Below are positions 1-64,000 of a stretch of DNA of 64,000 nt, one piece after another. The notes below the pieces were generated by a model, which worked only from the letters and a program-made list of their open reading frames with translations, made no database searches and was not told where the DNA came from. Made by a program: the position numbers and the translations under genes. Location: positions 930,001 through 994,000 of the forward strand of contig NZ_VFPG01000002.1 of the NCBI RefSeq assembly GCF_006716565.1, read 5' to 3'. This DNA is from Nocardia bhagyanarayanae (lineage in GTDB: Bacteria; Actinomycetota; Actinomycetes; Mycobacteriales; Mycobacteriaceae). Every line of letters begins with the position of its first letter. Position 1 is the first letter of the stretch.

Positions 1-63
1 GGTGGTCAGGTCTCGACGGCGGAGTTCACCGAGCAGGTGTGCGCGCGGGTGCACCGCCGCTGA
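1..63 (+). CDS. 3' end of an upstream gene, truncated by the window
   Basis: Frame 1 reads 20 residues ending in ARVHRR and then TGA at 61-63. Codon use fits the genome. Too little remains to name the protein. It converges with the lipoprotein-like gene that follows on the minus strand. Confidence 0.6.
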   Translation, partial: GGQVSTAEFTEQVCARVHRR

Positions 64-78
64 ACCCGGTGGGCGGCG

Positions 79-423
79 TCAGTTTCCGCTGTTCAGTCCG
101 GTGGCGATCTTGACGACCACCTTCTCGTCGGTGACCTCTTGCACCGTGACGTTCATGCCTTCGGCGGCCTGAGTCTCACCGACCGGGACGTCGACCTGCT
201 GGCCGCCGATCTTCAGCGTGACCGTATTGCCGTTCACCGCAACGAGTTCCGCGTCGATGCCGAGGATGTTCGCCTTGGCGTCCACGCCGCGGGTGAAGGT
301 CACGGTGCACCCGCCGACATTGCACTCGGACTTGGTGCCCGGCCCCTCCACGGTGCAGGCGGCCGCGCCGAGCGGGGCGAGCAGGGCCACGAAGGACAGG
401 GCGATCAGCCGTCGAAAACGCAC
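79..423 (-). CDS. small secreted or lipoprotein-like hypothetical protein
   Basis: A 114-residue protein. A basic start (MRFRR) is followed by a hydrophobic stretch ending LGAAAC, which could be a weak lipobox with Cys23 as the lipidated residue, or an ordinary Sec signal. The mature part has two further Cys (34 and 39, in CNVGGC) that could form a disulfide, and alternating beta-type segments rich in Val and Thr. I recognise no catalytic motif. It stands alone, converging with the upstream partial gene. A cell-envelope location is inferred only from the signal. Confidence 0.75.
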   Translation of the reverse strand: MRFRRLIALSFVALLAPLGAAACTVEGPGTKSECNVGGCTVTFTRGVDAKANILGIDAELVAVNGNTVTLKIGGQQVDVPVGETQAAEGMNVTVQEVTDEKVVVKIATGLNSGN

Positions 424-495
424 GCGCCCAGTGTAGAGGGCAACCGGACATCTCCGGCGCGCCTCGCGTGCGACACCGCCGCGGCGACCGCGCGC

Positions 496-1017
496 TCAGC
501 TCTGCTCCGTTCCGAAGGCCCACGAACCGGACTCGGCTCGCCACGGCTCCAAAATCGACCGCTGGTGTTCGGCGCGCTCGGTCAACTCGCGAAAATCGGT
601 GTCGGGCAAGCGCTCGGCCAACCCCGCGAGATCGGCCAGGGTGGACCACAGCTGCTTCTTGCCCTCGATGCCCATGATCAGGAACTCGAGTTCGACGAAG
701 CGGCTCAGGGGCGAGTACCCGGCCAACCGCCCGTTGGGTTTCAGTCGCGCGAGCCGTTCCGCGGCCATTGCGAGTCCGGACTTGATCCGGCTCTCCGGAA
801 CATCGAGCCTGCGCATGATGTCGCGGAAGGTCTCCACGTCCTCGGCGATGTCCGACGCCACCTCGGCCAGCGCCGCGCCCTGCGGCGTGCCCGCGTTGTT
901 TCGCTGTGCCCGCCGCGCCAACTCCCGCCACACCAGGCCGAGGGCGAGCTGGTCTTGGAGGTAGATTCCCAGCGGGTCGTTGTGCGCCGCCGGTAGCGGT
1001 ATCGAGAACCGTCCCAT
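496..1017 (-). CDS. conserved helical hypothetical protein
   Basis: A 173-residue protein starting MGRFSIPLP at ATG 1017; the frame stays open further upstream, but those residues are low-complexity Pro/Thr and overlap the divergent gene. The body is almost all alpha-helical and amphipathic, for example LQDQLALGLVWRELARRA and later FVELEFLIMGIEGKKQLW. Length and helix pattern would suit a ferritin-like or helical-bundle fold, but I see no paired E-x-x-H metal motifs, so no function is given. It is transcribed away from the ppx gene across an 84-bp gap. Confidence 0.75.
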   Translation of the reverse strand: MGRFSIPLPAAHNDPLGIYLQDQLALGLVWRELARRAQRNNAGTPQGAALAEVASDIAEDVETFRDIMRRLDVPESRIKSGLAMAAERLARLKPNGRLAGYSPLSRFVELEFLIMGIEGKKQLWSTLADLAGLAERLPDTDFRELTERAEHQRSILEPWRAESGSWAFGTEQS

Positions 1018-1101
1018 GGCGTGGTAGTGCCCCACGGCGGCGGAGGTATGCCTGCCGGTCGGCGGCGGTGTAGGAGGGCGGGAATCGGGTAGTGCCTTCC
1101 G

Positions 1102-2118
1102 GTGAGGCTCGGTGTTCTGGATCTGGGGTCCAACTCGGCGCAATTTCTGGTGGTGGACGCGTCGCCCGGCGCGCCGCCGCTGCCGATCCGGGCGCTGAAG
1201 GAACCGGTGGTGCTGGCCGAGGACATCGACGCGGACGGGGAGATCAGCGACGCCGGGATCGAGCGGACCGCGACGGCGGTGTCCCGAATCCTGCAGGCGG
1301 CGCGGCGCTACGAGATCGAGAGTTTCTACGCCTTCGTCACCGCGGCGATCCGGGACGCGCCGAACCGGGAGTCGGTGCTCGACGGCATCGAGCGGGCGGC
1401 GGGTGTTCGCCCGCAGTTTCTCACCGGCGCCCAGGAAGCCCGGCTGACCTATCTGGCGGTGCGCCGGTGGTACGGGTGGCGGGCCGGGCCGCTGCTGGTG
1501 CTCGACATCGGCGGCGGTTCGATGGAGCTGGCCCTCGGCCGCGACGACGAACCGGAGCTCGCGCTCTCGCTACCGCTCGGCGCCGGGCGGCTGACCCGCG
1601 CGTACCTGCGCGGCGATCCGCCCGATCTGCACGAGGTCGGCCTGTTGCGCGAACACATCGAGGAGTGCCTGAAGGAGGTCCGCGACCGGTTGCTGTGGGA
1701 GGGGCAGCCGCGCCGGGTGATCGGCAGCTCCAAGACCTTCAAACAACTCGCCCGCCTCGCGGGTGCGCCGCCGCAGCGGCACGGGCCGTTCGCCACTCGC
1801 GAGCTGCGGCAGGGCCAGGCCCGGCGGATCACTCGCCGCCTCGCGAAGCTCTCCGCGCGCCAACGCGCCCAGCTGCGCGGCGTCTCACAGCCGCGGGCCC
1901 GGCAGATCCTCGCGGGGGCCATGGTCGCCGAAGCCACGATGGCGGCGCTGAACATCGAGCGCCTCGAGGTGAGCCCGTGGGCGCTGCGCGAAGGCGTTGT
2001 GCTGCAACACATCGCGACGCTGGTCGAGACCGACGACATCCTGCCGCTCACCCCGTTCGCGCTCGCCCAGCAGCCGGAGACCGATCCCGTCATCACCACG
2101 TTGGCGGGGCATCGCTGA
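1102..2118 (+). CDS. ppx: Ppx/GppA family phosphatase (exopolyphosphatase-like)
   Basis: A 338-residue protein with a GTG start. The actin-like ATPase fold is evident from the phosphate-1 loop LGVLDLGSNS at residues 3-12 and the phosphate-2 loop LVLDIGGGSMEL around residue 135. The family hydrolyses polyphosphate or pppGpp in the cytoplasm. The C-terminal segment with SPWALREG matches the M. tuberculosis Rv0496 type (328 residues), the short single-module actinobacterial form that lacks the HD domain of E. coli Ppx. Whether polyphosphate or (p)ppGpp is the substrate cannot be read from sequence. It converges with the epimerase gene 12 bp downstream. Confidence 0.9.
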   Translation: MRLGVLDLGSNSAQFLVVDASPGAPPLPIRALKEPVVLAEDIDADGEISDAGIERTATAVSRILQAARRYEIESFYAFVTAAIRDAPNRESVLDGIERAAGVRPQFLTGAQEARLTYLAVRRWYGWRAGPLLVLDIGGGSMELALGRDDEPELALSLPLGAGRLTRAYLRGDPPDLHEVGLLREHIEECLKEVRDRLLWEGQPRRVIGSSKTFKQLARLAGAPPQRHGPFATRELRQGQARRITRRLAKLSARQRAQLRGVSQPRARQILAGAMVAEATMAALNIERLEVSPWALREGVVLQHIATLVETDDILPLTPFALAQQPETDPVITTLAGHR

Positions 2119-2130
2119 CGGCGCGAGTTC

Positions 2131-3210
2131 CTAATGCGCCGGAACGCCCCACGCGTCCACCGGATCGCGGCCGCCCACCCCGGAGGCGAACTCTTTGATG
2201 CGGAACCGTCCGCCCGCGTCCGACGCGAGCGGGGGAGTGTCGCCGCCCGCGTTGGCGCGGAACCCGTCCAGCACCTCGCGCAGCGTCTCGAAGGCGGTGA
2301 AGCGCGGCGTCCAGTCCAGCTCCGTCCGCGCACGGCCGGTGTCCATGATCGGCAGCCGCAGCAGCGCGTCGAAGAGTCCGGGCGGTGTGGGCGCGAGGCG
2401 CAGCCGCCACGCCGTCGAGAGGGCCGCGCGGACCGTGCCAGGCGGCACTTCGACGGTTCTCGCCTCGAAGAGTTCGCCGAGGCGCGCACGATCGAGCACC
2501 GGGTCGGCGGCGATGTTGAACGCGCCGCGGGCGTCGGTGACGGCGGCGCGGGCGAAGGCGCGGCCCGCGTCGTGGCTGTGCAGCGCCTGCATGCGCAAGC
2601 CGCGCGGTATCGGAAGAATCGGAACGACTCCCGGGCGGACCAGCGGGTGCGGCAGCAGCGGTCCGGCGAACAGGCGGCGCTGCTCGCTGGCCGAGGCCCG
2701 CTGGAACACGAACGACGGCCGCATGCGCACCACCCGTGTGTCGGGATGCTCGGTTTCGAACGCGTCGAGCACGCGCTCGACGTAGGCCTTCTCCCTCGTG
2801 TACGCCGCGAGCGGCCACCCGTCGGTGGGCCACGACTCGTCGACCGGATCGTCGTCGCGTGCGGGCGAATACGCGCCGATCGATGAAGCGCAGACCACGG
2901 CGGGCACGCCTTCGGCCGCCGCCGCGGCGAGCACCCGCTGGGTCCCGATCACGTTGGCACGCCAGGTGACCTCCGGCCGGTGGGTCGGCTGGAACAGCCA
3001 CGCCAGCTGCACGACCGCGTCGGCATTACGGAAGACGCGGCCGAGATCGTCCATGCGCACGTCGGCGCCCGCGAACTCCACCCCGGACGGCAGCGTCGAC
3101 GGGGCGCGACGCGCCACCCCCACGATCGAGGTCACCACGGGCTCGGCCGTCAAGGCCGACACCACCGAGGTGCCGATATTGCCGGTAGCACCCACCACGA
3201 CGACGCGCAT
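2131..3210 (-). CDS. NAD-dependent epimerase/dehydratase family protein
   Basis: A 359-residue extended short-chain dehydrogenase. The N-terminal Rossmann motif GATGNIG (residues 7-13) binds NAD(P). A YTREK segment supplies the usual Tyr-x3-Lys pair, with a nearby CASSIGAYSP. The start is decided by the ribosome site: GAGGAG lies 5 nt before ATG 3210, whereas the in-frame GTG at 3216 overlaps that site. The family acts on nucleotide sugars, sterols or similar compounds; no sugar-biosynthesis neighbours are present, so the substrate is unknown. Confidence 0.88.
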   Translation of the reverse strand: MRVVVVGATGNIGTSVVSALTAEPVVTSIVGVARRAPSTLPSGVEFAGADVRMDDLGRVFRNADAVVQLAWLFQPTHRPEVTWRANVIGTQRVLAAAAAEGVPAVVCASSIGAYSPARDDDPVDESWPTDGWPLAAYTREKAYVERVLDAFETEHPDTRVVRMRPSFVFQRASASEQRRLFAGPLLPHPLVRPGVVPILPIPRGLRMQALHSHDAGRAFARAAVTDARGAFNIAADPVLDRARLGELFEARTVEVPPGTVRAALSTAWRLRLAPTPPGLFDALLRLPIMDTGRARTELDWTPRFTAFETLREVLDGFRANAGGDTPPLASDAGGRFRIKEFASGVGGRDPVDAWGVPAH

Positions 3211-3276
3211 GGCCACTCCTCACCACTGGGGCGCGTCGACCCGCGCACGCGGGCCGACGCGGGTATCGAATGCCGT

Positions 3277-3462
3277 TCAGGAAATGGCTTCGCTGACGGC
3301 GTTCGGGCCGTTGTAGGTCCGATCGGGGATGGCTTTCAAAGCCTGCAGAATCTCGTTGTCCGCGCCGTTGTCCTCGGCGGCGGAGACGATGCCCGCGCGG
3401 TCGCACGGATAGTCGATTCCGGCCAGATACTTCTGCACTTGGATGGGGCTCACCTGACCCAT
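3277..3462 (-). CDS. DUF2795-type small protein
   Basis: A 61-residue protein starting MGQVSPIQVQKYLAG. AAGGAG lies 8 nt before the ATG, which rejects a much longer open frame running upstream. The content is the short helical DUF2795 pattern: a QVQKYLAGIDYPCDR helix, then a helix ending in LQALKAIPDRTYNGP. These proteins are common in actinobacteria and have no established biochemical role. It is divergent from the small acidic gene that follows. Confidence 0.85.
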   Translation of the reverse strand: MGQVSPIQVQKYLAGIDYPCDRAGIVSAAEDNGADNEILQALKAIPDRTYNGPNAVSEAIS

Positions 3463-3621
3463 GGGTTCTCTCCTTCCGAGAGTGCGGCTGGAGATATCGG
3501 ACTCGGCCGCAGTACCACACGGCCGTCGGCTCAAACCACCGTGCGCTATGTACTCGCGGTTTCTCGGCCTGGCCGCCGGGTACTGCGATCGGACGATCCA
3601 GCAGCCGCGAAAGGGGACGAC

Positions 3622-3777
3622 ATGGCACCGCACGGCAAGCCGGGCGAGGGCGGCTCCGACTACGACCCGGCCCAGGATCCGGACGCCGACCCGGACATGC
3701 TGCAACCGCCGGATCGGCTACGGCCGCAGCCGGACCAAGCCGAAGGGGAGGACGAGGGGGACGAGGCGGAAGAGTAG
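3622..3777 (+). CDS. 51-residue acidic hypothetical protein
   Basis: The ATG is preceded by AGGGG at a 7-nt gap. The protein is strongly acidic and proline-rich (DPDADPDMLQPPDRLRPQ, then a Glu/Asp tail), with no membrane segment and little predicted order. No family is recognised. The stop codon TAG is also the first base triplet of a repeated intergenic element. Confidence 0.6.
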   Translation: MAPHGKPGEGGSDYDPAQDPDADPDMLQPPDRLRPQPDQAEGEDEGDEAEE

Positions 3778-3830
3778 GCGTACCTCCGCATTCGCTCCGG
3801 ACGTCGCAGTCTGGGAGCGGACTTCGTCCG
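3775..3830 (+). repeat. stop-codon-linked intergenic repeat, copy A
   Basis: It begins at the TAG stop of the preceding gene with TAGGCGTACCTCCGC and ends in the small palindrome CGGACTTCGTCCG. It is alignable over its whole length with copies at 38620-38678 and 62560-62616, and is the most diverged of the three in its middle part. Confidence 0.85.
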
Positions 3831-3878
3831 GGAGCGTCCATCAGGCGTGTCGCGTCCCTCGGCGGGTACGCGCGCGGT

Positions 3879-6311
3879 ATGGAGACGCGAGATCGAATTG
3901 CCGACCCCTGGGGGCGCAGGTTCGCCTACGGCGCGGGACAGCGGTGGCCCGAGCGGGTCGACATGTATCTGGCCGACGGCGTCGAGCCCGAGTCCGTGCA
4001 GCGGTGGGTGCCCTCCGCCTCGGTCATGAGCTCCAACGGCGACGCGCTCGACATCGCGGTCGTGGACGGCCGGATGGTCGGGGTACGCGGCCGTGCGGTG
4101 GACCGGGTCAACCGCGGCAGGCTCGGACCGAAGGATCTGTTCGCCTGGCAGGCCAATTCGTCGCCCGATCGCCTGACCCGCCCGCTCGTCCGCCGCGACG
4201 GCGAACTGGTCGAGACCGATTGGGACACGGCCATGGACCGCATCGTGCGGCACAGCGAGAGCCTGCTCGAGCGGCACGGACCCGGGGCCATCGGCTTCTA
4301 CACCTCCGGCCAGCTGTTCCTGGAGGAGTACTACACGCTGAGCGTGCTCGCCCGCGCGGGCATCGGCACCAACCACGTCGACGGGAACACCCGGCTCTGC
4401 ACGTCGACGGCGGCAGAGGCGCTGAAGCAGTCCTTCGGCTGCGACGGCCAGCCCGGCTCGTACGCCGACGTCGACCACGCCGACGTCATCGCGCTGTTCG
4501 GGCACAACGTCGCCGAGACGCAGACGGTGCTGTGGGCGCGGATCCTCGACCGGCTCGCCGGACCGAACCCGCCCGCGATCGTGTGCGTCGACCCGCGCCA
4601 CACCCCGGTCGCGGAGCGCGCCAGTGTCCACCTCGCGCCCCTGCCGGGCACCAATGTCGCACTGATGAACGCGCTGCTGCACGAGATCATCGCCAACGGG
4701 TGGGTGGATCACAACTACATCCGCGAGCACACCGTCGGCTTCGACGAATTGCGCTCCCGCGTGAGCGAATGCTTCCCGGAGCGGGCGGCGCGGATCTGTG
4801 GCGTCGCGGCCGGGCACATCCGGGAGACGGCCCGCCTGCTCGGTACCGCGCCACGGCTGCTGTCCACGGTGCTCCAGGGCTTCTATCAATCCCATCAGGC
4901 GACCGCGGCGGCGGTGCAGGTCAACAACGTGCACCTGATCCGAGGGATGCTCGGACGACCCGGCTGCGGGATATTGCAGATGAACGGTCAGCCGACGGCG
5001 CAGAACACCCGCGAATGCGGCGCCGACGGTGACATGGCGGGTTTTCGCAACTGGGCCAACGACGCGCACGTCGCCGAGCTGGCCGAGCGATGGCGGGTCG
5101 ATCCGGATCGGATCCCGCACTCCGGACCGCCGACCCACGTCATGCGGATGATGCGGTACGCCGAGCAGGGCGATATCCGGATGCTGTGGGTGAGCGCCAC
5201 CAACCCGGCGGTGTCGCTGCCGGAGCTGGCGCGGGTCCGGTCGATCCTCGCGCGCGAGAACCTGTTCCTCGTGGTGCAGGACATCTTCCCGACCGAGACC
5301 GCGGCGATGGCCGATGTGGTGCTGCCAGCCGCGGCGTGGGGCGAGAAGACCGGCGCGTTCACCAACGCCGACCGCACCGTGCACTTCTCGGAGCGGGCCG
5401 TCGACCCGCCGGGAGAGGCGAAGTCCGATCTCGACATCTTCCTGGACTACGCCCGCCGCATGGACTTTCGCGACCGGGACGGCGGCCCACTGATCCACTG
5501 GCACGATCCGGAGTCGGCGTTCGAGGCGTGGAAGGCGTGCTCGGCCGGACGTCCGTGCGACTACAGCGGCCTGACGTACGCGAGGTTGCGCGAGGGCTCG
5601 GGCATCCAATGGCCTTGCGACAGCGAGCATCCGGACGGTACCGAGCGCCTCTACGCCGACGGGCGGTTCTGGAGCGCGCCCGACGACTGCGAGTCCTACG
5701 GCAAGGACCTGCTCTCCGGGAAGCCGGTCGAGCCCGCGGCGTACCGCGCGCTGAACCCGGACGGCAAGGCGATCATCAAATCGGCCGACTACGTCCACGC
5801 GCGCGAGACGCCCACGGCGGATCATCCGTTCGCGCTGGTCACCGGGCGAACGCTGTACCACTTCCACACCAGGACGAAGACCGCCCGCGCACCGCAACTG
5901 GACGCGGCCGCCCCGGAGGTCTGGGTCGAGATCTCGCGCGCGGACGCCGAACACGCGGGGATCGAAGAGGGCGACCTGGTGGAGGTGTCGACGCGACGCG
6001 GATCGGTGCGGGCCCGCGCCCGCATCGGCCGGATCCGCCCCGGCGTGCTCTTCCTGCCGTTCCACTACGGCTACTGGGACCGCGGCGACGGTGCGCACGA
6101 CCGGGCCGCGAACGAGCTCACCCCGACCGACTGGGACCCGGCATCCAAACAGCCACTTTTCAAGACCGCGGCGGCGAACCTGGTCCGGGTGGCGCCGGGC
6201 GCCGACCCGTCCACCGCGCCGACGACGACCGCGTCCGCCCCGGTCGACGCCGCCGTTCCCGCCACCACGGGCGGCCCCGCGGCCGTCACGGTCGAACTCG
6301 ACCCTTCCTGA
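3879..6311 (+). CDS. molybdopterin (bis-MGD) oxidoreductase, nitrate-reductase-like, lacking the Fe-S cysteines
   Basis: An 810-residue cytoplasmic molybdoenzyme of the DMSO-reductase/assimilatory nitrate reductase group. The nearest described type by eye is a NasC/NarB-like catalytic subunit. RLCTSTA carries a conserved Cys at 174 in the position of the Mo ligand of Nap/Nas enzymes. Downstream are the bis-MGD binding blocks (NTRLC, ATNPAVSLPEL, ADVVLPAAAWGEKTGAFTN) and a C-terminal molydop-binding domain at about 640-750. The residues that normally hold a [4Fe-4S] cluster (CxxCxxxC) read Ser48-x2-Ser51-x3-Asp55. The last 40 residues are a Pro/Thr/Ala tail. No nitrite reductase, electron-transfer subunit or cofactor genes are adjacent. 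The substrate is unknown. Confidence 0.88.
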   Translation: METRDRIADPWGRRFAYGAGQRWPERVDMYLADGVEPESVQRWVPSASVMSSNGDALDIAVVDGRMVGVRGRAVDRVNRGRLGPKDLFAWQANSSPDRLTRPLVRRDGELVETDWDTAMDRIVRHSESLLERHGPGAIGFYTSGQLFLEEYYTLSVLARAGIGTNHVDGNTRLCTSTAAEALKQSFGCDGQPGSYADVDHADVIALFGHNVAETQTVLWARILDRLAGPNPPAIVCVDPRHTPVAERASVHLAPLPGTNVALMNALLHEIIANGWVDHNYIREHTVGFDELRSRVSECFPERAARICGVAAGHIRETARLLGTAPRLLSTVLQGFYQSHQATAAAVQVNNVHLIRGMLGRPGCGILQMNGQPTAQNTRECGADGDMAGFRNWANDAHVAELAERWRVDPDRIPHSGPPTHVMRMMRYAEQGDIRMLWVSATNPAVSLPELARVRSILARENLFLVVQDIFPTETAAMADVVLPAAAWGEKTGAFTNADRTVHFSERAVDPPGEAKSDLDIFLDYARRMDFRDRDGGPLIHWHDPESAFEAWKACSAGRPCDYSGLTYARLREGSGIQWPCDSEHPDGTERLYADGRFWSAPDDCESYGKDLLSGKPVEPAAYRALNPDGKAIIKSADYVHARETPTADHPFALVTGRTLYHFHTRTKTARAPQLDAAAPEVWVEISRADAEHAGIEEGDLVEVSTRRGSVRARARIGRIRPGVLFLPFHYGYWDRGDGAHDRAANELTPTDWDPASKQPLFKTAAANLVRVAPGADPSTAPTTTASAPVDAAVPATTGGPAAVTVELDPS

Positions 6312-6558
6312 TGCGCGGAAGCCAAAAGGCCGTGAGTCTTCCGTTGCGCGAGCAACTCTGCGGCAACCCGCACGGCTCGGATGCGAGCCGCCGGGGTATG
6401 GTGTCCGGTCGGCGCACCGGCAGCTCTGTACCGGGTGGAGTCCGCAACGACCCGATGTGGAATTCCATTACTGTCCAGCACGAAACGTCTCGGTCGCTTA
6501 GATTGCCAAACGGGTGGTGACACCCGGGTTTCTTGTAACCGAAATGTGGAGGGCTGCT

Positions 6559-7464
6559 GTGTCTGATCGATCCAAGCCTGGCAGGCGGGCCCTGCGGGCG
6601 ATGTGCGCGCTCACCGGTGCCGCACTCGTGCTCGCGGGCTGTACCACCAACACCGAAGACACCGGACCGGCGGTCTCCAAGGTGCAAGTGGACAAGGTCA
6701 CCGAAATCGCCGATCAACTGCCCGACAAGATCAAGCAGTCCGGCAAGCTGGTCATCGGCGTGAACGTGCCCTACCAGCCCAACGAGTACAAGGACGCCAG
6801 CGGCAAGATCGTCGGCTTCGACGTCGACCTGATGGACGCGGTCACCTCGGTGCTCGGTATCAAGGCCGAGTACGTGGAGTCGGCCTTCGAGAAGATCATT
6901 CCGGCGATCCAGGCGGGCACCTACGACGTCGGCATGTCCTCGATCACCGACTCGAAGGAACGCGAGCAGCAGGTCGACTTCACCACCTACTTCAGCGCGG
7001 GCATCCAGTGGGCCCAGCAGACCGGTAAGCCGATCGACCCGAACAACGCCTGCGGCAAGAAGGTCGCGGTGCAGGCCACCACCGTCGAGCACACCGACGA
7101 GGTGCCCGCCAAGAGCGCCAAGTGCGTCGCCGAGGGCAAGCCCGCCATCGACATCAAGCCGTTCGACGAGCAGAGCGCCGCGACCAACGCGCTGGTGCTC
7201 GGCCAGGTCGACGCGATGTCGGCCGACTCCCCGGTGACCGCGTACGCCATCAAGCAGAGCGACGGCAAGATCGAGACCGCGGGCCCGGTGTTCGACTCCG
7301 CGCCCTACGGCTGGGCGGTGCCGAAGGGCTCGCCGCTGGCCAAGGTCCTGCAGGCCGCGGTCAACCACCTGATCAAGAACGGGCAGTACAAGCAGATCAC
7401 CGAGAACTGGGGCGTGCAGGACGGCGCGATCACCGAGTCGGTGATCAACGGGGCCGTGAGCTGA
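6559..7464 (+). CDS. amino-acid ABC transporter substrate-binding lipoprotein (GlnH-like)
   Basis: A 301-residue protein with a signal peptide and the lipobox LAGC (Cys28), so a membrane-anchored extracellular binding protein. GTG 6559 is chosen because GGAGGG sits 5 nt upstream; an earlier in-frame ATG lies inside that site. The SBP family 3 fold shows in GKLVIGVNVPYQPNEY and the domain-closing region YDVGMSSITDSKER. It is the first gene of a three-gene importer. Upstream is a TAGATT hexamer at 6499-6504 and a 6-bp inverted repeat at 6511-6526 that may take part in control. Polar or acidic amino acids are the likely ligands. Confidence 0.92.
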   Translation: MSDRSKPGRRALRAMCALTGAALVLAGCTTNTEDTGPAVSKVQVDKVTEIADQLPDKIKQSGKLVIGVNVPYQPNEYKDASGKIVGFDVDLMDAVTSVLGIKAEYVESAFEKIIPAIQAGTYDVGMSSITDSKEREQQVDFTTYFSAGIQWAQQTGKPIDPNNACGKKVAVQATTVEHTDEVPAKSAKCVAEGKPAIDIKPFDEQSAATNALVLGQVDAMSADSPVTAYAIKQSDGKIETAGPVFDSAPYGWAVPKGSPLAKVLQAAVNHLIKNGQYKQITENWGVQDGAITESVINGAVS

Positions 7465-7467
7465 CAG

Positions 7468-8427
7468 ATGTCCGACACCGACACCACCGTCGTGCCCGGC
7501 GATCCCGGGCCCGGCGGCATCCCGGCGCCGTCCGAGCCCGAACCGATCAAAGCGGTTCCGCTGCGCAGGCCGGGGCGATGGATCGCCGCTGCCGTCATCC
7601 TCGTGCTGCTCGGGCTGTTCGTCTACGGCGCCGCCACCAATGACGCCTACCAGTGGGGCACCTACTGGAAGTACCTGTTCGACAGCCGCATCGTCGCGGG
7701 CGCGGTCGTCACCCTGGAGCTGACCGTGCTGGCGATGGCCATCGCGATCGTCCTCGGGACGGTGCTCGCGGTGATGCGCCTTTCGCCCAACCCGGTGCTG
7801 CGCTCGACGGCGTGGGTGTACCTCTGGATCTTCCGTGGCACACCGATTTTCGTGCAGCTGGTGTTCTGGGGCTTGGTGCCCTCGCTGTATCAGCAGATCC
7901 ATCTCGGTGTGCCGTTCGGGCCGCAGTTCTTCGAACTCGACGTGCAGGAGTTGCAGGCCGCGTTCACCTTCGCCGTGATCGGTCTCGGTCTCAACGAGGC
8001 CGCGTACATGGCGGAGATCGTCCGCGCCGGCATCAATTCGGTGGGCGAGGGCCAGCGCGAGGCGTCGATCGCGCTGGGCATGTCCTGGACCCAGACCATG
8101 CGGCGCACCGTGCTGCCGCAGGCGATGCGGGTGATCATCCCGCCGACCGGCAACGAGCTCATCGGCATGCTGAAGACCACCTCGCTGGTGACCGCGATCC
8201 CGCTCAGCACCGACCTGTTCGGACGGGCCCGCGACATCTACGGCGTGAACTTCCAGCCGATCCCGCTGCTGCTGGTCACCGCGACGTGGTATCTGGCCAT
8301 CACCAGCGTGCTGATGGTCGGCCAGTTCTATCTGGAGCGGTACTACTCGCGCGGCGCGTCCCGGCAGCTGACCGCCAAGCAGTTGCAGGAGCTGGCCGAC
8401 GCACAGAGCGTGGTGAAGGCGAAATGA
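7468..8427 (+). CDS. amino-acid ABC transporter permease
   Basis: A 319-residue inner-membrane protein. A Pro-rich cytoplasmic N-terminus (1-35) is followed by about six membrane segments. It carries the HisMQ-type EAA loop, here [20 protein letters not shown], which contacts the ATPase. [14 protein letters not shown] is the family signature for polar amino-acid permeases. Its ATG starts 4 nt after the binding-protein stop, and its own stop overlaps the ATPase start. A single permease gene suggests a homodimeric channel. Confidence 0.93.
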
Positions 8428-9218
8428 CGGTTTCCATGGACAAGGACGAGCAGGCCGCGCCGCGGATGATCGTCGCCGACCGGGTCTGCAAGAACTTCGG
8501 CGCGCTGCAGGTGCTCAAGGGCATCTCGCTGGAGGTGGCGCGGGGTGAGGTGCTGTGCCTGATCGGACCGTCCGGTTCCGGCAAGTCCACCTTCCTGCGC
8601 TGCATCAACCACCTCGAGCAGGTGAACGCGGGCAGGCTGTACGTGGACGGCGAGCTCGTCGGCTACCGGCAGAAGGGCGACAAGCTCTACGAACTGCACC
8701 CGCGCGAGGCGGCCAAGCAGCGCCGCGACATCGGCATGGTGTTCCAGCACTTCAACCTGTTCCCGCACCGGACGGCGCTGGAGAACATCATCGAGGCGCC
8801 GACGCAGGTGAAGAGGGTACGCAAGGCCGACGCCGTGGCCCGCGCCCACGAACTGCTCGATCGGGTCGGCATGGGCGACAAGGCAAACGCCTACCCGGCC
8901 CAGCTCTCCGGCGGCCAGCAGCAGCGCGTGGCTATCGCCAGGGCGCTGGCCATGGATCCGAAGCTGATGCTCTTCGACGAGCCGACCTCGGCGCTGGACC
9001 CCGAACTGGTCGGCGAAGTGCTGCAGGTGATGCGGGAACTCGCCGAGAGCGGCATGACCATGGTGGTGGTGACCCACGAGATGGGCTTCGCCCGCGAGGT
9101 CGCCGACCAACTGGTGTTCATGGACGGCGGCGTGGTGGTGGAGGCGGGCGCGCCGCGCGAGGTGCTCAGCGATCCGAAACACGAACGGACCAAGGCGTTC
9201 CTCTCGCGTCTGCTCTGA
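8424..9218 (+). CDS. amino-acid ABC transporter ATP-binding protein (GlnQ-like)
   Basis: A 264-residue ATPase. Walker [10 protein letters not shown] is at 48-56, the Q-loop in [10 protein letters not shown] at 106-115, the signature LSGGQQQR at 161-168, Walker B LMLFDEP at 181-187 followed by the D-loop, and the H-loop in VTHEMGF. The start ATG overlaps the permease stop (ATGA), which implies translational coupling. A run of about 18 residues after strand 3 ([16 protein letters not shown]) is typical of the glutamate and glutamine subfamily. It powers uptake with the two preceding genes. Confidence 0.94.
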
Positions 9219-9253
9219 GTTCTCTCGCGGTTGCTCCGCATGGCGACAGCAGT

Positions 9254-9282
9254 GGGCCGGGCGTCCGATGGACGTCCGGCCC
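9254..9282 (+). terminator. intrinsic terminator after the ABC importer operon
   Basis: Arms GGGCCGG and CCGGCCC are extended inward by CGTCC/GGACG across one G-T mismatch, with a 3-nt loop, and are followed by a T-rich CTTGTCGTTGTT. It is 36 bp after the ATPase stop and faces the minus-strand gene, so it may act in both directions. Confidence 0.75.
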
Positions 9283-9320
9283 GCTTGTCGTTGTTATCGG
9301 TTACTCTGCTCGGCTACCGA

Positions 9321-9857
9321 TCACGGGAATGGTGAGAAGAAGCCGAGGGTGGCGCCGACCGCTGCGCCGATGACGCATCCGGGGATGGCTCCGACCAAGA
9401 AGAACCAGATGCCGATCGCGAAGCCGATCGCGCAGCCGATGGCCGCGCCGACAACGATCGAGATCGGTCCCCAGGCCTGCTGCACGCCGGGCAGTTCTTG
9501 CGAGTTGACCGCCTCGTTCGTCGGCCCGCCGATCGGTGTCAGCGACAGCTGAGTTCCTGCGGCGTTGAGCACGGGCGCGACGGCGAATTGCCCGAACGTT
9601 GTCGGGATTGCGCCGACGACCGAGCCGTCGTCCGCGAGGACCGTGACCGCGTCGGGCGTGATGGCGAACTTGCCTGAGGCGAGGTTCACCAAGGCGCTCG
9701 AGTGATCGGCCGCGAGTGTCGTCGTGTAGCCGACCGTGCCGTCCGTGCCGCTGAAGCTGACGTCCGCCAGACCTGCCTCCCCGTGTCCGGTAGCGGTGGC
9801 TATACCGGTGGCCGCAATGGCTATGAATGCGGTAGCCACCAATTTCTTGATAAACAT
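9321..9857 (-). CDS. secreted hypothetical protein with a glycine-zipper hydrophobic C-terminus
   Basis: A 178-residue protein with a Sec signal (MFIKKLVATAFIAIAATG) and probable cleavage near residue 25. The middle (30-115) is a soluble beta-rich domain of a type I associate with Nocardia secreted proteins of unknown function. The C-terminal 50 residues form two closely spaced hydrophobic Gly/Ala/Ile segments with GxxxG spacing (GAAIGCAIGFAIGIWFF, then GCVIGAAVGATLG). That could be a membrane hairpin. GGAG lies 4 nt before the ATG. It stands alone in an AT-richer neighbourhood; the 297 bp upstream hold no other gene that I can support. Confidence 0.75.
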   Translation of the reverse strand: MFIKKLVATAFIAIAATGIATATGHGEAGLADVSFSGTDGTVGYTTTLAADHSSALVNLASGKFAITPDAVTVLADDGSVVGAIPTTFGQFAVAPVLNAAGTQLSLTPIGGPTNEAVNSQELPGVQQAWGPISIVVGAAIGCAIGFAIGIWFFLVGAIPGCVIGAAVGATLGFFSPFP

Positions 9858-10154
9858 TGGACTCCAATCATCCTTGCCTGTTCCTTTGACGTTCCCCCGA
9901 CGAACGGCACCGGATAATGAATATGATGCTCCTTTGAATCACTTTGTGTCCAGGGGGGTGCAAGCGCATTCGACGCGAATTTCAGGTTTGTTTTCCGCCG
10001 ACGGTGAATGCGGCAATTCGAGATTCAACTTGCCCTGACTATTGCGTTGACCAGTGTCAATGGGAGCGCTGACCGGAGCGGGCAGTGCCGTCGATGGTGC
10101 CGGAGGAATGGCGAGTACGCCACTCGCGCAGGTCAGACGCTGGCGTAGCGGAAA

Positions 10155-11102
10155 TTACTCGCCAGTATTGTTCGAATATTCTGGACGCGATTGCCGCCCG
10201 GCGCCGGAACGGTCGCCGAGCGCGATTCGAAGTTGGCCGAGGAGCACTTTGGTCGCGGGCGCGACTGGGTGGTCGGTGCGCCAGACGAGGGCGAGTTGCC
10301 CGCGCAGTTCCGGCTCGACGATCCGCAGCGTCCGCACTCCGTGCGCGGCGGCCTCCGCCGCGGTCAGCGCTGGCACCACGGCCACGCCGAGTCCGCGCGC
10401 GGCCAGTCGCAGCAGCAGGGGCGGGGCGGCCGCCTCGAACGCCACCAGTGGCTGGAATCCAGCCGCCGCGCAAGCGCGTTCGAAGACGCCGCGCAGGCCG
10501 GTTCCCGAAGGTAAGCAGATCACCGGCTGGTCGCGCAGCGCGGCGAGCGGGATGGTCGCGCCGTGCTCGCGGTCGCCTGCGGCGACCGCGGCGACAACCG
10601 CGGTGTCCAGCACGACCTGCTTGCCGAGCCCGGGATCGAGGTCGGCGCCGGTCAGGCCGACCAGGGCGATGTCCAGTTCGCCGCGGCCGAGCGCGGCGAG
10701 CATGCGTTCGGAGGTGTCCTCGGTGAGGCTGATGGCGACCCGCGGGTGGTCGTCGTGGAAATCGGCGAGCACCGCCGCGACGTCGAATTCCTCGGTGGCG
10801 GCGCCGGAGATGAGTCCCACGCGCACGTGTCCGCGCAACAGGCCGGTGAACTCGTCCACCGTGTCCGCGATGCGCTGCGCGGCGGCCAAGGCGGCCTTGG
10901 CGTGCGGCAACACGGCCGCGCCGACTTCGGTGAGCGTCACCGTGCGGCCACCGCGGTCCAGCAGCGGCTGGCCGAGTTCCCGTTCGAACTGCCGGATCTG
11001 GGCGCTCAGGCCGGGCTGCGCCAGGTGCAGGCGCGCGGCGGCGCGGGTGAAGTTGGCTTCTTCGGCGACGGCGACGAAGTAGCGCAGATGGCGCAGTTCC
11101 AT
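10155..11102 (-). CDS. LysR family transcriptional regulator
   Basis: A 315-residue protein starting MELRHLRYFVAVAEEANFT. The winged helix-turn-helix is at 1-60 (RAAARLHLAQPGLSAQIRQ), the linker helix at 60-88 and the effector-binding domain after residue 90. It is divergent from the FAD-oxidase gene with only 71 bp between starts, the standard layout for a LysR protein controlling its neighbour and itself. The inducer is unknown. I could not find an unambiguous T-N11-A site in the short shared region. Confidence 0.93.
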   Translation of the reverse strand: MELRHLRYFVAVAEEANFTRAAARLHLAQPGLSAQIRQFERELGQPLLDRGGRTVTLTEVGAAVLPHAKAALAAAQRIADTVDEFTGLLRGHVRVGLISGAATEEFDVAAVLADFHDDHPRVAISLTEDTSERMLAALGRGELDIALVGLTGADLDPGLGKQVVLDTAVVAAVAAGDREHGATIPLAALRDQPVICLPSGTGLRGVFERACAAAGFQPLVAFEAAAPPLLLRLAARGLGVAVVPALTAAEAAAHGVRTLRIVEPELRGQLALVWRTDHPVAPATKVLLGQLRIALGDRSGAGRQSRPEYSNNTGE

Positions 11103-11173
11103 AACTGGCGATTCTAGTATCGATAAAAACCATCTGTTGTACTTCTTGCTCGCGCCCGAGCATCGTCGTAGGC

Positions 11174-12547
11174 ATGACGAGCAACGCGACGCAGACCACC
11201 GATTTCCCCGTCTTCACCGGCCAGGTGTTCCGGCCGGGTGAGCCAGGCTACGAGGCGGAGATCGCCGGATTCCAGACCGCCTACACCCACCGGCCCGCGC
11301 TCGTGGTCGCCGCGGCGCACGCCGAGGACGTCCGAGCCGCGGTGGAATACGCGGCGCGCCACGGACTGCCGGTCGCCGTGCAGGCGACCGGGCACGGGCT
11401 CTCGGTGGCCGCCGAGGGCGGGGTGCTGATCAGCACCGCGCGGATGACCGGTCTCCGCATCGATCCCGAGGCGAAGACCGCCCGGGTCGCCGCGGGCGTG
11501 CGCGCGGGTGCGCTGGTCGAGGCGGCGGCGGAGTTCGGGCTCGCTCCGCTGAACGGGTCGTCGCCCTCGGTCGGCGTGGTCGGCTACACGCTCGGCGGCG
11601 GACTCGGCCTGCTCGCCAGGGAATTCGGCTACGCCGCCGATCACGTGCGAATGATCGAACTGGTCACCGCGGACGGCCGGATCCGCACGCTGCGCCCCGG
11701 CGACGAACTGTTCGGCGCGGTGCTGGGCAGCGGCGGCAATTTCGGTGTGGTGACTGCGCTGGAGATCGACCTCGTTCCGGTGCGGACGGTCTACGGCGGG
11801 CAGTTGGTGTTCGACACGCCCTTGGCCGCGGCCGCGCTGGAAGCCTGGCGGCAGTGGACCGCGACGGTGCCCGACCAGTTGACCTCGACCGTCGCCACGC
11901 TGACCTACCCCGACATCCCGCAGGTGCCCGAGTCGCTGCGCGGCCGCTACGTCGCCTCGATCCGGATCGCGTTCGACGGGCCGGCCGCCGAGGGTGAGCG
12001 CCTGGTCGCGCCGCTGCGGGCGGTCGGGGCGCGGCTGCGCGACGATCTGCGCGAGCTGCCCTACACCGAATCGCACACCATCCACAGCGATCCGGATCAT
12101 CCGCACGCCTACGCCGCGACCAATGCCGTGCTGGGCGAGTTCCCCGAGGAAGCGCTCGCCGCGCTCACCGCGGCCACCGGTCCGGGTGGTGCGATTCCGG
12201 CCGTGGTCGACATCCGACACCTCGGCGGCGCGCTCGGCGAGCCGGGCTCCGCGGGTGTCGCGGTGGACCGGCGCGATGCCGCCTACGTCGTCCGGGTGAT
12301 CACCATGCCCGCGCCCGGCGCGGGCGCGGGCGTGCCCGACGAGCACAGTGCGATTCGAGAAGTGTTGGCGCCGTGGACGATCGGCCACAGCCTGGCCTTC
12401 CTCTACGGCGCGGGCGACGGTGCGGACGACGCGCAGACCCGCGCGGGCTACGCGCCGGACACCTACGCGCGGCTGGCGGCGCTGAAGGCGAAGTACGACC
12501 CGCGCAACATGTTCCGGTTCAACCGCAACATCCGGCCCGCGGTCTGA
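11174..12547 (+). CDS. FAD-binding oxidoreductase, berberine-bridge-enzyme type
   Basis: A 457-residue protein with a PCMH-type FAD-binding domain at about 35-210 and a C-terminal BBE-like end (YDPRNMFRFNRNI). His74 in ATGHG is the position that carries the 8-alpha-histidyl FAD bond. The Cys that makes the second covalent bond in many BBE enzymes is replaced by Ser in NGSSPSVG, so the flavin is probably attached at one point only. Members oxidise alcohols, sugars or secondary metabolites using O2 in the cytoplasm. LysR is the likely regulator. The substrate is not readable. Confidence 0.9.
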   Translation: MTSNATQTTDFPVFTGQVFRPGEPGYEAEIAGFQTAYTHRPALVVAAAHAEDVRAAVEYAARHGLPVAVQATGHGLSVAAEGGVLISTARMTGLRIDPEAKTARVAAGVRAGALVEAAAEFGLAPLNGSSPSVGVVGYTLGGGLGLLAREFGYAADHVRMIELVTADGRIRTLRPGDELFGAVLGSGGNFGVVTALEIDLVPVRTVYGGQLVFDTPLAAAALEAWRQWTATVPDQLTSTVATLTYPDIPQVPESLRGRYVASIRIAFDGPAAEGERLVAPLRAVGARLRDDLRELPYTESHTIHSDPDHPHAYAATNAVLGEFPEEALAALTAATGPGGAIPAVVDIRHLGGALGEPGSAGVAVDRRDAAYVVRVITMPAPGAGAGVPDEHSAIREVLAPWTIGHSLAFLYGAGDGADDAQTRAGYAPDTYARLAALKAKYDPRNMFRFNRNIRPAV

Positions 12548-12572
12548 GCATCGGGTGTGCCCGGCGAGCTGG

Positions 12573-12621
12573 TCGCCGATTGGCCGCTCGACGGCTGATC
12601 GCCGATTGGCCGCTCGGCGGC
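12573..12621 (+). repeat. 23-bp direct repeat, two copies, upstream of the SPFH gene
   Basis: Units at 12573-12595 and 12599-12621 both start TCGCCGATTGGCCG and differ at one base. They lie just upstream of the likely promoter; the second copy supplies a TTGGCC that could serve as the -35 element. Confidence 0.7.
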
Positions 12622-12628
12622 CGCGTGC

Positions 12629-12654
12629 TATCTTCGTGATATCACTCTGATACC
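12629..12654 (+). promoter_or_regulatory. promoter and probable operator of the SPFH / ribbon-helix-helix operon
   Basis: TATCTT at 12629-12634 fits a -10 element, 18 bp after TTGGCC. Immediately downstream, TGATATC at 12637 and TGATACC at 12648 repeat with 11-bp spacing, one helical turn. The first is inside the palindrome GTGATATCAC. Spacing by one turn over the start point suits binding by arrayed ribbon-helix-helix dimers, and such a protein is encoded two genes down. Confidence 0.55.
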
Positions 12655-12665
12655 GGGAGGATGTC

Positions 12666-13550
12666 ATGAAGCTCAGGCCCGCATTCCACGTCAACGGCTT
12701 TCTGGTGCTGGTGGCCTGGTTGGTGCTGACCCTTTTCTTCGGCGGCGCGGCCGCTTTGGGGTACGTCGCGGCGGCCAAGGACGGGAATATGCCCGCGCTG
12801 ATCGCGGCGATCGCGGCCACGGTGGTCGTGGTGGTGCTCGCGCTGCTTGCCACCGGGTTGGTGATCGTCAACCCGAACGAGGCGAAGGTGGTGCAGTTCT
12901 TCGGCCGCTACATCGGCTCGGTGAGCGAGCCCGGCTTCTTCTCGGTGGTGCCGCTGACCGACCGCAAGAGCATCTCGCTGCGGGTGCGCAACTTCGAGAC
13001 GCAGAAGCTGAAGGTAAACGACGCCGACGGCAACCCGGTGGAGATCGCCGCAGTGGTCGTCTACCGGGTGGTGGACAGCTTCAAGGCCGCGTTCGCCGTC
13101 GACGACTACGAGGAGTACGTGGAAACCCAGTCCGAGGCCGCGGTCCGGCACTTGGCCACCACGCATCCGTACGACGCGCACGACGCCGGACGCACCAGCC
13201 TGCGCGACGGCGCGGAGGTGGCCGAGGAACTGACCGTCGAACTGCGCGACCGCACCGAGATGGCGGGCATCGAGGTGCTCGAGGCCAGGATCACCCACCT
13301 CGCCTACGCGCCGGAGATCGCGCAAGCCATGCTGGTTCGCCAGCAGGCCGCGCAGGTGGTGGCCGCGCGCACGCACATCGTGGAGGGCGCGGTCGGCATG
13401 GTGAGCCTGGCGCTGGATCGCCTGACCGAGCGCGGCGTCGTCGAGCTCGACGAGGAACGCCGGGCCGCGATGGTGTCCAACCTGCTCGTGGTGCTGTGCG
13501 GCGATCGCGCGACCCAGCCCGTGGTCAACGCCGGATCGCTCTACAGCTGA
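12666..13550 (+). CDS. SPFH (Band 7) domain membrane protein
   Basis: A 294-residue protein with GGGAGG 5 nt before the ATG. Two membrane segments (about 10-34 and 43-66) are followed by the SPFH/prohibitin domain ([16 protein letters not shown] through to about 240), which faces the cytoplasm or periplasm depending on topology. The C-terminal part contains the coiled, Ala/Glu-rich helix usual for oligomerising flotillin-like proteins. SPFH proteins form membrane ring scaffolds. It is co-transcribed with the small ribbon-helix-helix gene starting 10 bp after its stop. Confidence 0.88.
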
Positions 13551-13559
13551 GCCGGGCCC

Positions 13560-13718
13560 ATGGTCGAACGCAAGAAACTGTTGCTGCGCCTCGACCCGGC
13601 CGTCCATGAGGCCCTGGCCAAGTGGGCGGCCGACGACCTGCGCAGCATCAACGCACAGATCGAATACGCCCTGCGCCTTGCGCTCGAACAGGCGGGCCGC
13701 AAACCGAAGTCCAAGTGA
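13560..13718 (+). CDS. ribbon-helix-helix (Arc/CopG-type) small DNA-binding protein
   Basis: A 52-residue protein. The N-terminal beta-strand KKLLLRLD is followed by two helices (PAVHEALAKWAADDL and SINAQIEYALRLALEQ), the Arc/MetJ/CopG layout; the pattern of the second helix (xxxNAQIEYALRxAL) is typical of Arc-like proteins. No toxin gene is adjacent, so an antitoxin role is not supported. It directly follows the SPFH gene, and the repeated TGATA(T/C)C sites at the operon promoter are its likely target, which would make it an autorepressor. No good ribosome site is visible, so coupling to SPFH translation is likely. Confidence 0.82.
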   Translation: MVERKKLLLRLDPAVHEALAKWAADDLRSINAQIEYALRLALEQAGRKPKSK

Positions 13719-13771
13719 GCCGAAAGCTGCGAGCAGGCAGCGTCTTCCGTGTCGGGAGTCGCTGCTTTCGG

Positions 13772-13921
13772 CGTTTCGCGATCTCTTGCCAATCCGGTGC
13801 CCGGCATCAGTCCGGGATCGAAGGCGTTCACCGTGACGCCCTGATCGCCGAGCCTGCGCGCCAGCTCGTAGGCGGTCTGCAAGTTGGCCGGCTTGGAGGT
13901 GCTGTAGCGGCGGCGGCCGTC
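13772..13921 (-). pseudogene. remnant of a short-chain dehydrogenase gene
   Basis: The minus strand reads RRYSTSKPANLQ, then AYELARRLGDQGVTVNAFDP and GLMPGTGLARD. This is the catalytic Tyr-x3-Lys helix and following strand of a short-chain dehydrogenase/reductase. Neither the N-terminal NAD-binding half nor the C-terminal end exists nearby, and the flanking frame is unrelated. It is best read as a decayed gene fragment between the ribbon-helix-helix gene and the LuxR-type regulator. Confidence 0.7.
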
Positions 13922-13961
13922 GCGGTGCGCTGGCTCCGTCGCCGCGGGCGGGTGGGCGAGT

Positions 13962-15008
13962 TCAGGAGATTCCGAGCGCTCGCGACAGCAGTCCCTGTCG
14001 CGTGTGCACACCGCACTTGGCCAGTATCGCCTTCACGTGATCGTCGACCGCGCGCTCAGGTAGCCCCGAATCGCCTGCCGGACGGCGAGATTCGCGGCCG
14101 GTGGCGAGCAGGGTGAGCACCTCCGTCTCGCGCGGAGTGAGGGCGTGCGCCCGCCCGAACAGATCGAGGCGCTCGGCGGGGCTGCTCGGCGCCAGCGAGA
14201 CCGCGATGTCCTCGGGCCCGAGCCGGTCCGCCCGAACCGTCAGCCACTGGGCGCCGCCCAGGTGGACGCGCGACCGCGGCGGGCCGACGGGTGTGCCGTG
14301 CTCGGCGGCCAGCAGCGCGGCGCCCGCGTTGTAGACCGCGTTCGGGATCGGCGGCATGGCCTCCTGCGGTGGGTTCAGCCGGAGCAGCCCCGCCGCGGCG
14401 GCCGGAGTCTGGCCACGCATCCGCAGGTCCGGCCCGAGCACGACCACCGCGGGTTCGGCGGTGACGAGTCCGCCCGCCTCCGCGACGAAGGTGCGGCCGA
14501 GCGCGGCCCGCAGGCCCCGGGTGATCGGCGCCGCAAGCGCCGCCAAGGTGGTGAGCTGGGTGGGGTCGAAGGCGCGCGGGGTCTTGCGCAGCAGTTCGAG
14601 GAAACCCCAGCATCCGTAGCGGTCGCCGAAGACCACCGTGGCGGTGTCGAAGACGCCGAGATCGCGCAGCACCTCGCGCCACACCCGTGAGCGCGCGGGA
14701 TCGCCGCCGGTGGCGGTGCGCAAGGACGCCGCCGCCGTGCTCCGATCGAGGAGATCGCTCCATCGGGTGAACTCGGTCAGGTACCGCAGCCGGATCAGCT
14801 CCGGCAGTCGTGACCAGGGCAGACCGAGCAGGTCGGCCAGCGGCGACGTGCCGACCCTGGTGGCCGGATCGGTGAGCATGAAGACGTGCCCATCGAAGGA
14901 GACGGCCGCGCGGAGATCGGCGAGCACCACCTCGCGCAGCCGCTTCGCCGTCTGGTCGGCTCGGCAGTGGCGCTCGACGCGATCGAGAAGATCTCGCGCA
15001 CTGGGCAC
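13962..15008 (-). CDS. LuxR-type C-terminal HTH regulator with altered recognition motif
   Basis: A 348-residue protein with a GTG start. The first 270 residues are a helical/GAF-like sensor region with no receiver Asp. The last 65 contain the LuxR/NarL domain: LTPRETEVLTLLATGRESRR, later AVDDHVKAILAKCGV. The scaffold is complete, but the turn that normally reads REIAxxLxLSERTV reads RRPAGDSGLPERAV, which puts prolines at two helical positions. DNA binding may be weak or lost. It stands alone on the minus strand; target genes are unknown. Confidence 0.8.
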   Translation of the reverse strand: MPSARDLLDRVERHCRADQTAKRLREVVLADLRAAVSFDGHVFMLTDPATRVGTSPLADLLGLPWSRLPELIRLRYLTEFTRWSDLLDRSTAAASLRTATGGDPARSRVWREVLRDLGVFDTATVVFGDRYGCWGFLELLRKTPRAFDPTQLTTLAALAAPITRGLRAALGRTFVAEAGGLVTAEPAVVVLGPDLRMRGQTPAAAAGLLRLNPPQEAMPPIPNAVYNAGAALLAAEHGTPVGPPRSRVHLGGAQWLTVRADRLGPEDIAVSLAPSSPAERLDLFGRAHALTPRETEVLTLLATGRESRRPAGDSGLPERAVDDHVKAILAKCGVHTRQGLLSRALGIS

Positions 15009-15064
15009 CGGCCAAGTCTAGGGCGAAATCCCCTGGCTCCGGGGCGTGTCGGCGAGCCGGAACC

Positions 15065-15805
15065 TCAGTTCGGGTTGCCGACCTGGGCGGCCAAGCCGCG
15101 TTCCCAGGCGCGGTGCTTGCGCCCGGCGTCCGTGACGAACGGCGGCCTCGACGCCGCGCCGACGAACGCGTGGTTGACCCACGACCCCGGGAAGCGGCAG
15201 GGGCGGAGCACATCGAGGAACAGCACCACCCGGGCGCTTTCGGAGTCGTTCCACGCGCGGTGCCGGTAGGAGTCATCGAACAGCAGGCTCTCGCCCTCGT
15301 GCCAGTGTCTCGTCAGTCCGCCGACCTGAATACCGCACCGCCGCGGATCGGCGACGCGCAACCCCAGGTGGTAGCGGAGCACCCCGTTCCAGAGCCCGCG
15401 GCGCGGCGGGACGCGCTCGCCCGGCGGCAGGATGGCGAACATCGCCGTGACGAGCCCCGATACCCGATCGAGCAGCGCCGCCGTCTCGGGGCAGCGGGCC
15501 CGGTTGGCCTCCGATCGGACGCCGTAACCGCAAAAGAAGAAGGCGCGTCTGCGCTCGTCGGAGGTCGCGGCCACATCGAAGGAGTTCTCGTGGAAGGCGG
15601 GCAGGTCGTCGCAGTGGACCAGGACCGCGTTCATCTCCGCTCGGATGGTCTGCCAGTTCTCCTCCAGCGGGCGCGTCCAGGCGAACTCTCGCGGGTCCAA
15701 GAACGGCTCGGTGCTGACCAGGGACGTACGAGCCACCAGCTGTTCGAGCGGGGACAGCAGCCGCACGGCGGCGTCGTACGTGTGGTCGCGAAGGCTCTTG
15801 GACAT
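15065..15805 (-). CDS. aspartyl/asparaginyl beta-hydroxylase domain protein
   Basis: A 246-residue protein starting MSKSLRDHTYDAAVR at ATG 15805; the longer frame upstream is Arg-rich and unlikely to be coding. The AspH/LpxO-type double-stranded beta-helix is visible in LRYHLGLRV (first iron His) and FDDSYRHRAWNDSESARV (second iron His and the Arg that holds 2-oxoglutarate). The family are Fe(II)/2-oxoglutarate oxygenases hydroxylating amino-acid residues or lipid A chains. This genome has no lipid A, so a peptide or small-molecule substrate is more likely. Confidence 0.87.
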   Translation of the reverse strand: MSKSLRDHTYDAAVRLLSPLEQLVARTSLVSTEPFLDPREFAWTRPLEENWQTIRAEMNAVLVHCDDLPAFHENSFDVAATSDERRRAFFFCGYGVRSEANRARCPETAALLDRVSGLVTAMFAILPPGERVPPRRGLWNGVLRYHLGLRVADPRRCGIQVGGLTRHWHEGESLLFDDSYRHRAWNDSESARVVLFLDVLRPCRFPGSWVNHAFVGAASRPPFVTDAGRKHRAWERGLAAQVGNPN

Positions 15806-15894
15806 GGCTGCGAGGATAAGAAGGCGGACCGCGCGCACGAGGATGGTTCCGTCGGGGCGGCGTGTCGGCCGGGGAGCCGCGCCGGACCGCGCCG

Positions 15895-16749
15895 TCAGCG
15901 TCCTGGCTTCTCCGTGACGAAGATGGCCGTGCCGGGGAAGAGCTCGCCGCGCAGCGGGCTCCACTGGCCCCACTCCCGGTCGAGCCATTCCGGCCATTCC
16001 GGTTCGACGATGTCGCGCAGCGTCAATCCGGCGGCGACGATCTCGCGGACCCGATCACCGATGGTGCGGTGGTGCTCGACGTAGGTCGCCGCGCCGTCGG
16101 CGTCGACCTCTACATAAGGGGTGCGATCGAAATAGGGAATGGACGCCGTGAGACCGGCAGGGCCGGGATCGTCGGGGAAGATCCAGCGCATCGGGTGGTT
16201 GACCGAGAACACCCAGCGCCCGCCGGGCCGCAGCACCCTGGCCACCTCGCGCATCAGCAACGCGGAATCGGCGACGAACGGCACCGCGCCGAACGCCGAG
16301 CAGGCGAGATCGAAGGACTCGTCCGCGAACGGCAGCGCCTCGGCCCCCGCCTGCACCAGCGGAACCCGCGGACCGCCGCGCGCCATCGCGGCCAGCCCGC
16401 GCTCCAGCATGCCCATCGACAGATCGAGACCGACCGGCAGCGCGCCCTGCCCGGCCAGCCAGCGCGCGCACGGCGCCGAGCCGCAGCCGATCTCCAGGAC
16501 GCGCTTGCCCGCCAAGTCCTCGCCGAGGAAGTGCATATCGCCCTCGTGCAGCCCCTCGGGGCACCAGACGAACTCGCCGCCGGGGGAGTCCACGCCGAGG
16601 AAATCGGCGTGCGTCTCGTGGTACTGGTCGGCGTCGGCGTCCCACCAGCGCCTGCTCGCGCGTTGACTGTCGGCCGAACTCAGCTTGGTTCGTGCGGTTC
16701 CGGTGGTTCCGAGCAGCGCGTTCGCTTGGGCATGGCGATCTTCCGACAC
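15895..16749 (-). CDS. class I SAM-dependent methyltransferase
   Basis: A 284-residue protein with a GTG start. Motif I is VLEIGCGSAPCARWL (about residues 84-98), the acidic residue of motif II is in GLDLS, and FDLACSAFGAVPFV and VLRPGGRWVFSVNHP are motifs IV-VI of the Methyltransf_11 fold. The C-terminal 70 residues, rich in Trp (PEWPEWLDREWGQW), are probably a substrate lid. It lies directly upstream of, and divergent from, rpsA. The substrate is not known. Confidence 0.9.
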   Translation of the reverse strand: MSEDRHAQANALLGTTGTARTKLSSADSQRASRRWWDADADQYHETHADFLGVDSPGGEFVWCPEGLHEGDMHFLGEDLAGKRVLEIGCGSAPCARWLAGQGALPVGLDLSMGMLERGLAAMARGGPRVPLVQAGAEALPFADESFDLACSAFGAVPFVADSALLMREVARVLRPGGRWVFSVNHPMRWIFPDDPGPAGLTASIPYFDRTPYVEVDADGAATYVEHHRTIGDRVREIVAAGLTLRDIVEPEWPEWLDREWGQWSPLRGELFPGTAIFVTEKPGR

Positions 16750-16858
16750 GCGCGTGAGCTTAACGATCGCGGCGCGCCGGAGCCGCTCCGGCGTGGCGTG
16801 CAGACCGGTTTGCCCGTCCGGACCAAGGTCGCGTACGCTGAACGCGCGAGTGTCTGCT

Positions 16859-16914
16859 GTACCGACGTACCGGTGTACCGAAGTAACGATCTACCGACGT
16901 ATCAGCGTACTGAA
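16859..16914 (+). repeat. degenerate tandem array, 8-bp period, upstream of rpsA
   Basis: Seven consecutive 8-mers related to GTACCGAC: GTACCGAC, GTACCGGT, GTACCGAA, GTAACGAT, CTACCGAC, GTATCAGC, GTACTGAA. They lie in the 313-bp gap between the methyltransferase and rpsA, about 150 bp before the rpsA start. The rest of that gap shows no gene. Confidence 0.75.
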
Positions 16915-17062
16915 ATAACAGAGCGCCCGTGCTGAGTTTCACAAGTGGATGAGTGCGGTACGTTCCTCTGTGTCCGTCGTCGCATCGTCGCGGTGATTTC
17001 GCAGCGTACCGAAAGTTCCAATGTCCGCAACCGACCACAATCCGTCCGGAGCAAACCGACAC

Positions 17063-18529
17063 ATGCCCACCACCGTCACCTCGCCGCAGGTAGCCGTCAA
17101 CGACATCGGCTCCGCCGAGGACTTCCTCGCCGCCATCGACGCCACGATCAAGTACTTCAACGACGGCGACATCGTCGAAGGAACCATCGTCAAGGTCGAT
17201 CGCGACGAGGTTCTGCTCGACATCGGTTACAAGACCGAAGGCGTCATCCCCTCCCGCGAACTCTCCATCAAGCACGATGTCGACCCGAACGAGGTCGTTT
17301 CCGTGGGCGATGAGGTCGAGGCCCTCGTTCTCACCAAGGAGGACAAGGAAGGCCGCCTGATCCTGTCGAAGAAGCGGGCGCAGTACGAGCGTGCGTGGGG
17401 CACCATCGAGGAGCTCAAGGAGAAGGACGAGGCCGTCAAGGGCACCGTCATCGAGGTCGTCAAGGGCGGCCTGATCCTCGACATCGGCCTGCGCGGCTTC
17501 CTGCCCGCCTCGCTCGTCGAGATGCGCCGCGTCCGCGACCTCCAGCCGTACGTCGGCAAGGAGATCGAGGCCAAGATCATCGAGCTGGACAAGAACCGCA
17601 ACAACGTGGTTCTGTCCCGCCGCGCGTGGCTGGAGCAGACCCAGTCCGAGGTGCGCTCCGAGTTCCTGCACCAGCTGCAGAAGGGCCAGGTCCGCAAGGG
17701 TGTGGTCTCCTCGATCGTCAACTTCGGCGCCTTCGTCGATCTGGGCGGCGTGGACGGTCTGGTGCACGTCTCCGAGCTGTCCTGGAAGCACATCGACCAC
17801 CCGTCCGAGGTCGTCGAGGTGGGCAACGAGGTCACCGTCGAGGTTCTCGACGTCGACCTGGACCGCGAGCGCGTCTCGCTGTCGCTCAAGGCGACCCAGG
17901 AAGACCCGTGGCGTCAGTTCGCCCGCACCCACGCGATCGGCCAGATCGTGCCGGGCAAGGTCACCAAGCTGGTTCCGTTCGGTGCGTTCGTGCGCGTCGA
18001 AGAGGGCATCGAGGGCCTGGTGCACATCTCCGAGCTGGCCGAGCGCCACGTCGAGGTGCCGGACCAGGTCGTCGCGGTCGGCGACGACGCGATGGTCAAG
18101 GTCATCGACATCGACCTGGAGCGTCGCCGGATCTCGCTGTCGCTGAAGCAGGCGAACGAGGATTACCACGCCGAGTTCGACCCGTCGAAGTACGGCATGG
18201 CCGACAGCTACGACGAGCAGGGCAACTACATCTTCCCCGAGGGCTTCGACCCCGAGACCAACGAATGGCTCGAGGGCTTCGACAAGCAGCGCGAGGAGTG
18301 GGAGGGCCGCTACGCCGAGGCGGAGCGTCGCCACAAGATGCACACCGCGCAGATGGAGAAGATGGCGGCCGACGCCGCGGCCGAGGCCGCGAACGGCGGC
18401 GGCGCGTCGAACTACTCCTCCGAGAGCGGTTCGCAGTCCTCCTCCAGCCAGGCCGAGCCCGCCGGCGGTTCGCTGGCCAGCGACGCCCAGCTGGCGGCCC
18501 TGCGGGAGAAGCTCTCCGGCAACGCCTGA
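17063..18529 (+). CDS. rpsA: 30S ribosomal protein S1
   Basis: A 488-residue protein almost colinear with M. tuberculosis RpsA, with the start set at MPTTVTSPQVAVNDIG by that comparison although a GGAG is 12 nt away and an upstream in-frame ATG exists at 17021. Four S1 RNA-binding repeats follow one another (about 35-105, 125-190, 210-280, 295-365). The C-terminal 115 residues form the disordered actinobacterial tail ending in ASDAQLAALREKLSGN. It binds mRNA leaders on the small subunit. The typical partner coaE is 13 kb away here. Confidence 0.98.
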   Translation: MPTTVTSPQVAVNDIGSAEDFLAAIDATIKYFNDGDIVEGTIVKVDRDEVLLDIGYKTEGVIPSRELSIKHDVDPNEVVSVGDEVEALVLTKEDKEGRLILSKKRAQYERAWGTIEELKEKDEAVKGTVIEVVKGGLILDIGLRGFLPASLVEMRRVRDLQPYVGKEIEAKIIELDKNRNNVVLSRRAWLEQTQSEVRSEFLHQLQKGQVRKGVVSSIVNFGAFVDLGGVDGLVHVSELSWKHIDHPSEVVEVGNEVTVEVLDVDLDRERVSLSLKATQEDPWRQFARTHAIGQIVPGKVTKLVPFGAFVRVEEGIEGLVHISELAERHVEVPDQVVAVGDDAMVKVIDIDLERRRISLSLKQANEDYHAEFDPSKYGMADSYDEQGNYIFPEGFDPETNEWLEGFDKQREEWEGRYAEAERRHKMHTAQMEKMAADAAAEAANGGGASNYSSESGSQSSSSQAEPAGGSLASDAQLAALREKLSGNA

Positions 18530-18546
18530 TTCGGGTAGAGCACACG

Positions 18547-18580
18547 CGAAGGCCCCGGTCCACACGGACCGGGGCCTTCG
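18547..18580 (+). terminator. strong intrinsic terminator of rpsA
   Basis: A perfect 15-bp stem, left arm CGAAGGCCCCGGTCC, loop ACAC, starting 18 bp after the rpsA stop. No long T-run follows, as is common in actinobacteria. It also lies beyond the 3' end of the minus-strand gene that follows and could serve both. Confidence 0.85.
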
Positions 18581-18618
18581 CCCTGTTCGGGACAGGGTGC
18601 GGTCGAAGCCGACTACGC

Positions 18619-19308
18619 TCAGGCGGCGGCGACGGTGAAGCGGCGCTGCGTGAAGCGGGGGTTCTCGGCTTCGTCGAGGAGGGCGACGGCCAGGTCCTCG
18701 GCGGAGATGTCGGCGTCGGCGATCAGGAGCTGGTCGCCGCCGACGCGGTAGCGGCCGGTGCGGGCGCCGGGCTGGATCAAACCCGACGACGGGCTCAGGT
18801 AGGTCCAATTGCGGTTGGAGAGGCGATAGACGTTCAGCGCCTCCCGCAGCGCCAGCACCACGTCGCGGTATTCGGCGGGTACGCCGAGGTCCTCGGTGAG
18901 GATGCGCGTGAATTCCGTTCCGGTGTCGAGGAGTTGGCGTCCCGGAGCGACCTCCAGACTGCCCGCGCCGCCGACGGCGATGAGCCGGATGTCCGGGTGC
19001 CGCTCCAGCGCGCCCACCATGGCGTGCGCCCCGGTGACGAAGGCGCTCGCGTTGGCGATGGTGTCGGCTATGCCGTGCCCGGCGTTCACCGCGCTGATCA
19101 CCACGTCCAAGCCCGCGATGGCCGCGTCGATGCTGTCGGTGTCCAGCCAGTCCGCCACCCGCCAGCGCACCTCGCCCGGGTCGGCGGGGAAGCGCGCGGA
19201 GTCGCGCGCGAAGGCGGTCACGTCGTGGCCGCGCTCGCGCGCCTCCTCGACCACTCGCCCGCCGATGACGCCGCTCGCGCCGAAAATACCGATCTTCACG
19301 ATACCCAT
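18619..19308 (-). CDS. NAD(P)-binding oxidoreductase, NmrA/YwnB type
   Basis: A 229-residue atypical short-chain dehydrogenase. The nucleotide motif GASGVIG follows KIGIF at the N-terminus. VISAVNAGHG and RLIAVGGAGSLEV are the next family blocks; the usual Tyr-x3-Lys pair is absent, as in NmrA-like proteins. AGAGG abuts the ATG at 19308, so translation may really begin at GTG 19299 (KIGIFGASG), which has a 9-nt spacer. It is divergent from a TetR gene, its probable regulator. The substrate is unknown. Confidence 0.85.
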   Translation of the reverse strand: MGIVKIGIFGASGVIGGRVVEEARERGHDVTAFARDSARFPADPGEVRWRVADWLDTDSIDAAIAGLDVVISAVNAGHGIADTIANASAFVTGAHAMVGALERHPDIRLIAVGGAGSLEVAPGRQLLDTGTEFTRILTEDLGVPAEYRDVVLALREALNVYRLSNRNWTYLSPSSGLIQPGARTGRYRVGGDQLLIADADISAEDLAVALLDEAENPRFTQRRFTVAAA

Positions 19309-19388
19309 CCTCTAAACGCTGTTCGATTACTACACGCCGTTCAGTAACGACACGGGTGATAGTAGTCGCACGCTGTAGAGTGTCAACC

Positions 19389-20087
19389 GTGGTCGAGGTG
19401 CAGAGTCGCAGGGAACGTTTGCGCGCGCAGGCGACGGAGGAGATCAAGGCCATCGCCCGACGCCTGCTCGCCGAGGGCGGTCCGGACGCGATCTCGCTGC
19501 GCGCCATCGCGCGCGAAATGGGCATGACCGCGGGCGCGTTGTACGGCTACTTCGCCACCCGCGACGAGCTGATCACCACCCTCATCTCCGACGTCTACAC
19601 CGCACTCATCGACCGGTTGGAGGCCGCAAGGGACGCCGTGTCCGAGGACGACCCCGCCGGGCGCATCATCGCCTGGGGTGAGGCCGTCCGGGACTGGGCC
19701 GTCGCGAATCCCGAAGGGTTCCGGTTGATCTACGGCGACCCGGTGCCCGGGTACCAGCCGCCGCCGGAAGGCCCGGCGCGCGAGGCGGAGCTGCGCGCCT
19801 GCGACGGACTCGTCGGGCTGGCCGCCGCCGCCTGGCCGCGCGCCGCCGCGACGCAATCCCTCGGCGATTCGACGTGGTCGGACTTCGACCCGGCACTGGT
19901 CGAGCACGTGCGCGCCGACTTTCCCGACCTGCCCCCGGCCGCGCTGGCGCTGGCGCTGCGCATGTGGGGCCGCATGCACGGTCCCATCGCGCTCGAGGTG
20001 TACGGCCATCTGCGCCCCCAATCGCAGGATCCCGCAAAGCTATTCCACATCGAGATGCTCGATCTGGTGCGGGCGGTGGGCCTGTGA
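19389..20087 (+). CDS. TetR family transcriptional regulator (first of two)
   Basis: A 232-residue protein; GTG 19389 (VVEVQSRRERLRAQ) is preferred over an upstream GTG-rich extension. The DNA-binding domain at about 14-60 contains ISLRAIAREMGMTAGALYGYFATRDEL. A C-terminal WHG-type ligand domain follows (MWGRMHGPIALEVYGH). It is divergent from the NmrA-type oxidoreductase (80 bp between starts) and translationally coupled (GTGA) to the next TetR gene, so two regulators share one transcript. Confidence 0.92.
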   Translation: MVEVQSRRERLRAQATEEIKAIARRLLAEGGPDAISLRAIAREMGMTAGALYGYFATRDELITTLISDVYTALIDRLEAARDAVSEDDPAGRIIAWGEAVRDWAVANPEGFRLIYGDPVPGYQPPPEGPAREAELRACDGLVGLAAAAWPRAAATQSLGDSTWSDFDPALVEHVRADFPDLPPAALALALRMWGRMHGPIALEVYGHLRPQSQDPAKLFHIEMLDLVRAVGL

Positions 20088-20716
20088 CGGCGACCCATCG
20101 AAGGTTCCCCGCCACCCTCTGGGAGCGCAGGAAGGTCGAGGCGATGAGCCGGATTCAGCGCGTCGCGCTGGATCTGTTCGACGCGTACGGATATCGCGAG
20201 GTGACCGTCGAGCGGGTGGCCGCTGCGGCGGGCGTTTCCCCCAGCTCGATCTACCGCTACTTCGGCACCAAGGAGATGCTGGTCCTCTACGACGAGGCGG
20301 ATCCGCAGCTGCTGGAGGTGCTGCGCACCGCGGGCGACGGCGAAACCCTGGACCCCACGGCGCTTCTCGCGGTGGCGCGTCCGCTGGTGCCGGTGATGAT
20401 CTCGGCACTGATCACCGCGGACTCCGAACGCCGCATCGCGCGCAGGCTGCGCTACGTGCGCGCCTTCCCCGAGGTCAGGGACGGCCAGACCAAGCAGATG
20501 CGCGAACTGGAGGAACAGTTCCGTCAGCTGTTCGCCGAACGCTGCGGGCGCGACCCCAACGACCTGAAGGTCCGGATGGCCGCCTCCACCGCCATCTGGG
20601 GCGGTGTGGCGGCGCTGGACCATTGGGCGGGACAGGATTTCACCGAGCCGCTGAGCGAGGTCTACACCGCGGCGGTGGAATCCATCATCGATGCGCTGGA
20701 GCAGATCGTCCGCTGA
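20084..20716 (+). CDS. TetR family transcriptional regulator, probable repressor of the MmpL gene
   Basis: A 210-residue protein; GTG at 20084 overlaps the stop of the previous gene. The helix-turn-helix reads VTVERVAAAAGVSPSSIYRYFGTKEML. Its 3' end overlaps the convergent mmpL-type gene by 32 bp. TetR next to an RND exporter is a standard drug- or lipid-responsive pair, and a perfect 21-bp palindrome sits at the exporter promoter. That this TetR rather than the first one binds it is inferred from position. Confidence 0.9.
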   Translation: MTATHRRFPATLWERRKVEAMSRIQRVALDLFDAYGYREVTVERVAAAAGVSPSSIYRYFGTKEMLVLYDEADPQLLEVLRTAGDGETLDPTALLAVARPLVPVMISALITADSERRIARRLRYVRAFPEVRDGQTKQMRELEEQFRQLFAERCGRDPNDLKVRMAASTAIWGGVAALDHWAGQDFTEPLSEVYTAAVESIIDALEQIVR

Positions 20717-22958
20717 CGACGGCGTCTTCGGCCTCGGCGGGATCTCCGGCCTTGGCGGGCCACCGCGGCAGCCACCAGTTCCACCGGCCGAACAGCCGCA
20801 TGAACGCGGGCACCAAGATCAGTCGCACGACGAGCGCGTCGATGGTGATGGCGACCGCGAGCGCGAGCCCGATCTGCTTGATTTCCAATACGTCCGCGGT
20901 GACGAAGCTGGCGAACACGGCGACCATGATGGCCGCGGCGGCGGTGATCGGGCGTGCCGTGCGCTGCAATCCCTCGGCGACCGCGGTGGCGTTGTCGTTG
21001 CCGCGGTCCCACGCCTCCTTCATCCGCCGGATCAGGAAGACCTCGTAGTCCATCGAGAGACCGAAGAGCACCGCGAACACCAGCATCGGCAGATACACCT
21101 GGAGGAAACCGGTGCTCTGGAAGCCGAGCACGGATTCGCCGACGCCGTGCTGGAACACGCCGACGGTGATACCCAGCGCCGCGCCGGTGGCCAGCAGATT
21201 AAGCAGAATGGCCTTGACCGCGAGCACGATACTGCGGAACGCCAGGATCAGGAAGGCGAGCGAGACCGTCAGCACCAGGGCGATCACCCATGGGAAGCGG
21301 GCGGTGATCCGTTCGGACACTTCGGCGAAGGTGGCGGGTGTGCCGCCGACGCGCAACTCCGCGCCCTCGACTTCCGAAGTGCGGGAACGGATGTCGTCGG
21401 TGAGCTCGGCGACGGCGGTGGAGTCGAAGGACTCCCGCGGCACCACCGTGATCATGATCCGGCCCTGCGACTGCTGGGGCAGGACCGTGGCCACGCGCGG
21501 ATCGCGGGACAGCTCGTCGGCGAACTCGTGCACCCCCGATTGCGCCGCGCTCAGCAGTGGCCCGTTGTCGGGCCCGGTCGCGAGTACCGAGAGCGGTGCG
21601 AGCAGTCCGGGGCCGAAGTTGTCCCGCACCAGTTGGGTGGCCTGGCCGCTCGGCCGGTCGCCGAGCGAATCGAGGCCCATATCGATGCCGTACCGAATGC
21701 CGGTGATCGGCGCGGCGGCCACGGCCAGCACGGCGACGCCGAGCAGGCCGAACGCCAACGGTCTGCGCATGACGGTGTGCGCCCAGCGCGCCCATGCGCT
21801 CGACGCCGTCGTGGAGCGCGTCTCCGCGGGACGTAACCGCGCGGGCAACGCGCCCCGGTTCACGGCGGGACCGAGCGTCGCCAGCAGCGCGGGCAGCAGC
21901 GTGACGGCTGCGGACAAGGTGGCCAGTACGGCCGTGACCACGCCGATCGCGACACCGTCGAGCATCGGCAGGCCGACCACGGCCAGCGAGCACAGCGAGA
22001 TCAGCACGATGAGGCCCGAGGCGAGCACCGTGCGTCCGGTCGTGTCCAGCGCGACGGCGACCGCGCGGTCGATCTCCGCGCGCGCCGAGCGGTCGCGCAC
22101 CCCGCGCCGGGTCAGTTCCTCGTTGAATCGGCTGACGATGAACATGGCGTAGTCGATCGCGGTGCCGGTGGCGATCATGGTCGCGACCGACAGCACCAGC
22201 GAGTCGAAGGTCAGGAAGGTGGTCAGGCCGAACAGCGCGCCCACGGCGGCGGCGATGCCCGCGGCGGTCACCGTGATGGGCAGCGTCGCTGCGGCCAGCG
22301 CGCCGAGCGCGAGGACCAGCACGGCGGCCGCCACGGGCAGACCGATGGTCTCGGCGCGCTGCATGTCGGCGGTCTCGATGTCCATAAGATCGGCTTGGGC
22401 CGGACCGTAACCGGTGACCGCGACGCGGATGTCGGCGTCGGAGACCGCGGTGACGGCCGACTGCAATTGGGTGGCGACCGAGACTCGCTCGGACATGTCG
22501 CCCTCCAGGCCGACGATGCCGAACGCGGTGTGCCGGTCGGCGGAGATCTGCGCCGCGGCGTTGCCCTGGAACGGTCCGAGCGCGCCCGTGACACCCGGGG
22601 TTTCGCGCGCGGCGACGAGCGCGCGGTCGATCGCGGCGCGGAATTCGGGGGCGTCGGCGGTGAAGCGCGGCGAGTGGAAGACCAGCAGGTCCTGTTCCGC
22701 GCCGAACTGTGCGAAGTGTTGCGCAGCAAGGCGATCCACCTCGCTGGATGCCGAACCCGGCACCGTGTAGTCGGGCGCGCCGAGCCGATCGTGCAGCAGC
22801 GGATAGGCGGCGCCGCCGAGCACCGCGAGCAGCAGCCAGGCGGCGAGGACGATCCGGCGGTGCCGGGCCATGGCCGCGCCCCAGCGCCCGAGCGCGCGCA
22901 GTCGCGGCGGCGGGACGGGTCGTTGGCCGGGCTCCTTGGTCAGGGTCGGTAGCGACAT
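20685..22958 (-). CDS. MMPL family RND transporter
   Basis: A 757-residue inner-membrane protein with AGGAGG ahead of the ATG. The layout is that of MmpL/YdfJ: a first membrane helix at about 34-55, a periplasmic porter domain, five helices including GTAIDYAMFIVSRFNEEL (proton-relay Asp-Tyr pair), a second porter domain, and a matching C-terminal block with FGLSMDYEVFLIRRMKE. Such transporters export lipids or drugs using the proton gradient. It lacks the long C-terminal tail of mycobacterial trehalose-monomycolate exporters. The cargo is unknown; TetR control is likely. Confidence 0.94.
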   Translation of the reverse strand: MSLPTLTKEPGQRPVPPPRLRALGRWGAAMARHRRIVLAAWLLLAVLGGAAYPLLHDRLGAPDYTVPGSASSEVDRLAAQHFAQFGAEQDLLVFHSPRFTADAPEFRAAIDRALVAARETPGVTGALGPFQGNAAAQISADRHTAFGIVGLEGDMSERVSVATQLQSAVTAVSDADIRVAVTGYGPAQADLMDIETADMQRAETIGLPVAAAVLVLALGALAAATLPITVTAAGIAAAVGALFGLTTFLTFDSLVLSVATMIATGTAIDYAMFIVSRFNEELTRRGVRDRSARAEIDRAVAVALDTTGRTVLASGLIVLISLCSLAVVGLPMLDGVAIGVVTAVLATLSAAVTLLPALLATLGPAVNRGALPARLRPAETRSTTASSAWARWAHTVMRRPLAFGLLGVAVLAVAAAPITGIRYGIDMGLDSLGDRPSGQATQLVRDNFGPGLLAPLSVLATGPDNGPLLSAAQSGVHEFADELSRDPRVATVLPQQSQGRIMITVVPRESFDSTAVAELTDDIRSRTSEVEGAELRVGGTPATFAEVSERITARFPWVIALVLTVSLAFLILAFRSIVLAVKAILLNLLATGAALGITVGVFQHGVGESVLGFQSTGFLQVYLPMLVFAVLFGLSMDYEVFLIRRMKEAWDRGNDNATAVAEGLQRTARPITAAAAIMVAVFASFVTADVLEIKQIGLALAVAITIDALVVRLILVPAFMRLFGRWNWWLPRWPAKAGDPAEAEDAVVSGRSAPAHR

Positions 22959-22976
22959 GGCCCCTCCTGTTCAGTT

Positions 22977-22997
22977 ACCTGATAGTCACTATCAGGT
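22977..22997. promoter_or_regulatory. perfect 21-bp palindrome, TetR-type operator of the MMPL gene
   Basis: Arms ACCTGATAGT and ACTATCAGGT flank one central C, 18 bp upstream of the exporter start codon. Size and symmetry are typical of TetR operators. A related half-site lies at 23036-23049. Confidence 0.85.
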
Positions 22998-23035
22998 TTC
23001 TCGGTCAGCCTATGCGGGGGTTCCCGATTTCTGCA

Positions 23036-23049
23036 AGTGACTACCAGGT
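23036..23049. promoter_or_regulatory. second, partial copy of the TetR-type operator
   Basis: AGTGACTACCAGGT matches the right half of the 22977-22997 palindrome at 12 of 14 positions. It could be a weaker secondary site between the exporter promoter and the divergent metabolic operon. Confidence 0.5.
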
Positions 23050-23076
23050 GTGGCGGACGTCACGCCTTCACGATAA

Positions 23077-23091
23077 TGAAAACCGTTGTCA
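23077..23091. promoter_or_regulatory. Zur-box-like palindrome upstream of the OCD/decarboxylase operon
   Basis: TGAAAACCGTTGTCA is a 7-1-7 inverted repeat with one mismatch. It closely follows the actinobacterial Zur box pattern TGAAAATNATTTTCA, agreeing at the outer TGAAAA and TCA positions. A possible -10 element TAGCAT at 23100-23105 puts the palindrome across the -35 and spacer, a repressing position. The operon's first start codon is 117 bp further on. The match was made by eye, not scored. Confidence 0.6.
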
Positions 23092-23208
23092 AATTCCGAT
23101 AGCATGCTGAGCGGGTTCGCCGCACTTCCGGGAAGAGCGCTGCCGCAACGTTTTTCGTCACCGACCCCCGGATCGAAGCCGAACACCGCACTACGACATC
23201 GGAGTTCC

Positions 23209-24186
23209 ATGACCAACGCTCTGCACATCCTGACCCGCACCGATCTGGCCGACATCGATCTCACCCCGGCCGAGGTCATCGATCTGGTGACCGACGGCTA
23301 CCGCGCCTACGCGCGCGGCGAATCCAGCTGCCCGGTGAAGCTGATGATGCCGATCCCGAAGACCGAACGCGACGCGGTGTCGTATTCGATGCTGGGCTAC
23401 GACGGCTCGCTCGAGCAGGTCGGCTTCAAGACCTCCTATCGGCAGGGCAGTCAGAGCGCCGAGAAGTACTACACGACGATCACGCTCTACGACGACACGA
23501 CCGGCCTGCCCTTCGCGTTGATGGACTGCCAGCGGATCGGCGCGGCGCGCACACCCGCGACCACCGCGATCATCGCCGCGCACTGCGCCAAACCGGACGC
23601 CGCCAGTGCCCTGATGATCGGCACCGGTGTCCAGGGCCGTAACACGTTGCCCTACTTGCTCACCGCGCTGCCGGGGCTGAAGCGGCTGCGGTTGTTCGGC
23701 ACGCACCCGGATGGCATCGCCGAGAGCATCGCCACGCTGCGGCGCTGGTTTCCGGACCGCGAGGTCGAACTCGTCGAGGACCTGCCCGCCGCGGCCGCCG
23801 AGTCCGACATCGTGGTCGCCGCCTCGGGGCGCGCCGCGCATCCGCAGGTCCGCACCGACTGGCTGAAGCCCGGTGGACTGCTCGTCTCGGTGGCCAGCAA
23901 GGGCGTGGCGAGCGGCGCGCTGCGGGAGGCCGACTACGCCATCGCCACCAGCGCGGGCCAATTGGGCGTCACCGGAACGCGTTTGGCGGGACCCGACGGC
24001 GTCGTCACCATCGACGCGGAACTGCCGGAGATCGTGGCGGGCCGCGCTCCCGGACGCCGCTCGGACGACGACCGAGTCTTCGCGTTCTCCAGCGGCATGA
24101 TCATCACCGACATCCCGGTGGCACACGCGCTGGCCACCCGCGCGGTCGCGGCCGGACGCGGACAGCGGGTGCGGCTGTGGTCGTGA
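23209..24186 (+). CDS. ornithine cyclodeaminase / mu-crystallin family enzyme, SbnB-like by context
   Basis: A 325-residue protein with GGAG 5 nt before the ATG. The OCD_Mu_crystall fold shows in the N-terminal half-barrel and the NAD(H)-binding motif ALMIGTGVQGR (residues 138-148), with ARTPATTAI before it and DIVVAASGRAAHP after it. Family members are ornithine cyclodeaminase, ketimine reductase, alanine dehydrogenase and SbnB, which oxidatively cleaves an amino-acid conjugate to 2,3-diaminopropionate. An SbnA-like gene two genes down favours an SbnB-type or opine-dehydrogenase-type role. It is the first gene of a four-gene operon; the next gene overlaps by 4 bp. Confidence 0.85.
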   Translation: MTNALHILTRTDLADIDLTPAEVIDLVTDGYRAYARGESSCPVKLMMPIPKTERDAVSYSMLGYDGSLEQVGFKTSYRQGSQSAEKYYTTITLYDDTTGLPFALMDCQRIGAARTPATTAIIAAHCAKPDAASALMIGTGVQGRNTLPYLLTALPGLKRLRLFGTHPDGIAESIATLRRWFPDREVELVEDLPAAAAESDIVVAASGRAAHPQVRTDWLKPGGLLVSVASKGVASGALREADYAIATSAGQLGVTGTRLAGPDGVVTIDAELPEIVAGRAPGRRSDDDRVFAFSSGMIITDIPVAHALATRAVAAGRGQRVRLWS

Positions 24187-25526
24187 ACACCGCGCTGCTC
24201 GACGTCCCCTCGCTGCCCGCGCTGGAACCGGCCTGGCTGCGCCGCGTTCGCGCGGAGCCGGAGTTTCTGTTCGACATCCAGCACGCCGTCGGCGGACCGT
24301 TCCACCTCGTGTATCCGGATCGATTCGCGGCGAATCTGATCGGGTTCCGCGATGTCTTGGCCGCGCGGGGCGTGGCGGGGCGCGTCTACTACGGCAAGAA
24401 GGCCAACAAGGCGGGCTGCTGGCTGGACGCGGTGGCCGAGCTTGACGGTGCGGTCGATGTGGCCAGCGAACCCGAACTCGTGCACGCCCTCGCGCACGGC
24501 GTGCGCGGCCGCGACATCGGCGTCACCGGAGCCGCGAAAAGTGCCGGGCTGCTGCGCCTCGCGGCCAGGCACGACTGCGTGGTAGCGATCGACGCGCTCG
24601 ACGAGCTCGAGCGGCTCGCGGCGATCGCCACCTCGGCCGGACGGACGCGGGTACTGCTGCGGCGGCTGCCGCCGAACGCCCCGGACAGTCGTTTCGGGTT
24701 GTCCGATGCCGACCTCGAGTACGCGATCGCGCGGTGCGCGCGACTGGCCTCGGTCGTCGAACTGATCGGATTCTCCTTCCACCTGGACGGATACGCCGTC
24801 GCACCGCGCGCCGAACTCGCCAACGAGCTGATCGGGTTGTGCGCCTCGACCAAGGCGCGGGGACTGCCCATCTCGGCGATCTCGATCGGCGGCGGTTTCG
24901 CGTGCAGTTATCTGGCCGAGGCGGATTGGGCCCGTTTTCGAGCCGAGCGGAACCCCGGCTGGTTCCACGCGGGCAAGACTTTCGACAAGTTCTATCCCTA
25001 TCACCAAGGCCCGACCGGTCCGGCCATGCTCGACGCCATCCTGGCCACCGAGTTCGACGGGCGGGCACTCGCGGAACGCTTGCGCGACAACGGTATCGAG
25101 CTATTTATCGAACCGGGCCGCGCGCTGCTCATCGACGCTGGGTGCACCGTCTTCCCCGTGCTCGGCTACAAGCAGAACGCGGACTACGGGATCACCACGG
25201 TCCAGGGCCTGAGCATGAGCGTCTCCGAACAGTGGAAGGGCAGCGAGTTCCTGCCCGACCCGATCCTGGTGCCGCGCGATTCCGATCCCGCCGCGCGGCC
25301 CGTCGCCTCCTGCGTCGGCGGTGCGAGCTGCATGGAGTACGACGTGCTCACCTGGCGGAAAGTACCGCTGGCGCAGCGTCCGGAATACGGTGACCTACTG
25401 CTGTATCCGAACACCGCCGGGTACCAGATGGACAAGAACGAGAGCGAGTTCCATCAGCTGCCGTTGCCGCCGAAGGTCGTGGTGACCGAGGAGGCGGGCC
25501 GACTGCGCTGGAGGCTGGACCGATGA
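24183..25526 (+). CDS. Y4yA-type PLP-dependent decarboxylase (fold III, DABA/DAP-decarboxylase family)
   Basis: A 447-residue protein counted from GTG 24183, which overlaps the previous stop as GTGA; an in-frame GTG lies at 24177. The alanine-racemase-like barrel carries the PLP lysine in VYYGKKANK. The phosphate-binding glycines are in SIGGGF, and the C-terminal greek-key has FIEPGRALL and CVGGASCMEYD, where the Cys may be the catalytic residue donated across the dimer. The closest described group I recognise is Y4yA of rhizobia. A candidate substrate is the amino-acid conjugate or diaminopropionate unit made by the flanking enzymes, as SbnH acts in staphyloferrin B synthesis. Confidence 0.85.
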   Translation: MNTALLDVPSLPALEPAWLRRVRAEPEFLFDIQHAVGGPFHLVYPDRFAANLIGFRDVLAARGVAGRVYYGKKANKAGCWLDAVAELDGAVDVASEPELVHALAHGVRGRDIGVTGAAKSAGLLRLAARHDCVVAIDALDELERLAAIATSAGRTRVLLRRLPPNAPDSRFGLSDADLEYAIARCARLASVVELIGFSFHLDGYAVAPRAELANELIGLCASTKARGLPISAISIGGGFACSYLAEADWARFRAERNPGWFHAGKTFDKFYPYHQGPTGPAMLDAILATEFDGRALAERLRDNGIELFIEPGRALLIDAGCTVFPVLGYKQNADYGITTVQGLSMSVSEQWKGSEFLPDPILVPRDSDPAARPVASCVGGASCMEYDVLTWRKVPLAQRPEYGDLLLYPNTAGYQMDKNESEFHQLPLPPKVVVTEEAGRLRWRLDR

Positions 25527-26593
25527 CGACGAGGCTGCCGCGACCGCGGGAGAACGTGGTGCGCAACGCCTCGGAGTTGATCGGCGCCACACCGCTGCTG
25601 GAACTGGTGCGCACCGGTTCCGGGACGCGCCTGCTGCTGAAGCTCGAAGGGTTCAACCCGACCGGCTCGGCCAAGGTGCGCATGGCGCGCGAGATGGTGC
25701 TGCAAGCCGAGCGGGAAGGACACCTGCGACCCGGCGGCCACATCGTCGAACCGACCTCGGGCAACACCGGAACGGGTCTGGCGCTGTTGGCGCTCGAACG
25801 CGGCTACGCGTTCACCGCCGTCGTCGACGATCACGCCGCAGAGGACAAACTGCGCGCCATGAAGGCGATGGGTGCGCGGCTGGTCCGCGTGGCGGGCGAC
25901 GACACCGGCGGTCCGAGCACGGTGGAACGTCGCCGGGTCGCGGCCGAGATCGCCGAGCGCACCGGCGCTTTTCGTCCCGATCAGCACAACAACCCGCACA
26001 ACAACGCGGGCTATCGCGAGCTGGCCGGCGAACTGCTGTCCGATCTGCACACCGACGTCGATTACCTGGTCGGCGCGGTGGGCACGGGCGGATCGCTGTG
26101 CGGCACCGTCGAAGAGCTGCGCAGGCTGGGGTCCGGGGTGTCCGCGATCGGCGTCGAGCCGGTCGGTTCGATCATCTTCGGCGGCGCGGGCGGGCCGTAC
26201 TGGCAGACCGGCGCGGGCAGCCCGGCCGGATTCCCGGTGGGCGGCAATGTGAAGTACGAAGCCATCGACGAGAGTTGCCGGGTCGGCGACCGCGAGGCGT
26301 TCGCCACCGCGCGCGTCGTGGCGCGGCGTACGGGCATTCTGGTCGGCGGCACCGCGGGCGCGGCGGTGTTCGCCGCGCTCGGCCGCCTCGTGCACCTGCC
26401 CGCGGGCGCCACCGTGGTGGTATTGGTCTGCGACGCGGGGGAGAAGTACCTGGACACGGTGTACGACGAGGAGTGGCTGGTGGCACGCGGGCTCTACGAC
26501 GAGGCGGCCCAGCGGCGCATCGGCCGTCTCTTCGCGGCCTACGACGAATCGCTGCGGCTGGCGGAGTTCGACAGCGCGCGCACGGGAAGCTGA
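25523..26593 (+). CDS. cysteine-synthase-like PLP enzyme, SbnA-like beta-replacement enzyme
   Basis: A 356-residue fold-type II PLP enzyme; its ATG overlaps the preceding stop. Lys51 in NPTGSAKVRMA is the Schiff-base lysine, PTSGNTGTGLA is the substrate loop, and the glycine-rich PLP-phosphate loop is GAVGTGGSLCGT. It is longer than O-acetylserine sulfhydrylase (about 310), as is SbnA, which joins O-phosphoserine to glutamate. No cysteine-pathway genes are near. With the SbnB-like and decarboxylase genes it most likely builds a 2,3-diaminopropionate-type or N-(aminocarboxyethyl) amino acid. The amine partner (Glu, Asp or other) cannot be told. Confidence 0.85.
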   Translation: MTTRLPRPRENVVRNASELIGATPLLELVRTGSGTRLLLKLEGFNPTGSAKVRMAREMVLQAEREGHLRPGGHIVEPTSGNTGTGLALLALERGYAFTAVVDDHAAEDKLRAMKAMGARLVRVAGDDTGGPSTVERRRVAAEIAERTGAFRPDQHNNPHNNAGYRELAGELLSDLHTDVDYLVGAVGTGGSLCGTVEELRRLGSGVSAIGVEPVGSIIFGGAGGPYWQTGAGSPAGFPVGGNVKYEAIDESCRVGDREAFATARVVARRTGILVGGTAGAAVFAALGRLVHLPAGATVVVLVCDAGEKYLDTVYDEEWLVARGLYDEAAQRRIGRLFAAYDESLRLAEFDSARTGS

Positions 26594-26600
26594 GGCGGTC

Positions 26601-28022
26601 ATGGCATTTCGTTTCTCGTCGCACTGGGCGGACTACCGGGCGATCGTGGCGCTGGCCGCGCCGATCGCGGGGATCCAGCTGGCGCAGGTCGCGCTGACCA
26701 CCGTCGACCTGGCGATGATGGGGTTGCTCGGGGTTGCCGCGGTGGCGGCGGGTGGACTCGCCTTGCTGCTGTACAACCAGTTGCGCACCATGTGCGTCGG
26801 GATGGTCACCGGTGTGGGCAACATGATCGCCGCGGCTGTCGGTCGCGGCGAGAAGCGCACGGGCACGGCGGATCTCGACGAGACAGCGCGCGCCGAGATC
26901 CGCGGGTACGTGCGCGCCGCGCTGGCTGTCGCCACCGGCACGGCCGCGGCGGGCGCGGTGACGCTGATCGGGTTGGGTTACGCGCTGGCCTGGCTCGGCC
27001 AGGATCCCGACGTGCTGGAACTGGCCAGGCCCATCATCTGGACGCTGGCACCCGGTCTGATCCCGATGCTGTGGCTGAACGTGCTGCGGCAGTTCGCCGT
27101 CGGCATGCGGCGCGCCGGGTCGTTGCTGCGCGTCACGCTGCTCTCCATCGCGGTCAACGCGCTGCTGAACGCGCTGTTCCTGTTCGGCTGGTTCGGCCTG
27201 CCGAAGCTGGGGCTCGCGGGCATCGGCCTGGCCACCACGCTGGTCCAGATATGGACCTGCGCCACGTATTTCGCGACCGTGCGGCGCGATCCGATGCTCG
27301 GTGAGCTGCTTTCGCTGCGCGCATGGCGGGCCGACCGCGAGACGATGCGGCGGATCGTGCGGATGGGTACGCCCATCGCCCTGACCTACGGCGCGGAAGC
27401 CGCCGTCACCTCGGTCGCCACGTTGCTGATGGGTGTGTTCGGGCCGGTGGCGCTCGCGGCGAGCAATATCGTGAACCAGCTGGCCTACATCGTGTACCAG
27501 GTGAACATCGGTCTGTCCCAAGGCGCTTCGATTCTGGTCAGCCGTACCGTCGGCCGGGGCGAGTGGGCGATGGTCGCGGGGATCGCGCGGCGCACGTTCG
27601 CGCTCGGCTTCGGATTCATGACCGTCGTCGGCATCGGCTACGTGCTCTTCCCCGCCGCCGTGCTCGCGCCGTTCCTCGGCGGTGACCGCGACGACGCGGC
27701 GGTGGTCGCGGCGGCCTCGACGCTGCTCTGGTTCGCCATCGTCCAGCAGTACTGCAAGGGTTCGCAGAACCTGTGCATCGGGCTGTTGCGCGGCATCGGC
27801 GAGACCAAGGCCGGGCTGCGCAACACCCTGGTCGGCTACTTCGCCCTCGGTGTGCCCGCGATGGCGGTGTGCGGGTTCGCGGTGGACTGGCGCGGGCCCG
27901 GGGTCTGGCTCGGGCTGTGCGTCGGGTTCGGCGCCACCGCGGCGCTGGTCTGGCGCAGTTTTCTGCGGCGGGTCGGCGGACTCGGCGAGCGAGCGCCGGA
28001 GGCGCTGTCCGCCGCGAGTTGA
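26601..28022 (+). CDS. MATE family efflux transporter
   Basis: A 473-residue membrane protein starting 7 nt after the preceding stop, so in the same operon. Two MatE repeats give about 12 membrane helices (first repeat about 15-230, second 250-460). The N-terminal helix contains IAGIQLAQVALTTVDLAMMG, typical of the NorM/DinF group, and the second repeat repeats the pattern in IALTYGAEAAVTSVATLLMG. MATE proteins export small, often cationic, molecules with H+ or Na+. Its place at the end of the biosynthetic operon suggests export of the product. Confidence 0.93.
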   Translation: MAFRFSSHWADYRAIVALAAPIAGIQLAQVALTTVDLAMMGLLGVAAVAAGGLALLLYNQLRTMCVGMVTGVGNMIAAAVGRGEKRTGTADLDETARAEIRGYVRAALAVATGTAAAGAVTLIGLGYALAWLGQDPDVLELARPIIWTLAPGLIPMLWLNVLRQFAVGMRRAGSLLRVTLLSIAVNALLNALFLFGWFGLPKLGLAGIGLATTLVQIWTCATYFATVRRDPMLGELLSLRAWRADRETMRRIVRMGTPIALTYGAEAAVTSVATLLMGVFGPVALAASNIVNQLAYIVYQVNIGLSQGASILVSRTVGRGEWAMVAGIARRTFALGFGFMTVVGIGYVLFPAAVLAPFLGGDRDDAAVVAAASTLLWFAIVQQYCKGSQNLCIGLLRGIGETKAGLRNTLVGYFALGVPAMAVCGFAVDWRGPGVWLGLCVGFGATAALVWRSFLRRVGGLGERAPEALSAAS

Positions 28023-28088
28023 GCTCCGTGCCCTGCGCGGAACGAAAAGTGTTGGGAGCGGGCGGATTCGCCGGTAGTGTGCCCGGCC

Positions 28089-29498
28089 ATGGGGAGTAAT
28101 CCGGTCAAGAACACCTATCTCGACCAGGTCGTGGCGCAGCAAGCGGCGCTGGAGGACGATCTGCGCACGCGCAAGCCCGCGGCCGTGGGAGCGCCGGCGC
28201 CGTCCGCGCCCGGCGCTCCGCCGCAGCCGCGCAGCCCGCTGGCGAAACGGTCCGCTCGGGTCGGCCCGAGTGCTCAGGGACAGGGCACCGGACCGGTGGA
28301 GGTGCGGGTCACCGGATTCTGGCGGTGGCGCACGGTGCTGGTGCCGCCCAACGCCTTCGTCGTGCACACCAGGCGGGGGCGCGCGGAACCGCTGCACATC
28401 GGGCTGGGTGTGTCGTTCCGGTACCCGGCCACCGACTCCTATCTCGTGGTGCCGGGCGCGATGCAGACCATCCTGATCAACGCCTACTGCATCTGCCGGG
28501 AGTTGCAGGGCGTGCTGGTGCAGGGCTACGTGCAATGGATCATCGAGGATTTCGGCACCGCGTACCGCAAGCTCGACTTCTCCGATGCCGACGATCCCAT
28601 GCGGCTGGTCAACATTCAGCTGCGCGAGCAGGCCGAGGCCGCCATCAAGGACAAGGTGTCCACGATGGGTGTGCGCGACGTGCTCAGCGACAAGCAGCCC
28701 ATCATCGAGGAACTGACCGCCCGTCTGCGCGCCGTCGCCGAAGGCAGCGGTGACGAGCAGACCGGCGGCGGTGATCGCGGGCTCGGACTGCGGATCGTCA
28801 CCGTGCAGATCAAAGAGGCGGTGGTCAGTTCCTCGACACTGTGGGAGAACCTGCAGAAGCCCTACCGCACCGAACAGACTCAGGTCGCGCGGCTGGCGGA
28901 ACTCACCGCTCAGGAAGCGATCTCGGCCAGGGAGGCGGCCGCGCAGCGGGCGGGCGAGGAACGGCGCATCGAGAACGAGCGCGAGCTCGCGCAGCTGCGC
29001 GACCGCAACGAGGCGGCGCGCTTCGACCGTGAGACCGCGGAGCGGATGCGGCGCACCACGCGCGAACACGACGACCAGCGCGCGGTCGCCGAACTCGCGC
29101 AGCAGACCGCGCTGCACACCGTGCGGCTGGAACGCGAACAGCACGCCGAGCAGCTCGAGAACCTGCGCCTCCGCCAAGAACTGCGCCGGATGGAAGTGGA
29201 CGGCGAGCTGGCGCTGGCGACGGCGCGGCAGCGCGCCGAACACGAGGGCGAGCTGCTCGTCGTACAGCGCGAGCGGGAACGCGTCGCCACCGCCAACGCG
29301 CAGAACGACGCGAACATCCAGGCCACGCTGGTCGCCAACCTGCCCGAGATCGTCGCGAAACTGCCCGCGCCCGCCGAGCTGCGCTCGTACCAGATCGGCG
29401 GCGATCTGTCGGGGCTCGCGACGGTGGTCGCCCAGCTGAACGGCGTGATCGACGCGTGGTCGGCGCGCCGGGCGGCGGGGGACGCGCCGGTGGACTGA
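28089..29498 (+). CDS. SPFH/Band 7-like protein with long coiled coil (flotillin-like)
   Basis: A 469-residue protein starting MGSNPVKNTYLDQ at ATG 28089. Residues 30-85 are Pro/Ala-rich and disordered. Residues 80-260 form a Band 7-like domain (VLVPPNAFVVHTRRGR, then AIKDKVSTMGVRDVL). Residues 270-410 are a continuous Arg/Glu/Ala coiled coil, as in flotillins, and 425-460 a short amphipathic end. No membrane helix is visible, so attachment must be peripheral or through partners. It follows the MATE gene by 66 bp and may be a separate unit. The function is unknown. Confidence 0.82.
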   Translation: MGSNPVKNTYLDQVVAQQAALEDDLRTRKPAAVGAPAPSAPGAPPQPRSPLAKRSARVGPSAQGQGTGPVEVRVTGFWRWRTVLVPPNAFVVHTRRGRAEPLHIGLGVSFRYPATDSYLVVPGAMQTILINAYCICRELQGVLVQGYVQWIIEDFGTAYRKLDFSDADDPMRLVNIQLREQAEAAIKDKVSTMGVRDVLSDKQPIIEELTARLRAVAEGSGDEQTGGGDRGLGLRIVTVQIKEAVVSSSTLWENLQKPYRTEQTQVARLAELTAQEAISAREAAAQRAGEERRIENERELAQLRDRNEAARFDRETAERMRRTTREHDDQRAVAELAQQTALHTVRLEREQHAEQLENLRLRQELRRMEVDGELALATARQRAEHEGELLVVQRERERVATANAQNDANIQATLVANLPEIVAKLPAPAELRSYQIGGDLSGLATVVAQLNGVIDAWSARRAAGDAPVD

Positions 29499-29501
29499 TT
29501 C

Positions 29502-29554
29502 CGTGCCCGCCTCGTCACCCGGACCCCGCTCCGGGTGGCGGGGGTGTGGGCACG
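29502..29554 (+). terminator. nested hairpin after the flotillin-like gene
   Basis: The inner stem CACCCGGA/TCCGGGTG (29516-29537) has a 6-nt loop. The outer arms CGTGCCC and GGGCACG enclose it. There is no T-run. A terminator role is inferred from its position 4 bp after the stop. Confidence 0.5.
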
Positions 29555-29611
29555 ACTCCGCTGGGTAACGCCGCTGGGAAGGTGACACGACCCACGCTCG
29601 ATTTGATTGGG

Positions 29612-29626
29612 CACAATTTAATTGTG
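29612..29626. promoter_or_regulatory. OhrR/MarR-type operator
   Basis: CACAATTTAATTGTG is a perfect 7-1-7 palindrome in an AT-rich pocket, 49 bp before the quinone oxidoreductase start. MarR-family sites have this size, and an OhrR-type gene is the second gene of the same transcript. Confidence 0.7.
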
Positions 29627-29674
29627 GTCTACGCTGGATCCGGTATCGCGAAACTACGAGCGAAGGAGGCGGAC

Positions 29675-30670
29675 GTGCGAGCCGTTGTCATCGAAGAATT
29701 CGGGGAGCCGAAGGATGTGCTGGCCACGGCGGACCGGCCGCTGCCCGAACCTGGTCCCGGCGAGGTGCGGATCGCGCTGGATCTCGCGCCGATCCACAAC
29801 CACGACCTCGCGATCATCCGCGGCGTCTACGGCTACCGGCCGCCGCTGCCCGCGATCCCCGGCACCGAGGGCGTCGGACGGATCGACGCGGTGGGCGAGG
29901 GCGTGACCGACCGATCCGTGGGCCAGCGGGTGGCGGTCTCCGGCGCGACCGAGGTGTGGGCCGAGTACTTCGTCGCCAAGGCGGCGCAGGCGCTGCCGGT
30001 GCCCGACTCGATCGACGACGAGACGGCCGCCCAGTTGCTCGCGATGCCGTTCAGCGCCGCGGTGCTGCTTGACGATCTGCGCGTGCGGGAGGGCGACTGG
30101 GTGGTGATCAACGCCGCGAACGGCGCGGTGGGGCGGCTGCTGAATCTGCTCGCGCGGCGCCGCGGCGTGCGCGTGCTGAATCTGGTGCGCGGTCAGGCGT
30201 CGGTGGGTGCGCTGCGCGAACTCGGCTACGAACCGGTGATCGACACCGAGACGGACGGCTGGCTCGCCCAAGCCGCCGCGGCCACCGGCGGGGCGCCGAT
30301 CGTGCGCGCCGTGGATCAGGTGGGCGGCCCGGCGGGCGCCGACCTGCTCGAGCTGCTCGCGCCGAACGGTGAGCTGATCTCCTTCGGCGCGCTGTCCGGC
30401 AAGCCGTGGACCATCTCGCCCGGCACGCTCATCTTCAAACAGGCTGTGGTGAAAGGCTTCTGGGGCTCCCGGCGGGCCCAGGAGATCGGCGCCGCCGAGC
30501 GCACCAGGGTGCTGCGCGAGCTGGTCGAGCTGGCCGCGAGTGGTGAACTGCGGCTGACCATCGCGGCGGTGCACTCGCTCGAGCACGCGGCCGAAGCGGC
30601 GGCCGCCAGCGAACGCCCAGGTCGCAATGCGAAGATCGCACTTTCGCCAACGCCGGATCGCGCCGGGTGA
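29675..30670 (+). CDS. quinone oxidoreductase-like MDR family enzyme
   Basis: A 331-residue zinc-free medium-chain dehydrogenase/reductase. GTG 29675 has AAGGAGG 5 nt upstream. The N-terminal GroES-like domain contains IPGTEGVGRIDAVG. The Rossmann segment is VVINAANGAVGRLLNLLA, a variant of the usual AxxGxxG motif. The structural and catalytic zinc cysteines are absent, as in QOR and crotonyl-reductase-like enzymes that reduce quinones or enals with NADPH. Linkage to an OhrR-type peroxide sensor suggests a role in removing electrophiles formed in oxidative stress. Confidence 0.9.
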   Translation: MRAVVIEEFGEPKDVLATADRPLPEPGPGEVRIALDLAPIHNHDLAIIRGVYGYRPPLPAIPGTEGVGRIDAVGEGVTDRSVGQRVAVSGATEVWAEYFVAKAAQALPVPDSIDDETAAQLLAMPFSAAVLLDDLRVREGDWVVINAANGAVGRLLNLLARRRGVRVLNLVRGQASVGALRELGYEPVIDTETDGWLAQAAAATGGAPIVRAVDQVGGPAGADLLELLAPNGELISFGALSGKPWTISPGTLIFKQAVVKGFWGSRRAQEIGAAERTRVLRELVELAASGELRLTIAAVHSLEHAAEAAAASERPGRNAKIALSPTPDRAG

Positions 30671-30719
30671 ATTGCAGGCCACTGAATCGGCTACTACCTT
30701 CGAAAAAGAGGTGGTGACA

Positions 30720-31163
30720 ATGACACAGACGACCGAGCTCCAGCTCGACAACCAGGTGTGCTTCGCGCTGTACGCCGCCTCGCGGGCGCTCACGCGGCTC
30801 TACCGGCCGATGCTGGACGACCTCGGGCTGACCTACCCGCAGTACCTGGTGATGTTGGTGCTGTGGGAGCGCGAAACCGTGACGGTGAAAGAGCTGGGCG
30901 AGGCGCTCGACCTCGACTCGGGGACTCTGTCGCCGTTGTTGAAGCGGCTGGAGACCACGGGGCTGATCAGCAGGGTGCGTTCCGCGGAGGACGAGCGCTC
31001 GGTGCTGGTGCGGCCGACCGAGGCCGGTGCGGCGCTGCGCGACCGGGCCAGGGAGGTCCCGAGGAAGATCGCCGACGCCACCGGCCTCGACCGGGAGGGT
31101 CTTGCCCGATTCCGCGCCGAGGTCCGCGAGTTCACCGCCGTCGTGGAGGGCGCTCAGCTCTGA
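30720..31163 (+). CDS. ohrR: OhrR-type MarR family organic-peroxide-sensing repressor
   Basis: A 147-residue protein. The N-terminal stretch LDNQVCFALYAASRALTRLY closely follows Bacillus OhrR, with the peroxidatic Cys at residue 14. No second Cys exists, so it is a one-cysteine OhrR needing a low-molecular-weight thiol (mycothiol here) for the inactive state. The winged helix contains VKELGEALDLDSGTLSPLLKR. It is the second gene after the quinone oxidoreductase, 49 bp away, with the palindrome 29612-29626 at the shared promoter. The usual target ohr is not in this window, so the gene symbol is by similarity. Confidence 0.88.
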   Translation: MTQTTELQLDNQVCFALYAASRALTRLYRPMLDDLGLTYPQYLVMLVLWERETVTVKELGEALDLDSGTLSPLLKRLETTGLISRVRSAEDERSVLVRPTEAGAALRDRAREVPRKIADATGLDREGLARFRAEVREFTAVVEGAQL

Positions 31164-31183
31164 GCCCGCCTCGGCGCACGCGA

Positions 31184-31209
31184 ATGGCCCAGCCGAGCGG
31201 CTGGGCCAT
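31184..31209 (+). terminator. intrinsic terminator after ohrR
   Basis: A perfect 12-bp inverted repeat, left arm ATGGCCCAGCCG, with a 2-nt centre (a 4-nt loop when folded), 20 bp after the ohrR stop. It also lies beyond the end of the small minus-strand gene. Confidence 0.8.
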
Positions 31210-31224
31210 CGTCGTGGAACAAGG

Positions 31225-31437
31225 TCAGCTGGCGGTCGCTGGTACCCAGTAGGCCGTGGCCACGGTGGAGCGTTTTCGCATGGCCGCGAAGCTGTGGCGG
31301 GCCGGACTGATCAATGCGGTGAACCAAGAGCGGCGGTGCTCGGCGAGCGCGGCCGCGACGGCGGGGATCTCGAGGCAATGCACCCCGCCCGCCATGCCCA
31401 GGCGGTGGCGACCCGTCTGGTTGATTCTGGTGCCCAA
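31225..31437 (-). CDS. possible 70-residue hypothetical protein
   Basis: A TTG start preceded by AAAGGA at a suitable distance. A TAATCT hexamer on the same strand at about 31482-31487 could be its -10. Third codon positions are strongly G/C, as in real genes here. The protein is basic and ends STVATAYWVPATAS, with a middle helix EIPAVAAALAEHRRSWFTAL. No family is recognised. The remaining 300 bp up to coaE show no gene. Confidence 0.45.
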   Translation of the reverse strand: MGTRINQTGRHRLGMAGGVHCLEIPAVAAALAEHRRSWFTALISPARHSFAAMRKRSTVATAYWVPATAS

Positions 31438-31744
31438 TGGATTTCCTTTGCTTGCTGGTACTGGCCTGGATCGCCACGGCGAAGATTAGCGGAACGAAAG
31501 TGTGGAACACAGTATTTTGCGGAAGTAATTGCCTCGGCGTGTCGGAAAGTTGTCGGGTCGCTCCGCGGCCGCGGCGTAAATGTTGCGAATCGGTCTCGGC
31601 CGCGTCACGGAACGGGCAATTGGGGCCGCCGTGTGTGAATTGAACGGAGTGAGTGGGTAATCCGCTCGTTCGCGTGGTGTGCCCCCGGAAGGGCCGCCGG
31701 CGGGCGGTCGGCCGGGCGTGCGCGGCGGATGCGAAACTGAACGA

Positions 31745-32935
31745 ATGTTGCGGATCGGCCTCACCGGAGGCATGGGAGCTGGCAAGTCGACGGTGGCGCG
31801 GATCCTCGCCGAGTGTGGCGGGGTGATCGTCGATTCCGACCTGATCGCCAGGGAGGTCGTCGCGCCGGGCACCGAGGGGCTGGCGGCCTTGGTCGAGGCG
31901 TTCGGCCCCGGCATCCTCGCGGCGGACGGCAGCCTGGACCGCCCCGCGCTCGCGGCCGTCGCGTTCGCCGACGACGCGGCCCGCGCAACCCTGAATTCCA
32001 TTACCCATCCGCTGGTCGGAAAGCGCACCGCGGAATTGATTTCGGCGGCCCCGGCGGACGCCATTGTCGTCCAAGATATTCCGCTGTTGGTGGAAAATGG
32101 TTTGGCGCCGTTGATGAATCTGGTGTTGATCGTCGACGTCGACGCGGAAACGCGAATTCGTCGTCTCGCGGAATTCCGTGGCGTTACGGAAGCCGATGCG
32201 CGGGCTCGAATTTCGGCGCAAGCGACGGACGAACAGCGGCGCGCGGTGGCCGACGTCCTGCTGGACAACAGCGGCCCGGCGGGCGCGGTCGACGCGGCGG
32301 TGCACCAGCTGTGGGAGGAGCGGCTGGTGCCGTTCGAGCGCAACCTGCGCACCGGGACGCCCGCTGCGCGACGGGAGCTGCGGCTGGTGCCGCACGATCC
32401 GGAATGGGCCGCGCAGGCGCAGCGGCTCATCGCACGACTATGGGTGGCCTGCGGCGCGGCGGCCTCGCGCATCGATCACATCGGTTCCACGGCGGTGCCG
32501 GGTCTGCCCGCGAAAGACGTGCTGGATCTGCAGGTCACCGTGGCCGACCTGGCGGCGGCCGACGGGCTGCGCGACGCGCTCGGCGCGGCGGGTTTCCCGG
32601 TGAAAGCGCATGTGACGCAGGACAACCCGAAGCCGACCGAGGGCGACCCGGACGGGACCGATACCGCCCGCTGGGCCAAGCGGCTGCACGGCAACGCCGA
32701 TCCGGGCCGCATCGCCAACGTGCACATCCGTGTGGACGGGTCGCCGGGGCAGCGGTTCGCCCTGGCGTTCCGCGACTGGCTGCGCGCGGACGCGGCGGCG
32801 CGCGAGGAGTACCTCGCGGTCAAGTGCGAGGCGGAGGCCAAGGCGGCCGGGCTCACCGGCGAGGCCGCGTCGGAGGCGTATTACGCGGTGAAGGAACCGT
32901 GGTTCGACGCGGTCTATCGCCGGGTGGTCGGCTGA
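31745..32935 (+). CDS. coaE: dephospho-CoA kinase fused to a GrpB-like domain
   Basis: A 396-residue protein. The N-terminal kinase domain (1-200) has P-loop GGMGAGKS at 8-15, the substrate Asp in VIVDSDLIAREV and the lid region FRGVTEADARARI, and catalyses the last step of coenzyme A synthesis. From about 210 a GrpB/UPF0157 nucleotidyltransferase-like domain follows (VPHDPEWAAQA, IDHIGSTAVPGLPAKDVLDLQV). The same fusion occurs in M. tuberculosis CoaE (Rv1631), where the second domain is thought to aid folding and not catalysis. The start MLRIGLTGG is fixed by the kinase motif. It is displaced from rpsA by an accessory block. Confidence 0.96.
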   Translation: MLRIGLTGGMGAGKSTVARILAECGGVIVDSDLIAREVVAPGTEGLAALVEAFGPGILAADGSLDRPALAAVAFADDAARATLNSITHPLVGKRTAELISAAPADAIVVQDIPLLVENGLAPLMNLVLIVDVDAETRIRRLAEFRGVTEADARARISAQATDEQRRAVADVLLDNSGPAGAVDAAVHQLWEERLVPFERNLRTGTPAARRELRLVPHDPEWAAQAQRLIARLWVACGAAASRIDHIGSTAVPGLPAKDVLDLQVTVADLAAADGLRDALGAAGFPVKAHVTQDNPKPTEGDPDGTDTARWAKRLHGNADPGRIANVHIRVDGSPGQRFALAFRDWLRADAAAREEYLAVKCEAEAKAAGLTGEAASEAYYAVKEPWFDAVYRRVVG

Positions 32936-33247
32936 CGGTCGACGGCGCGAATACCCCATTTCGGACTACTTCACCGAAAATTCTCCGGAAAGTCGGATGC
33001 TGTGTTCGTGGAGTGGCGGGGGTCATATCCGGTCGCCCGTCGATATCGATACCGCGGGGTAACCGGCGCCGATGGGCCGCATTTCTTCTCGTCGATCTTG
33101 ATCGCCGACCGAACGGCCGTCCCAGAATTTCCCGCATTTCTCCTTCACGGAGTGGTTCTTCGTGGCCGCGGGGCCATCGGGGCGGGTGAGCAAGCGCGTC
33201 GCAAACCGGCGCGGCTCGGTGACCGAGGTCGTCGAGCGCAGTCGAGG
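32936..33247. other. intergenic stretch without a recognised gene
   Basis: About 310 bp between the ends of coaE and the DUF402 gene. Open frames here are short, lack ribosome sites and have no recognisable content. I see no repeat other than the hairpin that follows. Confidence 0.5.
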
Positions 33248-33284
33248 CGATCGCCCGGCGGGAGCATGTCCCCCCGGGCGATCG
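33248..33284. terminator. hairpin between coaE and the DUF402 gene
   Basis: Arms CGATCGCCCGG and CCGGGCGATCG, with inner GGG/CCC pairs and a 7-nt loop, then GCGTTTTGCGG on the plus side. It lies between two convergent genes and may terminate both. Confidence 0.65.
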
Positions 33285-33309
33285 GCGTTTTGCGGTCGGG
33301 TCGCGGCGG

Positions 33310-33834
33310 TCAGAGCCAGGTCAGCTCGATGTCGTAGGTGGCGAGCCAGTCGTCGAGGGAGTGGCCGTGCTTGGCGATGCCGTCGATCGCGGCGGTCGCG
33401 TGCTGGATGGCGGCCTCCGCCTCGGCCGCGCCGATCAGGCCCGCGGCGTGCGCGGCGAGCAGTTCGTCCACGTCGAGCAGGATCGTCTCGCGCTGCGAGC
33501 GCACCACGATGTCGAGGTAGTGGTCGACCGACCGCCACTTCTTCGGTTCGATCCTGGTGAACTCGCCGAGATCGAGGTAGTAGTCCTGGTCGCGCCGATG
33601 CGCGGGGTTGTAGTGGAAAACCGTTGCGCGCAGGCCGAGTTCGGGCAACAGCCAGGACTCCATGTAGTGGAACTGCGGGTGGTCGGCGGTGCGCGCCATG
33701 TACAGGCCCCACGGTTCGACGCGATAGCGCTCGACCGGACGCACGAACCCCTTGGGGTCCGTGTTGGTCAGGCTCGCGACATCGAAGTACTCGACCTTGG
33801 GTCGGTGCACGTTCACTGCTGGTGCCTGTGTCAT
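33310..33834 (-). CDS. DUF402 domain protein (Rv1632c-like)
   Basis: A 174-residue protein. The DUF402 core is evident in HRRDQDYYLDLGEFTRIEPK followed by WRSVDHYLDIVV and a DVDELLAAHAAG helix. Other DUF402 proteins are nucleoside-diphosphate or metal-dependent phosphohydrolases and RNase-associated FAU-1 domains; this subgroup is unassigned. The same gene lies between coaE and uvrB in mycobacteria. A TAGATT hexamer about 12 nt before the ATG suggests a leaderless or nearly leaderless mRNA. Confidence 0.85.
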   Translation of the reverse strand: MTQAPAVNVHRPKVEYFDVASLTNTDPKGFVRPVERYRVEPWGLYMARTADHPQFHYMESWLLPELGLRATVFHYNPAHRRDQDYYLDLGEFTRIEPKKWRSVDHYLDIVVRSQRETILLDVDELLAAHAAGLIGAAEAEAAIQHATAAIDGIAKHGHSLDDWLATYDIELTWL

Positions 33835-33940
33835 GCAGTCAGAATCTACCGTCCCGGCCGTTCCGTCGAGTCCTGCGCGCGTGCGGGTGGTCGATGCGAC
33901 GGATTCGACGCGCGGCCGCGGTCGAAGCAGGTGGCGGCCG

Positions 33941-33961
33941 GTAATTGAAAATTGAAATTAC
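33941..33961. promoter_or_regulatory. AT-rich inverted repeat in the uvrB upstream region
   Basis: GTAATT and AATTAC are separated by 9 bp (GAAAATTGA) in an otherwise GC-rich 317-bp gap between the DUF402 and uvrB starts. It is 107 bp before the DUF402 start and 190 bp before uvrB. A protein-binding site is possible; nothing identifies the protein. Confidence 0.35.
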
Positions 33962-34122
33962 AGGATTTGCCAACCGATAACTGTGGTCGATATCCTGGAC
34001 CGCGGCCCAGGCAAGAGTGTTCCGTTCGGTTTCCGCTCCGCCGGGAGTGGGGCCGAGCAGGAGGGGAGTTCGGCCCCACTCGAAGGCCCCCCGCGTGCGC
34101 CGGGTCACCGAGCCGCGAAATC

Positions 34123-34144
34123 TGTCGGTGCCTGCGCCTACGCT
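34123..34144 (+). promoter_or_regulatory. RecA-independent DNA-damage promoter (RecA-NDp, PafBC type) of uvrB
   Basis: TGTCGGTG, 8 bp, then TACGCT matches the mycobacterial RecA-NDp consensus tTGTCRGTG-N8-TAnnnT except for the first optional T. The -10 hexamer ends 7 bp before the ATG, so the transcript would be leaderless. The same motif precedes uvrA. Confidence 0.8.
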
Positions 34145-34151
34145 GGTTGTC

Positions 34152-36317
34152 ATGGCTTTCGCTACCGAGATTCCCGCCGAGGGCGAGACCCCGCTCGCCC
34201 ATTCGGAGTTCCGTCCCGTCGGCGCCATCGAGCGCACCGAGGGACAGTTCCAGGTGGTCAGCGAGCACCAGCCGGCGGGCGATCAGCCCGCGGCCATCGC
34301 GGAGCTGGAGCGCAGGATCAAGGCGGGCGAGCGCGACGTGGTCCTGCTCGGCGCCACCGGCACCGGCAAGTCGGCCACCACGGCGTGGCTCATCGAGAAG
34401 TTGCAGCGCCCGACCTTGGTGATGGCGCCGAACAAGACGCTCGCCGCGCAGCTGGCCAACGAGTTGCGCGAGATGTTGCCGCACAACGCGGTCGAGTACT
34501 TCGTCTCGTACTACGACTACTACCAACCCGAGGCGTACATCGCCCAGACCGACACCTACATCGAGAAGGACAGCTCGATCAACGACGACGTGGAGCGGCT
34601 GCGCCACTCGGCGACCTCGAGTCTGCTGTCCCGGCGCGACGTGGTGGTGGTCGCTTCGGTGTCCTGCATCTACGGCCTCGGCACGCCGCAGTCCTACCTG
34701 GACCGCTCGGTGCAGCTCGAGGTCGGCAGCGAGATCGACCGGGACGCGCTGCTCCGGCTGCTCGTCGACGTGCAGTACACCCGCAACGACCTGTCGTTCA
34801 CCCGCGGCTCGTTCCGCGTCCGCGGCGACACCGTCGAGATCATCCCGTCCTACGAGGAGCTCGCGGTGCGCATCGAGTTCTTCGGCGACGAGATCGAGGA
34901 GCTCTACTATCTGCACCCGCTGACCGGCGACGTGGTGCGCAAGGTGGACATGGTGCGGATCTTCCCGGCCACCCACTACGTGGCCGGGCCCGAACGCATG
35001 GAGCGCGCGACCCGCGACATCGAACAGGAGCTCGAGGAGCGCCTGGCCGAGTTCGAGCGCCAGGGCAAGCTGCTGGAGGCGCAGCGGCTGCGCATGCGCA
35101 CCCAGTACGACCTGGAGATGATCCGGCAAGTCGGGTTCTGCTCCGGCATCGAGAACTACTCGCGCCACATCGACGGCCGCCCGGCCGGGTCGGCCCCCGC
35201 GACGCTGCTCGACTACTTCCCCGAGGACTTCCTGCTCGTCATCGACGAGTCGCACGTCACCGTGCCGCAGATCGGCGGCATGTACGAGGGCGACATGTCG
35301 CGCAAACGGAATCTCGTCGAGTACGGCTTCCGGCTGCCGTCCGCGATCGACAACCGCCCGCTCACCTGGGAGGAGTTCGCCGATCGCATCGGGCAGACGG
35401 TCTACCTTTCCGCGACCCCGGGCCCGTACGAGCTGGGGCAGGCGGGTGGCGAGGTGGTCGAGCAGGTCATCCGCCCGACCGGCCTGGTCGATCCGCAGGT
35501 GGTGGTGAAGCCGACCAAGGGGCAGATCGACGACCTGGTGCACGAGATCCGGCAGCGCACCGACCGGGACGAGCGGGTGCTGGTCACCACCTTGACCAAG
35601 AAGATGGCCGAGGACCTCACCGATTACCTGCTCGGGCTCGGCGTGCGGGTGCGTTACCTGCACTCGGAGATCGACACGTTGCGCCGCGTCGAGTTGCTGC
35701 GCCAGCTGCGCCTCGGCGAGTACGACGTGCTCGTCGGCATCAACCTGCTGCGCGAGGGCCTCGACCTGCCGGAGGTGTCGCTGGTCGCCATCCTGGACGC
35801 CGACAAGGAGGGCTTCCTGCGTAGCAGCACCAGCCTCATCCAGACCATCGGCCGCGCGGCCCGCAACGTCTCCGGCGAGGTGCACATGTACGCCGACACC
35901 GTCACCGACTCCATGCGCCACGCGATCGAGGAGACCGAGCGGCGCAGGGCCAAGCAGATCGCCTACAACGAGCAGATGGGCATCGACCCGAAGCCGTTGC
36001 GCAAGAAGATCGCCGACATCCTGGACCAGGTGTACCGGGAGGCCGACGAGGTCGAGGTCGGCGGCTCCGGTCGCAACGCCAGCCGTGGCAGGCGGGCACA
36101 GGGCGAACCAGGGCGCGCGGTCAGCGCGGGCGTCTTCGAGGGCCGCGACATCAAGTCGATGCCGCGCGCCGAACTCGCCGACCTGGTCGGCGAACTCACC
36201 GCGCAGATGATGAACGCGGCCCGCGAGCTGCAGTTCGAGCTGGCGGGCAGGCTGCGCGACGAGATCGCCGACCTGAAGAAGGAACTGCGCGGCATGGACG
36301 CCGCCGGACTGAGCTGA
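34152..36317 (+). CDS. uvrB: UvrABC nucleotide excision repair subunit B
   Basis: A 721-residue protein. Walker A GATGTGKS is at 67-74. The damage-probing beta-hairpin is in [11 protein letters not shown] followed by [14 protein letters not shown]. The helicase DEAD-like box is LLVIDESHV, motif VI is QTIGRAARN, and the C-terminal UVR domain ([19 protein letters not shown]) contacts UvrC. An N-terminal extension of about 30 residues precedes the usual start point. It loads on damage with UvrA and is a target of the damage promoter just upstream. Confidence 0.98.
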
Positions 36318-36341
36318 GTCGGGATGGCGTCCGTCGCGGCG

Positions 36342-36812
36342 TCAGCTCTGCGAGGCCATCCACTCCTCGATGCGGCGCTGGGCCTCCTCGTGCGGGACGT
36401 CCTCGACCCGGGTCATCACCGCCCACCGATGACCGAACGGGTCGATCACGACGCCGAAGCGGTCGCCGGTGACGAAGGTCTGCGGCTCCTCGGCGCTGCG
36501 GGCGCCGTGCTCGATCGCGCGCTGGACGACGGCGTCTACGTCGGGGCAGTAGTGCACGATCGAGGTGTGCACCCACTCGCCGTTCGGGGCCTGAACACCG
36601 TTGGCGGGCATGGGCATACCGAGTTGCAGCGTCGAGTCGCCGATCTGGAGTTCGGCGTGCGCGGGCTGCCCGTCGGGCAGATCGTTGCGGCTGAGCACCT
36701 TCGCGCCGAAGACCGCGGAGTAGAACTCGATGGCCTTGTTCGCGTCGGCGACCGCGAGGAAACAGGTGATCGAGTGGTAGCCGGAGGGGATGGGGTTCAC
36801 CGATGTCGTCAT
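36342..36812 (-). CDS. VOC family (PhnB/glyoxalase-like) protein
   Basis: A 156-residue protein starting MTTSVNPIPSGYHSITCFLA. Two beta-alpha-beta3 modules pack into the vicinal-oxygen-chelate fold; AIEFYSAVFGAKVLSR and DPFGHRWAVMTRVEDV are the family signatures. PhnB-like members often lack full metal ligands, so catalysis is uncertain. The C-terminal helix EEAQRRIEEWM is typical of this subgroup. It is divergent from an AraC regulator (70 bp between starts), a plausible regulatory pair. Confidence 0.88.
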   Translation of the reverse strand: MTTSVNPIPSGYHSITCFLAVADANKAIEFYSAVFGAKVLSRNDLPDGQPAHAELQIGDSTLQLGMPMPANGVQAPNGEWVHTSIVHYCPDVDAVVQRAIEHGARSAEEPQTFVTGDRFGVVIDPFGHRWAVMTRVEDVPHEEAQRRIEEWMASQS

Positions 36813-36882
36813 GACTTCGACTCTGTCAGGGCGGTCGCGCCCGATCTTGTAAGAAAGCGACAACCTCCGGGGAGGGCGCGCG

Positions 36883-37752
36883 ATGGTCGCTGACGAACGG
36901 ACGCCGCTGGACAGCGAGAAGGGAATCCTGCACCCGCGGGAGCAGTCTCGGCATCGCAGCCTGAAACGGCTCGAGCCCGGGCCGCGGGTCGGCGAGTTCG
37001 TGGACTGGTACTGGGTCGTGCACTGGGATTTGCGCGATCGCCCGCCGTACGTCGCCGAGGTGCTGTCGTTCCCGTGCGTGAACATCACCTTCGAACACTC
37101 CGCGCACCGTGTCGGCGGCTTCGTGACCGGAGTGTGCACCGCCAAGTACACCCGCGAGCTGACAGGCCGCGGGCTGACCTTCGGCGCACGGTTTCGCGCG
37201 GGCGGGTTCGGCGCCTTCACCGGCATGGACGTCGGTTCTCTCCGCGATCGCTCCCTGCCGATCACCGAGGTGTTCCCGGACGCCGAGGGGCTCGCCGAAC
37301 GGGTGCTGGCCGCCGAATCCGACGAGGACCGACGCGTGCTGATCGAGGATTTCCTCGCGCCGCGCGCGGGCGGCGAGGATCCCACCTTCCAGCTGGTGAC
37401 GCGCATCGTGCACGCCATGGAGCACGACCGCGCGCTCACCAGGGTGGACCAGATCACCGAGCGCTTCGGGGTTCCGGTGCGCACCCTGCAGCGGATGTTC
37501 CGTCGCTACGTCGGCGCGGGCCCGAAATGGGTGCTTCGCCGCTATCGGCTGCAGGATGGCGCGGATCTGCTCGCCAAGGGCTGGGTCGGGGATTTGGCCG
37601 CGCTCGCTGTCGAACTGGGCTATTTCGATCAGGCGCATTTCTCTCGTGAGTTCACCGCGGAGATCGGAATGGCGCCGCTGGAGTACGCGAGGCATTCGCT
37701 GCGCACGGCGTCCGATTTGGTCGGTGCGACGGCCGGTGAATCCCGCCGATAA
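36883..37752 (+). CDS. AraC family transcriptional regulator
   Basis: A 289-residue protein. The N-terminal sensor domain (15-150) is the DUF6597-like fold often found with AraC proteins, with FGARFRAGGFGAF. The C-terminal AraC/XylS DNA-binding domain (about 185-280) has two helix-turn-helices: VDQITERFGVPVRTLQRMFR and LAALAVELGYFDQAHFSREF. It is divergent from the VOC gene, its likely target. The ligand is unknown. Confidence 0.9.
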   Translation: MVADERTPLDSEKGILHPREQSRHRSLKRLEPGPRVGEFVDWYWVVHWDLRDRPPYVAEVLSFPCVNITFEHSAHRVGGFVTGVCTAKYTRELTGRGLTFGARFRAGGFGAFTGMDVGSLRDRSLPITEVFPDAEGLAERVLAAESDEDRRVLIEDFLAPRAGGEDPTFQLVTRIVHAMEHDRALTRVDQITERFGVPVRTLQRMFRRYVGAGPKWVLRRYRLQDGADLLAKGWVGDLAALAVELGYFDQAHFSREFTAEIGMAPLEYARHSLRTASDLVGATAGESRR

Positions 37753-38169
37753 GCGAATATTCGGAGGGGCGCGGAGGCCACGATGCGCGGGCGAGCCGCC
37801 GCGGCAAGACCCAACACAACTGGTCAAGAGCTCAGCGGGGGTAGGCGCCGAGGCGCCGCGCGGCGGTGTGGCGCACGCCGCGCGACGGTATCCTGTGATG
37901 AATATCCCAGGCGCGCAAGAACGTTCATGGTGGTTGTGAAGAATCACAGGATTATCCGCGAGAAATTGAATCCACGCAGGTCGCCAAGGCTCCACCGCAT
38001 TCGGTGATCGAACGCCGGAGCGAAAAGCCCGGCATGGGCGAGTGTGATGTGTTGCGATTTCTGCTGTTTCCGCCCGGATAGCGGCTATGGTCGAGCGCAG
38101 TCGCCGCGCCGGTGCCCGACTTGCTGGGACGCTGGACGTCGGCACCCGACCCGCACAGTTGGAGGAGAA
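37753..38169 (+). other. long non-coding leader/promoter region of the universal stress protein gene
   Basis: 417 bp with no supported gene. It is GC-rich with short self-complementary runs near 37840-37890, then an AT-richer patch at 37900-37970. A hairpin with arms GGTGC(C)CGAC and GTCGGCACC lies at 38111-38146, close to the ribosome site of the next gene. I did not find a DosR box here. Confidence 0.5.
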
Positions 38170-38622
38170 ATGACCGCCTACCGGACCATTGTCGTCGGTA
38201 CCGATGGATCGGAGTCGTCGTACAAGGCCGTCGAGAAGGCTGCGGCACTGGCTGGCGATGCCGGCTCCACCCTGATCGTGGCTTGCGCCTACTATCCGAC
38301 CGACGACCGTGACGTCGCCGCCGCGGCGGACGTGCTCAAGGACGAGGCCTACCAGGTGCGCGGTTCCGCCCCGACCAACGAGATCCTGCGCACTGCCAGG
38401 GACAAGGCGACGGCCGCGGGCGCCAAGGAGATCGTCGAGCGCGCCATCGTCGGTGAGCCGGTGGAGTCGCTGCTCAACCTGATCAAGGAGACCCAGGCCG
38501 ATCTGCTGGTCGTCGGTAACCGGGGCCTGAACACCCTGGCCGGCCGCCTGCTCGGCTCGGTGCCCTCCGATGTGGCGCGCAAGTCTCGCACGGACGTGCT
38601 CATCGTGCACACCGTCCGGTAG
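38170..38622 (+). CDS. universal stress protein, Rv1636-like
   Basis: A 150-residue single-domain UspA protein with GGAGGA just before the ATG. The ATP/cAMP-binding motif G-x2-G-x9-G-S is intact in VVGNRGLNTLAGRLLGSVPS. The N-terminal TIVVGTDGSESSYKAVEKA is the first strand-loop-helix. It lies in the same position as M. tuberculosis Rv1636, a cAMP-binding member. Such proteins dimerise in the cytoplasm and modulate stress physiology. The TAG stop opens a repeat element. Confidence 0.93.
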   Translation: MTAYRTIVVGTDGSESSYKAVEKAAALAGDAGSTLIVACAYYPTDDRDVAAAADVLKDEAYQVRGSAPTNEILRTARDKATAAGAKEIVERAIVGEPVESLLNLIKETQADLLVVGNRGLNTLAGRLLGSVPSDVARKSRTDVLIVHTVR

Positions 38623-38678
38623 GCGTACCTCCGCCTTCGCGCTCTGACCGTGCGCGGGCTGAGGGCGGACTTCGTCCG
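38620..38678 (+). repeat. stop-codon-linked intergenic repeat, copy B
   Basis: It begins at the TAG stop of the universal stress protein with TAGGCGTACCTCCGC and ends with CGGACTTCGTCCG. It shares the middle block CCGTGCGCGGGCTG with copy C. Confidence 0.88.
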
Positions 38679-38701
38679 ACAGCACGCCCGAGAGCCTCTG
38701 C

Positions 38702-38743
38702 GGAAGCTCCGTATCGCCCGTTCGGGTGCGGTGCGGAGCTTTC
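38702..38743. terminator. bidirectional terminator between the stress protein gene and helD
   Basis: Arms GGAAGCTCCG and CGGAGCTTTC (one G-T pair) enclose a 22-nt loop with its own CCCG/CGGG pairing. It lies between two convergent genes. Confidence 0.6.
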
Positions 38744-38845
38744 GTGCGTTCGGCGGTCGCGTCGAAGCGTGGTCGCCGAGGCGGGGCCCGGTGGTCGCCG
38801 CCCGGCGAAGCGGACGACGACCCCCTGCCGGCTCCAGCTTTCAGA

Positions 38846-41140
38846 TCAACCCAGCGCCGCCAACACCTCCGGCAGATCCTCGCTGTGCACCACCGTGAGC
38901 CGTTGGGTGGCGCGGGTCAGCGCCACATACAGATCGTTCATCCCGCGCGGCGATTCCGCGAGAATTCGCGCGGGCTCCACCAGGAACACCGCGTCGAACT
39001 CCAGGCCCTTGACGTCGTGCACCGTCAGTACTCGCACCGACTCCCCGGCGAGGTCGGCCAGCTCGCCGACCAGCGGGTGCGGCGCGATCACCGCGGTGGT
39101 GCCCGGCCCCTGCTCGGCGGCCACCAAACGCCCTACCGCGCTGGACAATTCGGCCACGTCGACCCGGTGCGCCAGCGGCGGATTCCCGGTCTCGCGGACC
39201 GAACGCGGCGCTTTGGCCTCCGGGTCGATCACCGCGAGCACATCCGCGGCGACCGCCATGATCTCGGCGGGCGTGCGGTAGTTCACCGTCAGCTCGGTGC
39301 GCTTCCAGCGTTGCGCCACATAGGGTTCCAGCATCCGCTGCCAGGACGAGGCGCCCGCAGGGTCGCCGGTCTGGGCCACGTCGCCGACGACGGTGACCCA
39401 GCGGTTCGGGATGCGCCGCATCACCATGCGCCACGCCATCTCCGAGAGCTCCTGCGCCTCGTCCACGATGACGTGCCCGTAGGTCCAGGTGCGGTCGCCC
39501 GCCGCGCGTTCGGCGGTGGTCTGCCTGGCGCGCACGTCCTGGCGCTCGGCCAGCTGGCTCGCGTCGATCAGGTCGTAGGCCATCAGGATCTCCGGATCGA
39601 GTTCGTCCTCGAGATCCTGCGGCGCCGAGCCGGTGAGGATGTCCAGCGCGTCCTGCGCCTCGGCCAGCTGCGCGCGCCAGCGGCGGCGGGACCGCTCCCG
39701 CTCCTCGGTGTCGTCCACGCCGAGCAGCTCGGCGAGTTCGTCGAGCAGGGGCGCGTCGGCGGCGCTGAACTCGCCGTCGTCGGGGCGGACCAGTTCCGCA
39801 CGATCCTCAGGGCTCAGGCTCGCCGCCGCGCGGTCCAGCCGCGCCGGGTCGGCCAGCAGATCGGCAAGCACCTCCTGCGGTGACAGAATCGGCCACAGCC
39901 GCCCGATGGCCGCCTGCACGCCGGGATCGGACTTCATCTCGTCGCGGATCTCGGCGAGGTCGGTGCGGCTCAGCAGGCTCGGCCCGCCCGAGAGATCGGC
40001 GCCCATGGTCTGGGCCAGCTGATCGGTGAGCGCGTCGATCACCGAGCTCGCGAAGATGGGCCGGGCCAGGTTGTGCGGGCGGCGCGAGGACCGGGCCCGG
40101 CCGCGCGCCTTGGTCGCGATCTTCTTGTCCAGCGTCACCGGGTAGCCGTCGAAGCTCAGCCGGATCGGTTCGGCAGGCACCTCCTGCCGGTCGCGGACCG
40201 CCTGCTTGAGTACCTCGAGAATGCTCAGCGCGCCCTTGATCTGGCCGGCGCGCAGCGAATCCTCGCGGGTCGCCTTCACGCCGGGGTAGAGGTCGCCGAT
40301 GGTGGACAGCAGCACGCCGGTCTCGCCGAGGGAGGGCAGCACCTGACCGATGTAGTCGAGGAAGGTCGCGTTCGGTCCGATGATCAGCACGCCGCTCTTG
40401 GCCAGCTGCTGGCGATAGGTGTAGAGCAGGTAGGCCGCGCGGTGCAGCGCGACCGCGGTCTTGCCGGTGCCCGGCCCGCCCTGGACCACGAGCACGCTCT
40501 TGTGCTCGGAGCGGATGATCGCGTCCTGCTCGCTCTGGATGGTCTCGACGATGTCGTTCATGTGGCCCGTCCGGGCCGCGTTGAGCGCCGCGAGCAGCGC
40601 GCTCTCGCTGCCGACGCCGCCGTCGGATTCGATCGTGCCCGCCTGGTCGGCGGCCGCGAGGTCCAGGTATTCGTCGTTGACCGCGGTGACCCGCCGGTTG
40701 CGGGTGCGGATGTGGCGGCGCCGGGTCACGCCGTCCGGCGTCGCGGTGGTCGCCAGGTAGAACGGGCGGGCCAGCGGCGCGCGCCAGTCCAGCAGCAGGG
40801 TGGCGTAGTCGTCCTTCTCGTCCAGGATGCCGAGGCGCCCGATGTAGCGCGGCTCGTCACCGTCGAGGTCGATGCGGCCGAAACACAGGCCGTGCTCGGC
40901 CGCGTCGTACTTGGCCAGATCCTCGGAGTAGAGCTGGGTGAACGACTCGCGCTCGCTGCGCGCCTGCGGGGTGCCTCCGGTCTCCAGCAGCACGGTGCGC
41001 AGCCGGTTCTTGGCGTACTCGCGCATACCGTCGAGCCGCTCGTAGAGCACCGAGAGGTACGCCTGTTCTTTGTCGATTTCGCGGGGCCGCTCGACCGCAC
41101 CGTCGGTGACGGCACGGTCGTGGGCGAGGCGGTCGGGCAA
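38846..41140 (-). CDS. helD: HelD-type RNA polymerase-associated helicase-like ATPase
   Basis: A 764-residue protein. The start is TTG 41140, supported by AAGGAG 6 nt upstream. The N-terminal 80 residues form a coiled coil (EQAYLSVLYERLDGMREYAK) that reaches into the polymerase secondary channel in HelD structures. UvrD-like motifs follow: Walker A GGPGTGKT at 221-228, DEAQELS motif II, QGGPG/NYRTP, and VHDVKGLEFDAVFLV plus YVALTRATQRL near the end. HelD clears stalled RNA polymerase; the related HelR gives rifamycin resistance. I found no rifamycin-associated element upstream. Confidence 0.92.
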   Translation of the reverse strand: MPDRLAHDRAVTDGAVERPREIDKEQAYLSVLYERLDGMREYAKNRLRTVLLETGGTPQARSERESFTQLYSEDLAKYDAAEHGLCFGRIDLDGDEPRYIGRLGILDEKDDYATLLLDWRAPLARPFYLATTATPDGVTRRRHIRTRNRRVTAVNDEYLDLAAADQAGTIESDGGVGSESALLAALNAARTGHMNDIVETIQSEQDAIIRSEHKSVLVVQGGPGTGKTAVALHRAAYLLYTYRQQLAKSGVLIIGPNATFLDYIGQVLPSLGETGVLLSTIGDLYPGVKATREDSLRAGQIKGALSILEVLKQAVRDRQEVPAEPIRLSFDGYPVTLDKKIATKARGRARSSRRPHNLARPIFASSVIDALTDQLAQTMGADLSGGPSLLSRTDLAEIRDEMKSDPGVQAAIGRLWPILSPQEVLADLLADPARLDRAAASLSPEDRAELVRPDDGEFSAADAPLLDELAELLGVDDTEERERSRRRWRAQLAEAQDALDILTGSAPQDLEDELDPEILMAYDLIDASQLAERQDVRARQTTAERAAGDRTWTYGHVIVDEAQELSEMAWRMVMRRIPNRWVTVVGDVAQTGDPAGASSWQRMLEPYVAQRWKRTELTVNYRTPAEIMAVAADVLAVIDPEAKAPRSVRETGNPPLAHRVDVAELSSAVGRLVAAEQGPGTTAVIAPHPLVGELADLAGESVRVLTVHDVKGLEFDAVFLVEPARILAESPRGMNDLYVALTRATQRLTVVHSEDLPEVLAALG

Positions 41141-41218
41141 ACTGGACTCCTTGTCACCGCGAAGGGGCGAACGCGCGCGCCGATCCCGCGCGCACGTCGG
41201 AAAACAGAGTTGTCGAGT

Positions 41219-41566
41219 CTACTGCGAGTTCGGCGCACCTGCCGTAACCGCAGGTGGGGCCACCGAAACCGGCTCAGTGCGCACCGGCTCGAAGTGCTGT
41301 ACCACCGGGAACGGTTCGTAGAAATGGTGCAGCAGCGCCTTCCAGCGCTCGTACTCCGGCGACCGCCGGAAGCCGTCCACGTGGTCGCTCAGCCGCTCCC
41401 ACTCCACCAGCAGCAGATAGGTGCCCGGCGCCTCGACGCAGCGCGAGAGCGACAGCGAGCGGAAGCCGGGCATGCTCGCGATGAGCGGCCGCGCCTCGGC
41501 GAAGGCGGCTTCGAAGGCGGCGGTCAGTTCCGGCCGGACCGGCAGCAGGGCGTGTTCGACGATCAT
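41219..41566 (-). CDS. antibiotic biosynthesis monooxygenase (ABM) domain protein
   Basis: A 115-residue ferredoxin-like fold protein starting MIVEHALLPVRP. FAEARPLIASMPGFRSLSLS and YLLLVEWERLSDHVDGFR are the ABM pattern of small dimeric cofactor-free oxygenases or heme-degrading proteins. The C-terminal 15 residues are low complexity. The stop-to-start gap to the GGDEF gene upstream on the same strand is only 10 bp, so the two are probably co-transcribed. The substrate is unknown. Confidence 0.85.
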   Translation of the reverse strand: MIVEHALLPVRPELTAAFEAAFAEARPLIASMPGFRSLSLSRCVEAPGTYLLLVEWERLSDHVDGFRRSPEYERWKALLHHFYEPFPVVQHFEPVRTEPVSVAPPAVTAGAPNSQ

Positions 41567-41576
41567 GCGGTGACTT

Positions 41577-42953
41577 TCAGGACGCGTGCGTGTTGTTGGT
41601 GCGGCCCTTGGCGACACCGGTGTCGCGCTGGCCGGGCGGCTTGGCCTGGTACATGGCGACATCGGCGTCGTGCAGCACGGCCTCGGGAGTGCGGTGGTCG
41701 CCGGGGGTGAGTTCGGTGACGCCGACCGAGGCGTCGACCGCGATGCGGTGCCCGCGCGCGATGATCGGCTCGGACATGGTGGAGCGCAGCCGGTTGACGA
41801 GCGCGTCCAGGTCGACCCGCCGGGTGCGGCCGGAGAGCAGGACGAGGAACTCGTCGCCGCCGAGCCGCCCGACCAGGTCGTCGGCGCGCAGCGCGCGTTG
41901 CAACCGCTGCGCGACGATCTGCAACACCGTGTCGCCGATGGCGTGGCCGAGGGTGTCGTTGATCGCCTTGAACCCGTCCAGGTCGATGAACAGCACCGTC
42001 GAGTAGGGCAGGTCCTCGCTGGTGGCCAGCGCGTTGGCCAGCTGCGACAGGATCAGCGAGCGGTTGGCCAGGCCGGTCAGCGAGTCGTGCGTCGCCTGGT
42101 ACTCCAATTGCCGTCGGCTGGCGCGGAATTCGGTGATGTCGGCGAAGGAGGAGACGGCAGGGGAGTCCGGGTCGCCGGGGTTGAGCAGCCTGCTGCTGCC
42201 CGAGAGCCAGCGCCGCTGCCCGTCCCTGCGGTCGACGCCGAAGATGTAGCCGGTGATGGTCTCGCCGGTGGCCAGGGTGCGCGCCATCGGATGCCTGCTG
42301 GGCGGCAGCGGCTGGGCGTTGGCGTCGAGCAGCACCATCGGTAGCTCGTCGATGGTGCGCCCGACGAGGTCGCCGTGGCGTTCGTCGCCGCCGAAGATGC
42401 GGTGCGCCGCGGGGTTCGCCGACTCGATGCGTCCGCCACGATCGATGACGACCACGCCCTCCTCCAGCTGGGAGACCACGGTGGTGAAGTGCTGCTCGGC
42501 GCGGCGCTGGGCGTCCTCGGCGGCGCGCTGCGCGGTCAGATCGTGGATGACCACCTGGTAGGCGAAGTGATCGTGCCAGGGGATGAGCACCGAGACCGTC
42601 TCGACCGGCACCGTCTCGCCGTCGGTGCGCAACAACAGCATCTCGGTGGGCACCGAAGCGGTGCCCGTGCTGGTGAGCAGCTCGATGCGTTCCCGCATGG
42701 CGGGGATCGAGTCGGGGTGGACGAATCGGGTGAGCGGCAGGCCGACGACCTCGTCGGCGCTACGGGCGGCGAGCAGCCGGACGGTGGCCTGGTTGACGTA
42801 GACGACGATGCCGTTCTCGTGCACGCAGATACCGTCCGGCGTGTGCTCGATCAGCGATCGGTAGCGCTGCGCCAGTTGTTCGGCGTCGACGACGCCGCCC
42901 GTCGTCTCCTCACCCACTCGCAAACCCCCGATCGTCGACCGACCTATGGCCAT
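41577..42953 (-). CDS. PAS-PAS-GGDEF diguanylate cyclase
   Basis: A 458-residue cytoplasmic protein. Two PAS domains (about 28-140 and 150-270; IEHTPDGICVHENGIVVYVN and LEEGVVVIDRGGRIESANPA) precede a GGDEF domain. The active site GRLGGDEFLVLL is intact and an RxxD inhibitory site (RADD) lies five residues before it, so it should make cyclic di-GMP under product inhibition. No EAL domain is attached, unlike many actinobacterial homologues. The start is uncertain: ATG 42953 lacks a ribosome site but has AATAATCC close upstream, compatible with a leaderless mRNA. Confidence 0.92.
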   Translation of the reverse strand: MAIGRSTIGGLRVGEETTGGVVDAEQLAQRYRSLIEHTPDGICVHENGIVVYVNQATVRLLAARSADEVVGLPLTRFVHPDSIPAMRERIELLTSTGTASVPTEMLLLRTDGETVPVETVSVLIPWHDHFAYQVVIHDLTAQRAAEDAQRRAEQHFTTVVSQLEEGVVVIDRGGRIESANPAAHRIFGGDERHGDLVGRTIDELPMVLLDANAQPLPPSRHPMARTLATGETITGYIFGVDRRDGQRRWLSGSSRLLNPGDPDSPAVSSFADITEFRASRRQLEYQATHDSLTGLANRSLILSQLANALATSEDLPYSTVLFIDLDGFKAINDTLGHAIGDTVLQIVAQRLQRALRADDLVGRLGGDEFLVLLSGRTRRVDLDALVNRLRSTMSEPIIARGHRIAVDASVGVTELTPGDHRTPEAVLHDADVAMYQAKPPGQRDTGVAKGRTNNTHAS

Positions 42954-43133
42954 TGGAACATGGGATTATTCTGGTGTCGACGCGCGCGAGATCACAGCGT
43001 CGACGCACTTGCTTCGATCACGGTTCGAGCACTTCGTCGGGCTCCTACCGGTGATCATTACAGACTCCGGTTCCTTGGGAACAGGGTGGACCGAGGGTTG
43101 TCCGGCCCGGGGATCCGGTGAAGGAGCGATGCC

Positions 43134-44327
43134 ATGCCGGGCGCCAATCCGGAGCACAGAGTTCGGTACCGAGATCGTATGTCCATCGCCGGGGTCGGCG
43201 CTGTGACCGGATACGGATGGGGTCGCGAGGCCCTGTGGCAGGGGCTGCTCAGCGGTAAATCCGCGGCTCAGCTACAACCCGGGTACGGGCCGGGCCGCGA
43301 CGAGCACGCCTGGGTCTCGCTGGTGCCCGACGGCGGCGACCACGCGGTGAGCACCAGTCGCTACGGCCGCGCGATGCACGAATCCGCCCGCGAGGCGATC
43401 GCCGACGCCCGCGAACGCGGCTGGCGACCGGGGCGCACGGTGGGCCTGCTGCACGCGATCGTGCTGGGCGACGTGGTGAACTGGCGCGACTTCTACCAGG
43501 TCGATGAGGGGCATCGCCGCTCCCGCGACTATCTGCGGCTGCTGCCGTCCACCCCGATCTCGGTGCTGATGCAGGAGTTCGGCTTCCACGGTCCGTCGAT
43601 GAACGTGTCGGCGGCGTGCAGTTCGGCCAACGTCGCGCTGATCACCGCGAAGCTCTGGCTCGACAGCGGCATCGCCGACGACGTGCTCTGCGTGGCCACC
43701 GACATGTCGGCGACGCCGGACATGGTGGAGCATTTCGTCCGCCTCGGCGCCGCGATAACCGACGCCGAACCGCTCGAGGCGTGCCGCCCGTTCCAGGAGG
43801 GCAGCCGCGGCTTCGGCTTCGCCGAGGCGTCCGTGGCGTTCGTGCTGACCCGCGAGGTCGAGCGGCCCTATGCGACCGTGCTCGGCGGCGGCATGACCAA
43901 CGACGGCTACCACGTGGTGTCGGTGGAGCCGGAGCACGCGCAGATCATCGACTGCGCGCACCGCGCGCTGGCCCAAGCGGGCGTGGCGGCGGGCGACATC
44001 GCGTACTTCAACGCGCACGGCACCGGAACGCGGCAATGCGAAACGGCCGAGCGCGATCTGGTCGCGCGGGTGTTCGGCGATCGCCCGCACGTGTACGGAC
44101 TCAAACCGCTCACCGGGCACAGTCAGGGCGCCGCGGCGGGTGTGGAAGTGGCCGTCGCGGCCATGGCCTACGAGCGCGGGGTGCTGCCCGCTCCGCCGAT
44201 CGTGGCCTCGGCGCACCCGCGGCTGCTGGACGGCCCGACGCCGTTCGACGGGGGTCTCACCCTGAAGTCGTCGCTCGGTATGGGCGGGCACAATTCGATG
44301 CTGGTGCTCGGTCCACCGGGAATCTGA
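43134..44327 (+). CDS. orphan beta-ketoacyl synthase
   Basis: A 397-residue thiolase-fold protein with AAGGAG 8 nt before the ATG. The condensing triad is complete: Cys162 in SAACSSANVAL, His295 in NAHGTGT and His329 in LTGHSQGA. The overall pattern is KAS I/II or type II PKS-like. No acyl carrier protein, acyltransferase or ketoreductase lies nearby, so its partner must be elsewhere. It precedes devS convergently with a 13-bp gap. Confidence 0.9.
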   Translation: MPGANPEHRVRYRDRMSIAGVGAVTGYGWGREALWQGLLSGKSAAQLQPGYGPGRDEHAWVSLVPDGGDHAVSTSRYGRAMHESAREAIADARERGWRPGRTVGLLHAIVLGDVVNWRDFYQVDEGHRRSRDYLRLLPSTPISVLMQEFGFHGPSMNVSAACSSANVALITAKLWLDSGIADDVLCVATDMSATPDMVEHFVRLGAAITDAEPLEACRPFQEGSRGFGFAEASVAFVLTREVERPYATVLGGGMTNDGYHVVSVEPEHAQIIDCAHRALAQAGVAAGDIAYFNAHGTGTRQCETAERDLVARVFGDRPHVYGLKPLTGHSQGAAAGVEVAVAAMAYERGVLPAPPIVASAHPRLLDGPTPFDGGLTLKSSLGMGGHNSMLVLGPPGI

Positions 44328-44340
44328 GATCTGCCCGGCG

Positions 44341-46116
<1,776 letters not shown>

Positions 46117-46137
46117 TCAGCCAGTGTAATTCGCGGA

Positions 46138-46157
46138 TCGGGGACTTTCGGCCCTGT
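46138..46157. promoter_or_regulatory. DosR (DevR) binding box
   Basis: GGGAC-TTTC-GGCCC, flanked by TCG and TGT, follows the 20-bp DosR consensus (GGGACTWWAGTCCC core) with one mismatch in the right arm. It lies centrally in the 138 bp between the divergent devS and S30AE-type genes, 57-61 bp from each start, and could serve both. Confidence 0.75.
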
Positions 46158-46218
46158 TCGCGGCGACGTTGCAGAGGTGGGATAGCGGCACTGGGTGAAT
46201 TGAGAGTAGAGGTGTCCT

Positions 46219-47010
46219 ATGAATTCGTTGCAATCGTTGTACTCCTCGGAACATTGGTCCAGCGCCGCGGATCCGGAACTGGCGGTGACCACCCGCGGCG
46301 CCGTGCCGCCCGCCGACGTGACGCGCGCCGTGCGCGCCATCGGAAGGGTGCTGCGCCGCCACCACTTGGACGTGCCCGCGCGCGTGCGCGTCACCGCCCC
46401 ACCGGATCTGGACGAACCCACGGTGGTGCAGGCCAACGTGCGGCTGCACGACACACCGACCCGGGTGCAGGTCACCGGCCCGCGCGGGTTCGCGGTGACC
46501 TTCGCCGTCGAGCGGCTGGACCGTCAGCTCAGCAGGCTGGCCGCCAATCAGTCTCGGGCGTGGCCTGATCCGGCGCGGCCTTCGCTGGCCAAGGTCACCG
46601 AGGAGCGGCCGATCATCCGCCGCAAGAACTGCCCGCTGCTCACCGGAACGCCCAGCGAGGCGACCGCGGTGATGGACGCGATGGACTACGAGGCGTACCT
46701 GTTCACCGACGCCGAGACCGGTGAGGACGCCATCGTGCACTGGAGGGACCCGTTCGGCGTGCGACTCGTCCGCCAGTGGACCACGATCACCCCGCTCGAG
46801 CGGATCCGGCCGCTGAGCGCGAATTCCCTACCGTTGACGGTGCATTCGGAGCCGAGCCCGCTGCTCAGCGAGTCAGAGGCCGCGACCAGGTTGTGCGGAG
46901 CGGGCCTGCCGTTCCTGTTCTTCACCGACGTGGAGACCCGCCGCGGTCACCTGCTCTACCGCCGCTACGACGGGAACCTGACGATCGTCGCGCCCGCCGA
47001 GAAGGACTGA
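46219..47010 (+). CDS. S30AE/HPF-type ribosome-associated protein (dormancy type)
   Basis: A 263-residue protein. The N-terminal half has an HPF-like beta-alpha region (RVRVTAPPDLDEPTVVQANV). The C-terminal half carries two copies of the ribosome-hibernation C-terminal dimerisation fold, seen in YEAYLFTDAETGEDAIVHWR and LPFLFFTDVETRRGHLLYRR. Rv0079 of the M. tuberculosis DosR regulon is of this broad type. A DosR box 61 bp upstream supports hypoxic induction and ribosome stasis. AGAGG precedes the ATG at a 6-nt gap. It converges with devR. Confidence 0.87.
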   Translation: MNSLQSLYSSEHWSSAADPELAVTTRGAVPPADVTRAVRAIGRVLRRHHLDVPARVRVTAPPDLDEPTVVQANVRLHDTPTRVQVTGPRGFAVTFAVERLDRQLSRLAANQSRAWPDPARPSLAKVTEERPIIRRKNCPLLTGTPSEATAVMDAMDYEAYLFTDAETGEDAIVHWRDPFGVRLVRQWTTITPLERIRPLSANSLPLTVHSEPSPLLSESEAATRLCGAGLPFLFFTDVETRRGHLLYRRYDGNLTIVAPAEKD

Positions 47011-47061
47011 ACCACAGCACCGTCCGAAGGGCAGCGCCGCTCCTCGGACATGGGCTGGATC

Positions 47062-47110
47062 GCTCACGGCTCACGGCTCACGGCTCACGGCTCACGGCTC
47101 ACGGCTCACG
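47062..47110. repeat. seven perfect tandem copies of a 7-bp unit, running into the 3' end of devR
   Basis: GCTCACG is repeated exactly seven times (49 bp). The devR stop codon and last two codons (Glu-Pro) lie inside the array. Such heptanucleotide arrays are prone to slippage. Confidence 0.95.
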
Positions 47111-47731
47111 CAGGCGCGAGGCCAGCACCGCGGCTTGGGTGCGCCGCTCCATACCCAGCTTGGCCAGCAGCCGCGACACGTAGTTCTTGACCGTCTTCTC
47201 GGCGAGGAACATCCGCGCCGCGATCTGCCGGTTCGTCAAACCCTCGCCGAGCAACGCGAGCAGCTTGCGCTCCTGTTCGGTAAGTCCGGCCAGCGGTCCG
47301 TCGACCGCGACGCTGTCGCGCAGGCGCGCCTTCAACGCCGTCGCCGCCCGGTTGTCCAGCAGCGAGCGGCCCGCGCCCACGGCCTTGATGGCCTCGGCCA
47401 GCTCCATGCCCTTGATGTTCTTGACCACGTAACCCGAAGCGCCCGCGAGGATCGCGTCCAGCATGGCGTGCTCGTCGGTGTAGGAGGTGAGGATCAGGCA
47501 ACGCAGACCGTCGATTTCGGCGAGCAGGTCGCGGCACAGTTCGATGCCGTTGCCGTCGGGCAGCCGCACGTCGAGCACCGCGACGTCGGGCTGGGCCACC
47601 CGGATGCCCGCCATGGCCTGCGCGACATCACCCGCCTCGCCGATCACCGCGAGTTCGGGATCGCTCTCCAGCAGATCGGTCAGCCCTCGCCGGACGATCT
47701 CGTGATCGTCGACCAGGAACACCTTGATCAC
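47099..47731 (-). CDS. devR: DevR/DosR-type dormancy response regulator
   Basis: A 210-residue protein with GTG at 47731 and AAGGAGG upstream. The receiver domain has acidic residues DD at 8-9, phospho-acceptor Asp54 in VLDVRLPDG, the Thr/Ser switch in [10 protein letters not shown] and the conserved Lys in YVVKNIKG. The LuxR-type DNA-binding domain ([20 protein letters not shown], then [20 protein letters not shown]) is nearly identical to M. tuberculosis DosR. The last residues REP and stop are encoded in a heptamer repeat, and the C-terminal tail is shorter than in mycobacteria. Confidence 0.96.
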
Positions 47732-47961
47732 CGCGGCCCCTCCTTGCGCATGGATCCCGCCGCGGGGCCGACCCCGAAATCCCGTCCCAGCGAATATCTG
47801 GCGAACGGAACAGGTCGAATTGCCCTGGGCGTATTGATGTTCCGAGTATGCTGGATTTCTGGACCGCACGCGTGGAAGTTGTCGAACGATGGCCGATTCA
47901 GCGACACCGCGGAACGCCCCGAGCGCTCCGGCCGATCCCCGGCGCAAGGGCGAGTGACGTC

Positions 47962-50046
47962 ATGGACCCGTGGGGCAGCGGACCCGCGCAACACGGGACG
48001 GCGGGCGCGGTCACGCTCGTCGAGGGATCCACGTTCTGCCTCAGCGAATCCGGCGGCGGCATCGAGCCGCGCCGGGCGCAGGGCCTGTTCGTCCGCGACA
48101 CCAGGGTGCTCTCCCGCTGGCGACTCACCGTGGACGACCAAGCGCCGCAACCGTTGAGCGTGCAGTACGCCGATCCCTACAGCGCCACGCTGCTCGCGCG
48201 CACCACGCCGCCACCGGGCCGCGCCGACAGCACGGCGCTGGTGATCGTCGGACGGCATGTCGGCGACGGCATGCGCGAAGACATCACCGTGCGCAACCTT
48301 TCCGGCGAACCCATCGACTGCGCGATCGCGCTCGAGGTGGACGCCGATTTCGCGGATCTGTTCGAGGTCAAGGAAGGTCGCGTCGGCGCGGGCCCCGAGA
48401 CCGAGAACCGGGTGGACGACGGCAGTCTCGAGATCGCGGCGCCCGCGCTCGGTATCGCGGTGGCGGTGCGGGCCGCGGACGCGACGTTCGACGGCCGGCG
48501 CCTGCGCTGGTCCGTCCGGCTGCCCGCGCGCGGGTCCTGGTCGACGTGCGTCCAGTACCACCCGCTGCTCGGCTCGGTCGAGGTCACGCCGCGGCACATG
48601 TGCGGCAGCTCGATCGCGCACAGCGCGCCCGCCCGGCGGCTGCGCGCCTGGTACGAGAACTCGCCGCGGGTGCGGACCGGCGACCCGACGCTGGCCGCCG
48701 TGCTGCGACGCGCCGTCGCCGATCTCGGCGCCCTGCGCATCTTCGATCCGGCGAGTCCCGAGCGCGCGGTGGTCGCGGCGGGCGCGCCGTGGTTCATGGC
48801 GCTGTTCGGGCGAGACTCGCTGCTCACCTCGTGGATGGTGCTTCCGGTGGATCGCAGGCTGGCGATCGGCACGTTGCAGAGCCTGGCCGGGCTCCAAGGC
48901 GTCCGCGAGCACATCGCCACCGAAGAGCAACCCGGCCGCATCCCGCACGAGATCCGCTTCGGCCGGGCCGCGACGAAACTGCTCGGCGGCGACACGGTGT
49001 ACTACGGAACAGTCGACGCCACACCGCTTTTCGTCATGGTGCTCGGCGAGCTGCACCGCTGGGGGCTCGACGCCGCCACCCGCGACGAACTGCTGCCGCA
49101 CGCCGACCGCGCCATCGAGTGGATCCAGCGCTACGGCGACGCCGACGGCGACGGGTTCGTCGAATACCGGCGGGAAGCCGAGCACGGCCTGGAGAACCAG
49201 GGCTGGAAGGACTCCTGGGACGGGATCAACTTCGCCGACGGCACGCTGCCGGAGCCGCCCATCGCGCTCGCCGAAGTCCAGGGCTACGTCTACGCCGCGT
49301 ACCTGGCGCGGGCCGAGCTGGCCGCCGACCTCGGCGACCGGGACACCGCCGACCGGCTGCGCGCCGCGGCCGCCCGGCTCAAGGCCGAGTTCAACACGAA
49401 GTTCTGGCTGCCCGAGCGCGGCTGGTACGCCGTCGGCCTGGACCGGGACAAACGGCCGATCGACGCGCTGACCTCGAACATCGGCCACTGTCTGTGGACC
49501 GGTATCGTGGACGAGGACAAGGCGGCGCTGGTCGCGGACCGGTTGCTCGCCCCCGACATGTTCACCGGCTGGGGCATCCGAACCCTGTCCAGCGACATGG
49601 GCGCCTACAACCCCGTCAGTTATCACAACGGCTCCGTGTGGCCGCACGACAACGCGGTCTGCGCGGCCGGGCTGATGCGCTACGGACTCACCGAGCACGC
49701 GACCCGGGTGATCGACGCGGTGCTCGACGCCTCGGTCCGGTTCGGCTACCGGCTGCCCGAACTGTTCTGCGGTTTCGACCGCGCCGAGTTCGACGCGCCG
49801 GTGCCGTACCCGACCTCCTGCTCGCCGCAGGCCTGGGCGGCGGCCGCGCCGCTGCTGTTCCTGCGCAGCCTGGTCCGGCTGGAGCCGGGCGCGGGCGCGG
49901 CGGAGGTGTCGCCCGCGGTGCCCGAGCGGTATCTGCCGCTGCGGATCAGCGGGCTCCGGGTCGGTTCGGAGGTGTTGACCGTCACGGTGGACGCGCACGG
50001 ATGGCAGGTCATCGGGCGGTCGGAGGGCACGCGACGGGCGGGCTGA
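47962..50046 (+). CDS. glycogen-debranching-like amylo-alpha-1,6-glucosidase family protein
   Basis: A 694-residue protein starting MDPWGSG; an upstream in-frame start at 47848 is possible. The N-terminal GDE_N_bis beta-sandwich (15-245; GLFVRDTRVLSRWRL) is followed by an (alpha/alpha)6 barrel as in the C-terminal domain of glycogen debranching enzyme (300-650; WFMALFGRDSLLTSWM, then GDADGDGFVEYRRE, WKDSWDGIN, YHNGSVWPHDNA). It should hydrolyse alpha-1,6 or related linkages in storage glucan or trehalose-derived glucans. It stands between devR and uvrA, divergent from devR, which may link carbon reserves to dormancy by position only. Confidence 0.88.
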   Translation: MDPWGSGPAQHGTAGAVTLVEGSTFCLSESGGGIEPRRAQGLFVRDTRVLSRWRLTVDDQAPQPLSVQYADPYSATLLARTTPPPGRADSTALVIVGRHVGDGMREDITVRNLSGEPIDCAIALEVDADFADLFEVKEGRVGAGPETENRVDDGSLEIAAPALGIAVAVRAADATFDGRRLRWSVRLPARGSWSTCVQYHPLLGSVEVTPRHMCGSSIAHSAPARRLRAWYENSPRVRTGDPTLAAVLRRAVADLGALRIFDPASPERAVVAAGAPWFMALFGRDSLLTSWMVLPVDRRLAIGTLQSLAGLQGVREHIATEEQPGRIPHEIRFGRAATKLLGGDTVYYGTVDATPLFVMVLGELHRWGLDAATRDELLPHADRAIEWIQRYGDADGDGFVEYRREAEHGLENQGWKDSWDGINFADGTLPEPPIALAEVQGYVYAAYLARAELAADLGDRDTADRLRAAAARLKAEFNTKFWLPERGWYAVGLDRDKRPIDALTSNIGHCLWTGIVDEDKAALVADRLLAPDMFTGWGIRTLSSDMGAYNPVSYHNGSVWPHDNAVCAAGLMRYGLTEHATRVIDAVLDASVRFGYRLPELFCGFDRAEFDAPVPYPTSCSPQAWAAAAPLLFLRSLVRLEPGAGAAEVSPAVPERYLPLRISGLRVGSEVLTVTVDAHGWQVIGRSEGTRRAG

Positions 50047-50096
50047 CGGCCCCCGCGTGCGGTGTCCGGGCAGCTGGGCGGCCGCTCGGACGAAAC

Positions 50097-50119
50097 TTGT
50101 CGGTGCCCCGGCCTAGAGT
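50097..50119 (+). promoter_or_regulatory. RecA-independent DNA-damage promoter (RecA-NDp, PafBC type) of uvrA
   Basis: TTGTCGGTG, 8 bp, then TAGAGT is an exact match to tTGTCRGTG-N8-TAnnnT. The uvrA start is 55 bp after the -10, so unlike uvrB this transcript has a leader with a normal ribosome site. Confidence 0.85.
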
Positions 50120-50173
50120 GGCCAACGGGGGTATGTCTGCACGTCAACACACGATCGAGAAGGGACACACCTG

Positions 50174-53224
<3,051 letters not shown>

Positions 53225-53282
53225 TTTCAGTGGGCTCAGTCGACTTCCAAAAGCTGAAGCTGAGCCGACCCGGTAACCGATC

Positions 53283-53313
53283 GAGTGGCCGCGTCCCGAG
53301 GACGCGGCCACTC
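53283..53313 (+). terminator. intrinsic terminator of uvrA
   Basis: A perfect 14-bp stem, left arm GAGTGGCCGCGTCC, loop CGA, then CTCGTTTCGG, 58 bp after the uvrA stop. Confidence 0.88.
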
Positions 53314-53408
53314 CTCGTTTCGGTGAGTTGGTTGGCCGGGGCAGTGGCCACAGGCGGTGCCCACGCATTGGGTCCCGGAAACTCGGGCAAAAGTGAAACA
53401 GCCGTGTG

Positions 53409-53414
53409 TAAGAT
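53409..53414 (+). promoter_or_regulatory. probable -10 element of the micropeptide operon
   Basis: TAAGAT, preceded by an A-rich spacer, lies after the uvrA terminator and just before a long hairpin. No convincing -35 was found. It would start a leader of roughly 95 nt before the first micropeptide. Confidence 0.5.
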
Positions 53415-53417
53415 CGG

Positions 53418-53456
53418 CTCACCGTGTCCGGGCGCGTCCCGGACAGTAACGGTGAG
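53418..53456 (+). other. long stem-loop in the leader of the micropeptide operon
   Basis: CTCACCG, then TGTCCGGG, loop CGCGT, CCCGGACA, a 4-nt bulge (GTAA), then CGGTGAG: 15 base pairs in two stacked segments. It would form at the very 5' end of the transcript and could stabilise it or act as a small RNA domain. There is no T-run, so termination is less likely. Confidence 0.65.
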
Positions 53457-53515
53457 TGCACCGTTCCGCGGCGCTCGAGCGCCCGAAAAACGGTGGGAGA
53501 GAAAGGAACACGCCC

Positions 53516-53605
53516 ATGGAAGGCGTCGACATCGCCGCGCTCGTCGCGCAGATTCTCACGTTTCTGAGCAGTGGATCGTCCATCAACTACAACCCGGGCG
53601 CCTGA
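53516..53605 (+). CDS. micropeptide 1 (29 residues)
   Basis: The ATG is preceded by GAAAGGA at an 8-nt gap. The peptide begins MEGVDIAALVAQILTFL, an amphipathic helix with an acidic N-terminus and no signal peptide, and ends GSSINYNPGA. The end matches that of the next small gene (GSSISVTPGQ), as does the spacing of hydrophobic residues, so the two are paralogues. Size and helix would suit a membrane-active, pore-forming or signalling peptide; short helical porin peptides without signal sequence are known in corynebacteria, but I see no direct similarity. Confidence 0.7.
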   Translation: MEGVDIAALVAQILTFLSSGSSINYNPGA

Positions 53606-53632
53606 GCGCGCCGCACACCGAAAGGAACTCCC

Positions 53633-53728
53633 ATGGACAGCGGAAGCGCCGGTCTGACCAGCCTTTTCCAGGCCCTCGCCAATATGATCGCCACCGGCTC
53701 GTCGATCTCGGTCACCCCCGGGCAGTGA
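53633..53728 (+). CDS. micropeptide 2 (31 residues), paralogue of micropeptide 1
   Basis: GAAAGGA precedes the ATG at a 6-nt gap, nearly identical to the site of micropeptide 1, 28 bp upstream. The helix is SLFQALANMIAT and the end is GSSISVTPGQ. Like its partner it starts Met-acidic, has no Cys, no Lys or Arg at all, and a net negative charge. Both genes lie between the uvrA terminator and a hairpin at 53736-53768, so they form their own transcript. Confidence 0.7.
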   Translation: MDSGSAGLTSLFQALANMIATGSSISVTPGQ

Positions 53729-53735
53729 GCGCGCC

Positions 53736-53768
53736 GGGCGGGGCCGGCCGGTCGCGCCGGCCCGCCCC
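53736..53768 (+). terminator. terminator of the micropeptide operon
   Basis: Arms GGGCGGGGCCGGC and GCCGGCCCGCCCC pair over 12 bp with one bulged G and a 7-nt loop, 7 bp after the second stop. It also faces the convergent hydrolase gene. Confidence 0.75.
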
Positions 53769-53786
53769 GTCTCGGCCGTGCCGCCC

Positions 53787-54506
53787 TCAGTTCTTCGCCG
53801 ACTCCGACGCGGCCGTGGCGATGATCTCCGCCAGTTCCATCGGCTTCGACCACATCGGCCAATGCCCGGTCGGCAGGTCGATGAGCGTCGCGTCGAACCG
53901 GGCGATCTCGCTGAACACCGGCGCCTCGCCGCTCGTGCTCAGCTGCCGCACCAGCTCCGCGGTGATGCTGGTGCACACCACGGTCGTCGGCACCGCGAGG
54001 CGCGCGGGCGAATCGCTCAGCCGCAGCGGCGCGCCCGCGATGCTCGCCGGTTCCGACACCGCGCGCTCGCGGAAGCGTGCCAGTTGCGCCTCGTCCAGCC
54101 CGACGAGGCTGTCACCCTCTTCCGCCAACTGCTCCCAGCTCGGCAGCGGGTACTCCTGCGCCGTGCCGAGCGAATCGTTGAGCACGAACCCGTCCGGCAC
54201 CGGCGCGCAGTCGACGTACACCGCGTGCTGGAAGCGCTCCGGCGCGACGTCGGTGGCCAGGTAACCCGGCGCGGCGCCGCCCGAATGCGATACCAGCACA
54301 GCGGATTCCGCGGGGTCGATGGCCGCGAGGATGGCTCCCGCCTGCTCCTCGATGGTGGCCGCGAGCCGGTCGTCGTCGTCGGGATCGAGTCCGGGCAGCG
54401 TCAGCGCCCGCACATCGAAACCGCGCCCGCGCAAGTCCTCGGCCACCTCGTCCCACGCCCACGCGCCGAGCCAGAATCCGGGAACGAGCAAGATCGGTGT
54501 CGACAT
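53787..54506 (-). CDS. alpha/beta hydrolase
   Basis: A 239-residue protein starting MSTPILLVPGFWLGAWAWDE. The nucleophile elbow is LVSHSGGAAP (Ser at about 79), the oxyanion region is PGFWLGAW and the catalytic His is in LPTGHWPMWSKP near the end; the acid is probably in the strand before it. It resembles small esterases of the methyl-esterase/EstC type. The substrate is not known. It converges with the micropeptide operon. Confidence 0.88.
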   Translation of the reverse strand: MSTPILLVPGFWLGAWAWDEVAEDLRGRGFDVRALTLPGLDPDDDDRLAATIEEQAGAILAAIDPAESAVLVSHSGGAAPGYLATDVAPERFQHAVYVDCAPVPDGFVLNDSLGTAQEYPLPSWEQLAEEGDSLVGLDEAQLARFRERAVSEPASIAGAPLRLSDSPARLAVPTTVVCTSITAELVRQLSTSGEAPVFSEIARFDATLIDLPTGHWPMWSKPMELAEIIATAASESAKN

Positions 54507-54573
54507 AGTGCCAGCATGCCGCATCGACCCGCGCCCGCGTGGGCGGTCGCGGCGGACGGGGCGGGAAACCGGC

Positions 54574-54915
54574 TCAGTAGACGGGGCCGGTGTACTTCTC
54601 GCCCGGGCCCTTGCCCGGCTCGTCCGGGTGGGCGGAGGCCTCGCGGAACGCCCGCTGCAGGGACTGCAGGCCCTCGCGGATGGGTCCGGCGTGCGGTCCG
54701 AGGTATTCGACCGAGGCGGTGACCAGGCCCGCGAGCGCGGTGATGACGCGGCGTGCCTCGTCCAGGTCGCGGCGCGGGCTGCTTTCCGGGTCCGGGTCGG
54801 CGAGTCCGAGCTTCTCCGCGGCCGAACTCATCAGCATCACGGCGGCGCGGCTGATCACCTCGACGGCGGGGATGTCGGCCAGGTCGCGCACGGAGGAGTC
54901 GAGCTCGTCAGTCAT
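54574..54915 (-). CDS. DUF1844 family protein
   Basis: A 113-residue protein. The DUF1844 core is PAVEVISRAAVMLMSSAAEKLG followed by DLDEARRVITALAGL, a helical pair shared across actinobacteria and deltaproteobacteria, often encoded next to infC. A C-terminal extension (AFREASAHPDEPGKGPG, then EKYTGPVY) is typical of actinobacterial members. No function is known. It is 5 bp from the DinB-type gene upstream on the same strand, so probably co-transcribed. Confidence 0.9.
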   Translation of the reverse strand: MTDELDSSVRDLADIPAVEVISRAAVMLMSSAAEKLGLADPDPESSPRRDLDEARRVITALAGLVTASVEYLGPHAGPIREGLQSLQRAFREASAHPDEPGKGPGEKYTGPVY

Positions 54916-54920
54916 GCCCC

Positions 54921-55433
54921 TCAGGCTAGCGAGGCCGCCCGGAGCAGTCGGAGCTGGCCGATCTCCGCGACGTTCTTCATCAGCTCGGCGTTCACCCAGG
55001 CGGCGAGGTGCGTCACAGTGAGCCCGGCGTCGGCGGGCCACGGATACGCCGCGGGCGCGTCCGGATCCGCGGCGTCCAACGCCGCGGACCATGCGGCGCG
55101 GAGTTCGTCGAGCCGCGCCCGCACCGCGTCGCCCGCCCAGTACACCTGCTCGCGCGGCGGCGGGGTGCGGCCCTCGAGGTGGGCAAGCGCGGTGCTCCAC
55201 CACCAGTCGATGTGCCAGGTGAGCCAGGCGATGGTGGGCACGGGGATCGGGTCGGGTTCGGTATCGGCCCAGTCCGGTCGCCAATTGCCGTCCGTGCCCT
55301 GGTGTACGGTCCAGACGAGCGGGCCGGGCTCCCACCGCAAGTCTTCGGGTGCGAGGGCGTCGAAGTGGTAGCTCGCCAGCGACCAAGTCAGGTCGAATTG
55401 CCAGCGCAGCGAGTCGGTGGAGGAGACGGGCAC
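54921..55433 (-). CDS. DinB-superfamily protein
   Basis: A 170-residue protein; GTG 55433 is a provisional start because neither it nor the upstream TTG has a good ribosome site. The four-helix DinB/mycothiol-dependent enzyme fold is suggested by LRWQFDLTWSLASYHFDAL, TIAWLTWHIDWWWSTALAHL and VTHLAAWVNAELMKNVAEIG, which place three metal-type His residues. Enzymes of this fold use mycothiol in conjugation or isomerisation. Divergent from the infC leader. Confidence 0.8.
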   Translation of the reverse strand: MPVSSTDSLRWQFDLTWSLASYHFDALAPEDLRWEPGPLVWTVHQGTDGNWRPDWADTEPDPIPVPTIAWLTWHIDWWWSTALAHLEGRTPPPREQVYWAGDAVRARLDELRAAWSAALDAADPDAPAAYPWPADAGLTVTHLAAWVNAELMKNVAEIGQLRLLRAASLA

Positions 55434-55716
55434 CGGGGGAGCGTGGCACCGCCGCGGCGCGCCGCGCAACGCGTTTTCGAGCCGATTCGGCGATAGCGGA
55501 CGGCAATGCTAGACTTTCCGCTGACGACCGCCCCGAACCGTGTTGCCACGTGCGCACGACCCGGGGCTGATAAGTGGAGCCCGACTCCCACCGTTGCCGA
55601 CGAGCGATCGTACTGGTCAAACGGTCCGGTCACCCGCCCGATGTGGTGGGTTTCTTGCGTGGCGAGCCTTCTCGCGCGCAAGAGTCGATGCTTGTCATCG
55701 GCGATCGGTCGACTCG

Positions 55717-55755
55717 GGCCCCGTCGCGGAGAAATACCGCACCGGGGCCTTTGTG
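55717..55755 (+). promoter_or_regulatory. terminator-like hairpin (possible attenuator) in the infC leader
   Basis: GGCCCCG at 55717-55723 pairs with CGGGGCC at 55743-55749, extended inside by CGCGG/CCGC-type pairing, and is followed by TTTGTGTT. It sits 66 bp before the infC start in a 387-bp gap (55434-55820) that holds no gene. The position is right for transcription attenuation of the infC-rpmI-rplT operon, often controlled by L20 or IF3. Confidence 0.6.
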
Positions 55756-55820
55756 TTGAACAAGGGGTTGCAGTTATTGCCTGCGGTCGTCAGACGACAC
55801 CGCTTGACCTAGGAGGCCCC

Positions 55821-56429
<609 letters not shown>

Positions 56430-56502
56430 GCCACGCCCGCAGTTATACGAACAGACACCGGCGGTCGGCGACGACCGCCGGGACGACCAGATAGAGGAAT
56501 CC

Positions 56503-56697
56503 ATGCCGAAGATGAAGAGCCACAGCGGCGCCTCGAAGCGATTCAAGGTGTCCGGTAAAGGCAAGCTGCTGCGCCAGCAGGCGAACCGTCGCCACCTGTT
56601 CGAGCACAAGCCCACCCGCCGGACTCGTCGTCTGGACGGCACGGAGGTCGTCGCGGCTGCCGACGTCCGTCGCGTGAAGAAGCTGCTGGGTATCTGA
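56503..56697 (+). CDS. rpmI: 50S ribosomal protein L35
   Basis: A 64-residue protein, full length, starting [20 protein letters not shown] with AGAGGA 6 nt upstream. Highly basic, with [14 protein letters not shown], the family hallmark. Second gene of the infC operon, 73 bp after infC. Confidence 0.98.
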
Positions 56698-56794
56698 TCC
56701 CCTGAGGCAGCACCGCGACCGGAGATTCCGGACGCCACCTTCGACCAACCTCCCGGGCGCCGCACGCGCCCCCTATTCGATCAAGGACTGACCA

Positions 56795-57175
56795 GTGGCA
56801 CGCGTCAAGAGGGCCGTCAACGCTCAGAAGAAGCGCCGTTCCATCCTCGAGGCCTCCAAGGGCTACCGGGGCCAGCGCTCGCGGCTTTACCGCAAGGCCA
56901 AGGAACAGCAGCTGCACTCGCTCACCTACGCCTACCGGGACCGCCGGGCGCGCAAGGGTGACTTCCGCAAGCTGTGGATCGCCCGCATCAACGCCGCGGC
57001 GCGCATCAATGACATCACCTACAACCGGTTCATCCAGGGCCTGAAGGCCGCCGGTGTCGAGGTGGACCGCAAGATCCTGGCCGAGCTCGCCGTCTCCGAC
57101 GCCGAGGCCTTCGCCGGTCTGGTCGCTGTCGCCAAGGCCGCCCTCCCGCAGGACGTCAACGCCCCGGCCGCCTGA
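56795..57175 (+). CDS. rplT: 50S ribosomal protein L20
   Basis: A 126-residue protein with GTG start. The long basic N-terminal helix ([18 protein letters not shown]) and the globular end ([20 protein letters not shown]) are complete. It binds 23S rRNA early in assembly and in many bacteria represses its own operon. 97 bp after rpmI. Confidence 0.98.
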
Positions 57176-57189
57176 TCCGGCCGACCCTG

Positions 57190-58014
57190 TTGACCAAGGG
57201 ACACCTTTCGGAACGACCCGCGGACGCGCTCTCCGAGCGCAATCCGCGGGTCGTTTCGGCTGTCAAGCTGCACCGCGCGCCGCAGCGCCGCAAGACCGGG
57301 CAGTTCCTCGCCGAGGGTGCGAACTCGGTCACCGCGGCTCTGGAGACCGGCCGGGTGCGCGAGCTGTTCTATTCGGCGACGGCGGCGGAACGCGACCACG
57401 CGCTGATCGCGGACGCGGTCGCCGCCGGGGTGCGGGCGACGCTCGTGAGCGAGCGCGCGGCCGAGCATCTGGGGGAGACCGTGACAGCGCCCGGCCTGGT
57501 CGCCGTGTGCGATCTGGTCGACGTCGCGCTCGACGAGGTGCTCGCGGCCGAGCCACGCATGCTGGCGGTGCCGGTCGAGATCGCCGAGCCGGGCAACGCG
57601 GGCACGCTCATCCGGGTGGTGGATTCGGTCGGCGCCGACGCGGTCGTGCTGGCCGGTGACACCGTCGATCCGCACAACGGCAAGTGCGTGCGCGCCAGCG
57701 CGGGAAGTCTGTTCCACGTCCCGATCGCCCGGCACCGCGACGTCGGCGAAACGCTGGACGCGCTGACCGCCGCCGGGATCACCATTCTGGCCACCGCCGC
57801 CGACGGCGAGGTCGATCTCGACGACGCCGACGACCTGTTCACCGGCCGTGTCGCCTGGCTGTTCGGCAACGAGGCGCACGGCCTCGAGCCCGCCGTCGCC
57901 GCCCGCGCCGACCACCGTATCCGCATCCCAATCCGCGGCCGCGCCGAGAGCCTCAACCTCGCGACCGCCGCCGCCATCTGCCTGTACGCGAATTCGCGGG
58001 TCCGCTACCGGTAG
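57190..58014 (+). CDS. tsnR: SPOUT (TrmH/SpoU-type) rRNA 2'-O-methyltransferase
   Basis: A 274-residue protein. The N-terminal substrate-binding domain contains RRKTGQFLAEGANSV. The SPOUT knot motifs are VEIAEPGNAGTLIRVVDS, WLFGNEAHGL and RGRAESLNLATAAAICLY, which hold S-adenosylmethionine. It is the orthologue of M. tuberculosis Rv1644 by position after rplT. The start is uncertain: TTG 57190 opens the frame 14 bp after rplT, but no strong ribosome site is seen. The 23S or tRNA target is not determined. Confidence 0.92.
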   Translation: MTKGHLSERPADALSERNPRVVSAVKLHRAPQRRKTGQFLAEGANSVTAALETGRVRELFYSATAAERDHALIADAVAAGVRATLVSERAAEHLGETVTAPGLVAVCDLVDVALDEVLAAEPRMLAVPVEIAEPGNAGTLIRVVDSVGADAVVLAGDTVDPHNGKCVRASAGSLFHVPIARHRDVGETLDALTAAGITILATAADGEVDLDDADDLFTGRVAWLFGNEAHGLEPAVAARADHRIRIPIRGRAESLNLATAAAICLYANSRVRYR

Positions 58015-58136
58015 CGGACGCTCCTTGGCGAAGAACAGCGAGCCGCGAGACGCGGCGGCTCGTTCGTGGTCGCCGACGCGGCCGTCGGTTGGCCGGTTCT
58101 CGTGTGCGACACGCCGAGGCGTTCTAGGGTTCGATC

Positions 58137-58664
58137 ATGAGCGCCGGGGACGAACTGCTGCGCCGGATCGAGGGCGATCCCGAACTGGCCGGGCTGCTGG
58201 CCTGGCCGAGTGATTTCGACATCACGCGCCGCGAGCCGGTCGAGGACCTGCGTCTGCCGAACGGAACGCCGCTCACGCCGATCGCCGGTGACGGTTCGGG
58301 CGGCACGTTCTTCCTGTGCGGCGCGCCGGGCACGGAGCGCCCGGTGCTGTACGCCGACTCCGAGGGCGGCGCGGTCCTGCTCGCCGCCGATCTGGTCGAG
58401 GCGGTCACCTTGATCGCTACCTACCCATACTGGCGCGATCTCGGCGCGGGCCGTCCGGTCGCCGAGCTGGAGGAGGAGTTCGCCGTCGACCGGCCGGAGT
58501 TCCTCGAGGTGCGCGCGGAACTGCTCGACCGGCTCGGCATCGCCGCGCCCGGCGTGGAGGAGGCGGTCGCCAAGATGCGGGCCAGTGCCGCGCGGACGGT
58601 CCCGGATTTCCTGCCGGTCGCTCCCGATCTGGACGGCGAGGCGGTGTACGAACCGCTCTGGTGA
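58137..58664 (+). CDS. hypothetical protein
   Basis: A 175-residue acidic protein starting MSAGDELLRRIEGDPELAGLLA. It is cytoplasmic by composition, with alternating strands (GTFFLCGAPG, RPVLYADSEGGAVLLAADL) and a helical C-terminal half. The layout resembles SMI1/KNR4-like immunity proteins, but I cannot support that assignment. No recognisable motif. It is a single gene between tsnR and pheS, with no coupled neighbour. Confidence 0.8.
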   Translation: MSAGDELLRRIEGDPELAGLLAWPSDFDITRREPVEDLRLPNGTPLTPIAGDGSGGTFFLCGAPGTERPVLYADSEGGAVLLAADLVEAVTLIATYPYWRDLGAGRPVAELEEEFAVDRPEFLEVRAELLDRLGIAAPGVEEAVAKMRASAARTVPDFLPVAPDLDGEAVYEPLW

Positions 58665-58890
58665 CGAGTCGGATGGAAGGTCCGAGCGGGCCATGCCGAG
58701 CCGCCGGGGTGAGCACGCCGCCGATGCGACCGCTCGCGCCGGGCGAGGCGGATACCTGCGCGGATGCCCGGTTTCATGGACTCGATCGGTGGCTCTGGCA
58801 CAGTCGCCGGGCCGGTAGCGGGTAATCCGCGTGATTCGGACATAGCCGATCCAATAGGATTCCACCAGCAGCAATGTGGGTAGGCAATAA

Positions 58891-60009
<1,119 letters not shown>

Positions 60010-60057
60010 ACCGGCCCGATTCCCGAACTCCCTTCGATCGAGAGAGCGAAACCTCAA

Positions 60058-62562
60058 GTGCGAGTAGCGCAGTCCTGGCTGACCGAGATCATCCAGCGCA
60101 CCACGCCCGAGTGGTCGGTGACGCCGGAGGAACTGGATGCCGGGTTCGTCCGCGTGGGTCTGGAAGTCGAAGAGGTCGACAAGCTCCAGCGGGTGACCGG
60201 TGACATCGACAAGCCGCTGGTCGTCGGCCGCGTCGCCGAGATCACCGAGCTGACCGAGTTCAAGAAGCCGATCCGCTTCTGCAAGGTCGACGTCGGCAAC
60301 CCGGAGTTGCAGGAGATCGTCTGCGGTGCACGGAATTTCGCCGTCGGCGATCTCGTCGTGGTCGTGCTGCCCGGCGGTGAGCTGCCCGGCGGCTTCAAGA
60401 TCTCCTCGCGCAAGACCTACGGCCACGTCTCCAACGGCATGATCTGCTCGGTCGCCGAGCTCGGCATCGGCAAGGACCACTCCGGCATCCTGGTGCTGGA
60501 GCCGGGCACCGCCGAGCCGGGCGCGGACGCCAACGAGCTGCTCGGCCTGAACGACACCGTCATCGAGCTGAACATCACCCCCGACCGCGGCTACTGCTTC
60601 TCGGTGCGCGGCCTGGCTCGCGAGCTGGCCTGCGGCTTCGATCTCGAATACGCCGACCCGGCGGTGCGCGCCCTGCCCGACGACGAGGCCGACGCCTGGC
60701 CGGTGAAGCTGGAGCCGTCCTCGAAGTGCACCCGCTTCGCGGTGCGCCGGGTCACCGGCATCGACCCGAACGCGGTCAGCCCGTGGTGGCTGCAGCGGCG
60801 GCTGCTGCTGTCGGGCGTGCGCCCGATCTCCCCGGCGGTCGACGTGACCAACTACGTCATGCTCGAGCTGGGTCAGCCGCTGCACGCGTTCGACGCCGAC
60901 AAGCTCACCGGTGGCCTGGTGGTGCGCACCGCGCACAAGGGCGAGACGCTGCGCACCCTCGACGAGGTGGAGCGCGTGCTCGACGCCGAGGACGTGGTGA
61001 TCGCCGACGAGTCCGGTGTGGTCTCGTTGGCGGGCGTGATGGGTGGCGCGAGCACCGAGGTCGGTCCGCAGACCACCGACGTGGTGCTCGAAGCGGCCAC
61101 CTGGAACCCGCTGCTCGTCTACCGCACCGCGCGCAGGCACAAGCTGGTGTCCGAGGCGGGCAAGCGCTACGAGCGCGTGGTCGATCCCGAGATCAACGTC
61201 GCCGCGCTGGACCGGGCCGCCGTCCTGCTCGCCGAGATCGCGGGCGGCACAATCGAGCCTGCGCTCACCGATGTGCGGGTGCCGACGCCGCCCGCGGAGC
61301 CGATCCGCATCGACATCGACCTGGCCGACCGCGTCGCGGGCGTCACCTACCCGACCGGCACGTCCGCGCGCCGCCTCGCCCAGATCGGCTGCACCGTCGA
61401 GGTGTCGGTGAACGAGGAGACCGGGCACGGTCAGCTGGTGGTCACCCCGCCGAGCTGGCGGCCCGACCTGACCCAGCCCGCCGACCTGGTGGAGGAGGTG
61501 CTCCGGCTCGAGGGTCTGGAGAAGATCCCGTCGGTGCTGCCGACCGCACCGGCCGGGCGCGGGCTCACCGCCGCGCAGCGCCGTCGCCGCGCGGTCAGCC
61601 GGGCGCTGGCCTTCGCCGGGGGCGTCGAGGTGCCGCCGCCGGTGTTCCTGCCCTCGGGCGTGTTCGACACCTGGGGTCTGGACGCCGACGAGCCGCGCCG
61701 CACCACCACCAGGGTGCTCAATCCGCTCGACGTGGAGCGCGCCGAACTGGCCACCACGCTGCTGCCCGGTCTGTTCGAGGTGGCCGCGCGCAACATCTCT
61801 CGCGGCGCGCGCGACCTGACGATCTACGGCATCGCCCAGGTGGTGCTGCCGGGTCCGAACACCAGGCCCGTCGAGGCGCTCGCGGTGGATCGTCGTCCGA
61901 CCGACGAGCAGATCGCCGAGCTGGTCGAATCGCTGCCCGCCCAGCCCGTGCACGTCGGCGCCGTGCTGACCGGCCGCCGCGAACCGCGCGGACCGTGGGG
62001 TCCCGGACGGCAGGCCGAGGCCGCCGACGCGTTCGCCTTGGCCGACGCCATCGCGGACGCCGCGGGCGTGACCATCGAGCGTCGCGCGGGCGCGTACCTG
62101 CCGTGGCATCCCGGCCGCTGCGCCGAGCTGGTGGTGGACGGCGAGGTCGTCGGTCACGCCGGTGAGCTGCATCCGGCCGTGCTCGAGCGTTCCGGGCTGC
62201 CGCCGCGGACCTGCGCGCTCGAGCTGAATCTGGACGCGCTGCCGTTGCGCGAGTCCCGTCCGGTTCCGGTGGTGTCGCCGTTCCCGGCCGTGCTGCAGGA
62301 CGTGTCGGTCAGCGTCGAGAAGTCGGTGCCCGCGGGCTCTGTCGAGGCCGCGCTGCGCACCGGCGGCGGCGAGCTGCTCGAGGACATCGCCCTGTTCGAC
62401 GTGTACGAGGGCGCGCAGGCGGGCGAGGGTCGCAAGTCCCTCACCTACGCCCTGCGTTTCCGTGCCGCGGATCGCACGCTGACCGAGGACGAGGCGAGCG
62501 CCGCCCGCGACGCCGCGGTCGCGTCGGCCGCCGAGGCGGTGGGCGCGGTCCTGCGCGGTTAG
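60058..62562 (+). CDS. pheT: phenylalanyl-tRNA synthetase beta subunit
   Basis: An 834-residue protein with GTG start. The EMAP-like tRNA-binding domain (about 40-155; [25 protein letters not shown]), B3/B4 editing domain (about 210-390; [20 protein letters not shown]), B5 domain ([12 protein letters not shown]), catalytic-like module and C-terminal ferredoxin-fold anticodon domain ([20 protein letters not shown]) are all present. Full length for the family. The TAG stop is the first triplet of repeat copy C. Confidence 0.98.
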
Positions 62563-62616
62563 GCGTACCTCCGCCTTCGCTCCGGCCGTGCGCGGGCTGT
62601 GGGCGGACTTCGTCCG
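62560..62616 (+). repeat. stop-codon-linked intergenic repeat, copy C
   Basis: It begins at the pheT TAG stop with TAGGCGTACCTCCGC, contains TTCGCTCCGG (shared with copy A) and CCGTGCGCGGGCTG (shared with copy B), and ends CGGACTTCGTCCG. Confidence 0.88.
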
Positions 62617-62644
62617 GCTGCGCCTATTCGGCACGGTCCATTGG

Positions 62645-62680
62645 CGAGACCCGTACGGCCGCAATGCCGTACGGGTCTCG
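62645..62680 (+). terminator. intrinsic terminator of pheST
   Basis: A perfect 14-bp stem, left arm CGAGACCCGTACGG, 8-nt loop, then TTCGTTC, 82 bp after pheT. Confidence 0.88.
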
Positions 62681-62857
62681 TTCGTTCACTGCCCGTATTT
62701 CTCGATGCGCGCCGTACCAGCTGATCGCTGACCTCGTCGGCGGGCCGTTCCGGTCGGATTCCGCCGCGGCTGTTCGGGGTTCGTCTCGCGGCGGACCGCT
62801 GGACGTTCAGGAGTAGCGTGGCGGTTGGCAGCTTTCCCCCGACGACCGGGAGGTCCG

Positions 62858-63148
62858 ATGACCGTACGAGCGGTATGGCGCGAGACTGTGCTCGCCGAGA
62901 GCGACGACACCGTGGTGGTGGAGGGCAATCACTATTTCCCCGCGGACGCCGTGCGCCGCGAATACTTCGAGCCCAGCGAGCACCACACGATCTGCCCGTG
63001 GAAGGGCACCGCGTCCTACTACACGGTGACCGTCGACGGCGAGCGCAACCCCGACGCCGCCTGGTACTACCCGACCCCCAAGCCGGACGCCGAGATGGTG
63101 CGCGACCGGGTCGCGTTCTGGCGCGGCGTCGACGTGGTCGTCGACTGA
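62858..63148 (+). CDS. DUF427 domain protein
   Basis: A 96-residue protein with GGGAGG 4 nt before the ATG. The fold signatures are ETVLAESDDTVVVEGNHYFP, HHTICPWKGTASYYTVTVDG and AAWYYPTPKPDAEMVRDRVA. DUF427 proteins are small beta-barrels common in actinobacteria without a firm function; some are fused to or near methyltransferases. Single gene. Confidence 0.92.
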   Translation: MTVRAVWRETVLAESDDTVVVEGNHYFPADAVRREYFEPSEHHTICPWKGTASYYTVTVDGERNPDAAWYYPTPKPDAEMVRDRVAFWRGVDVVVD

Positions 63149-63152
63149 ACCC

Positions 63153-63326
63153 GGCCGCCGAGTCGGTGCGAGGTCGCTGTCGCCGGATGATCGATGGGCC
63201 GCCCGGGTCGGCGCGAGGTCGCCGAATGACAGATGCGGCCGCCGGGGTCGGCGCGAGGTCGCTGTCGCCGGATACTGATGCGGCCGCCGGGGTGGGCGGG
63301 AGGTCGCTGTCGCCGGATACTGATGC
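63153..63326. repeat. minisatellite, four tandem units of 40-45 bp
   Basis: Units at 63153-63196, 63197-63236, 63237-63281 and 63282-63326, each starting GGCCGCC and containing GAGGTCGC, most with TGTCGCCGGAT. Units 3 and 4 differ at two positions. A degenerate fifth start follows at 63327. There is no separate spacer between units. Confidence 0.92.
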
Positions 63327-63403
63327 GGCCGCCTGGACGGTCGCGTCGCCGTCGGGGCGGGTCGGGCCGACTCACCCGGGCCGGGCGGGGTAAGAACGTC
63401 CAC

Positions 63404-64000
63404 ATGCGACACCCCGCGGCTCGGATCCTCAACGCGCTGACCTACCTGCCGGAGCGGCAGATCCTGCAGACGCCCGCCGCGGTCGGCCTCGACTACACCG
63501 ATCTCTCCCCGCGCACCGACGACGGCGAGACCCTGCACGCCTGGTGGCTGCCCGCGCCGCGCTCGATCGGGCACGTCCTCTTCGCGCACGGCAACGCGGG
63601 CAACCTCGGCGACCGGGTCGCGATCTTCGCGCTGCTGGTCGCCGCGGGCTTCGACGTGCTCGCCTTCGACTACCGCGGCTACGGCCGCAGCACCGGACGA
63701 CCCAGCGAACACGGCACCTACCTCGACGCGCGTGCGGCGCGCACCGCGTTGCTCGCCCGGCCGGAGGTGGACCCGAATCGGGTGCTGTACCTGGGCAAGT
63801 CGCTGGGCGGCGGCGTGCTGCTCGAGCTGGCCGAGGCGCACCCGCCCGCCGGGTTGGTGCTGATGTCGACCTTCACCGGCATCCGCGACGCGGCCGGGTC
63901 GATCTACCCGTTCCTGCCGCGCCCGCTGATCCCCGACGCATACCCGAACCTGCGGCGGATCGCCGGCCTCACCGCGCCGGTGCTGATCATGCACGGCGAC
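63404..64000 (+). CDS. alpha/beta hydrolase, BEM46/serine aminopeptidase S33 type (3' end beyond window)
   Basis: 199 residues are visible, starting MRHPAARILNALTYLPERQ. HVLFAHGNAGNLGDR is the oxyanion-hole strand, FDYRGYGRSTGRPSE the following conserved loop, and LGKSLGGGVLLEL the nucleophile elbow with the catalytic Ser. The sequence ends in LIMHGD, where the Asp is probably the catalytic acid; the catalytic His should follow outside the window. Possibly membrane-associated, as many BEM46 proteins are, though no N-terminal helix is seen here. Confidence 0.9.
   Translation, partial: MRHPAARILNALTYLPERQILQTPAAVGLDYTDLSPRTDDGETLHAWWLPAPRSIGHVLFAHGNAGNLGDRVAIFALLVAAGFDVLAFDYRGYGRSTGRPSEHGTYLDARAARTALLARPEVDPNRVLYLGKSLGGGVLLELAEAHPPAGLVLMSTFTGIRDAAGSIYPFLPRPLIPDAYPNLRRIAGLTAPVLIMHGD

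Follow-up and report, generated by a model that had tools for sequence, protein, structure and literature searches.

The 64,000-nucleotide stretch of Nocardia bhagyanarayanae DNA analysed here (contig NZ_VFPG01000002.1, positions 930,001 to 994,000; hereafter the window) carries a tight four-gene operon which, judged from its sequence, very likely belongs to the Zur-repressed, zinc-controlled, EDDS-type class of aminopolycarboxylate zincophore systems. This zinc-chelator reading is supported by the genome's own Zur sites, by the box retained in most relatives and by an orthologous operon in the EDDS producer Amycolatopsis japonica, and it agrees with the original prediction of a zinc-responsive operon that would make and export a small aminopolycarboxylate chelator. 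EDDS itself as the product is about an even bet. The metallophore class and EDDS-type systems are already known; what is added here is very probably a Zur-type relative in Nocardia, and within the open-licence literature searched we found no published description of this Zur-type Nocardia operon.

Architecture and class of the operon

The four genes occupy positions 23,209 to 28,022 on the plus strand. The first (23,209–24,186, ATG start) encodes an NAD(P)-dependent enzyme of the OCD/mu-crystallin family (PF02423 OCD_Mu_crystall, 111 bits), and the second (24,183–25,526) a Y4yA-type fold-III PLP decarboxylase (PF02784 Orn_Arg_deC_N, 65 bits), which scores 82 bits against the lysA model (cut-off 298) and has one relative annotated as Y4yA family. 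The third (25,523–26,593) encodes an SbnA/cystathionine-synthase-like fold-II PLP enzyme (PF00291 PALP, 218 bits) with its PLP lysine within NPTGSAK. The fourth (26,601–28,022) encodes a MATE-family exporter (MatE domain; TIGR00797, 163.6 bits, cut-off 147.4), which is proposed to secrete the chelator and whose position is retained in most relatives. The junctions are those first noted: a 4-bp OCD/Y4yA overlap, a 4-bp Y4yA/SbnA-like overlap and a 7-bp gap before the MATE gene, the first of these holding if the decarboxylase starts at GTG 24,183; its reading frame is also open from GTG 24,177, which would extend the overlap to 10 bp. The TTG at 23,086, given as the OCD start in the mechanical ORF list, lies inside the upstream palindrome and was rejected.

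Aminopolycarboxylic acid metallophores are a named class, present in antiSMASH 7 according to passages of PMC10320115, and the genes listed for it are cysteine-synthase-like, decarboxylase and ornithine-cyclodeaminase-like (PMC13206832). By domain and profile scores, the window operon holds all three together. The family names (cysteine synthase, ornithine cyclodeaminase, diaminopimelate decarboxylase) would by themselves also suit an amino-acid metabolism of the cysteine or ornithine type switched on by zinc starvation, with no chelation and with the MATE protein as a general efflux pump. We regard this as extremely unlikely, given the match to the published class and the recurrence of the four-gene set in other taxa (Amycolatopsis, Kribbella, Tsukamurella, rhizobia and others), partly beside metal-chelate importers.

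The predicted Zur box and the zinc regulon

A predicted Zur box, TGAAAACCGTTGTCA, lies at 23,077–23,091 (no strand assigned), with 117 bp between it and the OCD start codon. It is a 15-bp near-palindrome with one mismatch to TGAAAANNNTTTTCA, and is one of three sites in the 7.56-Mb genome with at most one mismatch, where 0.37 would be expected genome-wide at the base composition of the window (2e-5 per 400 bp); as a motif match, the Zur-box-like palindrome originally noted ahead of the operon is thus borne out. The window contains no further site with up to two mismatches. Shuffles of the upstream stretch, which like those for the relatives and the iron box preserve single-base composition only, never matched equally well, either with TGAAAANNNTTTTCA (0/200) or with TGAMAANNNTTKTCA (0/500), a motif widened after the relatives had been seen and also applied in the counts for relatives and clades below; the genome-wide count used the stricter TGAAAANNNTTTTCA.

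The genome encodes a clear Zur, whose best PDB match is that of S. coelicolor (3mwm, E = 5e-59). The genome-wide motif search gave 46 sites, and the surroundings of nine others, in eight stretches, were read. Another of the three sites with at most one mismatch has an AztA-type zinc ATPase (266 bits, cut-off 220) on one side and a divergent ABC-3 permease on the other. Sites with two mismatches occur in the interval that separates L28/L33 from MRF (MRF 586 bits, cut-off 375) and ahead of a CobW GTPase. Undoubted zinc genes of this genome (AztA, L28/L33, MRF and CobW) thus neighbour the operon's type of site; three of the eight other stretches with sites of up to two mismatches (L056, L058 and L059) held no zinc gene.

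Window-type operons were found in 20 of 118 Nocardia genomes. The box at the operon head has at most two mismatches in 14 of these, three in five (a level that shuffles also reached, in 14–92 of 500) and no match within three in one (L171). A clade-wise scan of upstream DNA only covered 81 loci in six clades (L078 with just 48 bp; L109, L112, L118, L121, L024, L026 and L029–L031 left out) and found a Zur-type site with up to two mismatches in 9/15 loci of the window clade; these loci and the 20 genomes share species, so the counts are not independent.

Such a box could be coincidental in an operon for an iron siderophore, and some relatives of the cassette point that way: all seven loci of clade Noc-C (two of them, L123 and L129, from one genome) have IdeR/DmdR1-like iron boxes and FecCD-type importers, as does L107. 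The window operon, however, has no iron box upstream (best match 8 mismatches of 19), and none of the 15 loci of its clade has one with up to five mismatches, which makes an iron siderophore very unlikely here.

Distinction from SbnA and SbnB

Staphyloferrin B biosynthesis likewise uses a fold-II PLP enzyme and an OCD enzyme, encoded by sbnA and sbnB and related to those of the window, and its SbnH is a fold-III decarboxylase. The original assignments to SbnA and SbnB did not hold. The SbnA-like enzyme reaches 231.3 bits against TIGR03945 (curated cut-off 349.95), and the OCD enzyme 103.6 bits against TIGR03944 (SbnB; curated cut-off 326.9), close to the 95.9 bits of its A. japonica counterpart; the corresponding pairs from Aureimonas and from a paralogous operon in the same genome also fall below both cut-offs. 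Nine SbnA genes above the cut-off, scoring 352–428, occur among 81 genomes of the order.

The residues of SbnA for O-phosphoserine are Arg132, Tyr152 and Ser185 (PMC12414870). With the S. aureus numbering transferred by spacing, these places hold E/H/G in the window and Q/H/G in A. japonica, the window enzyme having DQH and GTGG where SbnA has QY and S. Five of the above-cut-off SbnA genes retain Arg and Tyr in 5/5 and Ser in 4/5. With scores below the cut-offs and phosphoserine-selectivity residues replaced, SbnA and SbnB proper were rejected.

The distant kinship to both enzymes would nevertheless allow a route to plain 2,3-diaminopropionate, decarboxylated to ethylenediamine or feeding another pathway, with no metallophore of its own. 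We consider this very unlikely: the two proteins fall far short of the SbnA/SbnB cut-offs, a dedicated MATE gene and a predicted Zur box accompany them, and no NRPS or synthetase domain was found among the 20 neighbouring ORFs scanned. The lack of a synthetase there also sets the operon apart from staphyloferrin B biosynthesis.

Relationship to the presumed EDDS locus of Amycolatopsis japonica

The A. japonica genome used (G417) was named on the basis of 12 kb of plasmid contig 100% identical to NZ_CP008954.1, and it encodes one Y4yA homologue at E ≤ 1e-20. The operon around it has the window's order of OCD, Y4yA, SbnA-like and MATE genes, OCD/Y4yA reading frames that likewise overlap by 10 bp, and a Zur-type box upstream, AGACAATCATTTTCA, 45 bp from the OCD start as against 117 bp in the window. 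Protein identities range from 60% (decarboxylase) to 74% (OCD). The operon, its domains, the motif match to a Zur site and this orthology were all computed directly. As it is the only such locus in that genome, we infer that the A. japonica operon is aes, the EDDS locus; Spohn 2016 is said to be the paper on the EDDS genes.

Passages of PMC6103462, PMC4993170 and PMC13379591 describe the EDDS genes of A. japonicum as Zur-controlled and found via Zur sites, in agreement with what had been stated of Amycolatopsis at the outset, and aspartate is named as an EDDS precursor in part of PMC9252823. The operon had also been called a minimal system for want of an NRPS or an IucA/IucC synthetase. The absence stands for the ORFs scanned, but it is not unusual, as EDDS is itself described, in passages of PMC4993170, as made without NRPS or IucA/C.

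In a tree of 86 loci (the SbnA-like protein found in 85; L109, L112, L118 and L121 left out; genus-search loci, besides the window's own, limited to L024, L026, L029, L030 and L031), the window clade joins proteobacterial operons with support of 1.0 and only then the A. japonica clade (0.81). The window operon thus falls in a different subclade from that of A. japonica, and a grouping of the two as makers of one product was not recovered. In the A. japonica clade, 11/22 loci lack an upstream Zur-type site within two mismatches. Among the proteobacterial relatives, Aureimonas plasmid pAU20b has the same gene order at 63–75% identity. Unlike the window operon, these OCD-Y4yA-cysteine synthase-(MATE) sets have a ParB-domain gene at the head in 8/12 loci; several adjoin FecBCD importers, and upstream scanning gave a Zur-type site with up to two mismatches in 1/12 and an iron box in 0/12.

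This placement bears on the product. Nested within the zincophore reading is the possibility, to which we assign slightly less than an even chance, that the class and zinc control are the same while another amino or 2-oxo acid is carried on the ethylenediamine core. The sister position to proteobacterial operons points in this direction, as do the decarboxylase identity of just 60%, a conserved loop of the SbnA-like enzyme that reads AGGPYWQ in the window and APGIYHQ in A. japonica, and the paralogue described below. Against it, the DQH, GTGGS and NPTGS.K signatures of the SbnA-like enzyme are identical in the two.

Zinc-box and iron-box versions of the cassette

The upstream scan of the clades showed that the cassette exists in zinc-box and iron-box versions. 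The same genome carries a second operon (L051) with a GntD/VioC-like, arginine-hydroxylase-like gene and an iron box, suggesting a cassette able to take more than one kind of building block. It resembles the clusters for EDHA (ethylenediaminesuccinic acid hydroxyarginine), which are reported to share the class of the window operon and to be common in Nocardia, at 328 of 1,450 windows in passages of PMC11888242. An arginine hydroxylase gene, an EDHA trait deduced from the product name, is present in L051 and absent from the window operon, which, unlike L051, has neither a GntD/VioC-like hydroxylase nor an iron box. A cluster of this kind with a MATE gene in N. mangyaensis NH1 is reported as iron-regulated in part of PMC10920908.

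The paralogue operon also contains a Zur-like site, AGAGAACGCTTTTCA, which we rejected as a Zur box. It falls within the predicted start of a TauD-fold coding sequence, at the same place (+22) in 20/20 paralogue loci, and was taken as conserved coding sequence; it shows that conservation alone does not make a match with up to two mismatches a Zur box.

Tentatively, as a scenario less likely than not, we suggest that the three-enzyme cassette and its MATE gene were duplicated and split by metal in Nocardia. The versions would then be a plain one under Zur, as in the window, a plain one with an IdeR/DmdR1-like box and FecCD-type importer genes, and a widespread one that has an iron box together with the arginine-hydroxylase-like gene. 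In that event the zinc chelator of the window clade would not be EDDS but akin, in enzyme sequence, to the proteobacterial products, and metal choice would depend on the regulator and the acid building blocks, not on new enzyme types. For Nocardia, some of whose members are opportunistic pathogens, the window operon adds a probable zinc-scavenging chelator to what is probably an iron-directed variant of this chemistry in the same cell. It offers a test case for one small enzyme set tuned to zinc or iron, and a source of natural enzyme variants for work on biodegradable replacements for EDTA.

Proposed pathway

The reactions, product and zinc binding given here are proposed. When zinc is scarce, Zur would leave the box at 23,077–23,091 and the four genes would be transcribed. 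The SbnA-like enzyme may join an activated serine and an amino acid, probably L-aspartate, through an alpha-aminoacrylate, after which the Y4yA decarboxylase would strip the serine-derived unit of its carboxylate, yielding ethylenediamine with a single succinate attached. The free amine could then be coupled reductively to a 2-oxo acid by the OCD-family enzyme, with NAD(P)H; oxaloacetate would give EDDS. The MATE protein would export the product, which would bind zinc.

Genomic surroundings

The operon lies, as had been proposed, in a 13-kb block between an S1-domain gene (rpsA, 17,021–18,529) and coaE (31,679–32,935), both located in the window and presumably adjacent in M. tuberculosis. Besides the operon, the block contains two TetR ORFs, an MMPL gene, a Band_7 protein, an alcohol dehydrogenase and a MarR gene. 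No importer was found among the neighbouring ORFs scanned, and the N. brasiliensis binding protein has matches of only 24–29% elsewhere in this genome. Of the 20 Nocardia genomes with the window type, 8 carry this operon with a family-5 binding-protein importer at its head.

Architecture and Zur-type box of the operon

Our main reading of the window operon is a Zur-repressed system that would make and secrete an EDDS-type aminopolycarboxylate zinc chelator. The four genes at 23209–28022 (window, G000:C2:930001-994000; genome, 7.56 Mb in two contigs) lie on the same strand, and their products carry, in order, the Pfam domains OCD_Mu_crystall, Orn_Arg_deC_N, PALP and MatE. The coordinates and junctions of the original prediction were borne out, with the OCD gene starting at the ATG at 23209. 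Its labels “SbnA-like” and “SbnB-like” hold for kinship to both families but not for membership, with scores of 231 bits against NCBIfam SbnA (cut-off 350) and 104 bits against SbnB (cut-off 327); the Y4yA-type decarboxylase reaches 82 bits against lysA (cut-off 298). As all three scores fall below the cut-offs, these enzymes are relatives, not members, of SbnB, lysA and SbnA. The MATE protein scores above the TIGR00797 cut-off.

The palindrome TGAAAACCGTTGTCA at 23077–23091, earlier described as Zur-box-like, has one mismatch to the motif TGAAAANNNTTTTCA and is one of three sites this close genome-wide (≤1 mismatch; 0.37 expected from composition). At ≤2 mismatches the genome holds 46 sites, against 14 with the reversed pattern and 10 expected. 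For nine further sites, spread over eight stretches, the neighbourhoods were inspected. One site lies between a divergent ABC-3 permease and an ATPase above the zinc-specific AztA cut-off, two sites separate L28/L33 from MRF, and another is upstream of a CobW GTPase, near ZigA but below its cut-off. The sole perfect match (G000:C1:3052130) precedes a 232-aa protein (L052 2601-3299) to which neither Pfam nor NCBIfam assigns a family; a Zur-like site overlaps the coding start of a relative of this protein (L057 1919-2680). Judged by eye, the 232-aa protein appears secreted. Three stretches (L056, L058 and L059) revealed no zinc gene on reading. The genome also encodes a member of the Fur family whose closest counterparts are S. 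coelicolor Zur and M. tuberculosis FurB, and we take 23077–23091 to be the genome’s own predicted Zur box.

Conservation in Nocardia

A Y4yA homologue (E ≤ 1e-40) is present in 118/118 genomes of the genus sample. The window type (≥70% identity) occurs in 20 of these, its own genome counted, and 11 of 397 genomes in the order sample have a match at E ≤ 1e-140. The OCD gene comes first in 12 of the 20 window-type operons, and family-5 binding protein and ATPase genes stand ahead of it in eight; in N. brasiliensis, Pfam identifies this importer head as one binding protein with a pair each of permeases and ATPases. A Zur-type site (≤2 mismatches, ≤300 bp from the operon head) was found in 14/20 genomes. 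Five more have 3-mismatch sites only, which shuffles equal 14–92 times per 500, and one (L171) has no site with ≤3 mismatches near the operon head. Against the window’s own genome, the N. brasiliensis binding protein gave only four matches, 24–29% identical, and the uptake side thus counts against the main reading.

Relationship to EDDS and known metallophores

The same four-gene set, sought in other genomes, recurs beyond Nocardia in Amycolatopsis, Kribbella, Tsukamurella, Gordonia, rhizobia, Methylobacterium and others among the best 80 of 165 loci from named genomes. One member is absent or displaced at L024, L079, L109, L116–L118, L121, L124, L125 and L130, with L109, L118 and L121 on contigs <13 kb. 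Amycolatopsis coloradensis has two cassette copies (L072, L081) on separate contigs.

The genome of the EDDS producer A. japonica (G417; 12 kb of plasmid contig 100% identical to NZ_CP008954.1) holds one Y4yA homologue (E ≤ 1e-20), in a four-gene order identical to that of the window operon. Upstream lies AGACAATCATTTTCA, which ends 45 bp ahead of the OCD start. The nine neighbouring ORFs scanned include a LysR regulator, a response regulator, a TPR protein and a peroxidase, and no importer. The A. japonicum EDDS genes (aes) are reported to be under Zur control and to have been discovered via Zur-site screening (PMC6103462, PMC4993170, PMC9252823, PMC13379591), by a route described as distinct from NRPS and NIS pathways (PMC4993170). 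We infer that the A. japonica four-gene operon is aes.

Aminopolycarboxylic acid metallophores are a class added in antiSMASH 7 (PMC10320115), with an EDDS-like cluster reported in C. striatum (PMC10486106) and 1,450 windows of the family of EDHA (ethylenediaminesuccinic acid hydroxyarginine), 328 of them from Nocardia (PMC11888242). As the class is already described, the window operon would be a further example of it. The cluster of this class in N. mangyaensis NH1 includes a MATE gene and an iron-regulator site (PMC10920908).

In a tree of 86 loci, built from the concatenated alignments of three proteins, the window clade joins proteobacterial operons first (support 1.0) and the A. japonica clade only then (0.81). 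Because of this grouping, we rate EDDS itself as the product at about an even bet.

Paralogous operons with iron boxes

A second, paralogous operon in the same genome (L051 6912-18822; G000:C1:2576000-2595000) encodes a hydroxylase, OCD, Y4yA, SbnA-like and MATE proteins, with a divergent family-5 importer. The hydroxylase has a TauD fold, and its best NCBIfam scores, GntD (246 bits) and the arginine hydroxylase VioC (204 bits), are both below cut-off. At this locus, TTAAGCAAGGCTAACCTAA is one of six genome sites within three mismatches of the iron-box consensus (reversed control, 0). Hydroxylase matches (E ≤ 1e-60) occur in 117/118 Nocardia genomes, although five contain an in-frame stop and a few are fragments or ~50% identical. 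The gene order was the same in 20/20 hydroxylase-type loci viewed, 11 of which have a family-5 binding protein within the fetched stretch. L051 is probably an EDHA-like siderophore operon; the arginine-hydroxylase-like gene would fit such a product, judging by its name.

Among named loci, Zur sites (≤2 mismatches) were found in 11/22 of the A. japonica clade, 9/15 of the window clade and 1/12 proteobacterial loci, and in none of Noc-C (0/7), D (0/5) or the TauD type (0/20). Iron boxes (≤5 mismatches) number 1/22, 0/15 and 0/12 in the first three groups, and 7/7, 2/5 and 16/20 in the latter, the remaining four TauD-type loci having 6 mismatches. The cassette thus appears to occur with both zinc and iron regulator sites. 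Noc-C (L105, L107, L108, L092, L122, L123 and L129; six Nocardia, one Arthrobacter) combines the plain four-gene cassette and an iron box with adjacent FecCD-type importer genes, seen as FecC- and ATPase-like matches at 7/7 loci; L107 has a divergent binding protein, FecCD permease and ATPase. Noc-C apparently represents an iron-controlled version of the same predicted chemistry, found in both genera.

Proposed chemistry

From the enzyme set, the SbnA-like enzyme would join an activated serine to an amino acid, the Y4yA enzyme would then decarboxylate the adduct, the OCD enzyme would couple a 2-oxo acid reductively, and the MATE protein would export the chelator. Aspartate is a named EDDS precursor (PMC9252823). 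Three residues are reported to give SbnA its O-phosphoserine selectivity (PMC12414870); the aligned positions are instead E/H/G in the window enzyme and Q/H/G in A. japonica, so that the donor may be another activated serine. Pointing the other way, a ParB-domain gene heads 8/12 proteobacterial operons, and the single example scanned is weakly similar to the L-serine kinase SerK (45 bits, cut-off 380), which would favour O-phosphoserine as donor. Two Agrobacterium vitis plasmids, one a pTi (L034, L116), carry a ParB-OCD-Y4yA-cysteine synthase set with no MATE match, and the L034 set adjoins phosphonate genes (PEP mutase, aminotransferase, CDP-alcohol phosphatidyltransferase).

Genomic surroundings

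The ORF and domain content of the neighbourhood agrees with the predicted placement of the operon in a 13-kb block between an S1-domain gene (rpsA) and coaE. The block also contains two TetR ORFs, an MMPL transporter, a Band_7 protein, an alcohol dehydrogenase and a MarR gene. The stretch from the MMPL gene to the Zur box contains a 21-bp palindrome at 22977–22997 (ACCTGATAGTCACTATCAGGT), which is perfect about its central base and resembles an operator that one of the TetR ORFs (19356–20716) could use. On the far side of rpsA, an aspartyl/asparaginyl beta-hydroxylase family gene lies on the minus strand at 15065–15997.
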